A stretch of DNA of 64,000 nt from positions 1 through 64,000 of the forward strand of contig NZ_ANNU01000005.1 in assembly GCF_000346615.1 (NCBI RefSeq), read 5' to 3'. This document shows positions 1-64,000 of this stretch, piece after piece (the stretch's first letter is position 1; each line of letters opens with the position of its first letter). A program made the position numbers and the translations under genes. Source of the DNA: Nafulsella turpanensis ZLM-10. GTDB taxonomy: Bacteria; Bacteroidota; Bacteroidia; Cytophagales; Cyclobacteriaceae. The notes below the pieces were generated by a model. It was not told the origin of the DNA. It did not search any database and worked only from the letters and a program-made list of their open reading frames with translations.

Positions 1-18
1 CTGAAAATTGTCTTCTCT

Positions 19-48
19 TTTGCATAGGATAACAAGTTAATAATTTAC
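19..48 (+). promoter_or_regulatory. Possible promoter of the left-edge RNA
   Basis: TTTG at 19-22, an 18-base spacer, then TAATTTAC at 41-48, which matches the Bacteroidota -7 consensus TAnnTTTG at all but the last two fixed bases. It would start transcription near position 55, just before the structured stretch that follows. The match is imperfect, so this is a weak call. Confidence 0.3.
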
Positions 49-49
49 A

Positions 50-215
50 CTTAACCTGCTGTCCTATTTTCGGGGTCCATTATACTCTGTGGATGGCTCC
101 CCCTTCAGGGCAGGAAGCCTACGCAAGAGGAATAGGGCCTTCGGGAAATAGCGGCGAACGAAATAATTTTAAGGTACCCGCCTCATCTGTGGGTTTTACC
201 AGATGCTGTTATTTA
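50..215 (+). ncRNA. Candidate structured non-coding RNA (possibly 6S-like)
   Basis: No convincing reading frame covers this stretch, yet it is dense in short complementary segments. GGGG 72-75 and CCAT 77-80 can pair with CCCC 99-102 and ATGG 93-96. CCCT 101-104 pairs with AGGG 107-110. GGC 109-111 pairs with GCC 117-119. A UUCG loop closed by CC/GG sits at 138-145. GGCG 153-156 pairs with CGCC 179-182, and CATCTG 184-189 pairs with CAGATG 200-205. Some of these helices are alternatives. It is more GC-rich and less codon-like than the other gaps in the window. Small RNAs such as 6S have this size, but I cannot confirm a family by eye. Ends and strand are inferred from the possible promoter at 19-48. 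Confidence 0.4.
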
Positions 216-296
216 TGATGGAGCTCTGGAGCATTCCTTCAATCTATTCGTCAATCACCTCAAGTTGTAATAGAAGCTTTGCCAGCATTATCAGCT

Positions 297-1451
297 TTAC
301 TCCACCGGCACCATTTTCAGATAAACCGGTTTTCCTACTTCAATCTCCTCTCCCGTCGGGCTTAATTTTCCTGTTTCGATGTCACGTGCAAAAACAATTA
401 CATTATCGCTGTTCTGGTGGGCCACGAGTAGAAAGCGTCCGGTCGGGTCAATGGTGAAGTTTCGGGGTGTTTTACCGAGCGTGGACTGGCGGTCTACCAA
501 AGTTAAGGTACCCTTTTCTGGGCCGATCTTGTAAATCACGATTTCATTGGCATCGCCACGGTTAGAGGCATACAGGAATTTCCCGTCGGGCGAAATTTTT
601 ACCTCCGCAGCACTCACCGCTCCTTTGAAATCCGGTTCAGTCATTGGAACCGTCTGCACATGGCTTAGCTTCCCATTTTCATGCCTAAATACGCTTACTT
701 CTGCAGTTAATTCCTGCACCAGGTAAGCATAATCTCCCAGTTCATCGAAAATAAGGTGCCGCGGTCCTGTACCAGGCTCTACTGCAATAAAAGGCGTGGC
801 AGCAGGCTTCAACGGCTGATTGCTCTCAGGATGGTATTCATAAATATTTACTTTATCCGTTCCCAGGTCGCCTACGAAAAGATGCTTTTCTTCAGGCCCT
901 AAAACGGTCGAGTGCACATGGGCTTTTTCCTGCCGCTCTTTGTTAACACTACTCCCCGCGTGTTGGATTGTCTGAATTGCAGCTCCCAAACTTCCATCTT
1001 TCTGTACAGGCAGCACAGAAAGGTTACCACCAGTATAATTACCTACAAAGAGGTTTTCACCCTTTTGATCGACCGTTAAATAAGCCGGATCTCCTCCACC
1101 GGAAGCTTGTTTATTGATAAACTCCAGCGCCCCTGTCTCCCGGTTGAATCGGAAGGCACTTACCGAACCTTCTTTTTCTCCCGATACTTCATTAACGGCA
1201 TACAAATATTGTCCATCAGGACTTAGCACCACAAAGGAAGGGTTTTCCACTCCTTTTGCGGTAAAGGTATGCTCTAACTTTCCAGTCTTCGAATCGAAAC
1301 GGTACACATAAATCCCCTCGCTTTTCCCTGAAGTATAAGTACCCACAATCAGGTGAAATGATGGAGAGTTTTTTATTTGTTGGGCAACTGCCGATGGATT
1401 AACTATTGTCATAGCAGTTAAAAAGCCGAAAAGCAAAATATGTTTTAGCAT
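297..1451 (-). CDS. Exported lactonase-family beta-propeller protein (6-phosphogluconolactonase-like)
   Basis: This 384-residue protein belongs to the lactonase family (PF10282), seven-bladed beta-propellers that include E. coli Pgl (YbhE), which hydrolyses 6-phosphogluconolactone. Residues 1 to about 24 form a Sec signal peptide ending AVAQ, so the mature protein should be in the periplasm or beyond. That makes a role in the cytosolic pentose phosphate pathway doubtful. The family start GTYTSGKSEGIYVY appears near residue 37, and the repeated SPDGQYLYAVNE and PDGKFLYASNRG blade motifs follow. The C-terminal blade PTGRFLLVAHQNSDNV is intact, so the protein looks full length. It stands alone, divergent from the peptidase gene downstream on the plus strand. 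The true substrate is unknown. Confidence 0.85.
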   Translation of the reverse strand: MLKHILLFGFLTAMTIVNPSAVAQQIKNSPSFHLIVGTYTSGKSEGIYVYRFDSKTGKLEHTFTAKGVENPSFVVLSPDGQYLYAVNEVSGEKEGSVSAFRFNRETGALEFINKQASGGGDPAYLTVDQKGENLFVGNYTGGNLSVLPVQKDGSLGAAIQTIQHAGSSVNKERQEKAHVHSTVLGPEEKHLFVGDLGTDKVNIYEYHPESNQPLKPAATPFIAVEPGTGPRHLIFDELGDYAYLVQELTAEVSVFRHENGKLSHVQTVPMTEPDFKGAVSAAEVKISPDGKFLYASNRGDANEIVIYKIGPEKGTLTLVDRQSTLGKTPRNFTIDPTGRFLLVAHQNSDNVIVFARDIETGKLSPTGEEIEVGKPVYLKMVPVE

Positions 1452-2082
1452 ATGAGTGATTTCTATATGACACCTTTTATGGGATCTCCCAGATCTCTGC
1501 CAGGTTTAAGAAAAATAAATTTGGTGTTGAACGGTGGTTATCATTGCCCAGGGATTCAGGATTAAAAGCCTTATTTTCACTACTTTCTCCATTTTATTCC
1601 ACCTGTCTTGCTGTACCATTCAGGATAATCCCCACTAAAGTTAGTATAAATTCTAAAGAAAAGAACAGTGGAGAGGCTTGTTACTGCCACCTTCTCTCTA
1701 CTGCCTATTCCTATGCCTGCAAAATTTCATCTTCTCCACTCAGCTTCTCTAACCTTTCACCGAGCCCTACAGGTTTTTACCCTACAAAACTTTAGTACCT
1801 AAAAGGCAGGAAGCTATTCCAACAGCCGGAATCAGGAATAATACCACCGGAAAGATACCCGGCGTGAAGATCTACTCAGCTAAGCCAAAGCCACCCGGAG
1901 AGAAATTACCACCGCCTCCGGAATAAGCAAAAGGAAAGGCACAAATCAGCATTAGAATACCCCCTTAGCCTCCCCTATACCCTAGCTCATTGCCTATAAA
2001 TCAACTTTTCCGTTTTCCTGCTTCCGTATGTCCGGCAGATTGCCTAATTTATCTTTTTAAAAAGATTTTAACCCACAACCTC
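1452..2082. other. Gene-free gap between divergent genes
   Basis: About 630 bases with no credible gene. The open frames here have unusual amino-acid composition and resemble no known protein. A TAAATTTG at 1516-1523 matches the Bacteroidota -7 element on the plus strand but has no -33 partner and lies over 500 bases from the next start. The sequence from about 1800 to 1980 is poor in T on the plus strand. I see no repeat or terminator. Confidence 0.5.
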
Positions 2083-4242
2083 ATGAACAAAGGCACTTTA
2101 TTAAGTGGCGCTGCCCTAGCCGCTTCTCTTCTGGCCTGCGATGCGCAGAAAGAAGGGACGGAACAGGCAGCCATTCAATACCCTACCGTTAAAACCGTCG
2201 ATACCGTAGATGTTTACTATGGCACCGAAGTGCCTGACCCATACCGCTGGCTCGAAGACGACCGCTCCGAGGAAACCGGTAAATGGGTACAGGCGCAAAA
2301 TGCGATTACCGAAGATTACCTGGCCCAGATTCCCTTCCGCGATAAAATAGAGGAGCGCCTGACAGAAATCTGGAACTACCCTAAAAGCGGAGCCCCTTTT
2401 AAGCGTGGCGACCAATATTTTGTGTACCGGAACGATGGCCTCCAGAACCAGTATGTAGTCTATACCATGGACGAACTGGGCGGTGAAGAAGAAGTATTCC
2501 TGGACCCGAATAAATGGTCGGACGATGGCACTACCTCCCTTAGCGGCTTAAGCTTTTCGGAAGATGGCGAATATGCCGCCTACTCCATTTCCGAAGCAGG
2601 TTCCGACTGGCGCACTATAAAAATAATGGAAGTCGATAGTCGTAAAGAACTGGAAGACGAAGTAAACTGGGCCAAATTCAGTGGCATTAGCTGGGCCGGC
2701 GATGGTTTCTATTACAGTGCCTACGACGCTCCTGAAAAAGGCAATAAGCTCAAGGGCAAAAATGAGTTCCACAAGGTATACTACCACAAACTCGGCACCC
2801 CACAAAGTGAAGACCGGCTGGTGCATGAAGATAAAGAGCATGCCCTGCGCAACTTCTATGCCGGCACGACCGAAGATGAGCGCTTCGTTTATGTTGCCGG
2901 CTCCGAAGGCACCAGCGGCAATAATTTAATGGTAAAGGACCTGAGCAAGCCCAATAGTGAGTTTGTTACCGTTGTCGATAATTTCGAGAACGACCACAGC
3001 GTAGTAGGCAATATTGGAGATGAACTGCTCATCCTCACCACAAAAAACGCCCCTAACAAACGTCTGGTGAAAGTATCGCTCGATAACCCGCAGGAGTGGG
3101 AGAATGTAATTGCAGAGAAAGAACAGCTGCTGGAAGATGTGAGCCTTGCAGGCGGAAAAATGTTCGTGAGCTATATGCAGGATGCCGCAACCAAAGTATA
3201 CCAGTACAGCAAAGAGGGCGAATTGGAAAAAGAAATTGAACTGCCGGGCATTGGCTCTGCCGGAGGCTTTGAGGGTAGCGAAGAGGACAAAGAACTGTTC
3301 TATACCTTTACCTCTTTTACTTTCCCGAGCAATATTTACAAATATAATGTGGAAACCGGAGAGTCGGAGCTATATGAAGCCTCAAAAATCGATTTTGATG
3401 CCGACAAATTTGAAACAAAACAGGTATTCTACACCAGCAAGGATGGCACCAAGGTTCCCATGTTTATCGTGCACAAAAAAGGCCTTGAGCTCGATGGCAG
3501 CAACCCCACCTTCCTCTATAGCTATGGTGGCTTCGACATCAGCATGACCCCTAATTTCAGCGCTGCCCGCCTGGTTTGGCTCGAAAACGGAGGCATATAT
3601 GCGCAGCCGAGCATCCGCGGCGGTGGTGAATACGGACAGGAATGGCACGAAGGTGGTATGAAGATGAAGAAGCAGAATGTATTTGACGATTTTATAGCTG
3701 CAGCCGAATACCTGATTGAAGAAGGCTATACCAGCAAAGACAAGCTTGCCATCAGCGGTGGTTCCAACGGTGGCCTGCTCGTAGGCGCCAGCATGACGCA
3801 GCGTCCCGACCTTTTTCAGGTAGCTCTGCCGGCTGTAGGTGTACTCGATATGCTGCGTTACCACAAATTTACCATTGGCTGGGCATGGGCCGTGGAATAT
3901 GGCGATGTAGACGACAGCGAGGAAATGTTCCGCTACCTGTATGGCTATTCACCTCTTCATAATATCGAAGAAGGTGTACTGTACCCCGCCACCCTGGTTG
4001 CCACGGCCGACCATGACGACCGCGTAGTGCCGGCACACAGCTTCAAGTTTATTTCTGAGCTGCAGGCAAATGGTGCACCGGGCAACCCCTACCTCATTCG
4101 TATCGAAACCAATGCAGGTCATGGTGCCGGCAAGCCTACCTCTAAAATTATTGAAGAGTGGGCCGATAAGTATGCCTTTACCTGGTACAATATGGGGGTG
4201 GAACCCGAGCTGGAGATAGAAAAGAATATAGAACAATTATAA
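2083..4242 (+). CDS. Prolyl oligopeptidase family serine peptidase (S9A), lipoprotein
   Basis: The product cleaves short peptides after proline. It has the full S9A layout: an N-terminal beta-propeller (about residues 45-450) and a C-terminal alpha/beta-hydrolase domain. The nucleophile is Ser561 in GGSNGGLL, the acid lies in TADHDDRVVP, and the histidine in NAGHGAGK. The frame is open from 1990, but the start at 2083 gives a proper lipoprotein signal (MNKGTLLSGAALAASLLAC, lipid Cys19), so I prefer it, giving 719 residues. After cleavage the enzyme should be anchored in an envelope membrane. It probably scavenges peptides. A strong terminator follows directly, so it is likely transcribed alone. 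Confidence 0.93.
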   Translation: MNKGTLLSGAALAASLLACDAQKEGTEQAAIQYPTVKTVDTVDVYYGTEVPDPYRWLEDDRSEETGKWVQAQNAITEDYLAQIPFRDKIEERLTEIWNYPKSGAPFKRGDQYFVYRNDGLQNQYVVYTMDELGGEEEVFLDPNKWSDDGTTSLSGLSFSEDGEYAAYSISEAGSDWRTIKIMEVDSRKELEDEVNWAKFSGISWAGDGFYYSAYDAPEKGNKLKGKNEFHKVYYHKLGTPQSEDRLVHEDKEHALRNFYAGTTEDERFVYVAGSEGTSGNNLMVKDLSKPNSEFVTVVDNFENDHSVVGNIGDELLILTTKNAPNKRLVKVSLDNPQEWENVIAEKEQLLEDVSLAGGKMFVSYMQDAATKVYQYSKEGELEKEIELPGIGSAGGFEGSEEDKELFYTFTSFTFPSNIYKYNVETGESELYEASKIDFDADKFETKQVFYTSKDGTKVPMFIVHKKGLELDGSNPTFLYSYGGFDISMTPNFSAARLVWLENGGIYAQPSIRGGGEYGQEWHEGGMKMKKQNVFDDFIAAAEYLIEEGYTSKDKLAISGGSNGGLLVGASMTQRPDLFQVALPAVGVLDMLRYHKFTIGWAWAVEYGDVDDSEEMFRYLYGYSPLHNIEEGVLYPATLVATADHDDRVVPAHSFKFISELQANGAPGNPYLIRIETNAGHGAGKPTSKIIEEWADKYAFTWYNMGVEPELEIEKNIEQL

Positions 4243-4255
4243 TCAGACGGATTCC

Positions 4256-4288
4256 GAAGGGCAGACTAATTATCTGCCCTTCTTTTTT
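4256..4288 (+). terminator. Rho-independent terminator of the prolyl oligopeptidase gene
   Basis: Perfect 10-bp stem GAAGGGCAGA / TCTGCCCTTC with a 7-base loop, followed by a run of six T, 13 bases after the stop codon. Confidence 0.9.
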
Positions 4289-4368
4289 GTGCCGCAGGGC
4301 ATAAATTTAACTTTAGCTTTCTATTAAGTGCTGCTCTTCGTAGTTTTAATGGCTAAACAATAAAATAT

Positions 4369-4833
4369 ATGCAGATTCGAAAAGGAACGAAAGAAGACCT
4401 GCCACAGGTACTGGACCTGATAAAAGAGCTGGCAGAATATGAAAAGGCACCACAGGAAGTAGACAATACCCTCGAGCGGATGGAGCGGGATGGCTTCGGA
4501 CCTGAAAAAGTGTTTGACTTTATTGTAGCCGAAGAAGAGGGAAAAATCATTGCCCTGGCCCTCTATTTCTGGAGCTACAGTACCTGGAAGGGAAAATGTA
4601 TGTATCTGGAAGATTTAGTCGTTACCCTGCAGCATCGCCGCAGAGGTCTTGGCGGCTTACTCTTTAAAGAGCTCATCCGCATTGCAAAGGAAAAAGATGC
4701 CCGCCGCCTCAGCTGGCAGGTGCTCGACTGGAATGAGCCCGCCATTGAGTTTTATAAAACCATCGGTGCGGAACTTGACGGAGGCTGGATTAATGGAAGA
4801 CTAACATATGAACAGCTGAAGAATAGTCTTTAG
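4369..4833 (+). CDS. GNAT N-acetyltransferase (diamine/SSAT-like)
   Basis: A 154-residue single-domain GNAT enzyme that would transfer acetyl from acetyl-CoA to an amine. The acetyl-CoA loop is seen as LVVTLQHRRRGLGGLLFKEL (about residues 82-101), and the C-terminal motif WNEPAIEFYKTIGA is typical. The opening IRKGTKEDLPQVLDLIKELAEYEK and the segment MYLEDLVV resemble the spermidine/thialysine acetyltransferase branch, which suggests a polyamine or related small amine as substrate. That is inference from resemblance. It follows a terminator and precedes a degenerate repeat, so it is probably a single-gene unit. Confidence 0.88.
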   Translation: MQIRKGTKEDLPQVLDLIKELAEYEKAPQEVDNTLERMERDGFGPEKVFDFIVAEEEGKIIALALYFWSYSTWKGKCMYLEDLVVTLQHRRRGLGGLLFKELIRIAKEKDARRLSWQVLDWNEPAIEFYKTIGAELDGGWINGRLTYEQLKNSL

Positions 4834-4938
4834 TCATGAGAAAGGATGGGAGACAGGAGATACTAGACCTGAGACAAGTGAAACTTTAAATACTTTCCCA
4901 ATTCGCATGTCTCATGTCTCACATCGTATGTCTCACTC
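4834..4938. repeat. Degenerate GAGACA/ATGTCTC simple-sequence stretch
   Basis: Imperfect copies of a short word: GGGAGACAGGAGA and CCTGAGACAAG on one side, CATGTCTCATGTCTCACA and TATGTCTCAC on the other in inverse orientation. The same word recurs in other gaps of this window (about 11511, 29564, 39143, 40331). It lies between convergent genes. Confidence 0.6.
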
Positions 4939-5241
4939 CTAAATAACCTGTTCCAGGAGGGTACGGAAAGCGAGGGCTTTGTTCTGGTAGCGGTCGGCAT
5001 GCTCTTTTTGCAGACGGGGGGCATGTTCTCGCTGGTAGGTATTAATATCTTCCGCTTCGAGGGCAAAGTACTGAATGGCATAGGTGGTGCCACCGTCCAC
5101 TTCGTTCATCAGTTTGTATATCTTATGGTCAATAAAGAGTTTAGTTGCCATTACATCGGGTATATGCACCTCGCGCATCCACTGCAGCCACTCTTTTTCT
5201 ATACTTCCTTCCACGCTTACGGTTACGTTGTATAAAATCAT
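4939..5241 (-). CDS. DUF4286 family protein
   Basis: A 100-residue soluble protein with the DUF4286 pattern: ILYNVTVSVEG at the start, the WLQWMREVHIPDVMATKLF segment about residues 19-37, and QYFALEAEDINTYQREHAP later. The fold is expected to be ferredoxin-like (dimeric alpha-beta barrel type). The family is common in Bacteroidota and has no established function. The start codon at 5241 is the natural one because the family begins M-I-Y-N. It is read alone and divergently from the carotenoid gene at 5343. Confidence 0.85.
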   Translation of the reverse strand: MILYNVTVSVEGSIEKEWLQWMREVHIPDVMATKLFIDHKIYKLMNEVDGGTTYAIQYFALEAEDINTYQREHAPRLQKEHADRYQNKALAFRTLLEQVI

Positions 5242-5342
5242 GCTTTCTGATTAATTTAACTTTAAACACTAGTAAAGATAAGGGGTTTAGCTGAATATAT
5301 GGAAAATCTGCCATTTTATCGCGTCCTCTCTCCACTCCGGTC

Positions 5343-6014
5343 ATGCTAAAGGAACATGCTCTCCAGTGGGTAAGCTACCTTAATGGCCGGCAAAAGGGCC
5401 TGCTGGCGCTAATGGTGGCTACTTACCTGGCAGGTATTGTAGGTTTAATATTACCTGTCAGCCGTACGCTTTTTCAGTCACTTACTCCTGTAAACCTCCT
5501 TCTTTCGGCGGGGATCCTTTTTTCCTTTCACCGGCAATGGAATAGTGCTTTTATTCTTTTTGCTGTGGTGTGCTACCTGCTGGGCTTTTTTTCTGAAGTG
5601 GTGGGTGTGGCGACAGGTCTGCTTTTTGGCAGCTATACTTACGGGCCTGTTTTAGGATTTCAGCTGTGGGAAGTTCCTCTTATTATCGGCCTGAACTGGC
5701 TGATGCTTATTTACAGCACTGGCACTATTTGTGCGAACTTACCCCTATCCAAGTTCTTAAAAGCCCTTTTTGCTTCCGGTTTAATGGTACTCCTGGATTT
5801 CTTTATCGAACCGGTGGCCATGGCGCTGAATTTCTGGCAGTGGGAAAATGAACAGATTCCTGTGCAGAACTTTATTGCCTGGTTTGTCATCTCTTTTATC
5901 CTGCATCTGCTCTTTTTCCTGCTCCCCTTTCCCAAAGGCAACCCGGCGGCTAAAATTTTATATCTCTGCCAATTGGTATTCTTTATTATTTTATGTTTGT
6001 TTACTGTTTATTAG
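5343..6014 (+). CDS. cruF: CruF-like carotenoid biosynthesis membrane protein (carotenoid 1,2-hydratase family, DUF422)
   Basis: A 223-residue protein with about six or seven membrane helices. It matches family PF04240, which includes CruF of cyanobacteria and the haloarchaeal bisanhydrobacterioruberin hydratase. These enzymes add water to the psi end of an acyclic or monocyclic carotene to give a 1-hydroxy group. Family marks are GVATGLLFGSYTYGPVLG with VPLIIGLNWLM (near residues 86-122), and the acidic DFFIEPVAMALNFWQW followed by PVQNFIAWFVIS. It lacks the PxE(E/D) motif of the CrtYc/CrtYd lycopene cyclases, which are of similar size. It is first in the run cruF-crtZ-regulator, with 53 bases to crtZ, and supports a monocyclic product carrying a 1'-hydroxy end. 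Confidence 0.78.
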   Translation: MLKEHALQWVSYLNGRQKGLLALMVATYLAGIVGLILPVSRTLFQSLTPVNLLLSAGILFSFHRQWNSAFILFAVVCYLLGFFSEVVGVATGLLFGSYTYGPVLGFQLWEVPLIIGLNWLMLIYSTGTICANLPLSKFLKALFASGLMVLLDFFIEPVAMALNFWQWENEQIPVQNFIAWFVISFILHLLFFLLPFPKGNPAAKILYLCQLVFFIILCLFTVY

Positions 6015-6067
6015 ACCACAATTAAACAAGATTTTCAGGCTTCCGTTAACTAAATAATAGTTAACTT

Positions 6068-6529
6068 ATGATACTTGTTGTTTCCGTCATACTCAGCTTC
6101 ATTGGTATGGAATTAGCCTCATGGCTTATTCACAGGTATATTATGCATGGGCCGTTATGGAATATCCATAAAACACACCACCAGCATAAAGGGGGATGGC
6201 TGGAGCTGAACGATGTATTTACCCTCTTCTTCGGTGGTCTGGCAGTTATTTTCCTGGTCGTTGGGCTGGAACACAATAATGGAGTGCTAACATGTACCGG
6301 AACAGGAATTACCCTTTATGGACTAACCTATTTTATAGTGCACGACATGCTGATTCACCGCCGACTAAAGCTGTTCGGTCGGGTAAAACATCCGTTTCTA
6401 AAAGCCTTGGCCGAGGCCCATCAGGACCACCACAAAAGTAGAGAACGCGATGGCAGCACCTCGTTCGGGTTGCTGTTAATTGATATTAAATATATTCGTA
6501 AACACTTTAGACAAGGGAGGAAAACGTGA
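6068..6529 (+). CDS. crtZ: Beta-carotene 3-hydroxylase (CrtZ-type, fatty acid hydroxylase superfamily)
   Basis: A 153-residue integral membrane di-iron enzyme that puts a hydroxyl on C3 of beta-ionone rings. All histidine boxes are present: H22-x4-H27 (HRYIMH), HKTHHQH at 34-40, VHDMLIH near 93, and AHQDHHK near 119. The length is normal for bacterial CrtZ. Its stop codon overlaps the GTG start of the MerR regulator by 4 bases, so the two genes are translationally coupled and the regulator is tied to the pigment genes. With CrtW encoded downstream, the ring could become 3-hydroxy-4-keto. Confidence 0.9.
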   Translation: MILVVSVILSFIGMELASWLIHRYIMHGPLWNIHKTHHQHKGGWLELNDVFTLFFGGLAVIFLVVGLEHNNGVLTCTGTGITLYGLTYFIVHDMLIHRRLKLFGRVKHPFLKALAEAHQDHHKSRERDGSTSFGLLLIDIKYIRKHFRQGRKT

Positions 6530-7428
6530 GTTCCTATTCCATTAAAGACCTGGAGCAGCTTTCGGGCATTAAAGCCCATACCCTGCGTATTTGGGAGCAA
6601 CGCTATAATTTTATTACCCCAAAGCGTACCGAAACCAATATTCGTTATTACAATGACCATGACCTTAAGCTGATTTTAAATGTGTCGCTCCTCCGCGAAA
6701 ATGGCTATAAAATATCCAAAATAGCCGAAATGGAGCCGCAGCAAATGGCACAGGCAGTTCTCAGCATCACCGAAAAGAGCGACAACTTCGCTGACCAAAT
6801 CCACAGTCTGGTTCTCTCGATGATTGACCTGGACGAAGAGCGCTTCGAGAAGATTCTGTCGACGAACATCCTGCAGAACGGCTTCGAAAATACCATGCTG
6901 GGTATTATTTTTCCTTTTCTTAACAAAATTGGCATCCTCTGGCAAACAGGTTCAATCAATCCTGCTCACGAACATTTTATTTCTAACCTCATCAGGCAGA
7001 AATTAATCGTAGCAATTGATGGATGCTATGTATCCAGCAAAGAAACCCGCAACAAATACCTCCTCTTTCTGCCGGAAGGTGAGCTCCACGAAATCAGCCT
7101 GCTCTTTTGTCACTATATTATCAAGAGCCGGAAGAATAAGGTGGTGTACCTTGGCCAGAACGTACCCCTGCCCGACCTTGCCAGTACTTACGATACTTAC
7201 CAGCCCAATTTTCTGGTGGGCGTACTTACCTGTGCCCCGGTACAGGCTAAGGTGCAAAAATATATTAACCAGCTGGGAGAGAGTTTTCCTAAGAGTAAAA
7301 TATTCCTGTCCGGGCAGCAGGTAATTGGGCAGGATCTGAAAGCCCCGCAAAATGTAGAGTTTTTTCTTCGGCTCGATAGCTTTCTGAATCTGGTAGAAGA
7401 GCTTTCGGCCGGAAAAATAACTGGCTAA
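6526..7428 (+). CDS. MerR-family regulator with B12-binding domain (CarH/LitR-like photoreceptor)
   Basis: A 300-residue regulator. Residues 4-70 form the MerR winged helix (YSIKDLEQLSGIKAHTLRIW, then RYYNDHDLKLI). Residues about 90-160 match the four-helix cobalamin cap, and about 175-300 the Rossmann B12-binding domain. CarH photoreceptors use the Wx9EH cap motif, here Trp139, Glu149, His150 exactly, and an ExHxxG motif giving the lower axial histidine, here E-L-H188-E-I-S with the last Gly changed to Ser. The residue after the cap Trp is Gln140, where Thermus CarH has the His that forms the light-state adduct. It starts at GTG with a GGGAGG ribosome site at 6515-6520, unusual for this phylum. 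It likely represses the carotenoid genes in the dark and releases in light. AdoCbl binding is inference. Confidence 0.85.
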   Translation: MSSYSIKDLEQLSGIKAHTLRIWEQRYNFITPKRTETNIRYYNDHDLKLILNVSLLRENGYKISKIAEMEPQQMAQAVLSITEKSDNFADQIHSLVLSMIDLDEERFEKILSTNILQNGFENTMLGIIFPFLNKIGILWQTGSINPAHEHFISNLIRQKLIVAIDGCYVSSKETRNKYLLFLPEGELHEISLLFCHYIIKSRKNKVVYLGQNVPLPDLASTYDTYQPNFLVGVLTCAPVQAKVQKYINQLGESFPKSKIFLSGQQVIGQDLKAPQNVEFFLRLDSFLNLVEELSAGKITG

Positions 7429-7611
7429 ACAACGCCTCCAACTATAAAAAGGCAGCATTGTTAAAAGAATTAAAAATTTCTGCAACCTTTATTATAACCG
7501 GCCGTACAAGACTCATACCCGGCCTGATAACCCGGGTTTGATAAATTCACAAAATAGTAAGAGCCTTATTTTTTAAACGCCTGTTTTTTTTATTTTTTCA
7601 CCTTTCCGGGC

Positions 7612-7642
7612 TTGCTATTTTAGGGAACATATCTTAAATTTG
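7612..7642 (+). promoter_or_regulatory. Promoter of the sigma factor-crtI-crtB run
   Basis: TTG at 7612-7614, 20-base spacer, then TAAATTTG at 7635-7642, a full match to the Bacteroidota -7 consensus TAnnTTTG. Transcription would start near 7650, 30 bases before the sigma factor ATG. The 180 bases upstream (7429-7611) hold no gene and are the natural place for an operator of the CarH-like regulator. Two CCGGCC copies (7498-7503 and 7519-7524, approximate) lie about two helical turns apart there. Confidence 0.62.
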
Positions 7643-7679
7643 TTTAACTTTTTTACTGAACTTATAAACATTTTTTTGC

Positions 7680-8189
7680 ATGACAGCACTAGAATTCAGT
7701 TATTCCCTGAACAAAATGTCCAAGTCGTTAAAACCATTTGCTTTGAAACTGACGAAAGATATGGAAGAAGCAAATGACCTGTTGCAGGAAACCATCCTGA
7801 AAGCCTTTACGAACCGAGATAAGTTTGCCGATGGTACCAACCTGAAAGCCTGGTTGTACACGATCATGAAAAACACCTTTATTACCAACTATCAGCGCAT
7901 GGTAAGAAGGAACACCTTTATCGACACCACCGATAACCTCCACTACATTAACTCAACTGATAATATTACAGAAAACCTGGCCTACTCAAGCTTTGCTTTA
8001 AAGGATATAAACGAAGCCATCGTAAATCTGGACGACGCTTACAAAACTCCTTTTATGATGCACTTCCGTGGCTTTAAATACCACGAAATAGCCGATAAAC
8101 TAAGCATTCCTATCGGTACTGTTAAAAACCGCATCCACATTGCCCGCAAAGAACTCAAGAGTAAGCTGAAGAATTACGCTGTAAAATAA
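7680..8189 (+). CDS. ECF-type RNA polymerase sigma factor (sigma-70 family)
   Basis: A 169-residue sigma factor with only regions 2 and 4. Region 2 shows KDMEEANDLLQETILKAF and KAWLYTIMKNTFIT (about residues 28-68). Region 4 shows HFRGFKYHEIADKLSIPIGT followed by VKNRIHIARKEL. It directs RNA polymerase to a specific promoter set. It is 21 bases before crtI and no anti-sigma gene is next to it, so control may be transcriptional, through the CarH-like regulator just upstream. This recalls the light circuits in Myxococcus (CarQ) and LitR systems in other bacteria, where a sigma factor drives crt genes. The target promoters cannot be read from this sequence. Confidence 0.9.
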   Translation: MTALEFSYSLNKMSKSLKPFALKLTKDMEEANDLLQETILKAFTNRDKFADGTNLKAWLYTIMKNTFITNYQRMVRRNTFIDTTDNLHYINSTDNITENLAYSSFALKDINEAIVNLDDAYKTPFMMHFRGFKYHEIADKLSIPIGTVKNRIHIARKELKSKLKNYAVK

Positions 8190-8210
8190 CAGCCACACTT
8201 CTATGCTTGC

Positions 8211-9680
8211 ATGAACAAAAAAATAGTTGTAATTGGTGCAGGCTTTGCCGGTATTTCGGCAGCCTCCACCCTGGCAAAGCAGGGATACCATGTAACAGTA
8301 CTGGAAAAACATAAAACCCCCGGCGGACGTGCTCGCGCATTTTCTGCCGAGGGTTTTACTTTTGATATGGGCCCCAGCTGGTACTGGATGCCCGATGTGT
8401 TCGAACAGTACTTTAACCGTTTCGGCAAGTCAGCCTCCGACTATTATATACTCCGGCGGCTCGACCCTTCCTATACCATCCACTTTGGTAAAAACGACGC
8501 CCTTGCTATACCTGCAGGGTTACCCGACTTATTTACGCTTTTCGAACAGCTCGAAAAAGGCAGCAGCCTTGCGCTGCAGAAGTTTCTGGAACAGGCGGCC
8601 TATAAGTACAAAGTAGGCATGCAGCAACTGGTTTATAAACCCGCCCGCTCCATAAAAGAATTTACAAGCCTTCGCCTCCTGCTGGATATAGCCCGGATGG
8701 ATGTATTCAGCTCCTTTCATAAACATATCCGCAGGTATTTCAGCCATCCTAAAATTCTGCAGCTGATGGAGTTCCCCATCCTGTTTTTAGGCGCCTTACC
8801 CCAAAATACTCCTGCCCTCTACAGCCTTATGAATTATGCCGACATTCAGTTAGGCACCTGGTATCCCATGGGGGGCATGCACGAAATTATAAAAGGAATG
8901 GTAAGCCTCGCAGAAGAGCAGGGTGTAAACTTTCTGTACGAGCACAATGTGAAGGGATTTGACGTTATCGACGGAAAGATAAAAGCGGTGAACACCGATA
9001 AAGGAACTGTTACTGCCGATGTAGTAGTAGGCGGAGCAGACTATCACCACATCGAACAGCAATTGCTGCCCCCTCCCTACCGGAGCTACAGCGAAGCTTA
9101 CTGGCAAAAGCGCACCTTGGCCCCCTCTTCTCTTCTGTTTTACATAGGGGTCAACAAAAAGTTGAAAGGACTGCAGCACCATAACCTCTTTTTCGATCGT
9201 GACTTTATGCCCCATGCCCGTGAAATATACGAGCAGCCACAATGGCCAACTGATCCACTTTTTTACGTTTGCACCCCTTCCAAAACCGATAATTCCGTAG
9301 CCCCTGATGGCTCAGAAAATTTGTTTATACTGATGCCGGTAGCCCCGGGCCTGGACGATACCGAAGAAACACGTGAAAAATATTACCACCTGCTAATGGA
9401 CAGGCTGGAAACATTAACAGGCCAGGAAATCCGGCCCCACGTGGTATACCAGCGCAGCTATGCACACCAGAACTTTATAGAGGATTATAATGCCTTTAAA
9501 GGCAATGCCTATGGACTGGCCAACACATTAATGCAGACTGCCCTGCTGAAACCATCTCTTAAAAGCAAAAAGCTCAAAAATCTCTACTACACCGGTCAGT
9601 TAACCGTACCCGGTCCCGGGGTACCACCTTCTCTCATCTCCGGACAGGTAGTAGCGGGAGAAATTATCCGGGAAAATTAA
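8211..9680 (+). CDS. crtI: Phytoene desaturase (CrtI)
   Basis: A 489-residue FAD-dependent oxidoreductase that desaturates phytoene stepwise to lycopene (or neurosporene). The N-terminal dinucleotide motif is VVIGAGFAGISAASTLAKQG with the distal acid in VLEKHKTPGGRARAF. The substrate region begins FDMGPSWYWMPDVFEQYF, and the C-terminal CrtI signature runs YYTGQLTVPGPGVPPSLISG to the end. All parts are intact. A related enzyme, CrtD, performs 3,4-desaturation; the neighbouring crtB and the residue pattern favour CrtI. Gene spacing (21 bases after the sigma gene, 44 before crtB) indicates one transcript. Confidence 0.95.
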   Translation: MNKKIVVIGAGFAGISAASTLAKQGYHVTVLEKHKTPGGRARAFSAEGFTFDMGPSWYWMPDVFEQYFNRFGKSASDYYILRRLDPSYTIHFGKNDALAIPAGLPDLFTLFEQLEKGSSLALQKFLEQAAYKYKVGMQQLVYKPARSIKEFTSLRLLLDIARMDVFSSFHKHIRRYFSHPKILQLMEFPILFLGALPQNTPALYSLMNYADIQLGTWYPMGGMHEIIKGMVSLAEEQGVNFLYEHNVKGFDVIDGKIKAVNTDKGTVTADVVVGGADYHHIEQQLLPPPYRSYSEAYWQKRTLAPSSLLFYIGVNKKLKGLQHHNLFFDRDFMPHAREIYEQPQWPTDPLFYVCTPSKTDNSVAPDGSENLFILMPVAPGLDDTEETREKYYHLLMDRLETLTGQEIRPHVVYQRSYAHQNFIEDYNAFKGNAYGLANTLMQTALLKPSLKSKKLKNLYYTGQLTVPGPGVPPSLISGQVVAGEIIREN

Positions 9681-9724
9681 ACTTTTCCCTTTAACAGCTG
9701 ATATTATTTATAAAACCTTCGCTT

Positions 9725-10558
9725 ATGGAGCTGTTTAGCCAAACCACCTACGAGTGCAGTAAGCTTATTACCCAACGCTACAGCACTTCCTTTACCCTCG
9801 GCATAAAAACGCTGGATAAGCGCTTCCACATGCCTATCTATGCCATTTATGGTTTTGTTCGTTATGCAGATGAGATTGTAGATACCTTCCACGAACATGA
9901 TAAAGCTAAACTACTTAAGCGCTTCAGGCATGACACCCGCCTGGCCCTGGAAGAGAAAATAAGCCTGAACCCGGTTTTACACTGCTTCCAGGAAGTAGTG
10001 CACCAGTATAAAATAGAAACTGCCCTGATAGATGCCTTCCTCGACAGCATGGCCATGGACCTGCAATGGAAGCCATATGACCAGGAGCGGTACCAGGAGT
10101 ACATCTTTGGCTCGGCCGAAGCAGTAGGACTCATGTGCCTCCGTGTTTTTTGCGAAGGAGATACGGAGCAGTACGAGAAGCTGAGGGCGCCGGCTAAGAG
10201 TCTTGGCGCTGCCTTTCAGAAGGTTAACTTTCTACGCGATATAAGGAGTGACTATAACGAGCGGGGTCGGGTATACTTTCCGGGTGTTAATTTTAAGGAT
10301 TTCAGCTTATCTGAAAAGACTAGAATTGAGGAAGATATAGAGAATGATTTTAAACATGCCTATGAAGGTATTTTAGCCCTGCCAAAAGGAGCCAGGATGG
10401 GAGTATACCTGGCGTATATATATTACCTCAAATTGTTTAACAAAATAAAAAACAGCCCTGCTTCAACAGTCATAAACCAGCGCATTAGGATCGACAACCA
10501 AAGAAAACTTAGTCTGCTGATACAGACCATGTTCCGATTCAAATTTAATTATTTATGA
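9725..10558 (+). CDS. crtB: Phytoene synthase (CrtB)
   Basis: A 277-residue squalene/phytoene synthase family enzyme that joins two geranylgeranyl diphosphates head to head to make phytoene, the committed step. Both magnesium-binding Asp motifs are present: RYADEIVD near residue 42-49 and FLRDIRSDYNERGRVYFP near 168-185. Length is normal. The start is ATG at 9725 in MELFSQTTYECSKLITQRY. No geranylgeranyl diphosphate synthase gene (crtE/ispA type) is in the window, so that precursor must come from elsewhere in the genome. Confidence 0.95.
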   Translation: MELFSQTTYECSKLITQRYSTSFTLGIKTLDKRFHMPIYAIYGFVRYADEIVDTFHEHDKAKLLKRFRHDTRLALEEKISLNPVLHCFQEVVHQYKIETALIDAFLDSMAMDLQWKPYDQERYQEYIFGSAEAVGLMCLRVFCEGDTEQYEKLRAPAKSLGAAFQKVNFLRDIRSDYNERGRVYFPGVNFKDFSLSEKTRIEEDIENDFKHAYEGILALPKGARMGVYLAYIYYLKLFNKIKNSPASTVINQRIRIDNQRKLSLLIQTMFRFKFNYL

Positions 10559-10564
10559 CAATTA

Positions 10565-10600
10565 TTGGTAGGATGATGGAATCTTATTTCCGTATATTTG
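10565..10600 (+). promoter_or_regulatory. Possible internal promoter before ispH
   Basis: TATATTTG at 10593-10600 fully matches the -7 element TAnnTTTG. The nearest TTG (10565-10567) is 25 bases upstream, longer than the usual spacing, so the -33 part is weak. It would let ispH be expressed apart from the pigment genes, which suits an essential enzyme. Confidence 0.4.
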
Positions 10601-10646
10601 TTAAAGTAGCAAGCCATTAAAGTTACACAATTTTACCTGCAGTGCC

Positions 10647-11492
10647 ATGCCAGATTTAGAGGTAGCCATCGACCCACACTCAGGCTTCTGTTTTGGAGTA
10701 GTGTATGCTATTGCAATGGCCGAAGAAATTCTTGATGAACAGGGCTACCTTTACTGCCTGGGCGATATTGTCCATAACGATGAAGAGGTAAAGCGTCTTC
10801 AGCGGAAAGGACTCAGGATTATATCACAAGGTGAACTCCGGAATTTGTATAACGAAAAAGTACTTATAAGGGCCCATGGCGAGCCTCCCGCCACCTACCA
10901 GCTTGCCCTGCAAAATAACCTTGAGCTTATCGATGCCTCCTGCCCCGTGGTGCTAAAGCTTCAAAACCGCATTAAAAACTCATTCGATAAGGAAGAGCAA
11001 ATATACATCTACGGTAAGCATGGACATGCCGAAGTCATCGGCCTGCTCGGGCAAACCAGCAACAAGGCCATCGTATTCCAGGACCTTGAAGAGCTAAAGC
11101 TGGAGGAACTTCCTAAGCGCCTTACCCTCTATAGCCAGACAACGAAAAGCACAGATCAGTTTTACCGCATAAAAAAAGCCATGGAGGAAGCGGGCATAGA
11201 AGTGAATGCCAATGATACCATTTGCCGGCAGGTAAGCAACAGAGATAAAGAGCTCCGGGAGTTTGCCGGCAGGTACAATAAAATTATATTTGTTTCCGGC
11301 ACTAAGTCCTCGAACGGGAAAGTGCTGTACGGAGTCTGTAAAGATCGTAACCCTAACACCTATTTTGTTTCCGGACCCGCCGACCTGCAGGCTGCCTGGT
11401 TCGAGGAAGGGGATACCGTAGGCATTTGTGGCGCAACCTCTACGCCCCTGTGGCTGATGGAATCGGTAAAGGAGACGATAGAGCGGATTTGA
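10647..11492 (+). CDS. ispH: 4-hydroxy-3-methylbut-2-enyl diphosphate reductase (IspH/LytB)
   Basis: A 281-residue cytosolic iron-sulfur enzyme for the last step of the methylerythritol phosphate pathway, making IPP and DMAPP. The three cluster cysteines are Cys15 (HSGFCFGV), Cys99 (IDASCPVV) and Cys193 (TICRQVSNRD). The histidine motif AHGEPP and the C-terminal GATSTPLWLME are present. Having the isoprenoid end-step beside crtB and crtW suggests the cluster also boosts precursor supply. The sequence is complete and starts at ATG 10647. Confidence 0.95.
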   Translation: MPDLEVAIDPHSGFCFGVVYAIAMAEEILDEQGYLYCLGDIVHNDEEVKRLQRKGLRIISQGELRNLYNEKVLIRAHGEPPATYQLALQNNLELIDASCPVVLKLQNRIKNSFDKEEQIYIYGKHGHAEVIGLLGQTSNKAIVFQDLEELKLEELPKRLTLYSQTTKSTDQFYRIKKAMEEAGIEVNANDTICRQVSNRDKELREFAGRYNKIIFVSGTKSSNGKVLYGVCKDRNPNTYFVSGPADLQAAWFEEGDTVGICGATSTPLWLMESVKETIERI

Positions 11493-11510
11493 GGGAATAA
11501 ATGTAGGATA

Positions 11511-11552
11511 AGAGACGTGAGACCATAGATAGATTATAGAAACAAGAGACGG
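11511..11552. repeat. GAGACGTGAGACC-type degenerate repeat
   Basis: AAGAGACGTGAGACCATAGA and ACAAGAGACGGG in the gap between ispH and crtW resemble the words found in other gaps of the window. Too degenerate for a firm unit length. Confidence 0.4.
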
Positions 11553-11655
11553 GAAAGCTCTCTTTATCAGGCCACAGGAACAAGAAGAAGACAGCCTTCA
11601 GCTCCGGGCGCCAAAGCTAATATCCGTAATCCTTTAGGCAGTATCCCCGTATAAA

Positions 11656-12366
11656 ATGCCAGCTATGCAGCCAAGCTCATCAGCAAAAGACCTTTATCTA
11701 ACTTCCCGCGGTACCCTTATTGCAGGCGGTATTATCGTGGGCTGGTTACTGTTATTGCTCTTCCTGCTCGGCAGCTATACCATCAACTGGAGCTCTCCCC
11801 TCACCTACCTGTTTGTTTGGCTGCAAACGCACCTGTATACCGGCCTTTTTATTACAGCGCACGATGCCATGCACGGTGCCATTAGCCCAAAGCCAGTAGT
11901 TAACAAACGACTCGGACAGCTATCTGCCCTGCTATTTGCCTTTAACTCCTACAATAAGCTCTTCCCGAAACACCACGAGCACCACCGCTTCGTGGCCAGC
12001 GATAAAGATCCGGACTACCACGCCAGTCAGAACTTTTTTATCTGGTACTTCAGCTTTCTGAAGCAGTACATCACCTGGTGGCAGATAGTAGCCATGGCCA
12101 TTACTTACAACCTGCTAAAACTCGCTTTTCCGCAGGAAAATGTTGTTCTCTTCTGGATTGTCCCTTCCCTTTTGGCTACACTCCAGCTTTTTTACTTTGG
12201 CACTTACCTCCCGCACAGGGGAGAGCATAGCAATCGGCACAAATCAGGCAGCCAGCGCAAGAATCACCTGTGGGCCTTTTTAAGCTGCTATTTTTTCGGC
12301 TACCACTGGGAACACCACAACCACCCCGGCACCCCCTGGTGGCAATTATGGAAAAAGAAGCGATAA
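11656..12366 (+). CDS. crtW: Beta-carotene 4-ketolase (CrtW-type, fatty acid desaturase superfamily)
   Basis: A 236-residue membrane enzyme with four predicted helices and the CrtW histidine set: HDAMH at 69-73, HHEHH at 106-110, and WEHHNHPGTPWW near 218-229. These bind two irons that oxidise C4 of a beta-ionone ring to a ketone. The order and spacing of boxes fit CrtW rather than acyl-lipid desaturases. The start could also be ATG 11665, three codons later. With CrtZ it would give a 3-hydroxy-4-keto ring end as in astaxanthin or flexixanthin. It is 163 bases after ispH and may have its own promoter. Confidence 0.92.
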   Translation: MPAMQPSSSAKDLYLTSRGTLIAGGIIVGWLLLLLFLLGSYTINWSSPLTYLFVWLQTHLYTGLFITAHDAMHGAISPKPVVNKRLGQLSALLFAFNSYNKLFPKHHEHHRFVASDKDPDYHASQNFFIWYFSFLKQYITWWQIVAMAITYNLLKLAFPQENVVLFWIVPSLLATLQLFYFGTYLPHRGEHSNRHKSGSQRKNHLWAFLSCYFFGYHWEHHNHPGTPWWQLWKKKR

Positions 12367-12531
12367 AATTATGATATTTTAACCCAGAGAAACCACCTGC
12401 TACCTTATTGACAAAGCATGTAAAGCCGCAAGCGACATTGTTGTATCAGGAGCGCCTTTACCAGTCCTGAAAACCATTTTACCTTCCCGTCCATTAATAC
12501 ATTAAAATATTGATACCTCAGCTCATTCACC

Positions 12532-13002
12532 ATGGCTTCAGCAAAGAATATAAGTGCGGGTTTGCTCATGTACCGCAGACACGAAGGAGAATGGCAATAC
12601 TTTCTGGTTCATCCGGGTGGCCCATATTTCGAAAAAAAGGATGAAGGCTGGTGGATGATTCCGAAAGGCCTCCCCGAAACAGAGGAAGAGTTACTGAATA
12701 CTGCTATTCGTGAGTTTGAGGAAGAAACCGGCATAAAGCCGGCACCTCCTTACCTCCCCTTAGGCAGCATTAAACAGAAGGGTGGCAAATGGGTCCATGC
12801 ATGGGCCTTTGAGGGAGAATGGAAGGAAGCAACAGGTTTTAGTTGCAACACCTTCAGGGTAGAATGGCCTTATAAGTCTGGCCGCTGGCAGGAATACCCT
12901 GAAGTAGACAAAGCTGGCTGGTTTAGCTATAAAGAGGCCTGTAAAAAAATAAACCCCGCACAAATTCCCCTGCTCGACCGCCTGCTCGAAAACCTGGATT
13001 GA
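12532..13002 (+). CDS. Nudix hydrolase
   Basis: A 156-residue single-domain Nudix enzyme. The Nudix box GX5EX7REUXEEXGU is seen in full from Gly50 (GLPETEEELLNTAIREFEEE then TGI). Upstream SAGLLMYRRHEGEWQYFLVH and WMIPKG are the usual lead-in strands, and GGKWVHAWAFEGEW follows. This form is close to bacterial Nudix proteins acting on diadenosine polyphosphates or similar phosphate compounds, but the substrate cannot be read from sequence. It starts at ATG 12532 and runs 58 bases ahead of the next plus-strand gene. Confidence 0.92.
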   Translation: MASAKNISAGLLMYRRHEGEWQYFLVHPGGPYFEKKDEGWWMIPKGLPETEEELLNTAIREFEEETGIKPAPPYLPLGSIKQKGGKWVHAWAFEGEWKEATGFSCNTFRVEWPYKSGRWQEYPEVDKAGWFSYKEACKKINPAQIPLLDRLLENLD

Positions 13003-13060
13003 TACCATTAATGAATGGAGCAACAGGGAACGTTTAGCGATATACTGGAGTTATTCTCAC

Positions 13061-13636
13061 ATGGCCAAAGTCACCTTAAAGCAGCTTAAGCGACATTTAC
13101 AGGAGCTATCGGAAGAGGAGCTGCGAGAAGAAATCATTCGCCTGTACCAGAATGTGCCGCTGGTAAAGGAATATTTTCAGCTGGAACTCAGCCAGGATTC
13201 CGCTGCTTTAGTAAGTACTTACAAGCAAAAAATTCAGCGTTACTACTTTCCAAAGGGGAAATCCCTGAAAAGGCCCAAAGCAGCTAAAATGCGGGAGCTT
13301 ATCCGTGACTTTCAGCGCATTTCCAGCTTCCCCTACGATGTGGCCGACCTCTTACTGTACCAGACAGAGTGTATGGTGGCCTTTTCTGAAAGTAAGGGTT
13401 TTGTAAGTACCGGCTTTCAGCAAACACTTATTAACCGCTATAAAGAGGCTTTAGTGCTGATAAAAAAGGAAATGCTCAAAGAAGCGTTTATGCAGCGCTG
13501 CCAGCTTATTCTTAAAAAATCGCGCTTTATGCACTGGGACACCTACGAACAGCTCCTCCAACTCTACATCGACAATTTTAATAAGGAGGAACTACCCATC
13601 CATCTACACGGGCCCGATCAGCAGAAGTTAGCCTAG
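13061..13636 (+). CDS. DUF6155-like conserved protein
   Basis: A 191-residue soluble protein with no signal peptide. It begins MAKVTLKQLKRHLQELSEEE and is predicted to be almost wholly alpha-helical, with basic central segment FPKGKSLKRPKAAKMRELIR. The resemblance is to Bacteroidota proteins labelled DUF6155, with no known role. I cannot assign a reaction. It converges on the DUF3050 gene with only 16 bases between stop codons and no terminator visible there. Confidence 0.7.
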   Translation: MAKVTLKQLKRHLQELSEEELREEIIRLYQNVPLVKEYFQLELSQDSAALVSTYKQKIQRYYFPKGKSLKRPKAAKMRELIRDFQRISSFPYDVADLLLYQTECMVAFSESKGFVSTGFQQTLINRYKEALVLIKKEMLKEAFMQRCQLILKKSRFMHWDTYEQLLQLYIDNFNKEELPIHLHGPDQQKLA

Positions 13637-13652
13637 GCGATTAAAATTCCTG

Positions 13653-14420
13653 CTACACCGAAAGAAGCAACATGCCATCCCACAGGGCAAAGCGGGCTTC
13701 CAGTGCCGATTTGGCAGCAGCTTCTGCTTCTTTCCATTTCTGCTCATCCTCACCACATAATTCCTGCAGCACTATTTCCACGTGCTCATTATGCTTTTCG
13801 GTATCTACATTCGTGTGGCGCTCGAGGTATTCCTTCATTACCGATAATTCCTTCGGGTGGTGCAGAATCAGGTCATCGGCCAGCTTATGAAACAATTGAG
13901 GCACCACATCCTCGCGGCCCAGAAAAAAGGCTGCAGCCATGGCATGCGGCTGACCGGAGTGGCTAATTTCCCAGTTAATTTTCAGGTATTTTTTTATGCT
14001 GTCGGGCAGCTGTATTTTATCCAGGGCAGCGTGCATACTTCCTTCTTCCTGAAGAAGAATGAGAAAACGGTCGACCAGGTGAGTTTTGGCTCCCGCCTGC
14101 TCCATCGCTTTTTTATAAAGCTCGAAGTGACTCATGTTTTCTCCATTATACTTATCACACTCATCTTCCAGCGCCATTTCATTAAATATCCTGATGCTGT
14201 TTTTGTAAGGAGAGGGTACCCAGGCATGGTCTATGGTAGAAAGCTCAATCTGCAGAGCCTTCAGCTGCGACATATTGTCCCATACGGCAAACACATGGTG
14301 TTCCATGAATTCGCGAATGTCGTCGAGGGTTTCCATTTGCTGGTATATTTCATGCCCGAACAGGCGTACACGGAGAGGCTTGAGGGTAAATCTTATTTTT
14401 TCTATCCTTGAAGGTTCCAT
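13653..14420 (-). CDS. DUF3050 family protein (heme-oxygenase-like fold)
   Basis: A 255-residue helical protein of family DUF3050. The conserved features are FMEHHVFAVWDNMSQLKALQ near residue 38-57, the pair DECDKYNGENMSHFELY near 86-102, and the histidines GQPHAMAAAFFLGREDVVP and HHPKELSVMKEYLERH. Conserved His and acidic residues in such folds usually hold a metal or heme. Members act as small-molecule oxygenases in some relatives, but no function is established for this one. Complete, ATG at 14420. Confidence 0.85.
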   Translation of the reverse strand: MEPSRIEKIRFTLKPLRVRLFGHEIYQQMETLDDIREFMEHHVFAVWDNMSQLKALQIELSTIDHAWVPSPYKNSIRIFNEMALEDECDKYNGENMSHFELYKKAMEQAGAKTHLVDRFLILLQEEGSMHAALDKIQLPDSIKKYLKINWEISHSGQPHAMAAAFFLGREDVVPQLFHKLADDLILHHPKELSVMKEYLERHTNVDTEKHNEHVEIVLQELCGEDEQKWKEAEAAAKSALEARFALWDGMLLLSV

Positions 14421-14776
14421 AGTAGTTTAAAAAATAGTCATTTCTAATATTGTCTGTCTACTTTATGTACGAGCACCCATAGATGGAGGTTCGAAAAACA
14501 GGAGAGTATTTACAAGAAGAACACACCTAACCTCCTGATTTACAGGAACAAGAAGTGAATCTCCATACCCATCAACAGACAGACATTCAAGGGAGATACT
14601 GACAGCGAAAACCGCCTAAAAGGGAATGACTTCAGGAGTAGCAGACGAAGAAAACACAGGAAGCTCGACAACCGGGGGCGGCTTCAAAAGAAAGTAAAGG
14701 AGAGCAAAACAGGCCGTAAAAACAGAACTCTGCTCTAGCAAGAGGCTTTACAGAAGAACAAACCCTGCTTAAATTT
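14421..14776. other. Gene-free gap, purine-rich on the plus strand
   Basis: About 355 bases between two minus-strand genes. From about 14480 the plus strand is rich in A and G and poor in T. No reading frame, repeat, terminator or strong promoter match was found. Confidence 0.5.
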
Positions 14777-15139
14777 TTAGTCTTTTTTCTGAAAAAGGCG
14801 CCCCATGCGACTCAGCATTTTCTTTTCCTTTTCCCAGAAGAAGCGAAACTGGCCCAGCAGAAAGCCATAAGCCAGCAGCAATAGCTGATAAGCAGGAAAA
14901 ACAAAAAGGATATAGGTAACCGCCTTGAGCCAGAAAGGAGTAGCCTCACCGAATTCTAAAAAAGCAAAAAGGAATTTCCGGATGTAAACAACCGTAGAAC
15001 CGGTAAGGGCAAAAACAGCCAAAACTGCCAGCACCTGCACCAGGCTGTCGAGCTGCCATTTAGCCTTTAATTTATTAAGAAATGATTTTGTTACAGTTCC
15101 GGTAATCTCAGCGGTTTGTCCTTTATTTTCCAAGCTCAT
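14777..15139 (-). CDS. Small membrane protein (DUF6787-like)
   Basis: A 120-residue protein with a soluble N-terminal part (about 1-33), two long membrane helices (about 37-55 and 70-95) and a basic C-terminal tail RFFWEKEKKMLSRMGRLFQKKD, which by the positive-inside rule should be cytoplasmic. It resembles Bacteroidota proteins labelled DUF6787, of unknown function. It is read alone and divergently from the Usp gene at 15350. Confidence 0.7.
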   Translation of the reverse strand: MSLENKGQTAEITGTVTKSFLNKLKAKWQLDSLVQVLAVLAVFALTGSTVVYIRKFLFAFLEFGEATPFWLKAVTYILFVFPAYQLLLLAYGFLLGQFRFFWEKEKKMLSRMGRLFQKKD

Positions 15140-15349
15140 CGAATCGTTAATGCTGTGAATGTTACTGCAAATCTACAACCTAAATTTTGTTCCGGCTAAT
15201 CCATTCTGCTAAAATATCCGTATAGATTAACCTGCTACAGGCTTGATAAACAGAGAGGGACCCTGTACATTTAGCAAAGAATCGTAGCCTTAACCGCTGC
15301 AGGAACAAAATTAATTCCTTCAACTTCTATAAATTTTATTTTTACGACT

Positions 15350-16282
15350 ATGGAAAAGTCTTTTGAGCTAAAAAAAATAGTGGTATGCCTTGACATGACT
15401 CAAATGGACGAATCGCTGATCAGGTTTGCTTCTTATATTTCAAAAAAAATGAATGCCGACCATATCCTCTTTGTGCATATTGCTCCGAAGATGGAAATGC
15501 CGGAGGAAATAAAGAAGAGTTATCCTGGCCTTTTCACCCCTGCAGAAGAAACCCTTCGCCAAAAAATGACCGCCACGGTAGAGGAGCTTTTTGAGGCACC
15601 AAACAATTGCAGAACAGAACAGCTGGTCGAGGAAGGCAAACCCTCGGACAGCATCCTTAAAATCGCCAAAGAGCGTGATATCGATCTTTTAGTCGTAGGA
15701 AAGAAAATGGGATTGAAAGGCGAGGGCATTCTGGCCCGCAAGCTTGCCAAAGTAGCCCACCTTTCCATCCTGATGGTTCCTGAAGTTCTCCCACAGCTCA
15801 TGGACCGCATTTTAGTACCGGTAGATTTTTCGGAAGATTCGCTTCTTGCTCTTAAGCAGGCCATTAAAATTAAAGAAACCTCCGAGGTACCGATGAACAT
15901 TACCTGCCACCATGTATATCGCCTGCCAAGTGGCTGGCACAGCACCGGAAAAAGCAAAGAAGAATTTGCCAGCATAATGAAAGGACATGCAGAGAAAGAC
16001 TACCAAAAGTTCTTAAAACAGCTTGGCCCAGATCATCCCCAGATTCCCTGCATTTTTACACTGGAAGAAGAAAATAATGCGGCCCAGGAGATTTATCAGC
16101 AGGCCGTAAAAGACCGCTCCGACCTTATTGTATTGGGCTCTAAAGGAAAAACAGCCGCCGCCTCGGCCTTACTGGGCAGCACAGCAGAACGGCTGGCAGA
16201 GTGCGATAAAAATATTCCTTTACTAATTGCCAAAGACAAAACCGACAACCTCAGCTTTCTCGAAGCTCTCTTCAAGATATAG
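15350..16282 (+). CDS. Universal stress protein with two Usp domains
   Basis: A 310-residue tandem UspA protein. Domain 1 (about 8-145) ends LLVVGKKMGLKGEGILARKL AK..LSILMVPE; domain 2 (about 150-300) starts DRILVPVDFSEDSLLALKQA and ends with the nucleotide loop LIVLGSKGKTAAASALLGST AERL. The second domain keeps the G-x2-G-x9-GS(T) type ATP-binding pattern, while the first is looser. Such proteins help cells survive starvation or membrane stress, in a way still poorly defined. It is a single gene followed by a bidirectional terminator. Confidence 0.93.
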   Translation: MEKSFELKKIVVCLDMTQMDESLIRFASYISKKMNADHILFVHIAPKMEMPEEIKKSYPGLFTPAEETLRQKMTATVEELFEAPNNCRTEQLVEEGKPSDSILKIAKERDIDLLVVGKKMGLKGEGILARKLAKVAHLSILMVPEVLPQLMDRILVPVDFSEDSLLALKQAIKIKETSEVPMNITCHHVYRLPSGWHSTGKSKEEFASIMKGHAEKDYQKFLKQLGPDHPQIPCIFTLEEENNAAQEIYQQAVKDRSDLIVLGSKGKTAAASALLGSTAERLAECDKNIPLLIAKDKTDNLSFLEALFKI

Positions 16283-16293
16283 CATTTCCCTAA

Positions 16294-16342
16294 CACAAAA
16301 AAATGCACACCCATCATCTTGATGAATGTGCCTTTTTTTGTG
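16294..16342. terminator. Bidirectional terminator between usp and a convergent lipoprotein gene
   Basis: CACAAAAAAA at the left and TTTTTTTGTG at the right flank an imperfect stem built on GCACA / TGTGC and CATC / GATG. The A-run and T-run make it usable from both sides. Confidence 0.75.
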
Positions 16343-16360
16343 TACACCGATTCCGGCAAT

Positions 16361-16951
16361 TCAATATTCAAATTCAGCTTTAATAGCGTACTTAGCCGGC
16401 TCACTAAAAATCATTTTCTGTACCCCTTCAATAGTGTAGCCCATGGGTAACCTTACTCCTTTTACTTCCCCATACTCTACCTTTAGCAGTCGTGTAGAGT
16501 TGTACAGGATATTTCGGTTACTGAATAAAGCTTCCAGTCGCTCTACTTCTTCTGCCTCCGCATTCAGATACACTTTCAGGTAGTTAACATTCAGGTCTTC
16601 CTTATCTTCGGCTACATAAGTAATTACCTGCAGCCCGTTTTCCTCCTTCACCTCTTTTATATAGCTTTCGCTGAACTCCGGCTTGTTAATATCTGCATCG
16701 CGAAACACATCGAGCTCCCGAATTATGGCGGCAGAGTCGAGTCGTACGACTGTTTTTTCTACCTCCCCGTCGAAAGAGGCAATTTTAGCCATTTTTACCT
16801 CCCGCCGCAGCAGCTCTTCAGCATTAGAAGCCAGCAAACCTTCCACATCGAAGTACTCATCGATTTCCGCCACCTTCTTTTCTGCGATTTCGGGCTCTTC
16901 GCAAGCGAACAACAGGGCTATACCTACAAAGGGCAGAAGCTTTATTAACAT
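16361..16951 (-). CDS. Putative lipoprotein of unknown function
   Basis: A 196-residue protein with a lipobox signal (MLIKLLPFVGIALLFAC, lipid Cys17) followed by an acidic linker. The rest is mixed alpha/beta and has no family I recognise. Conserved-looking features are DSAAIIRELDVFRDADINKP and a C-terminal beta-rich part ending YAIKAEFEY, reminiscent of Bacteroidota envelope lipoproteins whose last strands track outer-membrane assembly or lipid sensing. It is 3 bases downstream of gpmI on the same strand, so the two are likely cotranscribed. Confidence 0.8.
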   Translation of the reverse strand: MLIKLLPFVGIALLFACEEPEIAEKKVAEIDEYFDVEGLLASNAEELLRREVKMAKIASFDGEVEKTVVRLDSAAIIRELDVFRDADINKPEFSESYIKEVKEENGLQVITYVAEDKEDLNVNYLKVYLNAEAEEVERLEALFSNRNILYNSTRLLKVEYGEVKGVRLPMGYTIEGVQKMIFSEPAKYAIKAEFEY

Positions 16952-16954
16952 GCG

Positions 16955-18490
16955 CTACGACTGTTTGGAAATTAAAATATCTCCTGTCATTTCAGCAGGT
17001 TTCGGCACCTCCAAAAGCTGAAGAATGGTGGGCGCCAGGTCTCCTAGCTTTCCGTCTTTAAGCTTTACCGCTTCTTTCTCCGGACTTACCAAAATACAGG
17101 GCACCAGATTAGTCGTGTGGGCGGTATTGGGGCTGCCATCTTCATTAATCATAAAATCTGAGTTGCCATGGTCGGCAATAATAATGCTGGTATACCCATG
17201 CTCCAAACCTGCTTCTACCACCGCTCTGGCACATTCATCCACTACCTCACAGGCCTTTACGGCCGCTTCAAACACACCGGTATGGCCTACCATATCGGGG
17301 TTGGCAAAGTTCAGGCATACGAAATCTACCTCCTCCTTTTCCAGTTCCGGAATAATTTTATCACGAATTTCATAGGCACTCATTTCCGGCTGCAGGTCAT
17401 AGGTGGCTACTTTTGGAGAAGGGCACATAATACGGCTTTCGCCTTCGAACTCTTTTTCGCGGCCACCGCTAAAAAAGAAGGTTACGTGCGGGTACTTCTC
17501 CGTTTCGGCTATTCTTATTTGTTTTTTCCCGGCCCGGGCCAATACTTCTCCCAAGGTATTCTGCAGCTTATCCTTGTCGAAAATAATGCCTACATTCCGG
17601 AAAGTTTCGTCGTAGTTGGTAAGGGTAACATAATGCAGGTTGAGCTTTTGCATACCCTGCTCAGGAAAGTCCTGCTGGGTGAGCGCCATGGTAATTTCAC
17701 GGCCGCGGTCGGTCCGGAAATTAAAGCAGATTACTACATCCCCTTCTTCAATAGTGGCGACAGCTTCGCCCTGTGCATTGGCATGGATAACAGGCTTAAT
17801 AAACTCATCGGTTACCCCTTCGGCATATGATTCCCTGATGGCCTGCAGGATATCCGTTGTTTTCTTTCCCTCCCCTTTCACAAGGGCATCATAAGCAAGC
17901 TTTACCCGTTCCCAGCGCTTGTCGCGGTCCATGGCATAATAGCGGCCTACAACGCTGGCAATTTCTCCGCCGGTAGTTTTCAGGTGCTGCTGTAAATCTT
18001 CCAGATAACCCAGGCCACTCTTCGGATCTGTATCCCTACCGTCAGTAAAAGCATGTACGTACACCTGCTCCAGGCCTGCTTCTCCGGCAAGAGTACAAAG
18101 TCCTTTCAGGTGGTCGATATGGGAATGCACTCCGCCATCGGAAACCAGGCCGATAAAATGCAGCTTTTTTCCTTCTTTTTTTGCATAGCTAAAAGCCTGC
18201 TGCAGCACCTCATTCTCTGCCAGGCTACCATCTTCCAGTGCCTTGCTTACCTTTACCAGGTCCTGGTACACCACCCGGCCGGCGCCAATATTCATGTGGC
18301 CTACCTCAGAGTTTCCCATCTGCCCTTCGGGCAAGCCTACTGCCAGGCCGGATGCCTCCAGGCGACTCTGGGGGTATTTCCCTTCCAGGCTATCCATAAA
18401 AGGTGTATGTGCTTTCGCAATAGCCGATACCTCCGGATTATCTCCGAGGCCCCAGCCGTCCAATATCATCAGAATTACTTTTTTTGGCAT
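16955..18490 (-). CDS. gpmI: 2,3-bisphosphoglycerate-independent phosphoglycerate mutase
   Basis: A 511-residue cytosolic manganese enzyme interconverting 3- and 2-phosphoglycerate in glycolysis and gluconeogenesis. The metal site Asp11 (LMILDGWG), the phosphorylated Ser61 (QMGNSEVGHMNIGAGR), LVSDGGVHSH, FNFRTDRGREIT and ADHGNSDFM are all present, and length matches the family. The small lipoprotein gene 3 bases downstream shares its transcript; the link is probably positional. Confidence 0.97.
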   Translation of the reverse strand: MPKKVILMILDGWGLGDNPEVSAIAKAHTPFMDSLEGKYPQSRLEASGLAVGLPEGQMGNSEVGHMNIGAGRVVYQDLVKVSKALEDGSLAENEVLQQAFSYAKKEGKKLHFIGLVSDGGVHSHIDHLKGLCTLAGEAGLEQVYVHAFTDGRDTDPKSGLGYLEDLQQHLKTTGGEIASVVGRYYAMDRDKRWERVKLAYDALVKGEGKKTTDILQAIRESYAEGVTDEFIKPVIHANAQGEAVATIEEGDVVICFNFRTDRGREITMALTQQDFPEQGMQKLNLHYVTLTNYDETFRNVGIIFDKDKLQNTLGEVLARAGKKQIRIAETEKYPHVTFFFSGGREKEFEGESRIMCPSPKVATYDLQPEMSAYEIRDKIIPELEKEEVDFVCLNFANPDMVGHTGVFEAAVKACEVVDECARAVVEAGLEHGYTSIIIADHGNSDFMINEDGSPNTAHTTNLVPCILVSPEKEAVKLKDGKLGDLAPTILQLLEVPKPAEMTGDILISKQS

Positions 18491-18723
18491 TTGAAGAAAT
18501 ATATCTGTTTAAACTATATTACATCAGAAGGGCTAATTTACCTCTTTTTTTACACAAATCCTGCTCTTACCGCTTAGCCTTGGCTTGGCTTTATGGCATT
18601 TTGTATTTACATTGCTATTTAACCTTATCAGATTTCAGGCGCTTTTGTTTCCTGTAAAGGCTCCCAGTTTATGCAATCTGGCATAATTTTGGCAGCACTT
18701 TAGAAGACATCATTAGAAAGATT

Positions 18724-19146
18724 ATGCGAGATAGATTGAAGGTAATACTATTGTCTTTTTTCCTGCTGGCTGGCAGTAGCTTCCTGCAGGAAGTTCAGGC
18801 GCAGGACCAGGTCATCACCAATATACGCGATGCCATGAAAGCCGGAAGCTCCCGTGAGCTGGCCCGACACTTCAGCGATATGGTAGACCTCAACATTAAA
18901 ACCCGCCTGTATAGCTTCTCCGACGACGATATCACCAAAGATAAAACTCCCTTTGTTTTAAAGCAGTTTTTCGATAAATACCCTAATGCCGATTATAGTA
19001 CCGTACACCAGGGCTCTTCGGAAGACGGCATCAGCTTTACCATTGGAAGATACTCGTACGACAGCGGAAAGGCCAGAGTCTGGATCGTTCTGAAAAAGAC
19101 CGGCAATGAATACAAAGTGACAAAATTTTCCTTGGAAGAAGAATAA
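18724..19146 (+). CDS. DUF4783 family exported protein
   Basis: A 140-residue secreted protein: signal peptide to about residue 28 (cleavage after VQAQ), then an NTF2-like small domain with DAMKAGSSRELARHFSDMVD and the terminal strand pair ARVWIVLKKTGNEYKVTKFS. This matches DUF4783, a Bacteroidota-specific family of unknown function. A full -7 element TAATTTTG lies at 18684-18691, 32 bases before the ATG, with no clear -33 partner. A hairpin terminator follows at 19168. In several Bacteroidota genomes DUF4783 sits next to nadC, as here. Confidence 0.88.
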   Translation: MRDRLKVILLSFFLLAGSSFLQEVQAQDQVITNIRDAMKAGSSRELARHFSDMVDLNIKTRLYSFSDDDITKDKTPFVLKQFFDKYPNADYSTVHQGSSEDGISFTIGRYSYDSGKARVWIVLKKTGNEYKVTKFSLEEE

Positions 19147-19167
19147 ATAAAATAACCGGTTCTTTAC

Positions 19168-19198
19168 AAGGCCCTGATGTATTTCGGGGCCTTTTTTA
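19168..19198 (+). terminator. Rho-independent terminator after the DUF4783 gene
   Basis: AAGGCCC (19168-19174) pairs with GGGCCTT (19187-19193) and a T-run ends at 19197. Confidence 0.88.
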
Positions 19199-19588
19199 TT
19201 CCGGAAACTTTTCTCCTGCACCTGAAAAAACGGTTTAATTAACAGCTCACCGGGTATACCGTCTGCCCGCATGGGCTCTGGCATTGGTTGTTACCTGGTT
19301 TATGAGCTGCTTCCATTATGCAAAGGGCAATTATCGTGCAGCTATAATCGCATAAGTAGTGCTCTTCTGTTGTGTTTCATAATACTTCCCTGGCAGGCAA
19401 ACTTACAGCTAGAACGGCCACTCTCTGAATCAATTTCCCGTTTCTCTTAGAATTTCCCGCCTCTCACCTCCATAAATCTACATGCAAAGGCTTTCGATAG
19501 GAATAATTCGAAAAATACACCTATTTTTGCAGCTGAATTCATTCGCAGGCTTAAGCTCTGTTACTTTACTTCCCAGGAAGGAAAAAAT
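19199..19588. other. Gene-free gap upstream of nadC
   Basis: About 390 bases with no credible gene. TATTTTTG at 19522-19529 is a full -7 element about 60 bases before the nadC ATG; no TTG stands at the right distance, only TTTC at 19492-19495. Nothing else is recognisable. Confidence 0.5.
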
Positions 19589-20452
19589 ATGGTTGTAAAA
19601 CCCCATTACCTGACCGAAAAAAGCATATCTGATTTTATCAGCGCCGCCCTTCTGGAAGACGTCGGCCCCGGCGACTACTCTACCCTGGCGGCTGTGCCTG
19701 CCGGAACACAAAACAGGGCTCGCCTGCTCATTAAAGATAGTGGCATACTCGCTGGTGTAGCACTTGCTCAACATATTTTCCACCAGGTGGACCCGGAGCT
19801 CCGGGTAAATGTATTGCTTGAGGATGGCTCACCTATTCAGTATGGCGATATTGGCATGACGGTTGAAGGCAGCGCCCGCTCCATTTTAACAGCCGAGCGT
19901 CTTGTATTAAACTGCATGCAGCGCATGAGTGGAGTGGCTACCTATACCCACTACCTCAACAGCCTTATTGAAGATACAGGAGTTCGCCTCCTCGACACCC
20001 GCAAAACCACGCCTAATTTCCGACTGCCTGAAAAATGGGCGGTAGCCATTGGCGGAGGCAGCAATCACCGCTTCGGCCTATATGATATGGTGATGCTCAA
20101 AGATAACCACATCGACTATGCCGGCGGCATTAAGCCAGCCATTAAGGCCACGCAAAAGTACCTGCAGGAAAACAGCCTTTCCCTGGCTATTGAAGTAGAA
20201 ACCCGTAATCTCGAAGAGGTGAAGGAAGTGCTGGAAACCGGAGGGGTACAGCGGATTATGCTCGACAATATGAGTCCCGTCCTGATGAAAGAGGCCGTTG
20301 CTATAATTAACGGCCGGAGTGAAACAGAAGCTTCCGGCGGGATTACAGAAAAAACCATTCGCGAAGTAGCCGAGAGTGGCGTGAACTTCATTTCTGTAGG
20401 CGCCCTCACCCACTCCGTTAAAAGCCTGGACATCAGCCTTAAAGCATTTTAA
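19589..20452 (+). CDS. nadC: Nicotinate-nucleotide pyrophosphorylase (quinolinate phosphoribosyltransferase)
   Basis: A 287-residue cytosolic enzyme making nicotinate mononucleotide from quinolinate and PRPP in de novo NAD synthesis. Marks are EDVGPGDYSTLA, the long active-site run TERLVLNCMQRMSG, LDTRKTTPNFR, and GGSNHRFGLYDMVMLKDNHI. The closing barrel strands IMLDNM and GVNFISVGALTHS are intact. Together with nadK at 44347 the window holds two non-adjacent NAD(P) genes. The membrane protein 41 bases downstream is probably cotranscribed. Confidence 0.96.
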   Translation: MVVKPHYLTEKSISDFISAALLEDVGPGDYSTLAAVPAGTQNRARLLIKDSGILAGVALAQHIFHQVDPELRVNVLLEDGSPIQYGDIGMTVEGSARSILTAERLVLNCMQRMSGVATYTHYLNSLIEDTGVRLLDTRKTTPNFRLPEKWAVAIGGGSNHRFGLYDMVMLKDNHIDYAGGIKPAIKATQKYLQENSLSLAIEVETRNLEEVKEVLETGGVQRIMLDNMSPVLMKEAVAIINGRSETEASGGITEKTIREVAESGVNFISVGALTHSVKSLDISLKAF

Positions 20453-20493
20453 AATAAAAATTTACTGACCGTTATTACGTAAGAAAATAACCA

Positions 20494-20967
20494 ATGATTG
20501 TAAAAACAAAGAAGTATAAGCTCGAAAACAGCACCTATATTAAGCTGGCTATGAAAAATATTTTGCGCGAACAATGGTGGGTTTTCCTGATTGCCCTCGC
20601 CATTATGTGCGGCTATTTTTTCGCTCCAAGTATCTGGTGGATTATCGGTGCCCTTATTGCCCTGCTGCTATATATCCTGTTCTGGCTTATCCAGTTTGCC
20701 GGGGTAACCCAGCTTGAACAAAATAAGATTCTGTTCGAAAAACTGAGCTATGAAATTACCAGCCAGCAGGTTCTTATAAAAGTAAACCCGCGCCAGGGCA
20801 TGCCCCTGAACTGGACAAATATTAAAAAAGCAGAAATGAGTAAGGATGCCTATAACCTTTTTGTTTCTAAAGCACAGCTTATTCACCTGCCTTTCAGAAT
20901 TTTTAATACAGATAATGAGCGTAAATTTGTAGAGACAATTCTTCGCAGAAAAGGCTATATCAAATAA
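20494..20967 (+). CDS. YcxB-like membrane protein
   Basis: A 157-residue protein with two adjacent membrane helices (about residues 28-45 and 49-70), then a soluble C-terminal domain of beta strands ending HLPFRIFNTDNERKFVETIL. The pattern LFEKLSYEITSQQVLIKVNP and LNWTNIKKAEMSKDAYNLFV is typical of the YcxB-like C-terminal domain. Function is unknown. It probably shares a transcript with nadC and ends at the terminator at 21035. Confidence 0.72.
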   Translation: MIVKTKKYKLENSTYIKLAMKNILREQWWVFLIALAIMCGYFFAPSIWWIIGALIALLLYILFWLIQFAGVTQLEQNKILFEKLSYEITSQQVLIKVNPRQGMPLNWTNIKKAEMSKDAYNLFVSKAQLIHLPFRIFNTDNERKFVETILRRKGYIK

Positions 20968-21034
20968 AGACAATTCATATGTAAGGTTACAGGCTTCTTA
21001 CAGGCAGTTCATAACATTACATCTACTACCTTTG

Positions 21035-21061
21035 AACCAGGGCTAAAGTCCTGGTTTTTTG
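21035..21061 (+). terminator. Rho-independent terminator after the YcxB-like gene
   Basis: AACCAGG (21035-21041) pairs with CCTGGTT (21050-21056) and is followed by TTTTTT. The ATG of the PorP/SprF-like gene begins 18 bases further on, so that gene has little room for its own promoter between hairpin and start. Confidence 0.88.
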
Positions 21062-21078
21062 TTGGTAAGTGAGAAGAT

Positions 21079-21981
21079 ATGAATCATCAATTGAAAAAAG
21101 TAACCTGCCTGCTGGCGTTCATCACCCTCCTGGTATTTACACAAAAAGTACAAGCACAGAAAAATAGTTTCTTTAATCATTTTCGCTGGAACCAGTCCAG
21201 CTATACCTCTGCGGGTAGCGGGGCTAATGGTTTTACTTTCAACTCCCTCTACCGGAATTACAACGACAGCACTAATTACTTTGTCAGCCTGGATATTCCG
21301 CTAAACAGGCTGAATAGCGCTTTCGGCTTCTATTACCTGCACAACAGCTCCGGAGAGCAGCAGAACCTGCAAAGTGGTGTATCTTACACTGCCTTTATTC
21401 CTCTGGGGCAAAACGGCAGTATCCGCTTCGGTGTCCAGGGTAACCGGCAGCAACATGCTGTTAGCCCACGCACATGGACTTTTGGCGAATACCAGACGGA
21501 CTCTGTTTCCTATACTGCCGATGCCTCTGTTTTCCTCCAGCGGGAAAAACTCTCCCTTGGTTTTTCCGCCGAAGGATTATATCCTGCCGGACCACAGCAT
21601 CAGCCGGATTATGTGCTGCTGTTGGGTTTTCATGAGCTGAACACTTCTTCCTGGCTTCGCTCCTCGCCTTTTATGCTTACCAGGTGGCGGAATGATCAGG
21701 AGCGGCCCGAATGGCGCTTTAATTATACCGCCACCATTGCCAATACTGTTTTGCTGGGGGCCAGCTACTATAAAAACAGCGAATACCTATATGGCTTCAA
21801 CGCAGGTTTTAAGCTGTTCAATGCCGTGTGGCTAACAGCAGCGACCGATTTCGAGGACCTTCTCCTGCCCTACCGCGCCCTCTATGAATTCGGACTCCGA
21901 ATCCATATCAGTAAGCGAACAGCAGCCAGTGTCGCAGCGGATACTCCTGCCCCGGAAGAAGATGAATATAATGACTACTAA
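21079..21981 (+). CDS. PorP/SprF family outer-membrane protein (T9SS-associated)
   Basis: A 300-residue exported protein. The signal peptide runs to about residue 27 (KVQAQ). The family motif F.HFRWNQSSYTSAGSGANG and SLYRNYN corresponds to the N-terminal signature of PorP/SprF proteins (NP-AGS-LYR form). The body is amphipathic strands as in an outer-membrane beta barrel. SprF partners SprB gliding adhesins, and PorP is a core T9SS component; this member has no large adhesin beside it, so the partner is unknown. The C-terminal tail ATAPAPEEDEYNDY-like segment (residues about 285-300) is acidic and unusual for a barrel end. Confidence 0.78.
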   Translation: MNHQLKKVTCLLAFITLLVFTQKVQAQKNSFFNHFRWNQSSYTSAGSGANGFTFNSLYRNYNDSTNYFVSLDIPLNRLNSAFGFYYLHNSSGEQQNLQSGVSYTAFIPLGQNGSIRFGVQGNRQQHAVSPRTWTFGEYQTDSVSYTADASVFLQREKLSLGFSAEGLYPAGPQHQPDYVLLLGFHELNTSSWLRSSPFMLTRWRNDQERPEWRFNYTATIANTVLLGASYYKNSEYLYGFNAGFKLFNAVWLTAATDFEDLLLPYRALYEFGLRIHISKRTAASVAADTPAPEEDEYNDY

Positions 21982-22178
21982 GTCAGATGCCTGAGAACCT
22001 CCTATCCTCTGATTCCATTGCAACCGAAGTTGAGGATATACTCAAAAACCTTTTGTACCCATAAAAGTCTTCTACAGATAGATAGAAGCCATAGAGTCCA
22101 AGAAGGCCTCTCAGCTTTTACTCCTCAGGAATAGAGATAAATTCACTCTAAACCTTTAAATTGAAGATTTAAAACAAA

Positions 22179-22682
22179 GTGCATTTGGGCCAGGAGGAAA
22201 AGGATAAGAATCAGAAGAAGTACACCTATACCGAGGCAAAAGCCAGGGCATGGTCCTATTGTGCTTATCAGGAACGCTCGCAGCAGCAGGTAAGAGATAA
22301 ACTGTACGAGTATGGCCTCTATCCTGATGAAGTTGAAAGCCTGATAGCAGAGCTCATTAGCGATAACTTTATCAACGAGGAACGTTTTGCCAAAACTTAT
22401 GCCGGTGGCAAGTTCCGGATAAAGAAATGGGGGCGCCACAAAATCCGGCAGGGATTAAAACAGCACCGTATTTCTGACTATTGCCTGCGGAAAGGAATGG
22501 CCGAAATTGACCCCGAGGAGTACTACCAAACCCTGCAGGAACTTCTGCTCAAAAAGAAGAAAGGATTAAAAGAAAAAGACCCTTTTGCGCTAAAAAGTAA
22601 GCTGGCCCGCTACGCCATAGGCAAAGGTTATGAACAGGATTTGGTTTGGGAGGCAATTAAAGAGATATTCGAGCAGGAGTAG
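22179..22682 (+). CDS. recX: Regulatory protein RecX
   Basis: A 167-residue RecX, which binds RecA filaments and limits homologous recombination. The three tandem three-helix repeats are seen: YTEAKARAWSYCAYQERSQQ, LISDNFINEERFAKTYAGGK, and the C-terminal RYAIGKGYEQDLVWEAIKEI. The frame begins at GTG 22179; no ATG follows in frame before conserved sequence, and an AGGAGG at 22191-22196 lies inside the coding region where it cannot serve this start. No recA is nearby. Confidence 0.85.
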   Translation: MHLGQEEKDKNQKKYTYTEAKARAWSYCAYQERSQQQVRDKLYEYGLYPDEVESLIAELISDNFINEERFAKTYAGGKFRIKKWGRHKIRQGLKQHRISDYCLRKGMAEIDPEEYYQTLQELLLKKKKGLKEKDPFALKSKLARYAIGKGYEQDLVWEAIKEIFEQE

Positions 22683-22749
22683 CGTGATTCTACTACCTGA
22701 AGCCCGTTTCCTTCACCCCCGGCAATTATAGCATCCCTTCCGCCTGCCA

Positions 22750-23394
22750 CTAATTTTTCTCAACCGGCACATCTTCAGGCAGCGGCGGCAGAAATACCAC
22801 CACCTTTCCGGATATTCCTTCCAGCCAGGGCTTCAGCATCGTTTTAGCATTCTGCCGGGTCTCTTCCAGGATGTCCGACGATAGAGCAGCCTCTTTTATC
22901 TGTCTTTCTGCCAGGCGAAGAGCCTTTTCTGCCAACCTGGTTTCTTCTTTAAAATACACCTGCTTTTCTATTGAATAAATTTGGGTGTCTTCCATATTCA
23001 GCTTATAATAACAAAGCTCAGGCTCCGGCAGGCGAACCATCACCGTATCCGATTTCTCAATTACATCCTGCTCCTTCATTTTAGTGAGGTCGATGCAGCC
23101 TACGGCCTCCCCCGCGCTAATCACCAGCACCTTGCTATCCGGCACTTCAAAAACCCACAGGTAGGGCTCATTTCTTTCCTTCAGCTCGACCACTTCTTTA
23201 AAGTTATAGCGCACCAGCTCCAGCCTTCCCAGCTTTTCAACTTCCTGCAACACCGTCTGGTGGTTCACCTCTTCCACCACTTCCTCCTCAGGATTACCAC
23301 CAAACCAGCGGCTGGCTTCTTTTAAAACTAAATACAGGAGAAAGAGTGCCAGCAGCCAGGGTAGCCAGCGCATAAAATATCGGATCATTTGCAC
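22750..23394 (-). CDS. DUF4230 family membrane-anchored protein
   Basis: A 214-residue protein with one N-terminal membrane helix (about residues 8-26) and an extracytoplasmic domain. The DUF4230 pattern appears as LEKLGRLELVRYNFKEVVEL, SAGEAVGCIDLTKM, and the later MVRLPEPEL with VYFKEETRLAEKALRLAERQ. The family is widespread, thought to resemble sporulation or envelope proteins by fold, and has no defined role. It is divergent from the radical SAM gene at 23504. Confidence 0.83.
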   Translation of the reverse strand: MQMIRYFMRWLPWLLALFLLYLVLKEASRWFGGNPEEEVVEEVNHQTVLQEVEKLGRLELVRYNFKEVVELKERNEPYLWVFEVPDSKVLVISAGEAVGCIDLTKMKEQDVIEKSDTVMVRLPEPELCYYKLNMEDTQIYSIEKQVYFKEETRLAEKALRLAERQIKEAALSSDILEETRQNAKTMLKPWLEGISGKVVVFLPPLPEDVPVEKN

Positions 23395-23503
23395 AGAAAT
23401 TGTTTAAAGGTTTTGCTTCTTTCTTCTACTAACAAGATATAACACAAACCCTCCCGCAACTTTTGTATTTCGCCTGCTGCATCCGTAGCTTTACAGGAAG
23501 CAA

Positions 23504-24535
23504 ATGCCTATGACTCCCGGCCCTTATTTTGATGGACTCCGCTTTTTGCGGAAGCAAAGCCCCCGCAGGCTTGCCAATGCCGCGCAGGTATTAGGGAGCT
23601 ACTATGCCTCCCGCCTGAGCGGGAATCCTGCGCACCGGGGCATGCCCCTGAGCTTATCTTTTGAGCCTACCACCAGCTGCAACCTCCGTTGCCCCGAGTG
23701 CCCCAGCGGCCTCCGCTCCTTTACCCGCCCTACCGGTATGCTCGCCCCTGAACTGCTTAAAAGTACAATAGACGAACTGCAGAACACACTCATGTACCTG
23801 CTGCTCTATTTCCAGGGGGAGCCTTACCTGCACCCGCGCTTCTTCGATATGGTGCGCTACGCGGCAGACCGGAAAATTTATACGGCCACCTCCACCAATG
23901 CCCATTTCCTGAGCAGCGAACAGGCACGCAAAACAGTAGAGAGCGGGCTGGACCGCCTCATTATCTCCATCGACGGCACTACACAGGAAACCTACCAGAG
24001 CTACCGTATCGGCGGAAAGCTGGAGAAAGTAATTGAGGGAACCCGCCAGGTGGTAGAGTGGAAAAAGAAACTCCGCAGCGCTACTCCTCATCTTATTTTT
24101 CAGTTTCTGGTCGTGCGCCCCAATGAGCACCAGATTGCAGAAGTACAGGCACTGGCAAGCCGGCTGGGTGTTGATGAGGTGCGGCTGAAAACGGCCCAGA
24201 TTTACGATTACGAAGAAGGCTCTCCCTTAATTCCCTCCCTCAACCAGTACAGCCGCTACCGGCAACTGCCCAACGGCCGCTGGACAGTTAAAAACAAGCT
24301 CGACAACCACTGCTGGAAAATGTGGCACAGCGCCGTAATTACCTGGGATGGAAAAGTGGTTCCCTGCTGCTTCGATAAGGACGCACAGCACCAGATGGGA
24401 AGCTTACAGGAGAAGAGCTTCAGGGAGATATGGCAGCACTCCACTTATCAGAACTTCCGGAAATCCATCCTGAAAGGAAGGAGCAATATAGACATCTGCC
24501 GGAACTGTACCGAAGGTTCCCAGGTGTGGGGGTAA
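23504..24535 (+). CDS. Radical SAM/SPASM domain protein
   Basis: A 343-residue enzyme with the radical SAM cluster motif CNLRCPECPSG (about residues 59-69) binding the 4Fe-4S that cleaves SAM, and a C-terminal SPASM region with further cluster cysteines (HCWKMW, VVPCCFDKD, ICRNC). SPASM enzymes often modify peptides or attach to peptide and nucleoside substrates, but some act elsewhere. No short precursor peptide and no partner enzyme are found beside it, so the substrate is open. Similar stand-alone proteins occur across Bacteroidota. The start ATG 23504 is the first in frame; ATG at 23510 is an alternative. Confidence 0.88.
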   Translation: MPMTPGPYFDGLRFLRKQSPRRLANAAQVLGSYYASRLSGNPAHRGMPLSLSFEPTTSCNLRCPECPSGLRSFTRPTGMLAPELLKSTIDELQNTLMYLLLYFQGEPYLHPRFFDMVRYAADRKIYTATSTNAHFLSSEQARKTVESGLDRLIISIDGTTQETYQSYRIGGKLEKVIEGTRQVVEWKKKLRSATPHLIFQFLVVRPNEHQIAEVQALASRLGVDEVRLKTAQIYDYEEGSPLIPSLNQYSRYRQLPNGRWTVKNKLDNHCWKMWHSAVITWDGKVVPCCFDKDAQHQMGSLQEKSFREIWQHSTYQNFRKSILKGRSNIDICRNCTEGSQVWG

Positions 24536-24613
24536 TAAGCAGGAAGATTTTACTTCTCCCACTTAATGTTCATTACCTGTGGAGGGAGATTATCCTTTTT
24601 CTGGCTCCTCTTG

Positions 24614-25339
24614 CTATTTCAATAAGCCCTTTTCTATCTTTTTCTTGTTCTCCACGGATATTTCAGAACCTTCTGCAAGCATTACAGAAACCGGCTTTTG
24701 CTTATTTAAGAATCCGAACTTTGCTCCATACACCTGCTCAAAATTCACCCCTATGGAGTAATCCAGCACTTCATAAGCCTTCCACCTTGGGTGTATTACT
24801 TCATACTCATGGGTTTTTGAACCACTTACTTTAGCATAGCCCCAGTAGTGCTCTGTAATGAACTCCGTTTTACTATCCGCTTTTATCTCTTCCGCTGTTC
24901 TGCCTGCCCTGATATGGAAATTGTTCCATTGATTATTTTTTCTCCAGCTGTACTCCACTCTGCGTTCATTACCCGACTCCTCCCAGAAGTGACGCATGGG
25001 AAGGGTTTCATAATTTTCATTGTAAATCGTGTTGGCAACAAAGGATATGGCTGGCTTCGGAACAATTTCTTTCAGGAACACTACCCCACGTTTCCACTCT
25101 TTGCCTTCCCGCCTTTTGACATAAAAGCGGAGATTTACCTCTTCAAAATTAATGTGGAAGGGGATTTTAATACCCATCAGTTGAGTATTTAAAAACATAA
25201 AGGCCACTAAGCTCACATAGCACCTGTCCTGGTACATGTCCAGCTTGGTACCATAGGGAAGAAATTCCTGCAGCAATGCACTATCCACTTCATAGTTGGC
25301 TATTGCAAGCTTTCGCCATTCTGCTTTTAAAAAACTCAT
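24614..25339 (-). CDS. DUF2071 (YqjF-like) family protein
   Basis: A 241-residue soluble protein of the YqjF/DUF2071 family, with opening MSFLKAEWRKLAIANYEVDS ALLQEFLP (a strong family start), LNTQLMGIKIPFHINFEEVN LRFYV near residue 53-77, and the Y-W-G-Y motif EHYWGYAK near 147. The function is not known; related proteins show an acetoacetate-decarboxylase-like beta barrel. It is transcribed with no clear partner, 40 bases upstream of the phosphatase stop on the same strand. Confidence 0.82.
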   Translation of the reverse strand: MSFLKAEWRKLAIANYEVDSALLQEFLPYGTKLDMYQDRCYVSLVAFMFLNTQLMGIKIPFHINFEEVNLRFYVKRREGKEWKRGVVFLKEIVPKPAISFVANTIYNENYETLPMRHFWEESGNERRVEYSWRKNNQWNNFHIRAGRTAEEIKADSKTEFITEHYWGYAKVSGSKTHEYEVIHPRWKAYEVLDYSIGVNFEQVYGAKFGFLNKQKPVSVMLAEGSEISVENKKKIEKGLLK

Positions 25340-25379
25340 TTTATTTATTTAACTGGCCTGCAACACCGGCTTCTGCTTC

Positions 25380-26180
25380 CTACTTCAGCAAGCTCCAGTT
25401 ATTCTGTATAACCTGCTGCATTTCGGAATGGACGCTCCCGTTGCTGGCCAGCATCTGTCCGCCAAAAAGGAAGTTTTTTCCGCCCTTAAAATCTGTTACT
25501 TTACCGCCAGCCTGCTGCACAATAAAAGCACCGCCTGCCACATCCCAGGCCTTGAGCCCATACTCGTAAAAGCCTTCGAAGCGGCCACAGGCAACATAGG
25601 CAAGATCTACAGCGGCACTGCCCATACGGCGAAGACCGTGTGAGCCTTTCATAAACTCAGTGAGAATAGCAAGATAATCCTCCATCTGCTCAAAATGCGC
25701 ATAAGGGAAACCGGTGGCCAGGAGCGACTCGCTCATTTCCTGAACAGGCGAAATTTGAATTTCGCTGCCGTTGCAATAGGCTTTGCCTCCTTCACGAGCA
25801 TAAAAACACTCATCTTTGTTTACCTCATACACTACCCCCATTACCAGTTCTTCGCCCCGCAGGAGGCCAATGCTTACCGCAAAGACAGGCAATGTGTGTA
25901 AAAAATTGGTCGTCCCATCCAGCGGGTCAATAATCCATTTATATTCTTCGCCCTGCTCTTCGGCAGTTCCCTCTTCGGTAATAAAGCCTGCTTCGGGTAA
26001 AATTTCGCTGAGCCCTTTTACCAGCTGTTCTTCAGCCTGTTTATCTACATATGACACCAGATCGTTAAAGCCTTTCTTCTCTATATTTTTCCGGTCGAAG
26101 TTGTGTCCCTCTTTCTTAATCAACTGACCTACTTCTTTTGTAAGCGGAATGGTTTGTTCTAAAACTGCCTGTAAATCCAT
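25380..26180 (-). CDS. Inositol monophosphatase family protein (SuhB-like)
   Basis: A 266-residue magnesium-dependent phosphatase. The metal motifs are FITEEGTAEEQ (acid), WIIDPLDGTTNFLH, and the C-terminal LKAWDVAGGAFIVQQAGG. Length is normal. Family members dephosphorylate inositol-1-phosphate, fructose-1,6-bisphosphate or adenosine bisphosphate; by context (no sulfate genes) the inositol or general sugar phosphatase role is likelier than CysQ. Its start is adjacent to the lnt stop (the genes abut at 26180/26181), so it is translated from the same message as lnt. Confidence 0.9.
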   Translation of the reverse strand: MDLQAVLEQTIPLTKEVGQLIKKEGHNFDRKNIEKKGFNDLVSYVDKQAEEQLVKGLSEILPEAGFITEEGTAEEQGEEYKWIIDPLDGTTNFLHTLPVFAVSIGLLRGEELVMGVVYEVNKDECFYAREGGKAYCNGSEIQISPVQEMSESLLATGFPYAHFEQMEDYLAILTEFMKGSHGLRRMGSAAVDLAYVACGRFEGFYEYGLKAWDVAGGAFIVQQAGGKVTDFKGGKNFLFGGQMLASNGSVHSEMQQVIQNNWSLLK

Positions 26181-27842
26181 TTAACGTAAAAGTTTATTTT
26201 TCACAAAGGCTGCTAAAAATACAAAAGCAGCCAGCCATACCGCCGTGCGCGACAGGTAGTCGCCATAGCGGGCATAAAAAGTTAGTTCTTCATTGGCGCG
26301 AATTTCGCCTTTAATCACAGCTGGTTCCCAGTAATTGGTCCGCTGCAGTACATCGCCACGCTGGTTAAAAAAGCCGGAGATGCCCGTATTGGCACAACGG
26401 GCAATACTCCTGCGGGTTTCAATAGCCCGCAGACTGGCGTAATGGAAGTGCTGCCGGTGCCCCGGGGAATCGCCCCACCAGGCATCGTTCGTGATGATAA
26501 AGATATAGCTGGCGCCATTCCTCACATACTGCGCCATAAAATCGCCATAAATAGATTCGTAGCAGATAGACGGGGCAATGCCCGCCTCTTCGGAACTGTA
26601 AAATACCGTCCGTTCTTCCTGCTGACCAAAGCCTCCGGAGGTACCACCAAGGTTTAAGATGGTTTCAGAAATAAAGCCAAATACCTGCGGGTAGGGCATG
26701 ATTTCCACCCCGGGTACTAACTTCGATTTATGATAAAGAGAATCTTCGCCCGTATCGGACAAAAACAGCCCGGTATTATAAAAATCGTAATAGCCAATAT
26801 CCGGCTGATAACGGGCAGTACGAGGAGCATCTCCTTCGTAGACCGAGTAAGAAGTTATACCGGTAAGCAGACTGAGCTCCTCGTACCGGGATCTGAACTG
26901 GCGGATGCGCCTGATGAGTGGCTCATTATGGAGTGTAGCCTCATTAAAGGCTTTATCGATAGCGGTTTCGGGCCAGAGCAGAAAGTCAGTACTATCCGTC
27001 AGCTTTTCTTCCGACATATCCATAAAGCGGCGCACCTGTTCATCGAAAGGGATAAAGTTTTCGGTACCGACAAACTTCTCTGTAAAAGGATCGATATTAG
27101 GCTGCAGCACTACTACTTCATGAGCCGGCCCTTTTTCTTCGTAAGAGGCATAGCGGTAATAGGAGTAGAGAATCGGCAGCAACACCCACAAGAGGGTATA
27201 GGTGATGCTCCGCCATGGAATAAAGCCTCTTTCCACCGCTCCACTCCGGAACAGCACAAAGTAAAAAGCCAGATTCCCTAATAGTACCCAAAGTGTTCCG
27301 CCAAATACACCTGTCCACTCATACCATTGTATCCATTCAGGGAACATGGCAAAGGCATTGCCAAGGGTAAGCCAGGGCCAGCTCAGGTCCCAGTTCAGGT
27401 GAATATGCTCAAAAGTCATCCAGTACAGTACAAAACCAAAGTAGCCCCATGCTTCGCCAGCCCATTTTTTTGTAGAGCGAAAAGCCCAGAGCGGCAGGTA
27501 CATGAGCAGGGCATTGGCCAGAATGGCAAATACACCACCAGCCAGAGTTGAATTAATGACCCACCAGGTGGTAGTAGCATTCCAGATGAGGAGCGCCAGG
27601 TAGCTGTAGCGAAAAAACTTTCGGCCAGCTTTCCGATCAACTTTGCTATCCAGGGCTTCATCGAGCAGGAAGATGGGCACAAAGGCCAGGAAGAGAAAAG
27701 GCGCCAGAGGCTTGACCGGCCATGCCAGCCAGAACAGCAAACCGCTGCTGACAGCCAGCAGCAAATAATAATAACGGCTATTTCTTACCTTCCACCACCA
27801 GGACGATCTCTCCTTTGAGGGTGTTTGTACTGTAGTATTCAT
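26181..27842 (-). CDS. lnt: Apolipoprotein N-acyltransferase
   Basis: A 553-residue inner-membrane enzyme that adds the third acyl chain to lipoproteins. About seven membrane helices fill residues 25-225, and the periplasmic nitrilase-type domain keeps the catalytic triad: Glu in LLWPETAID, Lys in YHKSKLVPGVE, and Cys in APSICYESIYGD. A last helix ends the protein. The start codon lies 65 bases inside the 3' end of rsmI in another frame; no later start keeps the first helix, so I accept the overlap. The abundance of lipobox proteins in this window fits an active lipoprotein path. Confidence 0.93.
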   Translation of the reverse strand: MNTTVQTPSKERSSWWWKVRNSRYYYLLLAVSSGLLFWLAWPVKPLAPFLFLAFVPIFLLDEALDSKVDRKAGRKFFRYSYLALLIWNATTTWWVINSTLAGGVFAILANALLMYLPLWAFRSTKKWAGEAWGYFGFVLYWMTFEHIHLNWDLSWPWLTLGNAFAMFPEWIQWYEWTGVFGGTLWVLLGNLAFYFVLFRSGAVERGFIPWRSITYTLLWVLLPILYSYYRYASYEEKGPAHEVVVLQPNIDPFTEKFVGTENFIPFDEQVRRFMDMSEEKLTDSTDFLLWPETAIDKAFNEATLHNEPLIRRIRQFRSRYEELSLLTGITSYSVYEGDAPRTARYQPDIGYYDFYNTGLFLSDTGEDSLYHKSKLVPGVEIMPYPQVFGFISETILNLGGTSGGFGQQEERTVFYSSEEAGIAPSICYESIYGDFMAQYVRNGASYIFIITNDAWWGDSPGHRQHFHYASLRAIETRRSIARCANTGISGFFNQRGDVLQRTNYWEPAVIKGEIRANEELTFYARYGDYLSRTAVWLAAFVFLAAFVKNKLLR

Positions 27843-28458
27843 GTAATTCCTTTAACGTTCCGCGCCGGTTCTCTTCGTATATTTTGGTTAGCTCTCTACT
27901 AACACATGCCCGGCGTTCCTCTCCGAGATATTCGGCCAGTTGCTGCAGGGTTTTGAGCAGCCGGTGTGGCGATTCGTATAAGATAATGGTCTTAACTTCC
28001 TCGGCCAGTTCTTTCATGCGCGTCTGCCGACCCTTCTTATGGGGCAGAAAGCCCTCAAACACAAAGCGATCTGCCGGAAGTCCACTGTTTACCAGGGCCG
28101 GCACAAAGGCCGTTGCACCCGGCAGGCATTCGACCTTTAGCTCGTGGGCGATACACTCCCGCACCAGCAAATAACCGGGATCGGAAATAGCCGGAGTGCC
28201 GGCATCGCTGACCAGCGCCACCACAGTCCCTTCTTCCATCTTCGCAATTACCCTCTGCAGTTGTCCATGCTCGTTATGGGCATGGAAGCTCTGGAGGGGC
28301 TTTTTAATATCATAGTGCTTAAGCAGCTTTCCGCTGGTGCGCGTATCTTCCGCCAGTATCAAATCTACCTCATTCAGTATCCTGAGAGCACGCTGGGTAA
28401 TATCTTCCAGGTTGCCAATAGGCGTTGGCACAAGGTATAGAGAGGTTGTTTCCTGCAT
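27778..28458 (-). CDS. rsmI: 16S rRNA (cytidine-1402-2'-O)-methyltransferase
   Basis: A 226-residue tetrapyrrole-methylase-fold enzyme that methylates the 2'-O of C1402 in 16S rRNA. Motifs are LYLVPTPIGNLEDITQRALR, AEDTRTSGKLLKHY, and VALVSDAGTPAISDPGYLLV. It lacks the extra C-terminal segment of E. coli RsmI (286 aa); shorter forms are usual in Bacteroidota. Its last 65 bases also encode the start of lnt. A second, diverged paralogue lies at 38416-39135. Confidence 0.93.
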   Translation of the reverse strand: MQETTSLYLVPTPIGNLEDITQRALRILNEVDLILAEDTRTSGKLLKHYDIKKPLQSFHAHNEHGQLQRVIAKMEEGTVVALVSDAGTPAISDPGYLLVRECIAHELKVECLPGATAFVPALVNSGLPADRFVFEGFLPHKKGRQTRMKELAEEVKTIILYESPHRLLKTLQQLAEYLGEERRACVSRELTKIYEENRRGTLKELHEYYSTNTLKGEIVLVVEGKK

Positions 28459-28525
28459 AGGCTCAAAGGTACAAAAGAATAGAATTAAGAACCAGAAAGG
28501 GGCAGTGGACAGTGAGTCGAACTGC

Positions 28526-28768
28526 TTAGTTTCCTTTCCCTAACAACTGAGTAATCTGGCGGGCCAATTCGCGGTCTTTGTCTGTTACGGTATTGCCGGC
28601 ATCATGAGTAGTAAGGTTGATTTCTACCTTATTGTACACATTGCTCCAGTTCGGGTGGTGGTCCATCTTTTCAGCCAGCAAAGCGACTTTGCTCATAAAA
28701 CCAAAGGCCTCCACAAAGTCCTTAAAAGTAAAAGTTCGGCTGAGTTGATTATTTTCTTCTTTCCACAT
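28526..28768 (-). CDS. 4a-hydroxytetrahydrobiopterin dehydratase (pterin-4a-carbinolamine dehydratase)
   Basis: An 80-residue protein with the core DCoH/PCD fold. Key residues are in [20 protein letters not shown] and [20 protein letters not shown]: the histidine pair near residues 37-38 and the HPxW and HD elements. It is shorter at the N-terminus than the usual 95-110 residues, but many Bacteroidota forms begin as here with [20 protein letters not shown]. It recycles the pterin cofactor after aromatic hydroxylation. No phenylalanine hydroxylase is nearby. Confidence 0.9.
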
Positions 28769-28775
28769 AGTTGAA

Positions 28776-28947
28776 TATTGAGTAGTGGGTATTGAGTAGT
28801 AAGTAAATTTTGAATGAGTGAATGATAGAATGAGTGAATATCAGTGCAGATGTAAAACATCCATGCCAGCATATTAAAGTTTTTCCATTACCACATGAGC
28901 ATAGCCTTTAAACCAGGTCCTTCTTTTATTCTATCATTCACTCATTC
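28776..28947. repeat. Short tandem repeats with a 20-bp perfect inverted repeat
   Basis: A 14-base unit TATTGAGTAGTGGG / TATTGAGTAGTAAG is repeated in tandem at 28776-28803. Then an 8-base unit close to GAATGAGT runs four times from 28812. The 20-mer GAATGAGTGAATGATAGAAT (28812-28831) returns in perfect inverted form at 28928-28947, with 96 bases between. No gene lies inside. Confidence 0.8.
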
Positions 28948-28963
28948 TGTCATTCATAAAATA

Positions 28964-29401
28964 TTAGGCGAACCATTTTTTGTAGATGGGGCGGCGGTAA
29001 AGGAACTGGGCCTGCATAACCGGATAGAGAAGTATGTCGCTAAATAAGCTTCCTGTGCTGTAATGAACATTATCTACGATTACACTTTGCTCCTCGCCTG
29101 CCTTTTCCACCCAGTGCCGGTGCCGCCATTTTTTTAAAAAGAAGGGCAGGAGTTTTCCTTCATCTTCAAAGAAAAAATAGCTGCCGGTGGTATCGTCGGC
29201 CACAATATGGCTCTCCCAGCGCTGTTCAAACAGACCAAACTGTAATTCCATATCTACCACATCGCCTTTACGACATCCATCGAAACGCCTGAGTTTTACC
29301 TTTGGAAAAGGCGGATTTAACGAGCGGAACAACTCTTCATTAAAACCCTCTTTTACCTGCAAATAAGGCCTGTTTACTTTTGTTCTGACAGTTATTTCCA
29401 T
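28964..29401 (-). CDS. SRPBCC-fold ligand-binding-like protein
   Basis: A 145-residue soluble protein. It begins MEITVRTKVNRPYLQVKEGF NEELFRSLNPP, has a central CRKGDVVDMELQFGLFEQRW, and ends VMQAQFLYRRPIYKKWFA. The sequence resembles Bacteroidota proteins assigned to the START/SRPBCC cyclase-like superfamily, which bind hydrophobic ligands in a cavity. No substrate is implied by neighbours. Complete with ATG at 29401. Confidence 0.7.
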   Translation of the reverse strand: MEITVRTKVNRPYLQVKEGFNEELFRSLNPPFPKVKLRRFDGCRKGDVVDMELQFGLFEQRWESHIVADDTTGSYFFFEDEGKLLPFFLKKWRHRHWVEKAGEEQSVIVDNVHYSTGSLFSDILLYPVMQAQFLYRRPIYKKWFA

Positions 29402-29439
29402 AAAAATAGAAAGTCTGCTGACAGGAAAAAGGTTTAGAA

Positions 29440-29465
29440 TAAAAAAAGCACCTTTTCAGGTGCCT
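29440..29465 (-). terminator. Terminator of the nucleotide-sugar operon
   Basis: On the minus strand GCACCT / AGGTGC (29463-29458 and 29453-29448) with loop GAAA, followed by seven T (29447-29441). It lies 150 bases after the rmlB stop. Confidence 0.8.
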
Positions 29466-29563
29466 TAAAAGTCTTTTGCATGTCAACTGGCTTTTTTTAA
29501 GAAAGAACAGCTTCTGTACCACTTATTTCAGGACTGAGATATCTTTAAGGTTGAACAACAAAT

Positions 29564-29593
29564 CCATTGTCTCACATCCATTGCCCCTTGTCT
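29564..29593. repeat. Degenerate GAGACAATGG repeat copy (inverse orientation)
   Basis: Minus-strand reading gives AGACAAGGGGCAATGGATG then TGAGACAATGG, matching words at 39143-39193. Sits in the 3' end region of rmlB. Confidence 0.4.
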
Positions 29594-29613
29594 GGCAACT
29601 CCCGCCTACAACC

Positions 29614-30669
29614 TCAGTTGTACTGCTTCTGATAATAGTCCTGGTAAGTGCCGGAGGTTACATGCTCCAGCCATTCTTCATTTTGCAGGTACCAGTCGAC
29701 CGTTTTTTCGAGGCCCTCCTCGAACTGAAGGGATGGCTTCCAGCCCAGCTCCTCCATAATTTTGGTGGCATCGATGGCATAGCGGAGGTCATGCCCTGCA
29801 CGGTCCTTAACATACGTAATAAGCTGCTCAGAGCTGCCTTCGGCCCTGCCGAGCTTCTTATCCATTACCTTGCATAGCAGCCGCACAATATCTATGTTTT
29901 TCCATTCATTAAAGCCGCCAATGTTATAGGTTTCGCCATCTTTTCCCTGGTGAAATACCACATCGATGGCGCGGGCATGGTCAACTACATATAGCCAGTC
30001 GCGCACATTTTCGCCCTTCCCATATATGGGCAGTGGCTTATTATGCTTGATGTTGTGTATACAGAGCGGAATCAGCTTTTCCGGAAACTGGTTAGGGCCA
30101 TAGTTATTAGAACAGTTGCTGATGACCGTACGCAGCTTATAGGTGTTGGCATAGGCCCGCACGAAATGGTCGGAGCTGGCTTTAGAAGCTGAGTAGGGTG
30201 ACTGCGGATCGTAGGAAGTTGACTCCAGGAAGTAACCACCATCATCGAGTGAGCCATATACCTCATCGGTCGATACATGGTAAAACAGGTGCTTATCGAA
30301 ATTCCCCTCCCATTGTTTACGGGCCGCGTTGAGCAGGTTAACCGTTCCTATTACATTGGTGTAGATAAAAGCAGTAGGGTCGGCAATGGAGCGGTCGACA
30401 TGCGACTCAGCGGCCAGGTGAATGACATCGGTAATGTCATGCTGGCTGAATACCTCGTGCATCTTATCCTGGTTGGTAATATCAGCCTTAATAAAGGTGT
30501 AGTTTGGTTTTCCTTCCAGGTCTTTCAGATTCTCCAGGTTCCCTGCATAGGTAAGGGCATCGAGGTTAAAAATCCGGTAATGGGGATACTGGTTGATAAA
30601 AAGCCGCACAACGTGCGAACCAATAAATCCGGCCCCGCCGGTTATCAGGATGTTTTTTTGTTCTGCCAT
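29614..30669 (-). CDS. rmlB: dTDP-glucose 4,6-dehydratase
   Basis: A 351-residue extended short-chain dehydrogenase that converts dTDP-glucose to the 4-keto-6-deoxy sugar, entry to deoxysugars such as rhamnose. The NAD motif is ITGGAGFIGSHVVRLF, the active site has VSTDEVYGSL (Thr-Asp-Glu) and the YxxxK pair in YSASKASSDHFVRAY. Residues RDWLYVVDHARAIDVVF are typical. rmlA, C and D are not here, so the pathway is completed elsewhere. It is last in the operon, 2 bases after galE. Confidence 0.95.
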   Translation of the reverse strand: MAEQKNILITGGAGFIGSHVVRLFINQYPHYRIFNLDALTYAGNLENLKDLEGKPNYTFIKADITNQDKMHEVFSQHDITDVIHLAAESHVDRSIADPTAFIYTNVIGTVNLLNAARKQWEGNFDKHLFYHVSTDEVYGSLDDGGYFLESTSYDPQSPYSASKASSDHFVRAYANTYKLRTVISNCSNNYGPNQFPEKLIPLCIHNIKHNKPLPIYGKGENVRDWLYVVDHARAIDVVFHQGKDGETYNIGGFNEWKNIDIVRLLCKVMDKKLGRAEGSSEQLITYVKDRAGHDLRYAIDATKIMEELGWKPSLQFEEGLEKTVDWYLQNEEWLEHVTSGTYQDYYQKQYN

Positions 30670-30671
30670 TT

Positions 30672-31697
30672 TTATTTCTTCGAGAGCTGTTGCTGCCAGC
30701 GCCAGGCATCGTCCAGACTTTTCTCAATATCGTGCTTCGCCTGCCAGTTTAATACCTGATTGGCTTTGTCGACGTTCGCCCACACTTTTTCAATATCGCC
30801 CGAGCGGCGGTCACCTATTTTATAATTTAGCTTTTCGCCACTCACCTTTTCAAAAGCCTGAATCACCTCCAGTACGCTATTGCCTTTGCCGGTTCCAACA
30901 TTTACGGTATCGTAAAAGCTTTCCTCGCTTACCTTATCCAGGTATTCAAAGGCTTTGATATGCGCATCAGCAAGGTCCATTACATGAATATAGTCGCGAA
31001 TACAGGTACCATCGGGCGTATTGTAGTTATCGCCAAAAACGGTTATCTGCTCCCGGATACCGGCAGCCGTTTGGGTAACAAATGGAATCAGATTATTTGG
31101 AACACCATTGGGCAGTTCGCCAATAAGGCCACTTTCGTGCGCTCCTATGGGGTTGAAATAGCGAAGGGCAAGTGAACGGACAGGGCTTTTGCTCTTCCGG
31201 AGGTCGCTGAGAATATCCTCGCACATTTGCTTGGTACGGCCATATGGAGAGGTCGCAGGCTGTGTTGGCGTTTCCTCCGTTACCGGCAGCTTTTCGGGCT
31301 GGCCATAAACCGTACAGGAAGAGGAAAACACAAGGTTTTTCACCCCTTCTTCCTCCATCAGTTCCAACAACACCAGCAAAGAGCCAAGGTTGTTCTGATA
31401 ATACTTTAGTGGCTCATTTACCGATTCTCCTACCGCTTTAAAGGCAGCAAAATGAATTACCCCCTGCAGGCCTTTTTCTTTCTGAAACACCTCCCGCATA
31501 GCCTTTCGGTCGGTACAGTCCAGTTCATACAGCTTCGGGCGGCGGCCGATAATTCCTTCGAGTCCATCCAGCACACTTTTGCTGGAATTGGCAAAATTAT
31601 CGACAATGACCGCCTCATAACCTGTGTTATGCAGGGCCACTACAGTGTGGGAGCCGATATATCCGGCTCCGCCGGTTACAAGTATCTTTCTTCTCAC
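30672..31697 (-). CDS. galE: UDP-glucose 4-epimerase
   Basis: A 341-residue NAD-dependent epimerase interconverting UDP-glucose and UDP-galactose. Motifs are VTGGAGYIGSHTVVALHNTG, SSSCTVYGQPEKLPVTE with the YGRTKQMCEDIL YxxxK pair, and GTGKGNSVLEVIQAFEKVSG. The residue pattern and length fit GalE, though some members also use N-acetyl sugars. It sits 2 bases from rmlB and 2 bases from UXS, so these four genes form one transcript supplying activated sugars for surface polysaccharide. Confidence 0.94.
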   Translation of the reverse strand: MRRKILVTGGAGYIGSHTVVALHNTGYEAVIVDNFANSSKSVLDGLEGIIGRRPKLYELDCTDRKAMREVFQKEKGLQGVIHFAAFKAVGESVNEPLKYYQNNLGSLLVLLELMEEEGVKNLVFSSSCTVYGQPEKLPVTEETPTQPATSPYGRTKQMCEDILSDLRKSKSPVRSLALRYFNPIGAHESGLIGELPNGVPNNLIPFVTQTAAGIREQITVFGDNYNTPDGTCIRDYIHVMDLADAHIKAFEYLDKVSEESFYDTVNVGTGKGNSVLEVIQAFEKVSGEKLNYKIGDRRSGDIEKVWANVDKANQVLNWQAKHDIEKSLDDAWRWQQQLSKK

Positions 31698-31699
31698 TA

Positions 31700-32656
31700 C
31701 TAAATGACTTCTTTTTTCAGAATCTTCTTTTTGAAGTATTCATATGTTGGCTTCAGGCCTTCGGCACGGCTGTACTTTGGCTTCCAGCCCAGTATCTTTT
31801 TCGCGACGCTGATATCGGGACGGCGCTGCTTTGGATCATCCTGCGGAAGCGGCTTATACACTACCTTCTGGTCTGTGCCGGTTAAACGAATAATTTCTTC
31901 TGCAAACTCACCTATAGTAATCTCATCGGGGTTGCCAATGTTTACCGGCTGTGCATAGTCGCTCAGGAGCAGGCGATAGATACCTTCTATAAGGTCGTCG
32001 ACATAGCAGAAAGAACGGGTTTGTGAGCCATCTCCAAATATGGTAAGGTCTTTCCCCTGCAGAGCCTGACCGATAAAGGCTGGCAGTACGCGGCCATCGT
32101 CGAGGCGCATGCGAGGACCATAGGTATTAAAGATACGCACAATGCGGGTTTCGAGACCGTGGAAAGTATGGTAGGCCATGGTCATGGCTTCCTGGAAGCG
32201 TTTCGCTTCATCATAGACCCCCCTCGGTCCAACAGGGTTTACATTGCCCCAGTAATCCTCGGTTTGCGGGTGCACCAGGGGGTCGCCATATACCTCGGAA
32301 GTGGAGGCTATCAACATACGGGCTCCTTTGGCCTTGGCAAGCCCCAGCAGATTATGTGTGCCCAGCGAACCTACTTTCAGGGTTTGGATGGGCATTTTAA
32401 GGTAATCAATAGGGCTGGCAGGAGAGGCAAAGTGAAGGATATACTTTAGCTCGCCCGGCACGTGTACGAATTTCGATACATCGCAGTGGTAATACTCAAA
32501 ATCCGGGTGGCCCATCAGGTGCTCGATGTTTTCCATGGAACCGGTAATGAGGTTATCCATGGCAATAACATGATAGCCCTCCTTAATGAAGCGGTCGCAA
32601 AGGTGGGAGCCTAAAAAGCCGGCTCCCCCTGTTACTAATACTTTTTCCTTAGCCAT
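31700..32656 (-). CDS. UDP-glucuronate decarboxylase (UDP-xylose synthase)
   Basis: A 318-residue NAD-dependent SDR enzyme that decarboxylates UDP-glucuronate to UDP-xylose. The start [48 protein letters not shown] with catalytic YDEAKRFQE, and the C-terminal [19 protein letters not shown] are diagnostic of the UXS family. The upstream ugd gene makes its substrate, and the frames overlap by 8 bases. This means the operon probably supplies both UDP-glucuronate and UDP-xylose. Confidence 0.93.
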
Positions 32657-33962
32657 TGACTACTCTCCTTCCTATGCTATAGTAGGTAAAACCTAATTCT
32701 TCCATATTTTCAGGATCGTAAAGGTTACGACCATCAAATATCACTTTATTTTTCAGGGCTTTCTCGAGGCGGTCGAATTCAGGAGTACGGAACACCGGCC
32801 ATTCGGTCATAATCATGAGGGCATCGGCTCCTTCGGCGCACTCATAGTAGTTGGTGCAAAACTCTACCTTATCGCCCATCAGCTCTTTAACATGCTCAAT
32901 AGCTTCAGGGTCGTAGGCTTTCACCTTGGCGCCGGCAGCCAAAAGCTCCTCGATGTTATAAAGGGCAGGCGCTTCGCGTATATCGTCGGTATAAGGCTTG
33001 AAGGAAAGTCCCCAGATGGCGATGGTTTTTCCTGTAAGGTCGCCACCAAAATATTCTTTCACCTTCGGAATGAGCTTCGTCTTCTGCTTATGATTGATAT
33101 CCATCACCGACTGCAGGATTTTAAAGTCGTAATCCACATCGGAAGATGATTTAGCCAGGGCCTGTACATCTTTCGGGAAGCAGCTGCCACCATAGCCAAT
33201 GCCGGCAAACAGGAAGCGCTTCCCTATACGCGTATCCGTACCCACTCCACGACGAACATCATCGACATTGGCACCCAGCTTCTCGCACAGGTTAGCAATT
33301 TCGTTCATGAAGGTAATTTTCGTGGCCAGGAAAGAGTTGGCTGCATATTTCGTCAGCTCGGCCGACTTCTCATCCATAAAAATAACAGGATTGCCCTGGC
33401 GTACCAGTGGGGCGTACAGGCGCTCCATTATTTTGCGGGCTTTCCCGGAATTGGTACCGATCACTACCCTGTCCGGCTTCATAAAGTCTTCCACTGCCAC
33501 CCCTTCTCGCAGGAACTCCGGATTCGACACCACATCAAATTCTACGTTTGCTTTTTCTGCAATTTTTGCCCGTACTTTTTCAGCCGTACCTACAGGCACG
33601 GTGCTTTTATCAACCACAACAGTATATTTTTCCAGCAGAGGACCTAAATCTTCCGCAACCTTCAGGATATACCGCAGGTCGGCAGAGCCATCTTCTCCGG
33701 GAGGGGTTGGTAATGCCAGGAAGATTACATCGGCACCTTTAATTCCTTCGGCCAGACTGGTTGTAAACTCGAGGCGGTTTTGCTCTATATTTCGTTCAAA
33801 CAGGATATCCAGGCCCGGCTCGTATATGGTCATTTTACCGCTCTGGAGCTTCTGTACTTTCTTTTCATCGATATCAACACAGGTAACGTGATTACCTGTT
33901 TCAGCAAAGCATGTTCCGGTAACAAGGCCAACATAGCCCGTACCTACTACTGCAATTCTCAT
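32649..33962 (-). CDS. ugd: UDP-glucose 6-dehydrogenase
   Basis: A 437-residue cytosolic enzyme oxidising UDP-glucose twice to UDP-glucuronate with NAD. It has the N-terminal NAD motif [20 protein letters not shown], the active-site Cys in [29 protein letters not shown], and [18 protein letters not shown]. It is the first gene of the operon, with a -7 element at 34002-34009 on the minus strand. The operon order ugd-UXS-galE-rmlB flows from UDP-glucose to glucuronate and xylose. Confidence 0.95.
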
Positions 33963-34001
33963 AAATGGGTGGTTTTTAGCTAAAAAAAATTAAATTCTAT
34001 A

Positions 34002-34009
34002 CAAATCTA
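34002..34009 (-). promoter_or_regulatory. Possible -7 element of the nucleotide-sugar operon
   Basis: TAGATTTG on the minus strand, a full TAnnTTTG match 40 bases before the ugd start. No clear TTG occurs about 20 bases upstream, so the promoter is only half supported. Confidence 0.4.
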
Positions 34010-34123
34010 TTCCGAATGGGTTGATAAAACTAGTTTGCTGTAAGTAAAAAGAAAAAATAAAATACTAATTTTACGAACGAATGTTAGTTTGCTTAACTTC
34101 CAATTTTTTAAAAATCTTGAACG

Positions 34124-35302
34124 ATGACGGACAATACGATCGCACAGCCTGAGGCAGCAGGCATGAACTTTGAATACGGCGAAAACCAGAAAATGGTTGC
34201 AGATATGTGCCGCGATTTTGCCGAACGTGAAATCACGCCTTTCCGCCGCGAATGGGACGAGACACAGGAATTTCCGGTACCACTCTTTAAAAAAATGGGT
34301 GAACTGGGCCTGATGGGCGTTCTAGTACCTCAGGAGTATGGAGGAGCAGGCTTTACTTACTTCGAATATGTGGCCGCTATTGTAGAAATATCTAAAGCCG
34401 ATGGCGCCATTGGCCTTTCCATGGCCGCCCATAACTCTCTCTGCACAAACCACATCCTTACCTTCGGTAACGAAGAACAGAAAAAGAAGTGGCTGCCTAA
34501 GCTGGCGACCGCCGAATGGATTGGCGCCTGGGGGCTTACCGAGCCTAATACCGGCTCTGATGCAGGAAACATGAAAACTGTGGCAAAGGAAGATGGCGAC
34601 CATTACGTACTGAATGGAGCCAAAAACTTTATTACCCACGGTAAATCCGGCAATGTAGCGGTTGTGATTGCCCGCACCGGCGAAACCGGCGACTCGCATG
34701 GCATGACCGCTTTTGTAATTGAAAAAGGCACTCCAGGCTTTAAAGCAGGTCGCAAAGAAGATAAACTGGGTATGCGTGCCTCCGAAACTACAGAGCTCAT
34801 TTTCGAAGACTGCCGCGTACCAAAAGAGAATATTTTAGGCAAAGTAGGTGAAGGATTTATTCAGGCCATGAAAATTCTGGATGGTGGCCGCATTTCCATT
34901 GCTGCCCTGAGCCTCGGCATTGCCAAAGGCGCACTTGAGGCCTCTATTGCTTACTCCAAGGAGCGCCAGCAGTTCAACAAGCCAATTTCTTCCTTCCAGG
35001 GCATTGCTTTTAAACTGGCCGACATGGCTACCAAAATTGAAGCAGCGGAGCTCCTTACCTACCAGGCAGCAGCGCTTAAGCATGCCGGCAAGCCTATGAC
35101 TAAAGAATCGGCCATGGCCAAGTATATGGCTTCCGAAGTAGCAGTAGAAGTATCGACTGAAGCTATCCAGATTTTTGGTGGTTATGGGTATACGAAGGAC
35201 TATCCGGTGGAGAAGCATTACCGCGATTCCAAGCTTTGTACCATAGGCGAAGGCACTTCTGAAATTCAGAAGCTGGTTATCTCCCGTGCGCTGCTGAAGT
35301 AA
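34124..35302 (+). CDS. Acyl-CoA dehydrogenase
   Basis: A 392-residue flavoenzyme that removes two hydrogens from the alpha-beta carbons of acyl-CoA, passing electrons to ETF. Marks are [55 protein letters not shown], and the catalytic Glu in [20 protein letters not shown]. The length and short N-terminal tail indicate a short or medium-chain enzyme. Downstream is a strong terminator, so it is a single-gene unit; no ETF or beta-oxidation partner is adjacent. Confidence 0.95.
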
Positions 35303-35323
35303 TAAGCTATTATTAATATTCAT

Positions 35324-35368
35324 AAGCTGCTATTGTACCGGGTCTCCGGAAGCGATAGCAGCTTTTTT
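35324..35368 (+). terminator. Rho-independent terminator of the acyl-CoA dehydrogenase gene
   Basis: AAGCTGCTAT (35324-35333) pairs with ATAGCAGCTT (35355-35364), an inner CCGG pair lies in the loop, and a run of six T ends the hairpin. Confidence 0.9.
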
Positions 35369-35403
35369 AGTGCACTTTATTTTGATAGCCCTATCAGAAG
35401 ATA

Positions 35404-35434
35404 TTGTATTCCTTCTTAAAGAATGTTATGTTTG
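35404..35434 (+). promoter_or_regulatory. Promoter of rpsU
   Basis: TTG at 35404-35406, exactly 20 bases, then TATGTTTG at 35427-35434, a full TAnnTTTG match. Transcription would start near 35441, giving a leader of only about 20 bases holding the ribosome site. Confidence 0.68.
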
Positions 35435-35444
35435 CTGCCGATTG

Positions 35445-35454
35445 AAAGGAGGTG
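35445..35454 (+). promoter_or_regulatory. Perfect Shine-Dalgarno sequence of rpsU
   Basis: AAAGGAGGTG is fully complementary to the 16S anti-Shine-Dalgarno and stands 7 bases before the ATG at 35462. Bacteroidota seldom use such sites because bS21, bS18 and bS6 hide the anti-SD; rpsU is a known exception in Flavobacterium, where it allows feedback on bS21. This site also decides the start: the frame is open from 35423 but this ATG is the one served. Confidence 0.88.
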
Positions 35455-35461
35455 TAAATCC

Positions 35462-35656
35462 ATGATAATTGTTAAAGTAAACGAAAACGAATCTATCGAG
35501 CGGGCGCTCAAAAGATTTAAGCAGAAATTTGACCGTACAGGTGTACTGAAGGAAGTTCGCACAAGAAATTACTTCGAAAAACCAAGTGTAAGCCGCCGTA
35601 CAGAAAAGATAAAAGCCGCTTACCGCCAGAAGATGTACGCGAGCGAAAATTTCTAA
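35462..35656 (+). CDS. rpsU: 30S ribosomal protein bS21
   Basis: A 64-residue protein with MIIVKVNENESIERALKRFK and basic C-terminal half SRRTEKIKAAYRQKMYASEN, the normal bS21 pattern. In Bacteroidota bS21 covers the 16S 3' end and blocks the anti-Shine-Dalgarno. The strong SD just before it (35445) would be used mainly by ribosomes lacking bS21, giving feedback control. It is followed closely by xer and hpf, a common gene order in the phylum. Confidence 0.95.
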   Translation: MIIVKVNENESIERALKRFKQKFDRTGVLKEVRTRNYFEKPSVSRRTEKIKAAYRQKMYASENF

Positions 35657-35690
35657 GCGCCTCAACCCATTTTCCATAAATTTTGATTAT

Positions 35691-35718
35691 GTTAGTACTG
35701 CATCACGGCAGTGCTAAC
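35691..35718 (+). promoter_or_regulatory. Hairpin directly before the xer start codon
   Basis: GTTAGTACTGC (35691-35701) pairs with GCAGTGCTAAC (35708-35718) around loop ATCACG: an 11-bp stem with one G-U wobble. It ends at the base before ATG 35719. No T-run follows, so it is not an ordinary terminator. The DNA is also a near-perfect palindrome and could bind a dimeric protein. Confidence 0.75.
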
Positions 35719-36600
35719 ATGATTGATACCTACCTCCGATACCTCACCTTTGAAAAGCGCTACAGCGCCCACACCCTTACTTCTTATCAAAACGATCTGG
35801 AGCAGTTTCAGGCCTTTCTGCAGGAGCAGTATCAGCAAAACGAACTTTCCCGGGCTGAGTTTACCCACATCCGTGCCTGGATTGTGTCGCTGGTCGATGA
35901 AAAGCTGCAGGCCCGCAGCATCAACCGCAAAATTGCCAGCCTCCGCTCCTTCTATAAATTTTTACTGAAGCGCGAACTCATTCAGCAGGATCCCTGCCTG
36001 CGCATTAAAGCCTTGAAAACACCAAAAGCGCTTCCCCACTTCGTGCAGGAAAAGGAATTATCGCAGCTGCTCGACCAGTTTCCTTTTACCAACGATTTTT
36101 CCGGAAGCCGCGACAAGCTGGTGTTAGAGTTGCTGTATGCTACCGGCATTCGTTTGGCTGAGCTCATTGGTCTGCGGGAAGAAAGTGTAGATATGAAAGC
36201 CGGTACTATTCGTGTGCTCGGCAAGCGCAATAAAGAACGGGTTATTCCTGTTTCCCTGGCTATGAAAGCAGTAATGGAACAATATCTGGCTCAGAAAAAC
36301 AGTTTATTTGGTAAGGAGGCCAACCCACGGCTTATTCTTACAGATAAAGGGGAGCAGGCCTACCCGATGTTTGTTTACCGACTGGTAAAAAAATACCTGG
36401 GTACTTTTACGAGCAGCGACAAACAAAGCCCGCATGTTTTACGTCATACTTTTGCAACACACCTGCTCGACAAGGGCGCCGATTTGAATGCCGTAAAAGA
36501 TTTGCTGGGCCATACCAGCCTTGCCGCAACCCAGGTGTACACACATAATTCATTAGAAAAACTTCGGAAAGTCTTTGAACAGGCACATCCGAAGGCATAG
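35719..36600 (+). CDS. Tyrosine recombinase XerC/XerD family
   Basis: A 293-residue phage-integrase-family recombinase. The N-terminal SAM-like core-binding domain starts DTYLRYLTFEKRYSAHTLTS YQNDL, and the catalytic domain has Arg in ATGIRLAELIGL, the HxxR motif in SPHVLRHTFATHL, the GHTSLAATQVYTH box with catalytic Tyr near the end. The pattern fits the chromosome-dimer resolvases. The frame is open from 35683 (TTG), with ATG also at 35689; I prefer 35719 since it starts at the conserved sequence and the hairpin precedes it. Position after rpsU and before hpf is the usual Bacteroidota order, so it is likely housekeeping and not part of an integron or phage. Confidence 0.92.
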   Translation: MIDTYLRYLTFEKRYSAHTLTSYQNDLEQFQAFLQEQYQQNELSRAEFTHIRAWIVSLVDEKLQARSINRKIASLRSFYKFLLKRELIQQDPCLRIKALKTPKALPHFVQEKELSQLLDQFPFTNDFSGSRDKLVLELLYATGIRLAELIGLREESVDMKAGTIRVLGKRNKERVIPVSLAMKAVMEQYLAQKNSLFGKEANPRLILTDKGEQAYPMFVYRLVKKYLGTFTSSDKQSPHVLRHTFATHLLDKGADLNAVKDLLGHTSLAATQVYTHNSLEKLRKVFEQAHPKA

Positions 36601-36623
36601 TTAAACACATAACCCTTACTACT

Positions 36624-36926
36624 ATGAAGATAGACATTCGTTACATCGACATTGAGTCCGACGACAGACTGAACGACTTTATTCAGAAGAAGGTAGATAA
36701 ACTCGAAACTTTTTACGACCGAATTGTAGACTGTGAAGTGTTTCTGAAGAGAAGCAACAACAATACAGAAGAAAATGCAGTGGTGGAACTGCTCATTAAC
36801 GTACCTGGCAACAGACTTTTTGCAAAGGAGCAGGCCAAGAACTTTGAAGCCGGCGTAGATGCCTGCGTGGAAGCCATGCGCCGCCAGATAAAGAAGGTGA
36901 AGGAAAAGCAGGCTTCACATCCTTAA
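36624..36926 (+). CDS. hpf: Ribosome hibernation promoting factor (short HPF/YfiA family)
   Basis: A 100-residue short HPF. It opens MKIDIRYIDIESDDRLNDFI QKKVDKLE and ends AMRRQIKKVKEKQ, with the usual alternating beta-alpha-beta-beta-beta-alpha content. It binds the 30S decoding site when growth stops and gives inactive 70S/100S ribosomes. In the phylum this position is usually followed by a tRNA cluster and tuf; here a terminator and convergent metK follow. Confidence 0.9.
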   Translation: MKIDIRYIDIESDDRLNDFIQKKVDKLETFYDRIVDCEVFLKRSNNNTEENAVVELLINVPGNRLFAKEQAKNFEAGVDACVEAMRRQIKKVKEKQASHP

Positions 36927-36942
36927 CAGATTTTAAACATCA

Positions 36943-36978
36943 TAAAAAAACCGGAAGCGAAACTTCCGGTTTTTTTTA
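36943..36978. terminator. Bidirectional terminator between hpf and metK
   Basis: CCGGAAG (36951-36957) pairs with CTTCCGG (36963-36969), with a run of seven A before and eight T after, so it ends both the rpsU-xer-hpf and metK transcripts. Confidence 0.92.
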
Positions 36979-36996
36979 TGATTTACAGATTGCCTT

Positions 36997-38304
36997 TTAC
37001 AGCTTAAATGCTTTCTTAATTTTATCTACGTAATCGAGTCTTTCCCATCCGAAGAATTCGAGCTCACGATTTTCTTTACGACGGATTTCACGCTTCTCCT
37101 GCTCGTTCTCCTCCATCTCTACAATATTCAGCTCCACTTCTTTTTTATACGCCTCACGCCCCATATGACCGTAAGCGGCAGTTTCGCTGAAAATAGGTGT
37201 TTTAAGCGCAAAGCGTTCTACGATTGCCTTAGGGCGCATATCAAACAGCTCATTCACCACCTTACTAATTTCGGAGTCACTCATATCTACTTTAGCCTTA
37301 CCAAAAGTAGAAACATTCAGCGATACCGGCTTGGCTACCCCAATAGCATAGGCCACCTGCACCAGCGCCTCATCTGCTACACCAGCTGCCACCAGGTTTT
37401 TAGCAATATGGCGGGCTGCATAAGCGGCACTACGGTCTACTTTAGAGGAATCTTTTCCGGAGAAAGCGCCACCACCGTGGGCTCCTTTGCCACCGTAGGT
37501 ATCCACAATAATTTTACGACCTGTTAAGCCGGCATCGCCGTGTGGACCACCAATTACAAACTTACCGGTTGGGTTAATGTGGAAAACAGTTTCATCGTCC
37601 AGCATTTCGGCCGGCACAACCTTCTTCACAACATGCTCGATAACATCCTGGCGAATTTTATCCAGCATTTTTTTATCGGCCGCCAGTCGGGCTTCGCGCG
37701 AATCGTTCTCCGGCTTAATAAAGTTGCTGTGCTGTGTCGATACCACCACGGTATGTACCCGTACAGGGCGGTCATTATTATCGTATTCAATGGTTACCTG
37801 TGCCTTGGCATCGGGGCGCAGGTAAGGCATCAGCTCCCGCTCCTGCTTGCGGATGTCGGCCAGTCGCTTTACCAGGCGGTGCGAATATGCAAGGGCCATG
37901 GGCATGTATTCAGGCGTTTCTTTGGTCGCATAGCCAAACATCATGCCCTGATCGCCTGCACCCTGCTCCTTATCTTCGCCTTCGTCTACACCCTGTGCAA
38001 TATCGGGCGACTGAGAGTGCAGGGTAACCATTACACCGCATGATTCTGCATCGAATTTAAAGTCATCGTGTGTATAGCCAATCTTTTTAATGGTATCACG
38101 CACGATATCCGGGATTTCAACATAGGCTTTAGTTGTAACCTCACCCCCCACTACTACCAGTCCGGTCGTTACAAAAGTTTCGCAGGCTACACGCGAATCA
38201 GGATCCTGTGCCAGCATGGCATCAAGAATTGCATCTGATATCTGATCCGCAATTTTATCCGGGTGTCCTTCAGATACTGACTCTGAAGTAAATAAATATG
38301 ACAT
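36997..38304 (-). CDS. metK: S-adenosylmethionine synthetase
   Basis: A 435-residue cytosolic enzyme making SAM from methionine and ATP. The motifs [46 protein letters not shown] and [19 protein letters not shown] are complete. It is longer than E. coli MetK (384) by extra C-terminal residues ending [25 protein letters not shown], common in Bacteroidota. TAAATTTG on the minus strand at 38346-38339 is a full -7 element about 35 bases before the start, with no visible -33 partner. I see no SAM riboswitch in the 110-base leader. Confidence 0.97.
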
Positions 38305-38338
38305 AGAGAAAAAGTTTTAATGGTTTCTAAAGAAAGCT

Positions 38339-38346
38339 CAAATTTA
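38339..38346 (-). promoter_or_regulatory. Possible -7 element of metK
   Basis: TAAATTTG on the minus strand. The spacer side upstream is AT-rich with no TTG at about 20 bases, so this is a half-supported promoter. Confidence 0.35.
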
Positions 38347-38415
38347 GGTGAATTAAAAAAAATATAAAATTACAGGTAACATTTCGCTCAAAGGCCAAAT
38401 ACTTAGCCTCATAGT

Positions 38416-39135
38416 TTAATTTTTTACTGTTCCCAGCAGAAAGATAGTAGGAATTTTATGTAAATCCACCTTCTGTTTTTTCCATTCCGCAACAGAAAGT
38501 GTCCTGATAAATTCGCCCTCTCCTGTAACACCACTGGCAACACATAAAGAGCTGGCCGGGTGGCAGTGCTGGAGCAAATCGCTCAGCAGCTGATTATTTC
38601 TATAAGGCGTTTCCATAAAAATCTGGGTTTGCCCTTGTTGTGCCTGCTTTTCGAGCTGCCGGATAGCCTGCACCTTTTCGGGGCTCTTTACCGGCAAATA
38701 ACCATGAAAAGCAAAATGCTGTCCGCTCATGCCCGAAGCCATCAGGGCCAGCAATATGGAAGAAGGTCCCACCAGCGGCACCACCTGCACGCCGTTTTTA
38801 TGGGCCCAGGCCACTGCCCGTGCACCAGGGTCGGCTACTCCGGGGCAACCCGCTTCAGATAAGACTCCTACGTCCTTCCCCTGCAGTAAAGGCTGCATGA
38901 GCGCGGCAACCTCGGCATCAGGTGTTTTTTTATCCAGCAAAGAAAACTGAAGTTCAGGAATAGAAATACCCAGTTCCAAACTACTGATAAACCTTCGGGC
39001 GGTCCGAATGTTTTCAGCAAGATAAAAAGTTGTATTTCGGCAGACTTCATAAACCTGCCCTGAAAGCACCGTACCGGCTGTATTTTCGGCAATTACCGAA
39101 GGAATTAAAAAAAGTTTTCCTTTAATTTTGTTCAT
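38416..39135 (-). CDS. SAM-dependent methyltransferase, RsmI paralogue
   Basis: A 239-residue protein of the tetrapyrrole methylase fold related to RsmI. It keeps LFLIPSVIAENTAGTVLSGQ, GVLSEAGCPGVADPGARAVA and VPLVGPSSILLALMASGMSG but lacks the NLEDIT and AEDTRTSG motifs of true RsmI (27778-28458), so its substrate may differ. The frame is open from 39204, yet the ATG at 39135 begins the conserved domain (MNKIKGKLFLIPS) and is preferred. Bacteroidota genomes often have this second copy; role not established. It is 111 bases from the metK start on the same strand. Confidence 0.88.
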   Translation of the reverse strand: MNKIKGKLFLIPSVIAENTAGTVLSGQVYEVCRNTTFYLAENIRTARRFISSLELGISIPELQFSLLDKKTPDAEVAALMQPLLQGKDVGVLSEAGCPGVADPGARAVAWAHKNGVQVVPLVGPSSILLALMASGMSGQHFAFHGYLPVKSPEKVQAIRQLEKQAQQGQTQIFMETPYRNNQLLSDLLQHCHPASSLCVASGVTGEGEFIRTLSVAEWKKQKVDLHKIPTIFLLGTVKN

Positions 39136-39142
39136 AGACTTT

Positions 39143-39193
39143 GAGAGGTGAGACGGAAGACATGAGACAATGGATATCAGATATAAGACACAG
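39143..39193. repeat. GAGACATGAGACAATGG degenerate repeat
   Basis: GAGAGGTGAGACGGAAGACA, TGAGACAATGG and ATAAGACACAG continue the short word seen in other gaps. Lies in the gap upstream of the RsmI-paralogue start and before a small plus-strand gene. Confidence 0.5.
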
Positions 39194-39317
39194 GGCAGGA
39201 GCAATCATGAGCAGGACAGGAATCGGTACCCTAACGCCAGAGAAGAAGTACCGCTAAGATTAATTAAAAGTAAATCTCATTTCTAATTCTTAATTCTTCA
39301 TTTTTAATTCTTTGGCA

Positions 39318-39536
39318 ATGCAGCAAATCGGAAAATCACTTTTAGTTATTGGTGGTCTGCTTTTTCTGGCAGGACTGATTCTCTATTTCTTCGACCGGAT
39401 TCCTTTTTTCGGCAAAATGCCGGGAGACATTGTGGTTAAAAAGAAAAACTTCACTTTCTATTTTCCGCTGGCCACCAGCATTATCCTCAGTATTCTGCTA
39501 TCACTGGCACTTTACCTCATTAACCGCTTCCGCTAA
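39318..39536 (+). CDS. DUF2905 small membrane protein
   Basis: A 72-residue protein with two membrane helices (about residues 5-24 and 46-68) joined by a loop with FDRIPFFGKMPGDIVVKKKN, the DUF2905 signature. Function unknown. The frame begins at TTG 39312 but the ATG at 39318 starts a normal family N-terminus. Convergent to the alpha/beta hydrolase at 39552. Confidence 0.85.
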   Translation: MQQIGKSLLVIGGLLFLAGLILYFFDRIPFFGKMPGDIVVKKKNFTFYFPLATSIILSILLSLALYLINRFR

Positions 39537-39551
39537 AAGTGCAGTAAAATA

Positions 39552-40316
39552 TCAGCTTTCCAGAAATGCCCTAACAACCTTCTCAAATTCTTCCGGCTTT
39601 TCGGCATGCATCCAGTGCCCGGCGCCTGTAATGGTCTGCACCTGAGACTGCGGAAAGATTTGCTGAATCAGGGCTTTATCGGCGTCTTTTATGTAACCCG
39701 AATTCGCTCCCCGAATAAAGAGGGTCGGCTTTTCAAAATGCTCCTCTTCCTTTAAGCCTTCGCCTACATTCTCAATTTTTTCATTTATTACCGGCAGGTT
39801 AATCTTCCATTCATAACCTCCTTCGGTCTTTCTACCTAAATTCTTCAATAAAAACTGCCGCACCCCCAGCTCAGGCACATATTCTGCCAGCGTAGCATCG
39901 GCCTCGCGCCTGGTTTTTAAGGAGTTGATATCAATCGCCTGCAGACCCTGCAGAATTACCTCATGATGCACAGGATAATAGCGCGGCGCTATATCTACCA
40001 CAATAAGTTTTTGAAGTAAATCAGGATGAGACAGGGCGAACTTCATTACTGTTTTTCCACCCATTGAATGCCCCATAATTACCGGGTCCTCAATTTTGTG
40101 TCCCGTAATAAATTCTTCCAGGTCTGCAGCCATATCGGTGTAGGTAAAAGAAGAGCTGTGTGGCGAGTCGCCATGGTTGCGCTGGTCGAGCAGGTATACT
40201 TTATAGTCGCCGCTCAGTTCTTTACCTACGCTCAGCCAGTTATCGGAAGAACCGAAGAGGCCGTGTAAGATAATTATGGGGGCTCCCTCGCCCAATTCGC
40301 GATAGTGTAACTTCAT
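39552..40316 (-). CDS. Alpha/beta hydrolase (esterase, YbfF-like)
   Basis: A 254-residue cytosolic alpha/beta-hydrolase: the oxyanion motif LHGLFGSSDNW (about residues 18-28), the nucleophile elbow GHSMGGKTVMKFAL (Ser near 96), and a C-terminal His in TGAGHWMHAEKPEEF. The pattern DQRNHGDSPHS fits the YbfF branch, esterases on acyl-CoA or similar short esters. It shares the strand with pdxJ, 56 bases after its stop, separated by a GACATTAGAC repeat. Confidence 0.9.
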   Translation of the reverse strand: MKLHYRELGEGAPIIILHGLFGSSDNWLSVGKELSGDYKVYLLDQRNHGDSPHSSSFTYTDMAADLEEFITGHKIEDPVIMGHSMGGKTVMKFALSHPDLLQKLIVVDIAPRYYPVHHEVILQGLQAIDINSLKTRREADATLAEYVPELGVRQFLLKNLGRKTEGGYEWKINLPVINEKIENVGEGLKEEEHFEKPTLFIRGANSGYIKDADKALIQQIFPQSQVQTITGAGHWMHAEKPEEFEKVVRAFLES

Positions 40317-40330
40317 ATTAAAAAAAGGTA

Positions 40331-40359
40331 TAAGACATTAGACATAGGACACAAGACGG
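40331..40359. repeat. TAAGACATTAGACATAGGAC-type degenerate repeat
   Basis: TAAGACATTAGACATAGGAC followed by ACAAGACGG. Another copy of the GAGACA-like word in a gap between minus-strand genes. Confidence 0.5.
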
Positions 40360-40371
40360 TAAACATATATC

Positions 40372-41094
40372 TTATGGCTCGATATTCAACTTCCGCAGGT
40401 ACATCTGAATAGTGTTTTCAAGACCGTAATACAATGCATCGCTTATTAAGGCATGGCCAATGGAAACCTCATCGATATAAGGAATGCTTCTTTTCAGAAA
40501 TGCAAGGTTCTCAAGGTCAAGGTCGTGGCCGGCATTTATGCCCAGGCCCAACGCTTTTGCCCTGTAAGCAGCATTGGCATATGCCTGAACGGCCTCTTCT
40601 TTATTATTGTGGTAGCCGCGGGCATAGGCTTCGGTATACAGTTCAATACGGTCAGTTCCACAGGCCGCAGCTCCTTCGACCATTAATTCTTCCGGCTCCA
40701 CAAAAATAGAGGTGCGCACACCCCAGCCCTTAATTTGGGCAATAACCTCCTGTAGCTGCTCTTTTCGGGCATAGGTATCCCATCCGGCATTGGAGGTAAG
40801 CACATGGGGCGGATCGGGCACCAGGGTAGCCTGGGCGGGCCTTACCTCTTCAATTATTCGCATATACCGCTCATCGGGGTACCCTTCAATATTAAACTCA
40901 GTGGTTACTACCTCCTTCAGGGCCATTACATCACTCAGGCGGATATGCCGCTCATCGGGCCGGGGATGTACCGTAATTCCCTGCGCTCCAAAACGCTCGC
41001 AATCCTGCGCCACCTGCACAACATCGGGTTTATTTCCGCCACGGGCATTCCGTAAGGTGGCAATTTTATTTATATTTACACTCAGCTTAGTCAT
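40372..41094 (-). CDS. pdxJ: Pyridoxine 5'-phosphate synthase
   Basis: A 240-residue cytosolic barrel enzyme closing the ring of vitamin B6 from 3-hydroxy-1-aminoacetone phosphate and deoxyxylulose phosphate. Motifs are [70 protein letters not shown]. The frame is open up to 41214, but the ATG at 41094 begins the typical [19 protein letters not shown] and is chosen. It is divergent from yqeY across a 137-base region. Confidence 0.96.
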
Positions 41095-41164
41095 AGGCCA
41101 AAAGTTTTGACGGGCGATGGCTTTAACGGGAGGAATTACTAATCCGGCAGGAAGCCCGCACTTT

Positions 41165-41215
41165 TTTGTAAAGAGTTTAATAGTTAAATTTGTTGCAAAG
41201 GTACAGAATTGCAAC
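41165..41215 (+). promoter_or_regulatory. yqeY promoter with an inverted repeat over the start region
   Basis: TTTG at 41165-41168 and a full -7 element TAAATTTG at 41185-41192 (16-base spacer, slightly short). The last base of the -7 begins an inverted repeat GTTGCAA (41192-41198) / TTGCAAC (41209-41215), 10 bases apart, over the predicted start of transcription. This is an operator-like layout. Confidence 0.45.
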
Positions 41216-41231
41216 CTAAAAAATAAAGAGC

Positions 41232-41690
41232 ATGTCGCTAAAGCACCAGATAGACGAGGATATTAAAACCGCTATGCGGAATAAGGAAAAGGATCAGCTG
41301 CGGGCCCTGAGGGCGCTAAAATCCATGATTCTGCTGGCCGAAACAGAGAAGGGTGCACAGGAAGATCTCCTGCCTGAAACCGAGCTCAAGCTATTAACCA
41401 AAGCTGCCAACCAAAGGCGGGAGTCTTTAGCCGTTTTTCGCGAACAAGGACGTGAAGACCTGGCAGAAAAAGAAGAAGCAGAGCTGGCAGTAATTGAAAA
41501 ATACCTGCCCAAACAGTTATCGGAAGATGAAATGCGCGCAGAGCTGGAGAAAATAATAAGCCAAACAGGTGCCAGCAGCCCACAGGACATGGGAAAGGTA
41601 ATGGGCCCGGCCACTAAGTCAATGGCAGGTCGGGCAGATGGTAAAGCCATTTCGGCCATGGTTAAAAGTTTACTTGGAGAGCAGGGATAA
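41232..41690 (+). CDS. GatB/YqeY domain protein
   Basis: A 152-residue helical protein of the YqeY family, with [25 protein letters not shown] and [20 protein letters not shown], then [20 protein letters not shown] and [18 protein letters not shown]. It resembles the tRNA-binding tail of GatB and is thought to act with tRNA, though its job is not proved. The next gene, cvpA, starts at the base after its stop (41690/41691), so they are translated together. Confidence 0.92.
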
Positions 41691-42212
41691 TTGAGCGCTG
41701 TTGATATTGTTCTTTTACTGCTCCTGCTGTTAGGAGCGTACAAAGGCTACACCAAAGGCCTGTTGCTCGAAGTCATTGGCATAATAGCCCTTGTTGTAGC
41801 CCTTATTGCAGGCTTTCAATTGCTGCAGTGGGCTATGGACCTGCTGGGCACACAGCTCGACATTAACGAAAGCCTGCTGCCCTACATCGCCTTTCTGTTG
41901 CTTTTTGCTGCCATTGTCGTGGGTATTAACCTGCTGGGTAAAGCACTGAAAAAAATCCTGGACATGACCTTCTTTGGCACCTTCGACAACCTTATCGGTG
42001 CCATGGTGGGCCTGCTAAAGTGGGCGCTGGCCTTAAGTGTACTCATCTGGCTTATCAATACCCTTGAGGTCAAACTTCCTGCCGAAGCAGTGGCCGATTC
42101 ATTTGTGTATCCAGTACTGGAGCCTTTTGCGCCCCAGGTATTTGGCATGATGGGCGATGTATTACCTGCCATTCAAAATCTGCTTCAGCCAAAAGTTTAT
42201 GTGCAACCCTGA
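41691..42212 (+). CDS. CvpA family membrane protein
   Basis: A 173-residue membrane protein with four predicted helices (about residues 2-20, 25-47, 62-82 and 100-122). The opening SAVDIVLLLLLLLGAYKGYT KGLLLEVIGI and the G-x-L-x-G patterns fit CvpA, named for colicin V production and linked to envelope homeostasis. It starts at TTG 41691, right after the yqeY stop, with no better start later. It probably acts with envelope genes further downstream on the same strand. Confidence 0.88.
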   Translation: MSAVDIVLLLLLLLGAYKGYTKGLLLEVIGIIALVVALIAGFQLLQWAMDLLGTQLDINESLLPYIAFLLLFAAIVVGINLLGKALKKILDMTFFGTFDNLIGAMVGLLKWALALSVLIWLINTLEVKLPAEAVADSFVYPVLEPFAPQVFGMMGDVLPAIQNLLQPKVYVQP

Positions 42213-42263
42213 GCCTGCTCCCCGGCATTAAATCAGGAACAGCATGTTATTAATTCATTAAAA

Positions 42264-42842
42264 GTGGTTCTGCTTTTAGATAATTTCGATTCCTTTACCT
42301 ATAATCTGGCAGATTACCTCAGGCAGGCAGGGGCTGAGTGTGTTGTACTTAACAACCAGGTAAGCCCGGAGCAACTCAGCGAATTAAATTTAAAAGGAAT
42401 TGTGCTTTCGCCGGGCCCTGAAACACCAGCCAAAGCCGGCAGACTGCTACAGGTCCTTGGGACCTTTTATAATAAATTGCCTATATTAGGCATATGCCTG
42501 GGGCACCAGGCCATCGGGCAGTTCTTTGGCGCAGCGCTTGAAAAGGCGCACAAGCCCATGCATGGAAAAATTTCCATGATCAACTGCGAAGAGGATTACC
42601 TCTTCAATGGGCTGGCAAGGCAGCTAAAGGTTGTACGTTACCACTCGCTGGTATTAAACAGCCTGCCCGAAGCTCTTAGCAGCATTGCTGCCACAGATAG
42701 TGGAGAAATTATGGCCATAAAACATAAGCACCTGCCCATTAGGGGGGTGCAATTCCATCCGGAAGCCATTTTAACAGAAAGCGGGTTGGCAATGTTAAAA
42801 AATTGGCTGCGTTTCAATAATATTGTCGATGAAGACATCTGA
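42264..42842 (+). CDS. Anthranilate/aminodeoxychorismate synthase glutaminase subunit
   Basis: A 192-residue class I glutamine amidotransferase supplying ammonia to chorismate enzymes. It has DNFDSFTYNLADYLRQAG, LSPGPETPAKAG, the nucleophile Cys in GICLGHQAIGQFFGA, and the His-Glu pair in HPEAILTESG. It may serve tryptophan (TrpG) and folate (PabA) at once, as common. Neither TrpE nor PabB is adjacent, so the partner lies elsewhere. It starts at GTG 42264. Confidence 0.9.
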   Translation: MVLLLDNFDSFTYNLADYLRQAGAECVVLNNQVSPEQLSELNLKGIVLSPGPETPAKAGRLLQVLGTFYNKLPILGICLGHQAIGQFFGAALEKAHKPMHGKISMINCEEDYLFNGLARQLKVVRYHSLVLNSLPEALSSIAATDSGEIMAIKHKHLPIRGVQFHPEAILTESGLAMLKNWLRFNNIVDEDI

Positions 42843-42872
42843 TGTAGAATATTTAGCGTAATAAGTGAACAC

Positions 42873-43649
42873 ATGAAGAATGCCGTTAAAGAAGAAGGAG
42901 ATTTCCAATACATAGAAGAAGGAGAAGGAAAAGTACTGTTGCTCCTGCACGGATTATTTGGTGCGCTCAGCAATTGGGATGGCGTAATAGACCGATTTAA
43001 AGGTGAATATAAAGTGGTAATCCCACTGCTCCCGATATATGAAATGCCCCTGCGGCAAGCCGGTCTCGAAGGACTGGTCAAGCACCTTACCGGCTTTGTA
43101 AAGCAAAAAGGCTTTGAAAAGATGACAGTGATGGGCAATTCCCTTGGTGGCCATGTAGCCATGATGTATACGCTCGAAAACCCCGATAAAGTGGAACGCC
43201 TTATTCTTACAGGAAGCTCCGGACTTTTCGAAAATGGTATGGGCGGCTCTTACCCTAAGCGGGGAAGCTATGAGTATATAAAAGAGCGTGTTGAGTATAC
43301 CTTTTATAACCCTGCCACCGCCACCAAAGAGTACATCGACGAGGTGTTTGAAACCACCAAGAGCATTCCTAAATGTATGCGCATTGTAGCGATTGCCAAG
43401 TCGGCACAACGCCACAATATGGCCGAGGATATTCCGAACATTAAGGCACCTACGCTGCTGATATGGGGGCTGAACGATACCATTACCCCCCCCATGGTAG
43501 CACATGAATTTAACCGCCTTATTCCCAACTCCACGCTCCGGTTTATTGATAAATGCTGCCATGCGCCTATGATGGAGCACCCGGAGAAGTTTAATGATAT
43601 ACTGGCCGAATTTTTAGAAGCAACCAACGATAAAACCCAAGCGGCATGA
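42873..43649 (+). CDS. Alpha/beta hydrolase
   Basis: A 258-residue hydrolase with LLLHGLFGALSNW, the nucleophile elbow GNSLGGHVAMMYTL, and a His near the end in CCHAPMMEHPEKFND. The acid is probably in WGLNDTITPP. Substrate unknown. It overlaps the next gene by 4 bases (stop at 43647-43649, ATG at 43646), so the two are translationally coupled. Conserved next to the CBS and NAD kinase genes in many Bacteroidota. Confidence 0.92.
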   Translation: MKNAVKEEGDFQYIEEGEGKVLLLLHGLFGALSNWDGVIDRFKGEYKVVIPLLPIYEMPLRQAGLEGLVKHLTGFVKQKGFEKMTVMGNSLGGHVAMMYTLENPDKVERLILTGSSGLFENGMGGSYPKRGSYEYIKERVEYTFYNPATATKEYIDEVFETTKSIPKCMRIVAIAKSAQRHNMAEDIPNIKAPTLLIWGLNDTITPPMVAHEFNRLIPNSTLRFIDKCCHAPMMEHPEKFNDILAEFLEATNDKTQAA

Positions 43650-44326
43650 TAGCCTCTGAACTCATAAACCCTATTATCTCACCTGTACAAACTACCGACA
43701 AGGTTCATAAAGCCCTTGACTGGATGGAAGATCTCCGCCTGAACGAGCTACCGGTTATGGAAAATGGGGTTTATGTTGGCCTGCTGCGCGACCCACACCT
43801 ATCGGAACAGGATAATGGAGACTCCCACCAGAAAGAGGCACTGGTCCAAAACTTTCCGCTGGTCGACAGGCAGTGCTTTGTCTATGAAAACCAGCATTTC
43901 TTCGATATTATTAAGGCTGCTGCCGATTTTAATGTTCAGACTGTTCCTGTGCTGGATTTGGAGGGAACTTATAAGGGCACTATTACGCTCGACGATACCA
44001 TTGCTGCTTTTGCGCAAACCGCTGCCGTGCAAAGCCCGGGTGCTATTTTTATCCTTTCGCTAAAACAAATCGACTATTCGCTGGCCGAGATCAGCCGCCT
44101 TATTGAGTCTGATAATGCCAAAATATTGTGCTCCTCGGTTAGCAACGACTCTCTTGATCCATCTAAGATTAAGCTCACTGTTAAGGTAAATAAAACAGAT
44201 CTGTCGCGCATAATTGCTACTTTGGAGCGCTTTGGATATAAAATTATTGCAAGCTTTCAGGAATCGGAGATTATTTCGAATGATAAAGAGCGGCTGGACA
44301 TTCTCCTCCGGTACCTGGATATTTAA
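43646..44326 (+). CDS. CBS domain protein
   Basis: A 226-residue protein with two CBS motifs, the first at about residues 8-60 (ISPVQTTDKVHKALDWMEDL, LPVMENGVYVGLLRDPHL) and the second at 75-125 (VYENQHFFDIIKAAADFNVQ, VPVLDLEGTYKGTITLDDTI). A third region from 140 is ACT-like (FILSLKQIDYSLAEISRLIE, VKVNKTDLSRIIATLERFGY). CBS pairs bind adenosine nucleotides and sense energy state. It sits directly before nadK, so control of NAD(P) or envelope genes by nucleotide level is plausible but unproved. Confidence 0.9.
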   Translation: MIASELINPIISPVQTTDKVHKALDWMEDLRLNELPVMENGVYVGLLRDPHLSEQDNGDSHQKEALVQNFPLVDRQCFVYENQHFFDIIKAAADFNVQTVPVLDLEGTYKGTITLDDTIAAFAQTAAVQSPGAIFILSLKQIDYSLAEISRLIESDNAKILCSSVSNDSLDPSKIKLTVKVNKTDLSRIIATLERFGYKIIASFQESEIISNDKERLDILLRYLDI

Positions 44327-44346
44327 ATTTAACTCTGCCCCGGCTT

Positions 44347-45225
44347 ATGAAAGTTGCTTTACATGGAAAAACGCTCAGTAAAGAAACATGCCCTTACATT
44401 CAGGAAGTAATTGGTGAGCTTTACCGGCGGCAGGCCCAGCTATACCTCTCTCAGCATTTTCTTAAAGAAGTCCGAAAGTACGGGCTTCGTATCGACAAGG
44501 TGGAGACCTTCAGCAAAAAGGACAGCCTCCACGAGCTTGACTTTATGTTTAGCCTTGGGGGCGATGGTACGCTGCTCGACACCCTCACCTACGTAAGAGA
44601 AGCCGAACTACCACTCGTGGGGGTTAATACCGGCCGCCTCGGCTTTTTGGCTACTACGCCAAAAGATAAAATTAAAGCCGTAATAGACGCCCTCTACAAC
44701 AACTACTTTACCTACGACTACCGTACCCTTATTCGCCTCGATGCCGATGAAGACCTGTTCGAAGGCATGGGTTTTGGCCTGAACGAGTTTGCCATTCTGA
44801 AAAAGGACACCTCTTCCATGATCGTGGTCCATACCTATATCGATGGAGAGTTTTTAAATTCGTACTGGGCCGATGGTCTGATTGTTGCTACCCCCACAGG
44901 TTCTACAGGTTATTCGCTGAGCTGTGGCGGCCCTCTGGTACTGCCGCAGTCCAACAACTTTGTCGTAACCCCTGTAAGCCCCCACAACCTGTATGTAAGA
45001 CCTATGGTAGTTTCTGACAATAGTGTGCTCTCGTTCGAGATTGAAGGACGTAGTAAAAACTTCCTCGTTTCGCTCGACTCCCGCTCCAGAACAGTCGATG
45101 CTTCCATACAAATGGCCGTACGCAAGGAAAACTTCCGGGCTAAACTGGTGAAACTCACCGGATACAACTTCTTTGATACCCTCCGGCAGAAGCTTAACTG
45201 GGGGTTAGATAACAGGAATTATTGA
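44347..45225 (+). CDS. nadK: NAD kinase
   Basis: A 292-residue enzyme phosphorylating NAD to NADP. It has the kinase motifs SLGGDGTLLDTLTY (about residues 62-75), VNTGRLGFLATTP, and PTGSTGYSLSCGGPLV. Full length and intact. Situated 20 bases after the CBS gene and before the envelope genes, in an order found in many Bacteroidota. Confidence 0.96.
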   Translation: MKVALHGKTLSKETCPYIQEVIGELYRRQAQLYLSQHFLKEVRKYGLRIDKVETFSKKDSLHELDFMFSLGGDGTLLDTLTYVREAELPLVGVNTGRLGFLATTPKDKIKAVIDALYNNYFTYDYRTLIRLDADEDLFEGMGFGLNEFAILKKDTSSMIVVHTYIDGEFLNSYWADGLIVATPTGSTGYSLSCGGPLVLPQSNNFVVTPVSPHNLYVRPMVVSDNSVLSFEIEGRSKNFLVSLDSRSRTVDASIQMAVRKENFRAKLVKLTGYNFFDTLRQKLNWGLDNRNY

Positions 45226-45257
45226 AGTTTTTTTTCTTCTAACTATTAATAATTTTG
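45222..45257 (+). promoter_or_regulatory. Possible promoter of the DUF6089-uppS-bamA genes
   Basis: TTG at 45222-45224 and a full -7 element TAATTTTG at 45250-45257, 25 bases apart (rather long). It would start transcription about 45 bases before the first DUF6089 gene. Confidence 0.35.
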
Positions 45258-45308
45258 TGTACTCCCGCAGGATGCGATTGTATCTCTGTACCTATTGCCT
45301 TGTTATCT

Positions 45309-46433
45309 ATGAAAAAACTTCTCCTGCTCTTTTCCCTCTTTATGGTGGGTATACTTATTTCTTCGGATGTCCTGGGACAGCGCATTTCGCAGTTCAGAGG
45401 CCGCCGCATGCCTTTCGCCAAAAATAAAAGGTACCTGTCTGTTGGCTTTACAGTAAACGCATTTAATTATTTTGGCGATCTGACTCCCCAAAGCCATTTT
45501 GCCAGCACCTCTGTTTCTTATACCCGCCCCGGTGTGGGCGTAACAGGCATGTATCGCATGGGTCCCCGTTCCTTTATGAGAGGAAACTTTATGTGGGGCC
45601 GACTCCAGGCAGATGATTTTAAAGCAGATCCATTCGGTGAGGATTCCAAATACCGTTATGTGCGCAACCTCCACTTCCGAAATGATATAAAGGAACTTTC
45701 ACTTGAATATGTTTTCGATTTTATTCCTCACCATCGCACCTTCATTACCCGGCCTCAGCTAATCCCGTTTGTCTCTGTTGGCCTTGCCATTTTCCACCAC
45801 AATCCAAAGGCCAAAGTGCCTTCGGTTGATGCTTACCATTATAATATTGGTAATGCACAGCCTATTGAAGAAAATGATCTCCGCTATGGAGGTGTTTCGC
45901 CCGGCGATTGGATTGCCTTAAAACCCTTAGGCACAGAAGGGCAATATATTGAAAATTCAGGCGTTGAACCCTACAGCAACTGGCAGTTTGCCATCCCGCT
46001 TGGAGCAGGTGTGCGGTACAGGTTAAACAGATTCGTTGATATTTCGTTTGAACTTTCGTACCACCAAACTTTTACAGATTACCTCGACGATGTAAGTGGC
46101 CTGTATGTAAATCCGGAAGAGTTTGGAGATACACCGGAAGCAAACCTGGCCCGCTTAATGGCCGATCGCTCGAAAGAGCCTTTCGCCGCCCTTAGCGGAG
46201 AGGAACGGGATCTTAATTACATTCGTGAGCACATTAACGGTACTCATTTATATGGGCAGGTTCCGCCGGATTTTGGTGACCTTCCATACGAGCTCATAAG
46301 CGGGTACGGAAGCAGAGGGACAGAGGAATTTCCGAACATACGCGGAAAAGACGACTGGGACGTTTACCTGGTAACAAAATTTCAATTAACCTATATTATT
46401 GGAACGAACATACGTAATGCAAAATTCAGGTAA
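45309..46433 (+). CDS. DUF6089 family outer-membrane protein (PorG-like, first copy)
   Basis: A 374-residue exported beta-rich protein. The signal peptide runs to about residue 24 (SDVLGQ). The N-terminal barrel strand KRYLSVGFTVNAFNYFGDLT and SVSYTRPGVGVTGMYRMGPR open the barrel, and the C-terminus ends VYLVTKFQLTYIIGTNIRNA KFR in strand form. DUF6089 includes PorG, a T9SS outer-membrane component bound to the PorK-PorN ring in Porphyromonas gingivalis, whose gene also lies just upstream of uppS and bamA. The ATG at 45309 begins the signal peptide; the frame is open from 45255. Its 3' end overlaps the second copy by 17 bases. Confidence 0.82.
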   Translation: MKKLLLLFSLFMVGILISSDVLGQRISQFRGRRMPFAKNKRYLSVGFTVNAFNYFGDLTPQSHFASTSVSYTRPGVGVTGMYRMGPRSFMRGNFMWGRLQADDFKADPFGEDSKYRYVRNLHFRNDIKELSLEYVFDFIPHHRTFITRPQLIPFVSVGLAIFHHNPKAKVPSVDAYHYNIGNAQPIEENDLRYGGVSPGDWIALKPLGTEGQYIENSGVEPYSNWQFAIPLGAGVRYRLNRFVDISFELSYHQTFTDYLDDVSGLYVNPEEFGDTPEANLARLMADRSKEPFAALSGEERDLNYIREHINGTHLYGQVPPDFGDLPYELISGYGSRGTEEFPNIRGKDDWDVYLVTKFQLTYIIGTNIRNAKFR

Positions 46434-47166
46434 GAAATTAACAGCACTCATTTCAACAATTAAGGGAAGGCCTTTAAGGGCTTTTCCTTTTTTTATGCTA
46501 GCCTTTCTCTGGCTGCTGACTCCCGCTGCAGGTCAAAAACATGATATTGGCATTGGCCTTGGAGCAGCAAACTATACCGGAGAACTATCGAGAAGTTACA
46601 GCCTGCTTACCCACCGCCCGGCAGGCTGGTTGTTTTACCGCTATAACCTTAATGAGGCTGTAAGCCTGAGAGGGAGCCTTAGTCTGGGTCTCCTTACAGG
46701 CAGTGATCAGCCTCCCTTTGATGCTTTTGCCGGGCAGCGCGCTGACCCTAGTTTTACCGTAACCCAAACAGAAATAGGCGCAGTGGTTGAGTACAACTTT
46801 CTGGATTATAAAGATCCAAAATCACTTGTTCGCTGGTCACCTTACTTTTTTGGAGGGGTTGCAGTATTTATGAGCAGGGGACATGGCCAGAGAGCAACGG
46901 ACTACAGCAGAATCCAGCCTTCCATACCTGTGGGAATTGGCATAAAATACATGCTTACCCCCTACCTTACACTCGGCTATGAATGGGGTGCCCGCAAAAC
47001 CTTTTTCGACTATATCGATAATGTTGGAGCCTTCCTTCCCGAGGAAAATGGTTTTGACAAAGACTACCAGTATGGAAACATCCATAACAAAGACTGGTAC
47101 TATTTTACCGGCTTCACTTTAAGTTATACCTTCTGGACTATTCCCTGTCCTTTTACCTTTGAATAA
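46417..47166 (+). CDS. DUF6089 family outer-membrane protein (PorG-like, second copy)
   Basis: A 249-residue protein starting at ATG 46417, 17 bases inside the preceding gene in another frame. The N-terminus has a basic stretch, then a signal peptide ending in AAGQ (about residue 41). Barrel strands follow: KHDIGIGLGAANYTGELSRS, SLRGSLSLGLLTGSDQPP, SPYFFGGVAVFMSRGHGQ, ending YYFTGFTLSYTFWTIPCPF. This copy is closer than the first to PorG of P. gingivalis in length and in the GAANYTGEL start. It precedes uppS and bamA. T9SS assembly is the likely role. Confidence 0.85.
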   Translation: MQNSGKKLTALISTIKGRPLRAFPFFMLAFLWLLTPAAGQKHDIGIGLGAANYTGELSRSYSLLTHRPAGWLFYRYNLNEAVSLRGSLSLGLLTGSDQPPFDAFAGQRADPSFTVTQTEIGAVVEYNFLDYKDPKSLVRWSPYFFGGVAVFMSRGHGQRATDYSRIQPSIPVGIGIKYMLTPYLTLGYEWGARKTFFDYIDNVGAFLPEENGFDKDYQYGNIHNKDWYYFTGFTLSYTFWTIPCPFTFE

Positions 47167-47223
47167 AAGCCCTTTATCTCAAAGAAACTTTACCATCCTT
47201 ACCGATTAAAATACCAAATTTTG

Positions 47224-47244
47224 TAGCTTTGCAAATTAATTTGC
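47224..47244 (+). promoter_or_regulatory. -7 element joined to a 14-bp palindrome upstream of uppS
   Basis: TAGCTTTG (47224-47231) is a full -7 match. Its last G starts GCAAATTAATTTGC (47231-47244), a perfect palindrome lying over the likely transcription start, 16 bases before the uppS ATG. No TTG stands at the usual -33 place, so the promoter may need an activator. Confidence 0.5.
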
Positions 47245-47259
47245 AGCATACAACAGGGA

Positions 47260-48009
47260 ATGAAAGAAAATCTTGATTTACATAATTTGCCGGAGCACGT
47301 AGCCGTTATAATGGATGGTAACGGACGTTGGGCAAAAAAGAAGGGGGCCATGAGGATTTTCGGACATAAAAATGCCATTGAGGCAGTTCGGGATACTACA
47401 GAGGCATGTGCAGAGCTGGGAGTAAAATACCTGACCCTTTATGCCTTTTCTACAGAAAACTGGAACCGGCCCAAGGCAGAGGTCAATGCCCTGATGGAGC
47501 TTCTGGTTATGACCATCCGAAAAGAGCTGAATACCCTCCAGAAAAACAATGTGCGGTTAATGGCAATTGGCAACCTCCTTACCCTCCCGGAGGGCTGCCG
47601 GCAGCAATTAAAAGATGCCATTGCTCAAACCAGCCAAAACACCGGACTTACGCTGGTTCTTGCGCTCAGCTACAGTGGCCGCTGGGAAATAATGAATGCT
47701 GTAAAAGAACTAAGCCGCAAAGTTGCCGCCGGCACCATCGCCCCGGAGGCTATTGATGAGTCTCTTTTCGAGAACCACCTGAATACCCACAGCATTCCGG
47801 ACCCGGAACTCCTTATCCGTACCAGTGGCGAAATGCGCATCAGCAATTTTATGCTATGGCAGTTAGCTTATACCGAATTATATATAACCGAAATTCTTTG
47901 GCCTGATTTTCGCCGGGAACATTTGTATGAAGCTATTTATGCTTACCAGCAAAGAGAAAGACGGTTTGGCAAAACCAGTGAACAAATAAACCTGAAACAG
48001 AACGGATGA
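47260..48009 (+). CDS. uppS: Undecaprenyl diphosphate synthase (isoprenyl transferase)
   Basis: A 249-residue cis-prenyltransferase making the lipid carrier for peptidoglycan and O-polysaccharide. The motifs are HVAVIMDGNGRWAKKKGAMR, LYAFSTENWNRP, and RTSGEMRISNFMLWQLAYTE LYITEILWPDF. The usual length is kept. Stop and the bamA start overlap by 4 bases (48006-48009). Confidence 0.96.
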   Translation: MKENLDLHNLPEHVAVIMDGNGRWAKKKGAMRIFGHKNAIEAVRDTTEACAELGVKYLTLYAFSTENWNRPKAEVNALMELLVMTIRKELNTLQKNNVRLMAIGNLLTLPEGCRQQLKDAIAQTSQNTGLTLVLALSYSGRWEIMNAVKELSRKVAAGTIAPEAIDESLFENHLNTHSIPDPELLIRTSGEMRISNFMLWQLAYTELYITEILWPDFRREHLYEAIYAYQQRERRFGKTSEQINLKQNG

Positions 48010-50741
48010 AGAGATATATCTTAGCCACTTTAGTTGTTTTACTCCCTGTGGTAGTGCAGGCACAGATTGGAGTTGGCGTACGCAAACCTAACCGCTCTTC
48101 CGAAAATATCGACCTTAACTACGCCAATCCTAAGGAATATGAAATTGCCGAAATAAAAGTATCCGGCGTTGAAACGCTCAATACCGATGCCCTTATCTCA
48201 GTGGCAGGTCTGAGGGTAGGCGATAGAATTACCATTCCGGGCGATGCCCTTAGTTCCGCTATTAATAAGCTCTGGAAGCAGGGCATTATCGGCGATGCAA
48301 GTATCAGTATTTCGAAAGTAGAAGGCGACAAGGTATACCTGAACATCGACCTCAAGGAAAGACCACGCCTAACGAGCATCAACATCAGTGGTGTTAATAA
48401 ATCGCAGCAAAAAACCCTTCAGGATAAAATAAAGGTAATTCGTGGAAGGGTGGTGACAGATGCCCTCATCAAGAATACCGAAATGACCATCCGCGACCAT
48501 TATGTAGATAAGGGGTTCCTTAATGCAGAGGTACGCGTGGTACCTGAAAAAGACACCACTCAAACCAACAGTGTAAAGCTGAATATTCTGGTCGATAAAA
48601 ACCCGAAAATTAAAATCGACCAGATTAACTTCATTGGCAACGAAAACATTGCCGACTCCCGCTTAAAGTCAAAAATGCGGAGCACCAAAGAAAAGCCCCG
48701 GATTACCCTCTTCGAAGACCTTATTCGCAGGGCCATTAACTTCCGCCCTTCCGACCTGGTAGAATTTTTTAGCAATAAAAAAGAAACAGAACCGCAGGAT
48801 ATTAAGGATTATCTTGCCACCCATGTAAAAGCAAATATCTTTAGCGGCTCTAAATTTATTCGCGAAGATTTTGAGGCAGACAAAGAGGCCGTAATTGACT
48901 TCTACAATTCGCAGGGTTACCGCGATGCCAAAATTGTAAGCGATACCATCCTGAACTCCCCAAAGAAGAACATGATTAGCCTTAACCTGAGGGTAGATGA
49001 AGGGGACCGGTATTATTTTAGAGATATCAGCTGGGAAGGAAACTATGTTCACAGCGATAGTTTGCTTAACCGTATCCTTGGAGTGGAAAAGGGAGATATC
49101 TACGACATGGCCCTTATCGACAAAAAGCTTCACTACAACCCCATGGGTAGCGATGTAAGTGCGCTGTACATGGATAATGGCTATCTGTTCTTTAATGCCA
49201 ATCCGGTAGAGGTAGCCGTAGAGGGCGACTCTATCGATTTAGAGATCCGATTGACAGAAGGGCCACAGGCCACTATTAAGCGGGTAATCATCAATGGCAA
49301 CGACCGTACAAAGGATCATGTTATTTTGCGGGAGGTGCGCACGCTCCCCGGCGAAAAATTCAGCCGCGAAAAGTTAATTCGTACCCAGCGCGAAATTCTG
49401 GCACTTGGCTTCTTCGATCAGGAAAACTTCGGTATGCAACCAATACCAAACCCACAGGATGGTACGGTTGATATTGAGTATACTGTAGTAGAAAAGCCAA
49501 CCGACCAGATTGAATTATCGGCAGGCTGGGGCGGACGTAGCAGCTATGGGGCCGGAGGCTTTATTGGTACCCTTGGCCTTGTTTTTAATAACTTTTCCAT
49601 CCAGAACATCCTGAAGCCACGCTCCTGGGATCCGCTGCCGGTTGGCGACGGGCAAACCCTTGCATTACGGGTACAGGCCAGCGGACGCCGATACCAGACC
49701 TATTCATTTTCTTTCGTAGAGCCCTGGTTAGGGGGTCGTCGTCCTAATGCCTTTTCCGTTAACTTAAGCCATTCAATTAACCGTAGCTACCCCTATGGAA
49801 GGGCTCTTTTAGATTTCAATGAAGAAGTAGGCCGTATCAGTGTTACCAGTGCAACCGTAGGCCTGGGCCGCCGGATTAGGTGGCCTGACGACTTCTTTAC
49901 CCTGCAGAACTCTGTATCTTACCTCTACTACGACATATTTGCCAAGCTGGATGAGAATGGCCGGCCAAGCCCATATGCATATGCTCCCTTCGAGAGCTTT
50001 GGTTTGTACAATGGAAACGCCAATACAGTTACCCTGAATACGACCATTGCCAGAAACAGCATCAACTATCCTATGTATCCAAGAGGAGGTTCCTCCCTCT
50101 CTCTGCAGGCAAGCTTTACGCCTCCTTATTCTCTTTTCAATGAAAAGAATTATGAAGAGCTGAGCACAGAAGAAAGATTCCAGTGGGTAGAATACCACAA
50201 ATACATGTTCGATGCCGATTTCTTTACCCAGATAATCGGAGACCTTGTTCTAAATGCCAAAGCAAATATGGGCTTCATTGGCTCCTATGGTAGCGGCAAC
50301 CCTATTGGTCCTTTCGAGCGCTTTGTATTAGGTGGCGATGGCATGTCAGGTCAGGCAGGTGGTTACTATATTGGCCGCGACATTATTGGCCTGAGAGGAT
50401 ATGAAACCACCAGTATCGGCCCGAGAGTTGGTAACCGTACAACCGGTACCGGCGGGGTGGTATATAATAAGTTTACGTTACAACTACGCTACCCTTTATC
50501 TTTAAACCCTGCTGCTACTATTTACCTGCAGGCCTTTGGCGAAGCGGGTAATAACTGGGGAAGTTACCGCGAATTTAATCCGTTTGACCTGTACCGCTCG
50601 GCTGGTATTGGCGCCCGTATCTTTATGCCAGCCTTTGGCCTTATTGGTATTGACTGGGCGTATGGCTTCGACGAAATCCCAGGCCTTCCGGAGCAGAATG
50701 GTTCGCAGTTCCACTTCACTATCGGGCAGCAAATCAGATAA
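48006..50741 (+). CDS. bamA: Outer membrane protein assembly factor BamA
   Basis: A 911-residue outer-membrane protein that folds beta-barrels into the outer membrane. Signal peptide 1-20 (VVVQAQ). Five POTRA domains fill about residues 40-460, with the typical SVAGLRVGDRITIPGDALSS, ISGVNKSQQKTLQDK, IIINGNDRTKDHVILREVR TLPGEKFS. The 16-strand barrel (from about 500) has VRGYE-like GLRGYETTSIGPRVG (the conserved RGxxxx loop 6) and ends FDEIPGLPEQNGSQFHFTIG QQIR. It is followed by two ompH/skp genes, the usual partner order. Confidence 0.96.
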   Translation: MKRYILATLVVLLPVVVQAQIGVGVRKPNRSSENIDLNYANPKEYEIAEIKVSGVETLNTDALISVAGLRVGDRITIPGDALSSAINKLWKQGIIGDASISISKVEGDKVYLNIDLKERPRLTSINISGVNKSQQKTLQDKIKVIRGRVVTDALIKNTEMTIRDHYVDKGFLNAEVRVVPEKDTTQTNSVKLNILVDKNPKIKIDQINFIGNENIADSRLKSKMRSTKEKPRITLFEDLIRRAINFRPSDLVEFFSNKKETEPQDIKDYLATHVKANIFSGSKFIREDFEADKEAVIDFYNSQGYRDAKIVSDTILNSPKKNMISLNLRVDEGDRYYFRDISWEGNYVHSDSLLNRILGVEKGDIYDMALIDKKLHYNPMGSDVSALYMDNGYLFFNANPVEVAVEGDSIDLEIRLTEGPQATIKRVIINGNDRTKDHVILREVRTLPGEKFSREKLIRTQREILALGFFDQENFGMQPIPNPQDGTVDIEYTVVEKPTDQIELSAGWGGRSSYGAGGFIGTLGLVFNNFSIQNILKPRSWDPLPVGDGQTLALRVQASGRRYQTYSFSFVEPWLGGRRPNAFSVNLSHSINRSYPYGRALLDFNEEVGRISVTSATVGLGRRIRWPDDFFTLQNSVSYLYYDIFAKLDENGRPSPYAYAPFESFGLYNGNANTVTLNTTIARNSINYPMYPRGGSSLSLQASFTPPYSLFNEKNYEELSTEERFQWVEYHKYMFDADFFTQIIGDLVLNAKANMGFIGSYGSGNPIGPFERFVLGGDGMSGQAGGYYIGRDIIGLRGYETTSIGPRVGNRTTGTGGVVYNKFTLQLRYPLSLNPAATIYLQAFGEAGNNWGSYREFNPFDLYRSAGIGARIFMPAFGLIGIDWAYGFDEIPGLPEQNGSQFHFTIGQQIR

Positions 50742-50746
50742 ATCGT

Positions 50747-51280
50747 ATGAAAAGACACTTTTTTTTAATTTTTTTCCTTTTTTTGGTCTCAAATTCAATT
50801 TTTGGCCAGAAATTTGGATATGTTGATACAAACTATATCCTGGGGCAGATGCCTGAGTTTGCAGGAGCCCAGCAGGAAATAGAAAAGGTATCACTTGCAT
50901 GGCAGGACGAAATTAAAGACAAACAAAAAGAAATCGATGCCATGTACAGTGCCCTGCAGGCCGAAGAAGTACTGCTGACCGAAGCCATGAAAAAGCAAAG
51001 GCTGGCAGAGATTAAAAAGAAGGAAGAGGAACTAAAAGAATACCAGAAACAGGTATTTGGCTTTGAAGGCCTTTTTTTCCTCAAGCAGCAGGAAATACTT
51101 CAGCCGGTACAGGAAAAAGTATTTGAAGCAGTAGAAACCGTTGCCGTAAAGCAAAAGCTGCAGATAGTATTTGACAAAGCAGGAGGCCTTACCATGATTT
51201 ACACCAATCCGGTACACGATTATACCGATTATGTACTCGAAGAATTAGGCCTTGGAGATAAAACCGATACAATAAAATAA
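50747..51280 (+). CDS. OmpH/Skp family periplasmic chaperone (first copy)
   Basis: A 177-residue protein with a signal peptide to about residue 21 (IFGQ), the FGYVDTNYILGQMPEFAGAQ opening, and a long charged coiled coil (residues 45-110, rich in K and E). The end strand LQIVFDKAGGLTMIYTNP and HDYTDYVLEELGL are also typical. Skp trimers hold unfolded outer-membrane proteins in the periplasm before BamA takes them. Adjacent to bamA by 5 bases. Confidence 0.93.
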   Translation: MKRHFFLIFFLFLVSNSIFGQKFGYVDTNYILGQMPEFAGAQQEIEKVSLAWQDEIKDKQKEIDAMYSALQAEEVLLTEAMKKQRLAEIKKKEEELKEYQKQVFGFEGLFFLKQQEILQPVQEKVFEAVETVAVKQKLQIVFDKAGGLTMIYTNPVHDYTDYVLEELGLGDKTDTIK

Positions 51281-51302
51281 GTTAATTAAACTGATAGTGC
51301 TC

Positions 51303-51851
51303 ATGAAAAACAAATTTGTACTTGCTTTAACAGCATTAATGCTTGCCGGATTTTCAGTATTTGCGCAGGGAACCACTAATAAGCCAATAAAAATCGGCTA
51401 CGCCAGTGTTAATTATATTTTGAGCGAAATGCCGGAGTATAAGCAAATAGAGCAGCAGCTGATGGAATATGAAAAGCAGCTCTCTAACCAGCTTCAGTCG
51501 CAGTACCAGGAGCTTCAAACCAAGGCGACTACTTACCAGCAGAGTGCCGAAACCATGCTGCCGGAAATTCGCCAGCAGAAAGAAACTGAATTACGCGAAC
51601 TACAGGGTCGCATCGAGAAATTCCAGCGCGATGCCCAGCAGCTAATCCAGAAGAAAGAAGCTGACCTTTTGGCGCCGGCTTACGATAAAATTCAGAAAAA
51701 TATAGACGTTGTAGCTGCAGAAAATAACTATACACACGTACTTAACTCAGAAGTAGCCGGTGTACCTACTCTTCTGTTCGTATCAGACCAGAGCCACGAT
51801 ATCTCAAACCTGATATTGAAGAAAATGGGAATTACTCCTACCCAGGAATAA
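51303..51851 (+). CDS. OmpH/Skp family periplasmic chaperone (second copy)
   Basis: A 182-residue paralogue of the preceding gene: signal peptide to about residue 22 (VFAQ), IGYASVNYILSEMPEYKQIE, then the coiled coil and ENNYTHVLNSEVAGVPTLLF. The ATG at 51303 is better than the GTG at 51297 since it begins the signal peptide. Ends at a strong terminator, which closes the run that began at yqeY. Confidence 0.93.
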   Translation: MKNKFVLALTALMLAGFSVFAQGTTNKPIKIGYASVNYILSEMPEYKQIEQQLMEYEKQLSNQLQSQYQELQTKATTYQQSAETMLPEIRQQKETELRELQGRIEKFQRDAQQLIQKKEADLLAPAYDKIQKNIDVVAAENNYTHVLNSEVAGVPTLLFVSDQSHDISNLILKKMGITPTQE

Positions 51852-51871
51852 AAAATATCTCTTATCTTTAT

Positions 51872-51905
51872 AAGCCCCGCTGCAGTTTGCTCCGGGGCTT
51901 TTTTA
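51872..51905 (+). terminator. Terminator of the bamA-ompH transcript
   Basis: AAGCCCCG (51872-51879) pairs with CGGGGCTT (51893-51900), then six T. Confidence 0.92.
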
Positions 51906-51953
51906 TGGTTTCATTTGAAGCTTTACAAGGGCTTCGCTACTGATCTACTGCTT

Positions 51954-52865
51954 ATGCAACCTCCTTTTCTAACCCAAGGCGACACCATTGGCATCCTCTC
52001 CACTGCCCGAAAAACCGAGGCAGCCACCATCCATAAGGCAGTTAGGATAATGGAAGGCTTAGGATACAGGGTAAAGCTTGCTCCAAACCTTTTTGCCGAT
52101 GCTCATCAGTTTGCCGGCACCGATGCCGAAAGAATTACTGACATGCACACCCTCCTGCAGGACCAGGAAGTAAAGGCAATTATTTGTGCCCGTGGCGGCT
52201 ACGGAACCAGTCGGATTGTCGATAAGATCGACTGGTCTTTACTAGATCGCCAGCCAAAATGGATTTGCGGCTTTAGCGATGTTACCGCTATTCTGTGTCA
52301 CCTCCAACGCAAAGGTATCGAAAGCATGCACTGTACCATGGCGGCTCTTTTCGATACAGAAAATGCCGAAAAAAGAACCAGCGTGGAGAGCCTCTTCCAT
52401 TTACTGGAAGGCAAACCCTTTGAAATGAAAGCGCCTTCACACTCCTTTAATCGCCCCGGGCTGGCCAGTGGAGAAATCATCGGCGGCAATCTTTCCATCC
52501 TCAACCATCTTATCGGCACTCCTTCCGACCCGGACTACCGCGGAAAGATCCTTTTTATCGAAGACCTGGATGAATACCTCTACCATGTAGACAGAATGCT
52601 GGTACAGCTAAAACGCGCCGGAAAACTGGCAGAGCTGGCAGGCCTGGTGGTAGGGCATATGTCGGCCATGAACGACAATACTATCCCTTTTGGTAAAACA
52701 GCCTATGAAATTATTCAGGAACATACTGCGGAATATTCTTACCCTTTAGCCTTTGGATTGCCTGTAGGCCATGAGCCGCTAAATATGGCTGTTCCGGTAG
52801 GAAGAAGAGTACGACTAAATATAGAGAAAGATGGCAGCCACCTCTTTGAAATTCCTTCTGCTTAA
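51954..52865 (+). CDS. LD-carboxypeptidase (muramoyltetrapeptide carboxypeptidase, S66)
   Basis: A 303-residue cytosolic serine peptidase that removes the terminal D-alanine from recycled tetrapeptides of murein. The nucleophile Ser is in ICGFSDVTAIL (near residue 106), the acid in LFIEDLDEYLYHVDRML, and the His in GLPVGHEPLNMAVPVG. The family start QPPFLTQGDTIGILSTARK supports the ATG at 51954 although the frame opens at 51915. Its stop overlaps the stop of chrA (opposite strand) by 4 bases. Confidence 0.94.
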   Translation: MQPPFLTQGDTIGILSTARKTEAATIHKAVRIMEGLGYRVKLAPNLFADAHQFAGTDAERITDMHTLLQDQEVKAIICARGGYGTSRIVDKIDWSLLDRQPKWICGFSDVTAILCHLQRKGIESMHCTMAALFDTENAEKRTSVESLFHLLEGKPFEMKAPSHSFNRPGLASGEIIGGNLSILNHLIGTPSDPDYRGKILFIEDLDEYLYHVDRMLVQLKRAGKLAELAGLVVGHMSAMNDNTIPFGKTAYEIIQEHTAEYSYPLAFGLPVGHEPLNMAVPVGRRVRLNIEKDGSHLFEIPSA

Positions 52866-54031
52866 ACCAGCCAGCCCAGCAGTAATCCTCCAATAATAAT
52901 AACAGGGGCCGGAATGCGGGTTAACAGTAGCACACCAAAAGTCAGCAGAATGATGCCAATATTAATGCTGGTAGAAGGAATAGGCTCGAAAAGCAATATC
53001 GCTGCGCCAATAACCACCCCGGCACTCGCGGCGTTTATTCCTTCCAGTGAAGCCCTCACCGGCCTGTACTTCTTGAGCTTATCCCAGAACCGAATTACAA
53101 AAAAGATCAGGAAAGTGCCGGGCAGGAAGACTCCTGCCGTGGCTGCAAAAGCACCTATTAACTGATCGCCCACGGTACCATTCTGCATACTCATAGCCCC
53201 TATATAGGCAGTAAAAGAAAAAGTAGGCCCCGGCACTGCCTGCACAATGGCAAAGCCACTCAGGAATTCTTCTGAGCTGAGGTACTGCTTAAACTCTACA
53301 AATTCGGTATACAGCAGCGGCACCAGCACCTGCCCACCCCCAAAAATAAGGCTGCCATTTCTGTAAAAGTTCTCGAACAGCCGGACAGGCAGGGACTGTG
53401 TGAGTGCACCTATAACCGCTGCTGCTATTAACACCCCTGCCCAGAGAAAGAAGTTAGCCCAATTGACACTAAAAGGGTGCTTTTCTTCCTTTGGCTGCAT
53501 TCTGTACTTTAAAGAGGTTGCCGCACCGGAAAGTAGCAGGAGCACCGGAAAAACGTAAGGCGTACGGATATAGTAGGAAATGGTAGCTGCCACCACCATC
53601 AGGAAGATATCCAGGCGATTATGAATAAGTTTAAAACTAATCTTGTAAGCAGCAAAAGCGACAAAACCTACGGCCATAGGCTGTATAAAGCGGGTAAATT
53701 CCATTGAAAAGCTCCGCTCCTCCATATGGGAAAGGGTAATTGCTGCCCCCGTCATCAGGCACACAGCCGGTAATACCCACACCAGCAGAGTAAGGTAGGC
53801 AAGCGGTGCTCCTCCTATTTTAAAACCTATGGCCGTAACTGTTTGAGTAGAGGTGGGTCCGGGTAAAATCTGGCAGAGGGCATTCAGCTCAATAAGCTCT
53901 TCTTCCGTAAGGTAGCGGCGCTTCTCTACAAACAGATCAAACATGAGCGCAAAATGGGCCTGCGGCCCTCCAAAAGCGCTAACAGCAAACAGCAGCACAT
54001 CGCGCAGAAAAATATAATGCCTGGCGACCAT
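52862..54031 (-). CDS. chrA: Chromate transporter (ChrA, long form)
   Basis: A 389-residue membrane protein with two homologous CHR halves. The first half has FLRDVLLFAVSAFGGPQAHFA and LCQILPGPTSTQT; the second has GGGQVLVPLLYTEFVEFKQY and FAIVQAVPGPTFSFTAYIG. ChrA proteins export chromate with sulfate-like specificity, though many members have no tested substrate. ATG starts are at 54088, 54055 and 54031; I favour 54031 (MVARHYIFLRD), which lies inside the terminator hairpin of the gene upstream. The hairpin may therefore affect translation of chrA. Confidence 0.85.
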   Translation of the reverse strand: MVARHYIFLRDVLLFAVSAFGGPQAHFALMFDLFVEKRRYLTEEELIELNALCQILPGPTSTQTVTAIGFKIGGAPLAYLTLLVWVLPAVCLMTGAAITLSHMEERSFSMEFTRFIQPMAVGFVAFAAYKISFKLIHNRLDIFLMVVAATISYYIRTPYVFPVLLLLSGAATSLKYRMQPKEEKHPFSVNWANFFLWAGVLIAAAVIGALTQSLPVRLFENFYRNGSLIFGGGQVLVPLLYTEFVEFKQYLSSEEFLSGFAIVQAVPGPTFSFTAYIGAMSMQNGTVGDQLIGAFAATAGVFLPGTFLIFFVIRFWDKLKKYRPVRASLEGINAASAGVVIGAAILLFEPIPSTSINIGIILLTFGVLLLTRIPAPVIIIGGLLLGWLV

Positions 54032-54054
54032 AGTTTTACTACGGTCACCAGGCA
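54008..54054 (-). terminator. Terminator of the 2OG-Fe(II) oxygenase-like gene, overlapping the chrA start
   Basis: On the minus strand TGCCTGGTGACCGTAG pairs with CTATGGTCGCCAGGCA over a 5-base loop, 16 bp with two G-U wobbles (54054-54039 and 54033-54018). TTATATTTTT follows. It is 49 bases after the oxygenase stop (54103). The preferred chrA ATG (54031-54029) is in the second arm. Confidence 0.8.
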
Positions 54055-54102
54055 TTTTTAACAGTATTCTTTGGTAGTAATTAGTCAACTCACTTCAGCC
54101 GA

Positions 54103-55077
54103 TTATTTCTTCAGGCCAATTTCTGCCAGACGCTGGTTCAGGAATTCTCCTGCAGTAATATCATCGTACTGCTTGGGGTGCTCTGCATCGATACATCCTT
54201 CCAGGCAGCTCAGGTCCATCTCTGAACGTGGATGCATAAAGAAAGGAATCGAGTAACGCGAAGAATTCATTTTTTCGCGTGGAGGGTTCACCACCCGGTG
54301 AATGGTCGACTTCAGCTTATCGTTGGTATGCCGCGCCAGCATATCGCCTACGTTTACCACTATCTGCTCCGGCAGGGCGGTTATCGGAATCCACTGCCCG
54401 TCGCGACGAAGTACCTGCAGGCCATCGGCGCTGGCCCCCATGAGCAGGGTTATCAGGTTAATGTCACCATGTTCCGCCGCACGTACTGCATCGGCCGGAA
54501 CAGCATCCGGGTTTTCGATAGGGAAATAATGGATAGGGCGAAGAATGCTGTTACCAAATTTTACCTTGTCTTCGAAATAATTCTCGTCCAGCTCAAGGAA
54601 AAGGGCAATGGCCTTCAACATGTTTTTACCTGCCTGCTCAAGAGTGCGGTAAGCCTCAAGGCAAACATCCTGCATTTCCGGCAGTTCCGTTGGCCACACA
54701 TTATCCGGGTATTCTTTTTTGATTGGATCGCTGGCATCGGTTACCTCCTGCCCGACATGGTAGAATTCCTTCAGGTCGCCTGTGCTACGGCCCTTGGCAT
54801 GCTCTTTTCCTTTAGGCGTATATCCGCGCTGGCCTGCAAGCTCAGGCTTGGCATATTTTAACTTCACCTCATCAGGCAGCTGAAAGAAGCGTTTAATTAC
54901 ATCGTAAAGCTGGCTTGTCAGTGCTTCTGAAAGGCCATGGTTTTTAATGGCTACAAAGCCTATGTTGGTATATGCAGCACCTAATTCCTGTACAAATTTA
55001 TTCTTCCGCTTCGGATCATTGCTCAGAAAATCAGCTAAATCCAGGGAGGGAATTTCATCATATAACACTTTGCTCAT
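54103..55077 (-). CDS. Isopenicillin N synthase/2-oxoglutarate-Fe(II) oxygenase family protein
   Basis: A 324-residue cytosolic double-stranded beta-helix enzyme. The iron site is His-Gly-Asp in AAEHGDINLITLLMGASADG and His in LKSTIHRVVNPP, with the oxoglutarate-binding RYSIPFFMHP (Arg-x-Ser). The N-terminal domain starts IPSLDLADFLSNDPKRKN KFVQELG. The role is unknown; most members oxidise small molecules such as plant-type hormones or amino acid derivatives, so antibiotic synthesis should not be inferred from the family name. Confidence 0.9.
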   Translation of the reverse strand: MSKVLYDEIPSLDLADFLSNDPKRKNKFVQELGAAYTNIGFVAIKNHGLSEALTSQLYDVIKRFFQLPDEVKLKYAKPELAGQRGYTPKGKEHAKGRSTGDLKEFYHVGQEVTDASDPIKKEYPDNVWPTELPEMQDVCLEAYRTLEQAGKNMLKAIALFLELDENYFEDKVKFGNSILRPIHYFPIENPDAVPADAVRAAEHGDINLITLLMGASADGLQVLRRDGQWIPITALPEQIVVNVGDMLARHTNDKLKSTIHRVVNPPREKMNSSRYSIPFFMHPRSEMDLSCLEGCIDAEHPKQYDDITAGEFLNQRLAEIGLKK

Positions 55078-55167
55078 AAGGTAGTTTGTTTGAAATGCAA
55101 ACTAATAAATTTTTAAACAACTTTTAAATTAAATACCTTCGCAAATAACAACCAACCACAAAACGCT

Positions 55168-55998
55168 ATGAAAAAATCAATTCTTTTAGCTAGTCTGTTT
55201 TCAGCCACTTTTTTTTATGCCTGCGATAGCGGACAACAAGAAACCGAGGAAGGAGAAGTCGAAGTTATTGCCGAAACTGAAGAGCCGGTAGCCGAAGAGA
55301 TCATTCTCACTCCTATTGAGGAAGATACCCAGTTTGCCAATGCCATTCTGGAGCAGAATGTTCCTGCCGAAGGAGCAGTATTAGAACCAGGGCTGGTTCC
55401 TTTCGAGTTTAATGTTAAGAATTACCAGCTGACGGAAATGACAAAGGCAGACCATGCCACCATGATAGCCAATTCCGACAAAGGACAGCACATTCACCTT
55501 ATATTGAATAACAGGCCTTACGATGCACTTTATGAAACCACTTATCAAAAAAAGCTGGAGCCCGGCAATTATGTAGAACTGGCTTTCCTTTCCCGCTCTT
55601 TCCACATGAGCCTTAAGCACCCCGAAGCCTATGTACTCCGCCAGTTTACCGTAGGCGATGTACCGGAAGAGGAAGTAGACCTGAATGCGCCGCACATGTT
55701 TTACAGCCGCCCTAAAGGCACTTATACCGGCGAAGGAGAAACCGATAAAATAATGCTCGACTTTTACCTGGTAAATACTGAGCTGGCCGAAGATGGATAT
55801 AAAGTACGTGCGACTGTTAATGACCAGGAGTTTATGATTACAGAGTGGCAGCCTTACTTCCTCGAGGGCTTACCCATGGGCGAAAATACTATTAAACTGG
55901 AGTTGCTCGATGCAGAGGGCAACCTGGTCGAAAGCCCCTTTAACCCTGTTACCCGAACCATTACACTGGAAGAGGGTGAAGAAGTACCCGCTTCCTAA
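55168..55998 (+). CDS. Lipoprotein of unknown function
   Basis: A 276-residue protein with a lipobox signal (MKKSILLASLFSATFFYAC, lipid Cys19), an acidic linker of Glu and Val (about 25-55), then a domain with FEFNVKNYQLTEMTK, GQHIHLILNNRPYDALYETT and SFHMSLKHPEAYVLRQF, perhaps a beta-sandwich. The His pair may bind a metal. It ends DFYLVNTELAEDGYKVRATV NDQEF and EWQPYFLEG. No family name is safe. It is not clearly linked to the neighbouring curlin gene, which is convergent. Confidence 0.75.
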   Translation: MKKSILLASLFSATFFYACDSGQQETEEGEVEVIAETEEPVAEEIILTPIEEDTQFANAILEQNVPAEGAVLEPGLVPFEFNVKNYQLTEMTKADHATMIANSDKGQHIHLILNNRPYDALYETTYQKKLEPGNYVELAFLSRSFHMSLKHPEAYVLRQFTVGDVPEEEVDLNAPHMFYSRPKGTYTGEGETDKIMLDFYLVNTELAEDGYKVRATVNDQEFMITEWQPYFLEGLPMGENTIKLELLDAEGNLVESPFNPVTRTITLEEGEEVPAS

Positions 55999-56029
55999 AA
56001 AGTTTAACCTGATCAACTTGCCAATTTCA

Positions 56030-56059
56030 AAGGCTGCCTGAACCGGCAGCCTTTTTTTA
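56030..56059 (+). terminator. Terminator of the lipoprotein gene
   Basis: AAGGCTGCC (56030-56038) pairs with GGCAGCCTT (56045-56053), loop TGAACC, then a run of T to 56058. Confidence 0.92.
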
Positions 56060-56301
56060 TCCTGAGAGTTGGCTAAAGCATTTATACTTCCTATTTGTAC
56101 AGCCCTCCTAATCTACAACCTACTTTTTTCCTCCTGCTTCACCTGATGAATGGAGCCTGCCTTTAGAAGCAAACCATTCATACTCTTTCCGTAAACCGGA
56201 GCCAGGTTTTTCCCTACAATCTTTTAAATTTCATTTCAACTCTTCCCATCTGGTGCTACCTCTTCGATTCCATGTTGCCTTACCTACTGCATTAAACACA
56301 G

Positions 56302-56327
56302 AAAAGGCTGCCCAAAAGGGCAGCCTT
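56302..56327 (-). terminator. Terminator of the curlin-repeat gene
   Basis: Perfect 10-bp stem AAGGCTGCCC / GGGCAGCCTT with a 4-base loop (56304-56327). On the minus strand it is followed by TTTTC, a short T-run. The stem nearly equals that of the neighbour at 56030-56053. Confidence 0.75.
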
Positions 56328-56371
56328 AATCTTTTAGGACAGACGATCGCTTTGTCTGTTACAGGTAATAA

Positions 56372-57394
56372 TTAGTACTGAATTACAGCAGCCATGTTGC
56401 CTGTACCAGTCTGGATAATGTGAGCATTATCGCCGGAACCCAGCTGCAGAACACCTGCTACGTTTGCATCTCCATACTGCTCAATCAGGGCTAAATTATC
56501 TTCGCCCCATTGCGCAACACCTGCAATGTTATTATCACCCTCCTGATGAATGGTAGCACCATTGGACTCACCGCCCTGTAAAATACCGGCAAGATTATCT
56601 GTACCATCCTGGGTGATGAAAGCTCCGTTGTACGCACCAAACTGCAGCGTAGCCGCCAGGTTACCTACCCCATACTGCGTAACTTCAGAGTTGGCATAAT
56701 CCGCATACTGGTACTGGTAAGACTCATTGTAGTCACCTTTCTGATCATACACATATGCTCTGTTCTGGAAGCCCGTCTGCTCTTGCAGAACATCTCCCTG
56801 AAAGCCTCTTTGTCTTACAAAGGCGGTGTTATCATCCCCATCCTGAGTTTGTCGGGTACGGTTACCATCGCCAAACTGGATAACGGTAGCAGCATGGGAC
56901 TCTCCACTAATCTGCTTCTGGTAAACAATACCATTATCTCCGGATTGCGTTGACATCAATCGATTAAACCGTCCTGCCTGCTGCTGGTCAATGAAATTAC
57001 CATCACCACCACCTACTTGTTTGGCTGTAGCGTTGTTCCGGTCATCGAGTTGGTACTGAAACACCTTATTATTCGTACCTTCCTGCACGACGGTAGCATT
57101 TTGTCCATTACCAAACTGCTTTGTAAAAGAGGTGTTGCTGGTTCCTTCCTGATAAGTGTTAGCTACATGTTTGGTACCATTCTGCTTGATTTCACCGTAA
57201 TTCCAGTCACCTGACTGGATAACAGTGGCATCAGAACCGCTGCCAAGCTGCTCGATAAGTACTTCATTGGAAGTGCCTGTCTGTACAGCGAAAGCTACAT
57301 GGACTGTGCCAGTCTGATAAACTTCTGATGAGGACTGTGCCATCATCATACCTGGAATTAAGAGTGCTGAGAAAAAGAGATTAAATTTTTTCAC
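56372..57394 (-). CDS. Curlin-repeat (CsgA-like) amyloid-type secreted protein
   Basis: A 340-residue protein with a signal peptide ending at about residue 19 (GMMMAQ). The rest is made of about 27 imperfect repeats of 11-12 residues with the Q-x-G-x2-N-x-A-x3-Q pattern, seen clearly in LQLGSGDNAHIIQTGTGNMA and QEGDNNIAGVAQWGEDNLAL. This is the pattern of CsgA/CsgB curlins, which stack as beta-solenoid and form functional amyloid. The protein is twice as long as E. coli CsgA. No csgB, D, E, F or G is nearby. It may be exported by Sec and used in the biofilm matrix or cell surface. Confidence 0.88.
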   Translation of the reverse strand: MKKFNLFFSALLIPGMMMAQSSSEVYQTGTVHVAFAVQTGTSNEVLIEQLGSGSDATVIQSGDWNYGEIKQNGTKHVANTYQEGTSNTSFTKQFGNGQNATVVQEGTNNKVFQYQLDDRNNATAKQVGGGDGNFIDQQQAGRFNRLMSTQSGDNGIVYQKQISGESHAATVIQFGDGNRTRQTQDGDDNTAFVRQRGFQGDVLQEQTGFQNRAYVYDQKGDYNESYQYQYADYANSEVTQYGVGNLAATLQFGAYNGAFITQDGTDNLAGILQGGESNGATIHQEGDNNIAGVAQWGEDNLALIEQYGDANVAGVLQLGSGDNAHIIQTGTGNMAAVIQY

Positions 57395-58088
57395 GATAAA
57401 AATGTTAATGGGTTGATAAAAAATAATTGTAATGATGATTACTGATACAATCAGTCAGGCATTGCTAAAAGCAGACCCTCGGGCACACGTTTACATAGCA
57501 TTATTCCCTCTACTGAGGAAATACATTTGGACTCAATTCTGAAACGCCTGTTTTTATTGCAGGAGAAGAAGGGCTTATTGCCCTATATTTATTACACAAT
57601 AATAAGCAAAATTGTTTTAAAATAATTTAACTATATCTATATATTTTATTATAATAGCCCTTAAGCCAGTATGATACCCTTGCTGCCAACATTTATATTT
57701 TATCTACATTTTAGCAATAAAAGCCATTTCAAAGCTGGTAAATATGACAACTGAAAATATTACCCGCTCATTAGCAAAAATGAATTCAACAGACTTTGTG
57801 TCTTTTCACAAAGGGACGCAAGGATAATAGCTCGCTGCGCTACCCTGGCAATAAAGTTTTGTACACTACTATTAGTCTACATAATCAGCTTACTCTCAGG
57901 ACACAAGTTATGGTTATCAGGATAAAATGAATTTGCTCCTTCTTCGCTTTTACTGACAAAAAGGCTTACCACCTTCTTACCTTCAAAAAGTTTTCCTGTA
58001 GTAATGGAAAAGTCAAAAACTTGCCACCAGAGCAGGGGCCTGGCAGGAAATAATAGAAACTGAAAGAAACTGAAACTACGGGAAAATT
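57395..58088. other. AT-rich, gene-free upstream region of the curlin gene
   Basis: Nearly 700 bases with no gene. The stretch 57560-57760 is especially AT-rich. A perfect inverted repeat ACTGAT-ACA-ATCAGT lies at 57441-57455, 47 bases before the curlin start, where an operator might be. GCTAAAAGC (57465 region) and similar short hairpins are present. No -33/-7 pair is clear on the minus strand. Such long AT-rich leaders are typical of highly regulated surface genes. Confidence 0.55.
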
Positions 58089-58778
58089 CTAACTCATTAC
58101 CTCCTGCAAAACCGAAAGCGATTTAAGCTCACCGAAATTATCGACATGGAGGCGATAGAACTGCAGGATATTTCGGAGGATGTGCTTACGTTGTTCAGCG
58201 CCCAGGCGGATGCTGGTATTAAAGCCCTGCTGCAATATAGCCTCAAGAGCCTCTTTCTCATCTGCCGCAAAACCAGAAATGTTCCCGCCAGGATGCACCT
58301 GTTCATACAACTCCTCGGCTGTACCCGGTGCAAAGCCTAAAAAACTACTAAGCTGCAGCAGAAACTGTAAATGAAAATTGCTGTAGTTTTCCTGGAGGCG
58401 ATCCAGTAGCAACACCGACTCCTGCAGAAATTCAAATAATGGCAGGCTCTGCTCTTCGCCCTTCACTGTTTTAAGTAGTACCTCGGTCATAAACAAAGCA
58501 ATGCCTGACTTTCTGAACTCGAAGGGAATGGAGGTAAAGGGCACTATGCATTTCATTTCCTTTATCCGGTGGAGGCTCGTCTGTTCCCGGTAATAAACCA
58601 CCATGTCGAGCAGTGTGAGGGGCTGGAAAAGAGCAATCCTGCTTTTTGCCTTGGACGAACGGACACTGTTAACAATATAGGACTGCATGCCGAACTCTTC
58701 AGTAAACACCTTTACAATAATGGAGCTCTCCCCATATTTCAGGTAATTTAAAACTATACCCTTGGTTTTGTGCAGCAT
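58089..58778 (-). CDS. recO: DNA repair protein RecO
   Basis: A 229-residue protein with the OB-fold N-terminus KTKGIVLNYLKYGESSIIVK VFTEEFG, then SKAKSRIALFQPLTLLDMVV and the C-terminal helical domain LSSFLGFAPGTAEELYEQ. The zinc-cysteine motif of some RecO proteins is absent, as in many Bacteroidota. It brings RecA to gaps bound by SSB. It lies 76 bases from the porZ stop on the same strand, an order found in several Bacteroidota. Confidence 0.92.
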   Translation of the reverse strand: MLHKTKGIVLNYLKYGESSIIVKVFTEEFGMQSYIVNSVRSSKAKSRIALFQPLTLLDMVVYYREQTSLHRIKEMKCIVPFTSIPFEFRKSGIALFMTEVLLKTVKGEEQSLPLFEFLQESVLLLDRLQENYSNFHLQFLLQLSSFLGFAPGTAEELYEQVHPGGNISGFAADEKEALEAILQQGFNTSIRLGAEQRKHILRNILQFYRLHVDNFGELKSLSVLQEVMS

Positions 58779-58854
58779 ATTTCCTGTAACGTTCTCTCCG
58801 GAGGTTTAGTTAACTATCCTGGTTGGGAAGTTAGGACAAAGAGTAAGATGATTG

Positions 58855-61116
58855 CTAATTTATGATAGCCAGCTTGCCTACAAGGGCTTCCTCTCCATCT
58901 TCCGAGGCGGTGAAAATCATATAAATACCGGAGCCGGGTCGCCTCCCCCGCCAGTCGGTCATATTCCAGCTGGCAGTGCCTCCTTCGGCCTGCAGTTCTT
59001 TTACCAGTCTTCCGGAAGCATCGGTGATTTTTACAATGGCATCGCGAGGCAGACCGGTAATCCCCACCATGCCTTCGTAAGATGGGTATACAGGATTCGG
59101 AAATACCTTTACACTGGCTGCAGGTGCAACTTCCGCAACAGTGGCAGCACTTCGGTAGGAGACAATTCCCTGTTGTGTGGCAATAAAGGCCTCACCATTT
59201 TGTGGCCGCACACTAATGTCAACAATATAATTACCGGGCAGGGGGCTATTAGCTGAAGTAAAATGGTGGTAGAGGGTATCGCCGTAATCGCCGAATACCC
59301 AAAGGCCGTTAGGGGTTCCTATCCACTTCCGGTTACCTCCGTCTACAGCCAGGGCCGTAATCCTTTCTGCACTTAGTAATGCTCTTCTGTCATATACCGG
59401 CAGGGCAGCATTTACATTTGCATCCGTTAAAACGGTGTAGGGGTTGGGAATATAGTTAATGCCCTCTGCCAGCCCGAGCCATATTTGCCCTTCCAGGTCT
59501 TCGGCCAGTGTAGTAACAGAGGCTTCCGAGAGATCACCTTCATTATTTTCTTCTCCTAAAATCCGGTACACATCCTTTTCTTCGTTGAAAACCAGCACAC
59601 CTCCCTCTCCTGGAAGGCGCAGCCATTTATCGTTGTTGGGCAGCGCCAACAGCTGAAGTGCTGCTCCGGCCCTGCCTGTATTCCGGAGGTACCCCAGCCA
59701 CCTTCCATCCGCAGGCTTATAGCTCACCAGGGGAACATCTACCTGAGGCTGCACCATCCACACCACACCTGCCGCATCAACGGCCAGGGCAGTTACCGGT
59801 GTTTTACCATCAGCCGTAGCAGCTAAAGCCATCCCGGGTAAACCGGCTGCAAACTGCACAAATTCACCCGTTGCCGGGCTCCACTCCAGCAGTCCATCGC
59901 TTGCCGAGCTAAAATAGTAACGTTTATTAACCGGGTTGTATACTACATCAGTAAAGTCAACAAAAGCAGGCATGCCGGCCTGCCCGGCAATATAGTTTTG
60001 CCAGCTACCTTCTGAGAAGACAGAAAAACCACTCAATCCATTTCCTTCTGCTCCGGCAGCATTAAAAAGGGCTATTACCTGCTCGTTGGCAGTATAAAGT
60101 TTTACCGGCACATCGGCCAGGGGCCCGGAAGGAACAAAGGCATTAAAGGAACCACCGGGCTTACCGCCCAGCAACCCATTGGAGCCATCGGCAATCCAGA
60201 GGGTACCGCTTCGGTCGAGTAAAGCTTCATGCGGAGCATCAACAAGACGGCTTTCCACTTCCATGCTCTCCGCCTGTTCCGGCTGAAAAATATGCACCTC
60301 CTCCTCTAGGGTAATCAGCAGGCCAGTCTCAGAAGCTTCGAGTGCGCGAAATTCCTGATCTGTCTGGAAAGTGGTGGGACTCCACTGCCCGCTCTCATAT
60401 ACAAATAAGCCTTCTCCATCGACACCGGCATAGAGTTTTCCTTCTGCCACCGCCAGAGTATTTCCTCTTCCTGCCACCTGTCCTACTACAGGGTAGCGCC
60501 GCCAGTTGTTAAAGTCGGCAAGGTTAGCCCCCTGCAGGGCATTTGCAAGGAGGCCGGCTTCAGTAGCGGCGAAAAGGCTGTCGTTCCAGATGGCCAGCTG
60601 ATACACTTCCGTAGTTTCTCCTGCCGAACCAAGATTTAAATAAGACTCCTCTATTTCGTGAAGCGCCAGGTCGAGCTTGCTAATGCCATAGTCCATGGCG
60701 AGGTAAGCATACCTCCCTTCAAAAACAGCATCATTGCTGCTTCTTTCACCAGGTATCGCCGCCTCATGAATGGTTTTTATACTAAAGATCTCTCCCTCCT
60801 GCACCACATCTACATTACCATTCCGGTACACTAGCAGCAAGCTCTGTGTCGGTTCATCGTAAGCCAGTATGCCTACACCCGCATCGCTGAGCCCGTCGCT
60901 GGTTGTAAGCCGGGTAAGGCTGTTATCCTCTGTATCGAAATAAAACAGGCCATTGTCGCTGGCCGCATATATCCGCTCCTCTGCCACTGCCAGTTCCTGC
61001 ACTTCCAGATAAGAAAAGTGGGTACGCCAGGTATCGAGCGGTATATTGGCCTGCGCCAGCACCACAGAGGGGAAGAGCACTGCTAGCAGGAGTGAAAAAG
61101 AAAGTATTTTCTTCAT
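58855..61116 (-). CDS. porZ: PorZ-like T9SS surface protein with two-component-regulator propeller repeats
   Basis: A 753-residue protein with signal peptide to about residue 21 (VLAQ), PorZ N-terminal propeller segment (NIPLDTWRTHFSYLEVQELA VAEERIYAASDNGLFYFD), two beta-propellers of repeats such as ITALAVDGGNRKWIGTPNGL, and a C-terminal type A sorting domain (VKVFPNPVYPSYEGMVGI to KLAIIN). PorZ is part of the T9SS attachment complex that joins A-LPS to cargo in P. gingivalis. The C-terminal signal shows it is itself a T9SS cargo. Gene next to recO, as in other genomes. Confidence 0.85.
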   Translation of the reverse strand: MKKILSFSLLLAVLFPSVVLAQANIPLDTWRTHFSYLEVQELAVAEERIYAASDNGLFYFDTEDNSLTRLTTSDGLSDAGVGILAYDEPTQSLLLVYRNGNVDVVQEGEIFSIKTIHEAAIPGERSSNDAVFEGRYAYLAMDYGISKLDLALHEIEESYLNLGSAGETTEVYQLAIWNDSLFAATEAGLLANALQGANLADFNNWRRYPVVGQVAGRGNTLAVAEGKLYAGVDGEGLFVYESGQWSPTTFQTDQEFRALEASETGLLITLEEEVHIFQPEQAESMEVESRLVDAPHEALLDRSGTLWIADGSNGLLGGKPGGSFNAFVPSGPLADVPVKLYTANEQVIALFNAAGAEGNGLSGFSVFSEGSWQNYIAGQAGMPAFVDFTDVVYNPVNKRYYFSSASDGLLEWSPATGEFVQFAAGLPGMALAATADGKTPVTALAVDAAGVVWMVQPQVDVPLVSYKPADGRWLGYLRNTGRAGAALQLLALPNNDKWLRLPGEGGVLVFNEEKDVYRILGEENNEGDLSEASVTTLAEDLEGQIWLGLAEGINYIPNPYTVLTDANVNAALPVYDRRALLSAERITALAVDGGNRKWIGTPNGLWVFGDYGDTLYHHFTSANSPLPGNYIVDISVRPQNGEAFIATQQGIVSYRSAATVAEVAPAASVKVFPNPVYPSYEGMVGITGLPRDAIVKITDASGRLVKELQAEGGTASWNMTDWRGRRPGSGIYMIFTASEDGEEALVGKLAIIN

Positions 61117-61164
61117 GTACAGAGAGCATCGGGCTACACTAATAACCGCTTTTTGAAGAAGTTA

Positions 61165-61770
61165 TTATATTTTTTGTGGTGCCTCCGCCCCTTTAATAAA
61201 GCAGCGGCGACAACGGGCTTCGTAGGTTTCCTTCTCGCCCAGCATCACCTTACTTTGAGCAGCAGATTTGCGGTAGGAGTAATGGGCAATATCTCCGCAT
61301 TTTACGCAAATTGCATGGACTTTGGTTACATATTCGGCAATGGCCATGAGCTGCGGCATAGGACCAAAAGGTTTACCGCTAAAATCCATATCCAGTCCGG
61401 CCGCCAATACCCGCTTACCGGAGTTCGCCAGCGTTTGGCACACCTCCACCAGCTGCTCATCGAAAAACTGGGCTTCGTCTATGCCTACCACATCGCAATC
61501 GCCGGCCAGCAGAATAATATCGTTGGCAAACTGCACTGGTGTAGAGCGGATAGAATTTGCATTATGCGATACAACATTTTGCTCGTGATAGCGTGTATCT
61601 ATAGCGGGTTTAAAAATCTCGACATTCTGGCGGGCAATAAAAGCCCGGTTGAGGCGGCGCAGCAGTTCTTCGGTTTTTCCGCTGAACATAGAGCCACATA
61701 TCACCTCAATCCAGCCGGCCTTTTGCTCCTGGCCAGCCCGGCTTTTTCCCATTTTTGGTTCAATAAACAT
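61165..61770 (-). CDS. tdk: Thymidine kinase (type II)
   Basis: A 201-residue cytosolic salvage enzyme that phosphorylates thymidine. P-loop [20 protein letters not shown] (about residues 23-42), [18 protein letters not shown] with the Asp-Glu Walker B, and the zinc cysteines in [16 protein letters not shown] and YEARCRRCF. All intact. Stop is 49 bases from the PorZ start, and it begins 12 bases downstream of the ferredoxin stop on the same strand. Confidence 0.96.
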
Positions 61771-61781
61771 AACAACAGCAC

Positions 61782-62105
61782 TTAATCCGTATAGGTAATA
61801 TGAGGCAGTTTATTTTGGTCTGGCACCCGTACCAACAGCGGGCCCGCAGGTTTACACTGGCAGGCAAGCCTTTCTCCCTCCTGCAGGCGACCGGCTTTTT
61901 GCATTTTCTGCTCGAAGGCAGAAGGAGCACTTAGCTGCTCGGCGCCAGACAGCACCTGCATTTTACAACTGGTGCAACGCCCTTTCCCCCCGCAGGCATG
62001 CATCCAGTCAATAAAATTTTCCTGAAAAATTTTCAGGACCGATTTTGAGGAATCCTTAAATTCAACTGTTTTATTACTAATATTTTGTATCGTGATGCGG
62101 GGCAT
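61782..62105 (-). CDS. 2Fe-2S ferredoxin
   Basis: A 107-residue plant-type [2Fe-2S] protein. The cluster motif is Cys in [19 protein letters not shown] (C-x5-C-x2-C) plus a last Cys in [17 protein letters not shown]. The start [20 protein letters not shown] is the usual ferredoxin strand pair. Its partner enzyme is unknown. It overlaps no gene and sits 12 bases before tdk on the same strand. Confidence 0.93.
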
Positions 62106-62139
62106 ATAATTTTAGCTTACAAAAAAACGAAATATAAGC

Positions 62140-63378
62140 ATGGAGAGCAAATTAAATACACTGGCTATAGAAACATATACCAAGGCCTTTGCCGACCGCG
62201 TGGCCAACGATTTCTTTGCCCGGCATGATAAAATAAACGGAGAACAGATTTTAAAGCTGTCGCCTGTCCAGCAAATTAACCTGTTTATTATCAGGAATTT
62301 ATTTGAAACCTGGCAGCAGGAGGCTTCCCGTTTGCGAAGCCCTTACTTTAACTATAGCCATCCGAAGGTAGAGGAGGCCCAGCGGCTTTATATGAACACC
62401 CTCTCCCGCCACATAGCCATAGACGAAAGCCACCTCAAGCCCCTGCTCCACAAGGCTATTCAGGATACGCTTGTCCTGCTCTTTTTGCCACGCCTTTACC
62501 TAAAAAATACACTGGAAGGCAGTAGCGGAAGCGCCCAGGAAATAGAGGATATCCTGAAGTACACAAAAATTAACCAGGCTTATGCCAGGCAGGCAAGAAA
62601 TATCCTTAACCAGCAGGAAGTAAACGATCCGCAATGGCTGCAAAATCTTTTACAGGCCCTGCGCGAGCAGGAGGTATCAGGTCAGTTGCAGCCCGAAAAT
62701 CCCGGTCCTTATCTGCAACAGCTGGCGCAGGTACTTCCGCTCCATCCTTCTGAAATTTTTCAGGAAGATGAGTGGGAAAAAGAAGAGGATGACACCGACT
62801 TTTTCAGCAGCATTGCAGGGAGCCTGAATTCCGAACCGGAAGAAGAAAAGAAAGCTGCACCTGCGAGAAAAGAAACTCCCCCTGACCGGCCACAGGAAAC
62901 TCCGGAACCCGATATACCACAGGCTAGTGAAGCCGCACACCGGCATGCTCAATTCAAAAGAACAGAGCCTCAATCATCGCTACCATCCGGCCCGGAAATA
63001 AGTATTTCCCGCCCTGCGCCTGATAACCGGGAGGTAAAGGTGCTGAATGATGCTTTTGGCAGAGAGCGGGCGCCCTTGAACAGCCGCCTCTCCTCCACGC
63101 CGGAAAAGCCCTCAGTGCAGTCTGGCCTCAATGCCCGAAGGAAGCCGGGAAGTATGCGCTCAGGCATCAATCTTAACCAGCGCTTTATGTTTACCAATGA
63201 ACTATTCGGTGGCGACAATAATGCCTTTAACCAGGCACTGGATGCACTCGACCGCTTTGATAATTACGAGGCAGCCCGCCAGCATGCCCTTCAGCAGTAT
63301 GCCAGCCGCTACGACTGGGATGAAGAATCGGAGGCTTACCTTGAATTCTTCGATGTTCTGCAAGCCCGTTACAGCTAA
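62140..63378 (+). CDS. Conserved protein of unknown function with disordered middle
   Basis: A 412-residue protein with no signal peptide. Residues 1-200 are predicted helical (LSPVQQINLFIIRNLFETWQ, SRHIAIDESHLKPLLHKAIQ). Residues about 200-340 are acidic, proline-rich and low-complexity (EEKKAAPARKETPPDRPQET). The C-terminus from about 343 is a compact helical block, LNQRFMFTNELFGGDNNAFN QALDALDRFDNYEAARQHAL, ending YDWDEESEAYLEFFDVLQAR. That block recurs in Cytophagales proteins of unknown role. I cannot name the function. Confidence 0.78.
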   Translation: MESKLNTLAIETYTKAFADRVANDFFARHDKINGEQILKLSPVQQINLFIIRNLFETWQQEASRLRSPYFNYSHPKVEEAQRLYMNTLSRHIAIDESHLKPLLHKAIQDTLVLLFLPRLYLKNTLEGSSGSAQEIEDILKYTKINQAYARQARNILNQQEVNDPQWLQNLLQALREQEVSGQLQPENPGPYLQQLAQVLPLHPSEIFQEDEWEKEEDDTDFFSSIAGSLNSEPEEEKKAAPARKETPPDRPQETPEPDIPQASEAAHRHAQFKRTEPQSSLPSGPEISISRPAPDNREVKVLNDAFGRERAPLNSRLSSTPEKPSVQSGLNARRKPGSMRSGINLNQRFMFTNELFGGDNNAFNQALDALDRFDNYEAARQHALQQYASRYDWDEESEAYLEFFDVLQARYS

Positions 63379-63392
63379 AAAATTAACCCTTT

Positions 63393-64000
63393 ATGATGAA
63401 TAGAAAATTCCTGTTTACCGCTCTTGCCAGTTGCTCGCTTTTTGCCTGTAGCGCCCAAACCCCCGAAAATATTAAAGAAGTTGTTAAGAGCCCGGCTTCC
63501 GATGCTGTAAACCAGTATACCCTCAGCGACTATTATCGCGATAATCAGACACTGGAGGTGCGCGTTAATGAAATTTTCAATAACATGCGCGATGAGCAAA
63601 GGGTAGGACAAATGATTGTTCCTGCTGTCGGCCGCCTCGGAAAGCCCGATGCCGAAGTAGAAGAATTAATTAAAAAGAACTGGATAGGCGGTGTATTGCT
63701 ATTGAATGGCTCTAAAGAATCATTCAAAAACTATATTGCCCGCTTCGACAGCCTCAGCAAGTCCAATGGCGGACTTCCACTCATTTACAGCGCAGATGCC
63801 GAGCCTAGCCTGATAAACCGTAAAATTGAAGGTACTCCGACTATTGTTAAAACCAGCCAGATTCAGGATTCGGCCTCAGCTGCCCAGGTGGCCCGCCAAA
63901 TTAATCAGGAGCTAAAGGATATTGGCATTCTTTACAATTATGCACCTGTAGTAGACCTCAGCCTGCAAAACCAGGCCATTGGAAATCGTAGCTTTGGCAG
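63393..64000 (+). CDS. Glycoside hydrolase family 3 protein (beta-N-acetylhexosaminidase-like), 5' part
   Basis: The window ends inside this gene, so only about 202 residues are visible. It begins with a lipobox signal (MMNRKFLFTALASCSLFACS with lipid Cys near 19), so an envelope lipoprotein. The catalytic barrel starts NNMRDEQRVGQMIVPAVGRL, then WIGGVLLLNGSKE, LIYSADAEPSL, and LYNYAPVVDLSLQNQAIGNR SFG, matching NagZ/GH3 proteins (compare the G-x-N-R-S-F-G motif). Many Bacteroidota members carry a C-terminal beta-lactamase-like domain, not seen here. Murein recycling or glycan breakdown is likely. Confidence 0.85.
   Translation, partial: MMNRKFLFTALASCSLFACSAQTPENIKEVVKSPASDAVNQYTLSDYYRDNQTLEVRVNEIFNNMRDEQRVGQMIVPAVGRLGKPDAEVEELIKKNWIGGVLLLNGSKESFKNYIARFDSLSKSNGGLPLIYSADAEPSLINRKIEGTPTIVKTSQIQDSASAAQVARQINQELKDIGILYNYAPVVDLSLQNQAIGNRSFG

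Follow-up and report, generated by a model that had tools for sequence, protein, structure and literature searches.

A CarH-like, putatively B12-binding regulator of Bacteroidota without the adduct histidine and its proposed light regulon

The gene at 6526..7428 (+ strand) of the window, by which we mean the whole stretch of 64,000 nucleotides from contig NZ_ANNU01000005.1 of Nafulsella turpanensis ZLM-10, encodes a CarH-like MerR/B12 regulator of 300 aa, recognized by its ORF, Pfam domains, PDB match, AlphaFold2 model and fold matches. The protein is likely an AdoCbl-dependent, light-released repressor from a clade of Bacteroidota that works without bis-His ligation, and it would command a light regulon, partly via an ECF sigma factor. 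We computed the sequence features, the fold, the ligand states across the clade, the synteny, the enrichment of an inverted repeat (dyad), the classes of its target genes and its co-occurrence with carH.

The ORF starts with GTG and overlaps by 4 bases with the stop of the upstream crtZ-like gene. Its product contains a MerR DNA-binding domain (aa 4-71; 6535..6738, +; PF13411, MerR_1, E 4.2e-17) with the recognition motif RIWEQRY. R21, W23, E24 and R26 of this domain are invariant in two alignments, A1, built without L023 (internal stop) and L006, L008, L010, L013, L015 and L017 (size), and A2, made up of 43 from among the 80 named loci, with L080 dropped for an internal stop. A B12-binding_2 helical bundle follows (aa 93-160; 6802..7005, +; PF02607, E 2.9e-9). 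The Pfam search found no match to B12-binding PF02310 in the protein; according to the AlphaFold2 model (mean pLDDT 92.8), where the C-terminal Rossmann part has high confidence, a C-terminal Rossmann B12 domain is present. The protein has the architecture of MerR, helical bundle and Rossmann B12 domain, the last by predicted structure and the others by Pfam. In structure comparison the top solved fold is CtMerR (Z 19.8, rmsd 3.4, 222 residues aligned), followed by SasPcob (Z 18.6, rmsd 2.6, 205 residues) and TtCarH (Z 18.4, rmsd 2.9, 200 residues), where rows within about 1 Z are regarded as tied. By phmmer, Thermus CarH is matched with E 3.5e-18 (3whp) and E 4.2e-18 (5c8d). The organism's own genome contains a single match to the protein, and it encodes a PduO-type adenosyltransferase (PF01923), so a supply of AdoCbl is likely.

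In the phmmer columns, W139, Q140, E149, H150 and H188 correspond to W131, H132, E141, H142 and H177 of Thermus CarH, and S191 to the Gly of HxxG. The Wx9EH motif (W139, E149, H150; 6940..6975, +) is intact, with Q140 (6943-6945) in place of the light-state adduct His, and ExHxxS (7081..7098, +) holds E186, the axial-ligand candidate H188 and S191. This alignment and the Pfam match agree with what the preliminary description had read from the letters, namely the MerR domain, Trp139, Glu149, His150 and axial His188, as well as Gln140 for the adduct His and Ser191 for Gly. An intact Wx9EH, which the window protein has, separates CarH from CarA according to the available text of PMC9304148. The light signature of AdoCbl photoreceptors, given as GxxW, EH, GxxH and GxxxP in the available text of PMC11796333, is complete as well, with all four SignatureFinder motifs found (G136-I-L-W139, E149-H150, G185-E-L-H188 and G210-Q-N-V-P214). 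In the classic B12 motif D/ExHx2G/P-SxT/V-GG the axial His part is retained (H188); the last Gly/Pro, SxT/V and GG are replaced by S191, V233-L-T235 and S-G-Q (262-264), in positions which vary across the clade. The NCBIfam CarH equivalog NF052513 scores 91.3 bits against a cut-off of 400, and the His after the Trp of Wx9EH, which bis-His ligation uses, is Q140. Because the light signature is present but the equivalog score, the classic GG and the bis-His position differ, we call the protein CarH-like in its presumed working, rather than a CarH equivalog.

Q140 and S191 had been regarded as a peculiarity of this protein, but it turned out that both are normal states of its clade. Of 163 aligned homologs, three of them doubtful rows, 89 carry Gln at position 140 and only 4 carry His. 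These 4 are two Thermus proteins, a homolog from a genome in a different class of the phylum, and that of Persicobacter, in which EH and the axial His are both lost. At position 191, 71 of the 163 have Ser and 66 have Gly, and Ser, Gly, Ala or Thr are ordinary in the clade. In a quick homolog tree with long branches, which leaves out L160, L150, L151 and L080, a clade of 142 rows (support 99) covers nearly all of the window's class. No row of it has the axial His and the adduct His together; position 140 is Gln in 89 rows, nonpolar in 39 and charged or polar in 2, and the axial His is lost in 12. W139, E149, H150 and H188 are each present in 30 of 30 when the window is taken with its 29 nearest loci, in 80, 77, 76 and 73 of the 80 named loci, and in 110, 107, 106 and 103 of 110 homologs (the window's own included). 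Since these four residues are near-invariant, position 140 seems free to vary with the AdoCbl pocket kept. That the window encodes an individually altered CarH with unusual photochemistry is very improbable; Q140 and S191 are real, but both states occur clade-wide, which already contradicts the word "individual".

A group of ten rows within the tree (L077, L079, L082, L097, L099, L100, L102, L134, L136 and L154; support 100 in the same quick tree) no longer has the axial His; EH is altered in every one of them, and 8 of 10 retain Trp. Seven members are named, six titled Saprospiraceae and one Lewinella. These proteins are probably B12-free repressors and, judged by their residues, a natural contrast to the rest, which keep B12. 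We rejected the idea that the window protein is decayed or B12-free, as Q140 and S191 might suggest, since the rows that lose B12 features look different. Besides, the contig of L054 is filed as Thalassovita (Pseudomonadota) and its carH groups inside the Bacteroidota rows; it is probably mis-binned.

B12 light sensors without the adduct His are already known. The available text of PMC11796333 describes Arg, Gln and Tyr at the adduct position in CtMerR, SasPcob and AbDPcob, with differing photochemical routes proposed, and in the text at hand of PMC9304148 the adduct His is found in many CarH, not all. The earlier expectation of photochemistry unlike that of Thermus CarH holds in part: CtMerR, with Arg at this position, is without bis-His in its anaerobic light structure in the same available text of PMC11796333, while the supposed singularity of the window protein falls away. 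If the adduct His is needed for release, the clade must have another way. One may then ask whether the window protein senses the AdoCbl level, or is a B12-independent repressor, instead of responding to light. Without the adduct His release could be weak, as H132A TtCarH mostly stays tetrameric after aerobic light exposure, contrary to an earlier report (PMC10442372, in its available part), and the ten-row group did lose the axial His, with EH changed in each row. We consider this quite unlikely, because almost every other row retains W, E, H and H as a set and the putative targets are light-associated (rhodopsin, photolyase, carotenoid and BLUF genes).

The neighbours of the carH-like gene, all on the + strand, are mainly carotenoid genes. 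Upstream are a CruF-like carotenoid hydratase (5343..6014; PF04240, with TIGR03460 below its cut-off) and a CrtZ-like hydroxylase (6068..6529; PF04116), named by position and family, with no NCBIfam match. Downstream are an ECF sigma factor, the proposed relay (7680..8189; PF04542/PF08281), a CrtI-type bifunctional phytoene desaturase/3,4-desaturase (8211..9680; NF058655, 767.8 bits against a cut-off of 640), a member of the squalene/phytoene synthase family taken as CrtB by position (9725..10558; PF00494, no NCBIfam model over its cut-off), IspH (10647..11492; PF02401 and NF002187 over cut-off) and a CrtW-like ketolase (11656..12366; PF00487, with the best NCBIfam model BCarotKetCrtW at 237.6 bits, below its cut-off of 350). 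In 76 of 163 loci, 159 of which have at least 600 nt downstream of carH, the same strand carries a sigma homolog no further than 1200 nt behind carH. The 80 named loci, whose flanks are in part short, include 39 with a sigma homolog and 28 with crtI and crtB in these flanks.

The regions between carH and sigma have an operator-like inverted repeat, TGTTTAA-N16/17-TTAAACA, in common. Allowing at most 1 mismatch per half, there are 97 dyads with N16 in the 76 regions (shuffled mean 1.25, max 5) and 29 with N17 (shuffled mean 1.31, max 5). Dyads of gap 14-19 are found at least once in 72 of 76 regions and at least twice in 50, and same-sense half-sites are most often 44, 20-21 and 63-64 bp apart. 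Since several loci are near-duplicates, such as L111 and L119, whose contigs have the same length, the counts of dyads and loci are not those of independent events. Of the 72 regions with a dyad, 34 have the motif TAnnTTTG within the sigma-proximal one, and 30 of these also have TTG at 17-23 bp upstream, mostly 19, a spacing which we take to be the consensus promoter layout of Bacteroidota. With the -7 element inside the dyad, a protein on the dyad would block the promoter. In the window, the proposed CarH operator (7641..7670, N16, 1 mismatch) ends 9 bp before the sigma start codon, and the -7 element of the promoter candidate TTG-N20-TAAATTTG, of Bacteroidota type and read by eye (7612..7642, +), only overlaps the first two bases of this dyad. 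The crt synteny and the operator-like sites observed around the window's carH make carotenoid genes candidate targets. The proposal of a CarH-like light sensor tied to the crt genes gains from the four signature motifs, the recurrent crt synteny and the operator-like site shared by light-associated genes. A further candidate, that the dyad is a promoter of the type read by an ECF sigma factor, was set aside, as the repeat is symmetric and wide and also stands before carH, crtI, PTPS and rhodopsin genes, where an ECF factor may have a role.

The dyad is tied to CarH by its place and by co-occurrence, from which we infer CarH as the binder. Alternatively, it would be the operator of another light-response regulator, such as a TetR_C_23 or sigma-linked factor, with the CarH-like protein acting elsewhere, which we regard as unlikely. 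Among carH loci without adjacent sigma, a dyad occurs within 400 bp upstream of carH in 9 of 87, and the 78 others agree better with another regulator. However, the dyads are most concentrated directly behind carH (128 of the 204 dyads in 1.717 Mb of loci fall in 18.8 kb of carH-to-sigma regions), perfect dyads stand before carH where no sigma adjoins (L043, L051, L053, L066 and L117), and the half-site contains TAAACA, which fits the TnnACA core seen in the myxobacterial CarH operator logo in the available part of PMC9304148. A sigma gene far from carH carries the dyad in L197, L205 and L207-L209. Where crtZ adjoins carH, a dyad is found in only 7 of 41 loci (the window and 6 of 40 others), a count which, like the 9 of 87, leaves the connection of the dyad with CarH indirect.

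The window contains a second dyad before the crtZ-like gene (5998..6028, N17, 1 mismatch) and a weak third one between crtB and ispH (10599..10629, N17, 2 mismatches). With up to 2 mismatches there are 1 dyad with N16 (0.50 expected) and 2 with N17 (0.55 expected) in the window; the sites here are near chance and not significant by themselves, so the weight rests on relatives. With at most 1 mismatch allowed, the own genome has 9 N16 sites, where the reversed pattern gives 0, and 7 N17 sites, where it gives 3. The sole perfect dyad lies 26 bp upstream of a PTPS gene, which is followed by GTP cyclohydrolase I (FolE). Another dyad (G000:C5:152279-152308, L167) is found 51 bp upstream of a gene for a BLUF blue-light protein, which is possibly a second photoreceptor under control of the first. 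The remaining dyads are without evident light link, and several may have arisen by chance. The own genome, 99.85% complete, has no match to DNA_photolyase PF00875 despite the probable light regulon, nor to rhodopsin PF01036.

Perfect dyads add up to 76 across 39 genomes, the own one included, where the reversed pattern gives 8. We fetched 58 loci around perfect dyads; in 45 of them a neighbour could be assigned to a named class, and 13 are unclassified, the classes being named from the same sites that are counted. Generally, ECF sigma genes (17) are the most common, followed by PTPS (7, of which 2 are shared with a carotenoid-isomerase-like gene), rhodopsin (6), fasciclin (6), TetR-like (3, one shared with a flavin reductase; L188, L196 and L206, the last with PF17931), crtI (2, one with carH), photolyase (2), flavin reductase alone (1) and DUF4397 (1). 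Pfam on ten representatives confirmed rhodopsin, fasciclin, photolyase, flavin reductase, PTPS, TetR_C_23 and DUF4397; the crtI and carotenoid-isomerase-like classes and the L233 photolyase were named by reading the sequence, and the representatives of the former two gave only Amino_oxidase and its kin. The dyads at pigment, proton-pump and DNA repair genes suggest one switch for the whole light response. The dyad-marked TetR-like proteins may be either members of this regulon or the true binder, and perfect dyads upstream of them in 3 of 58 loci are what autoregulation would give; because of these dyads a TetR factor is the main rival as binder. Two genomes without full-length carH, G026 (98% complete, two perfect dyads) and G009 (83% complete, no carH, one perfect dyad), speak for another binder as well. 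In Caballeronia and Eleftheria, MerR-B12 genes also have DUF4397 and fasciclin genes as neighbours, and carH of Thermus has a flavin reductase and YceI nearby (loci L162, L163 and L158); such shared neighbours hint at an old common light regulon.

Rhodopsin genes offer a larger sample. In the window's order, probably Cytophagales, PF01036 is found in 129 of 390 genomes, and the dyad is upstream in 52 of 89 rhodopsin genes (shuffled mean 2.06, max 6), which are the best-scoring part among the matches listed, with L250 left out as an incomplete locus. By gap, 16 stands out among these 89 with 46 dyads, against 7 each for gaps 17 and 9, and seven control motifs give 0-3 each. Promoter elements behind the dyads, looked for by eye in the 89 regions, showed no clear consensus. 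Among rhodopsins of readable pump type, which we name by motif, taking DTE as proton pump and NDQ as sodium pump, the dyad accompanies 27 of 40 DTE rhodopsins and 1 of 16 of the other types (NDQ 11, DSA 3, DTA 1, DTS 1), so the regulon seems limited to proton-pump types. The non-DTE loci include L240-L249, L252, L253, L255, L330 and L331. A second family of the class (f19), probably Flavobacteriaceae, has PF01036 in 51 of 199 genomes. Its rhodopsin genes carry the dyad in 17 of the first 27 and in 32 of 47 in all, where 47 of 53 listed rows were tested, without L339, L340 and L350 (incomplete loci), G847, G884 and G825. Here the rhodopsin dyad tracks carH, which argues against another regulator: it is present at 30 of 39 rhodopsin genes with carH in the genome, G886 being counted there on a partial match, and at 2 of 8 with no carH detected (Fisher p 0.009, kinship ignored). 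The two exceptions with carH undetected are assemblies 81% and 86% complete. In the window's order carH occurs in 78 of 80 rhodopsin-bearing genomes, which says little, as carH is common there anyway (33 of 39 relatives).

Taking the CarH-like protein as the binder, the process could run as follows. In the dark, the protein would bind AdoCbl, with His188 below and Trp139 and Glu149 around the adenosyl group, and would assemble on the TGTTTAA-N16/17-TTAAACA repeats overlapping promoters, above all that of the adjoining ECF sigma gene. In the light, the Co-C bond would break and the protein would leave the DNA, presumably without a bis-His adduct because almost the whole clade has Gln or a nonpolar residue following Trp. 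The freed ECF sigma factor would drive crtI-crtB, and the further dyads would release crtZ-carH, PTPS-FolE and the BLUF gene in this organism; in relatives, the genes released would be those for proton-pump rhodopsin, photolyase and fasciclin. AdoCbl binding, light release, dyad recognition by CarH, repression and the sigma relay are all drawn here from sequence comparison.

On balance, we lean towards a broader reading, in which the B12 clade without bis-His would serve much of the Bacteroidota as master light switch. It would act at the inverted repeat, whose half-sites are spaced by about two turns of the helix, both alone and via the ECF sigma factor, and would turn on carotenoid, DTE rhodopsin, photolyase, pterin and fasciclin genes, with NDQ types excluded. 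If so, light induction of proteorhodopsin in flavobacteria, Dokdonia among them, would find its missing regulator in this clade, and the dyad is a direct candidate for control of light-responsive proteorhodopsin genes. In Dokdonia, the genes for proteorhodopsin, retinal, cryptochrome and photolyase respond to light in their expression according to PMC9040609, whose available text names no regulator of this response. Besides, the clade provides a natural set of likely light sensors with the B12 pocket and without the adduct His, in which the need for bis-His can be tested. In full-text open-licence literature, a scope outside which most subscription papers fall, no link of rhodopsin, CarH and Bacteroid was found. 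One B12 switch, partly via an ECF sigma factor, for carotenoids, proton-pump rhodopsin, photolyase and pterin is a new proposal as far as the literature searched goes.

Compared with known systems, the window protein shares with TtCarH and class I LitR the MerR domain, the helical bundle, the Rossmann B12 domain, W/E/H and the axial His, the adjoining carotenoid genes and a TnnACA-type half-site. It differs from them, with 24-27% identity, in having Gln for His132, Ser for Gly and no GG, in the proposed inverted repeats instead of direct 11-bp repeats, and in the adjoining ECF sigma gene. A light regulator together with an ECF sigma factor is known from Streptomyces LitR-LitS and Myxococcus CarH/CarQ, which resemble the window in this pairing and in the crt genes, and belong to other phyla with a different operator and regulon. 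CtMerR of Chloracidobacterium (8jbs/8jbt) is the best structural match and also has no adduct His (Arg), but the identity in structural alignment is only 18%, and no regulon was found for it in the available text of PMC11796333. The photocobilin SasPcob of Saccharothrix (8j2w/8j2x) has the same Gln at the adduct position; unlike the window protein, it has a biliverdin-binding region behind the B12 domain, and no MerR domain is described for it in the available text of PMC11796333. Finally, the regulon of class II LitR in Pseudomonas putida (PplR) is similar in its targets, since photolyase and FolE are light-inducible there according to the available text of PMC9758184, whereas class II LitR has the helical bundle only and in P. 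mendocina serves as the effector of a short LOV protein.
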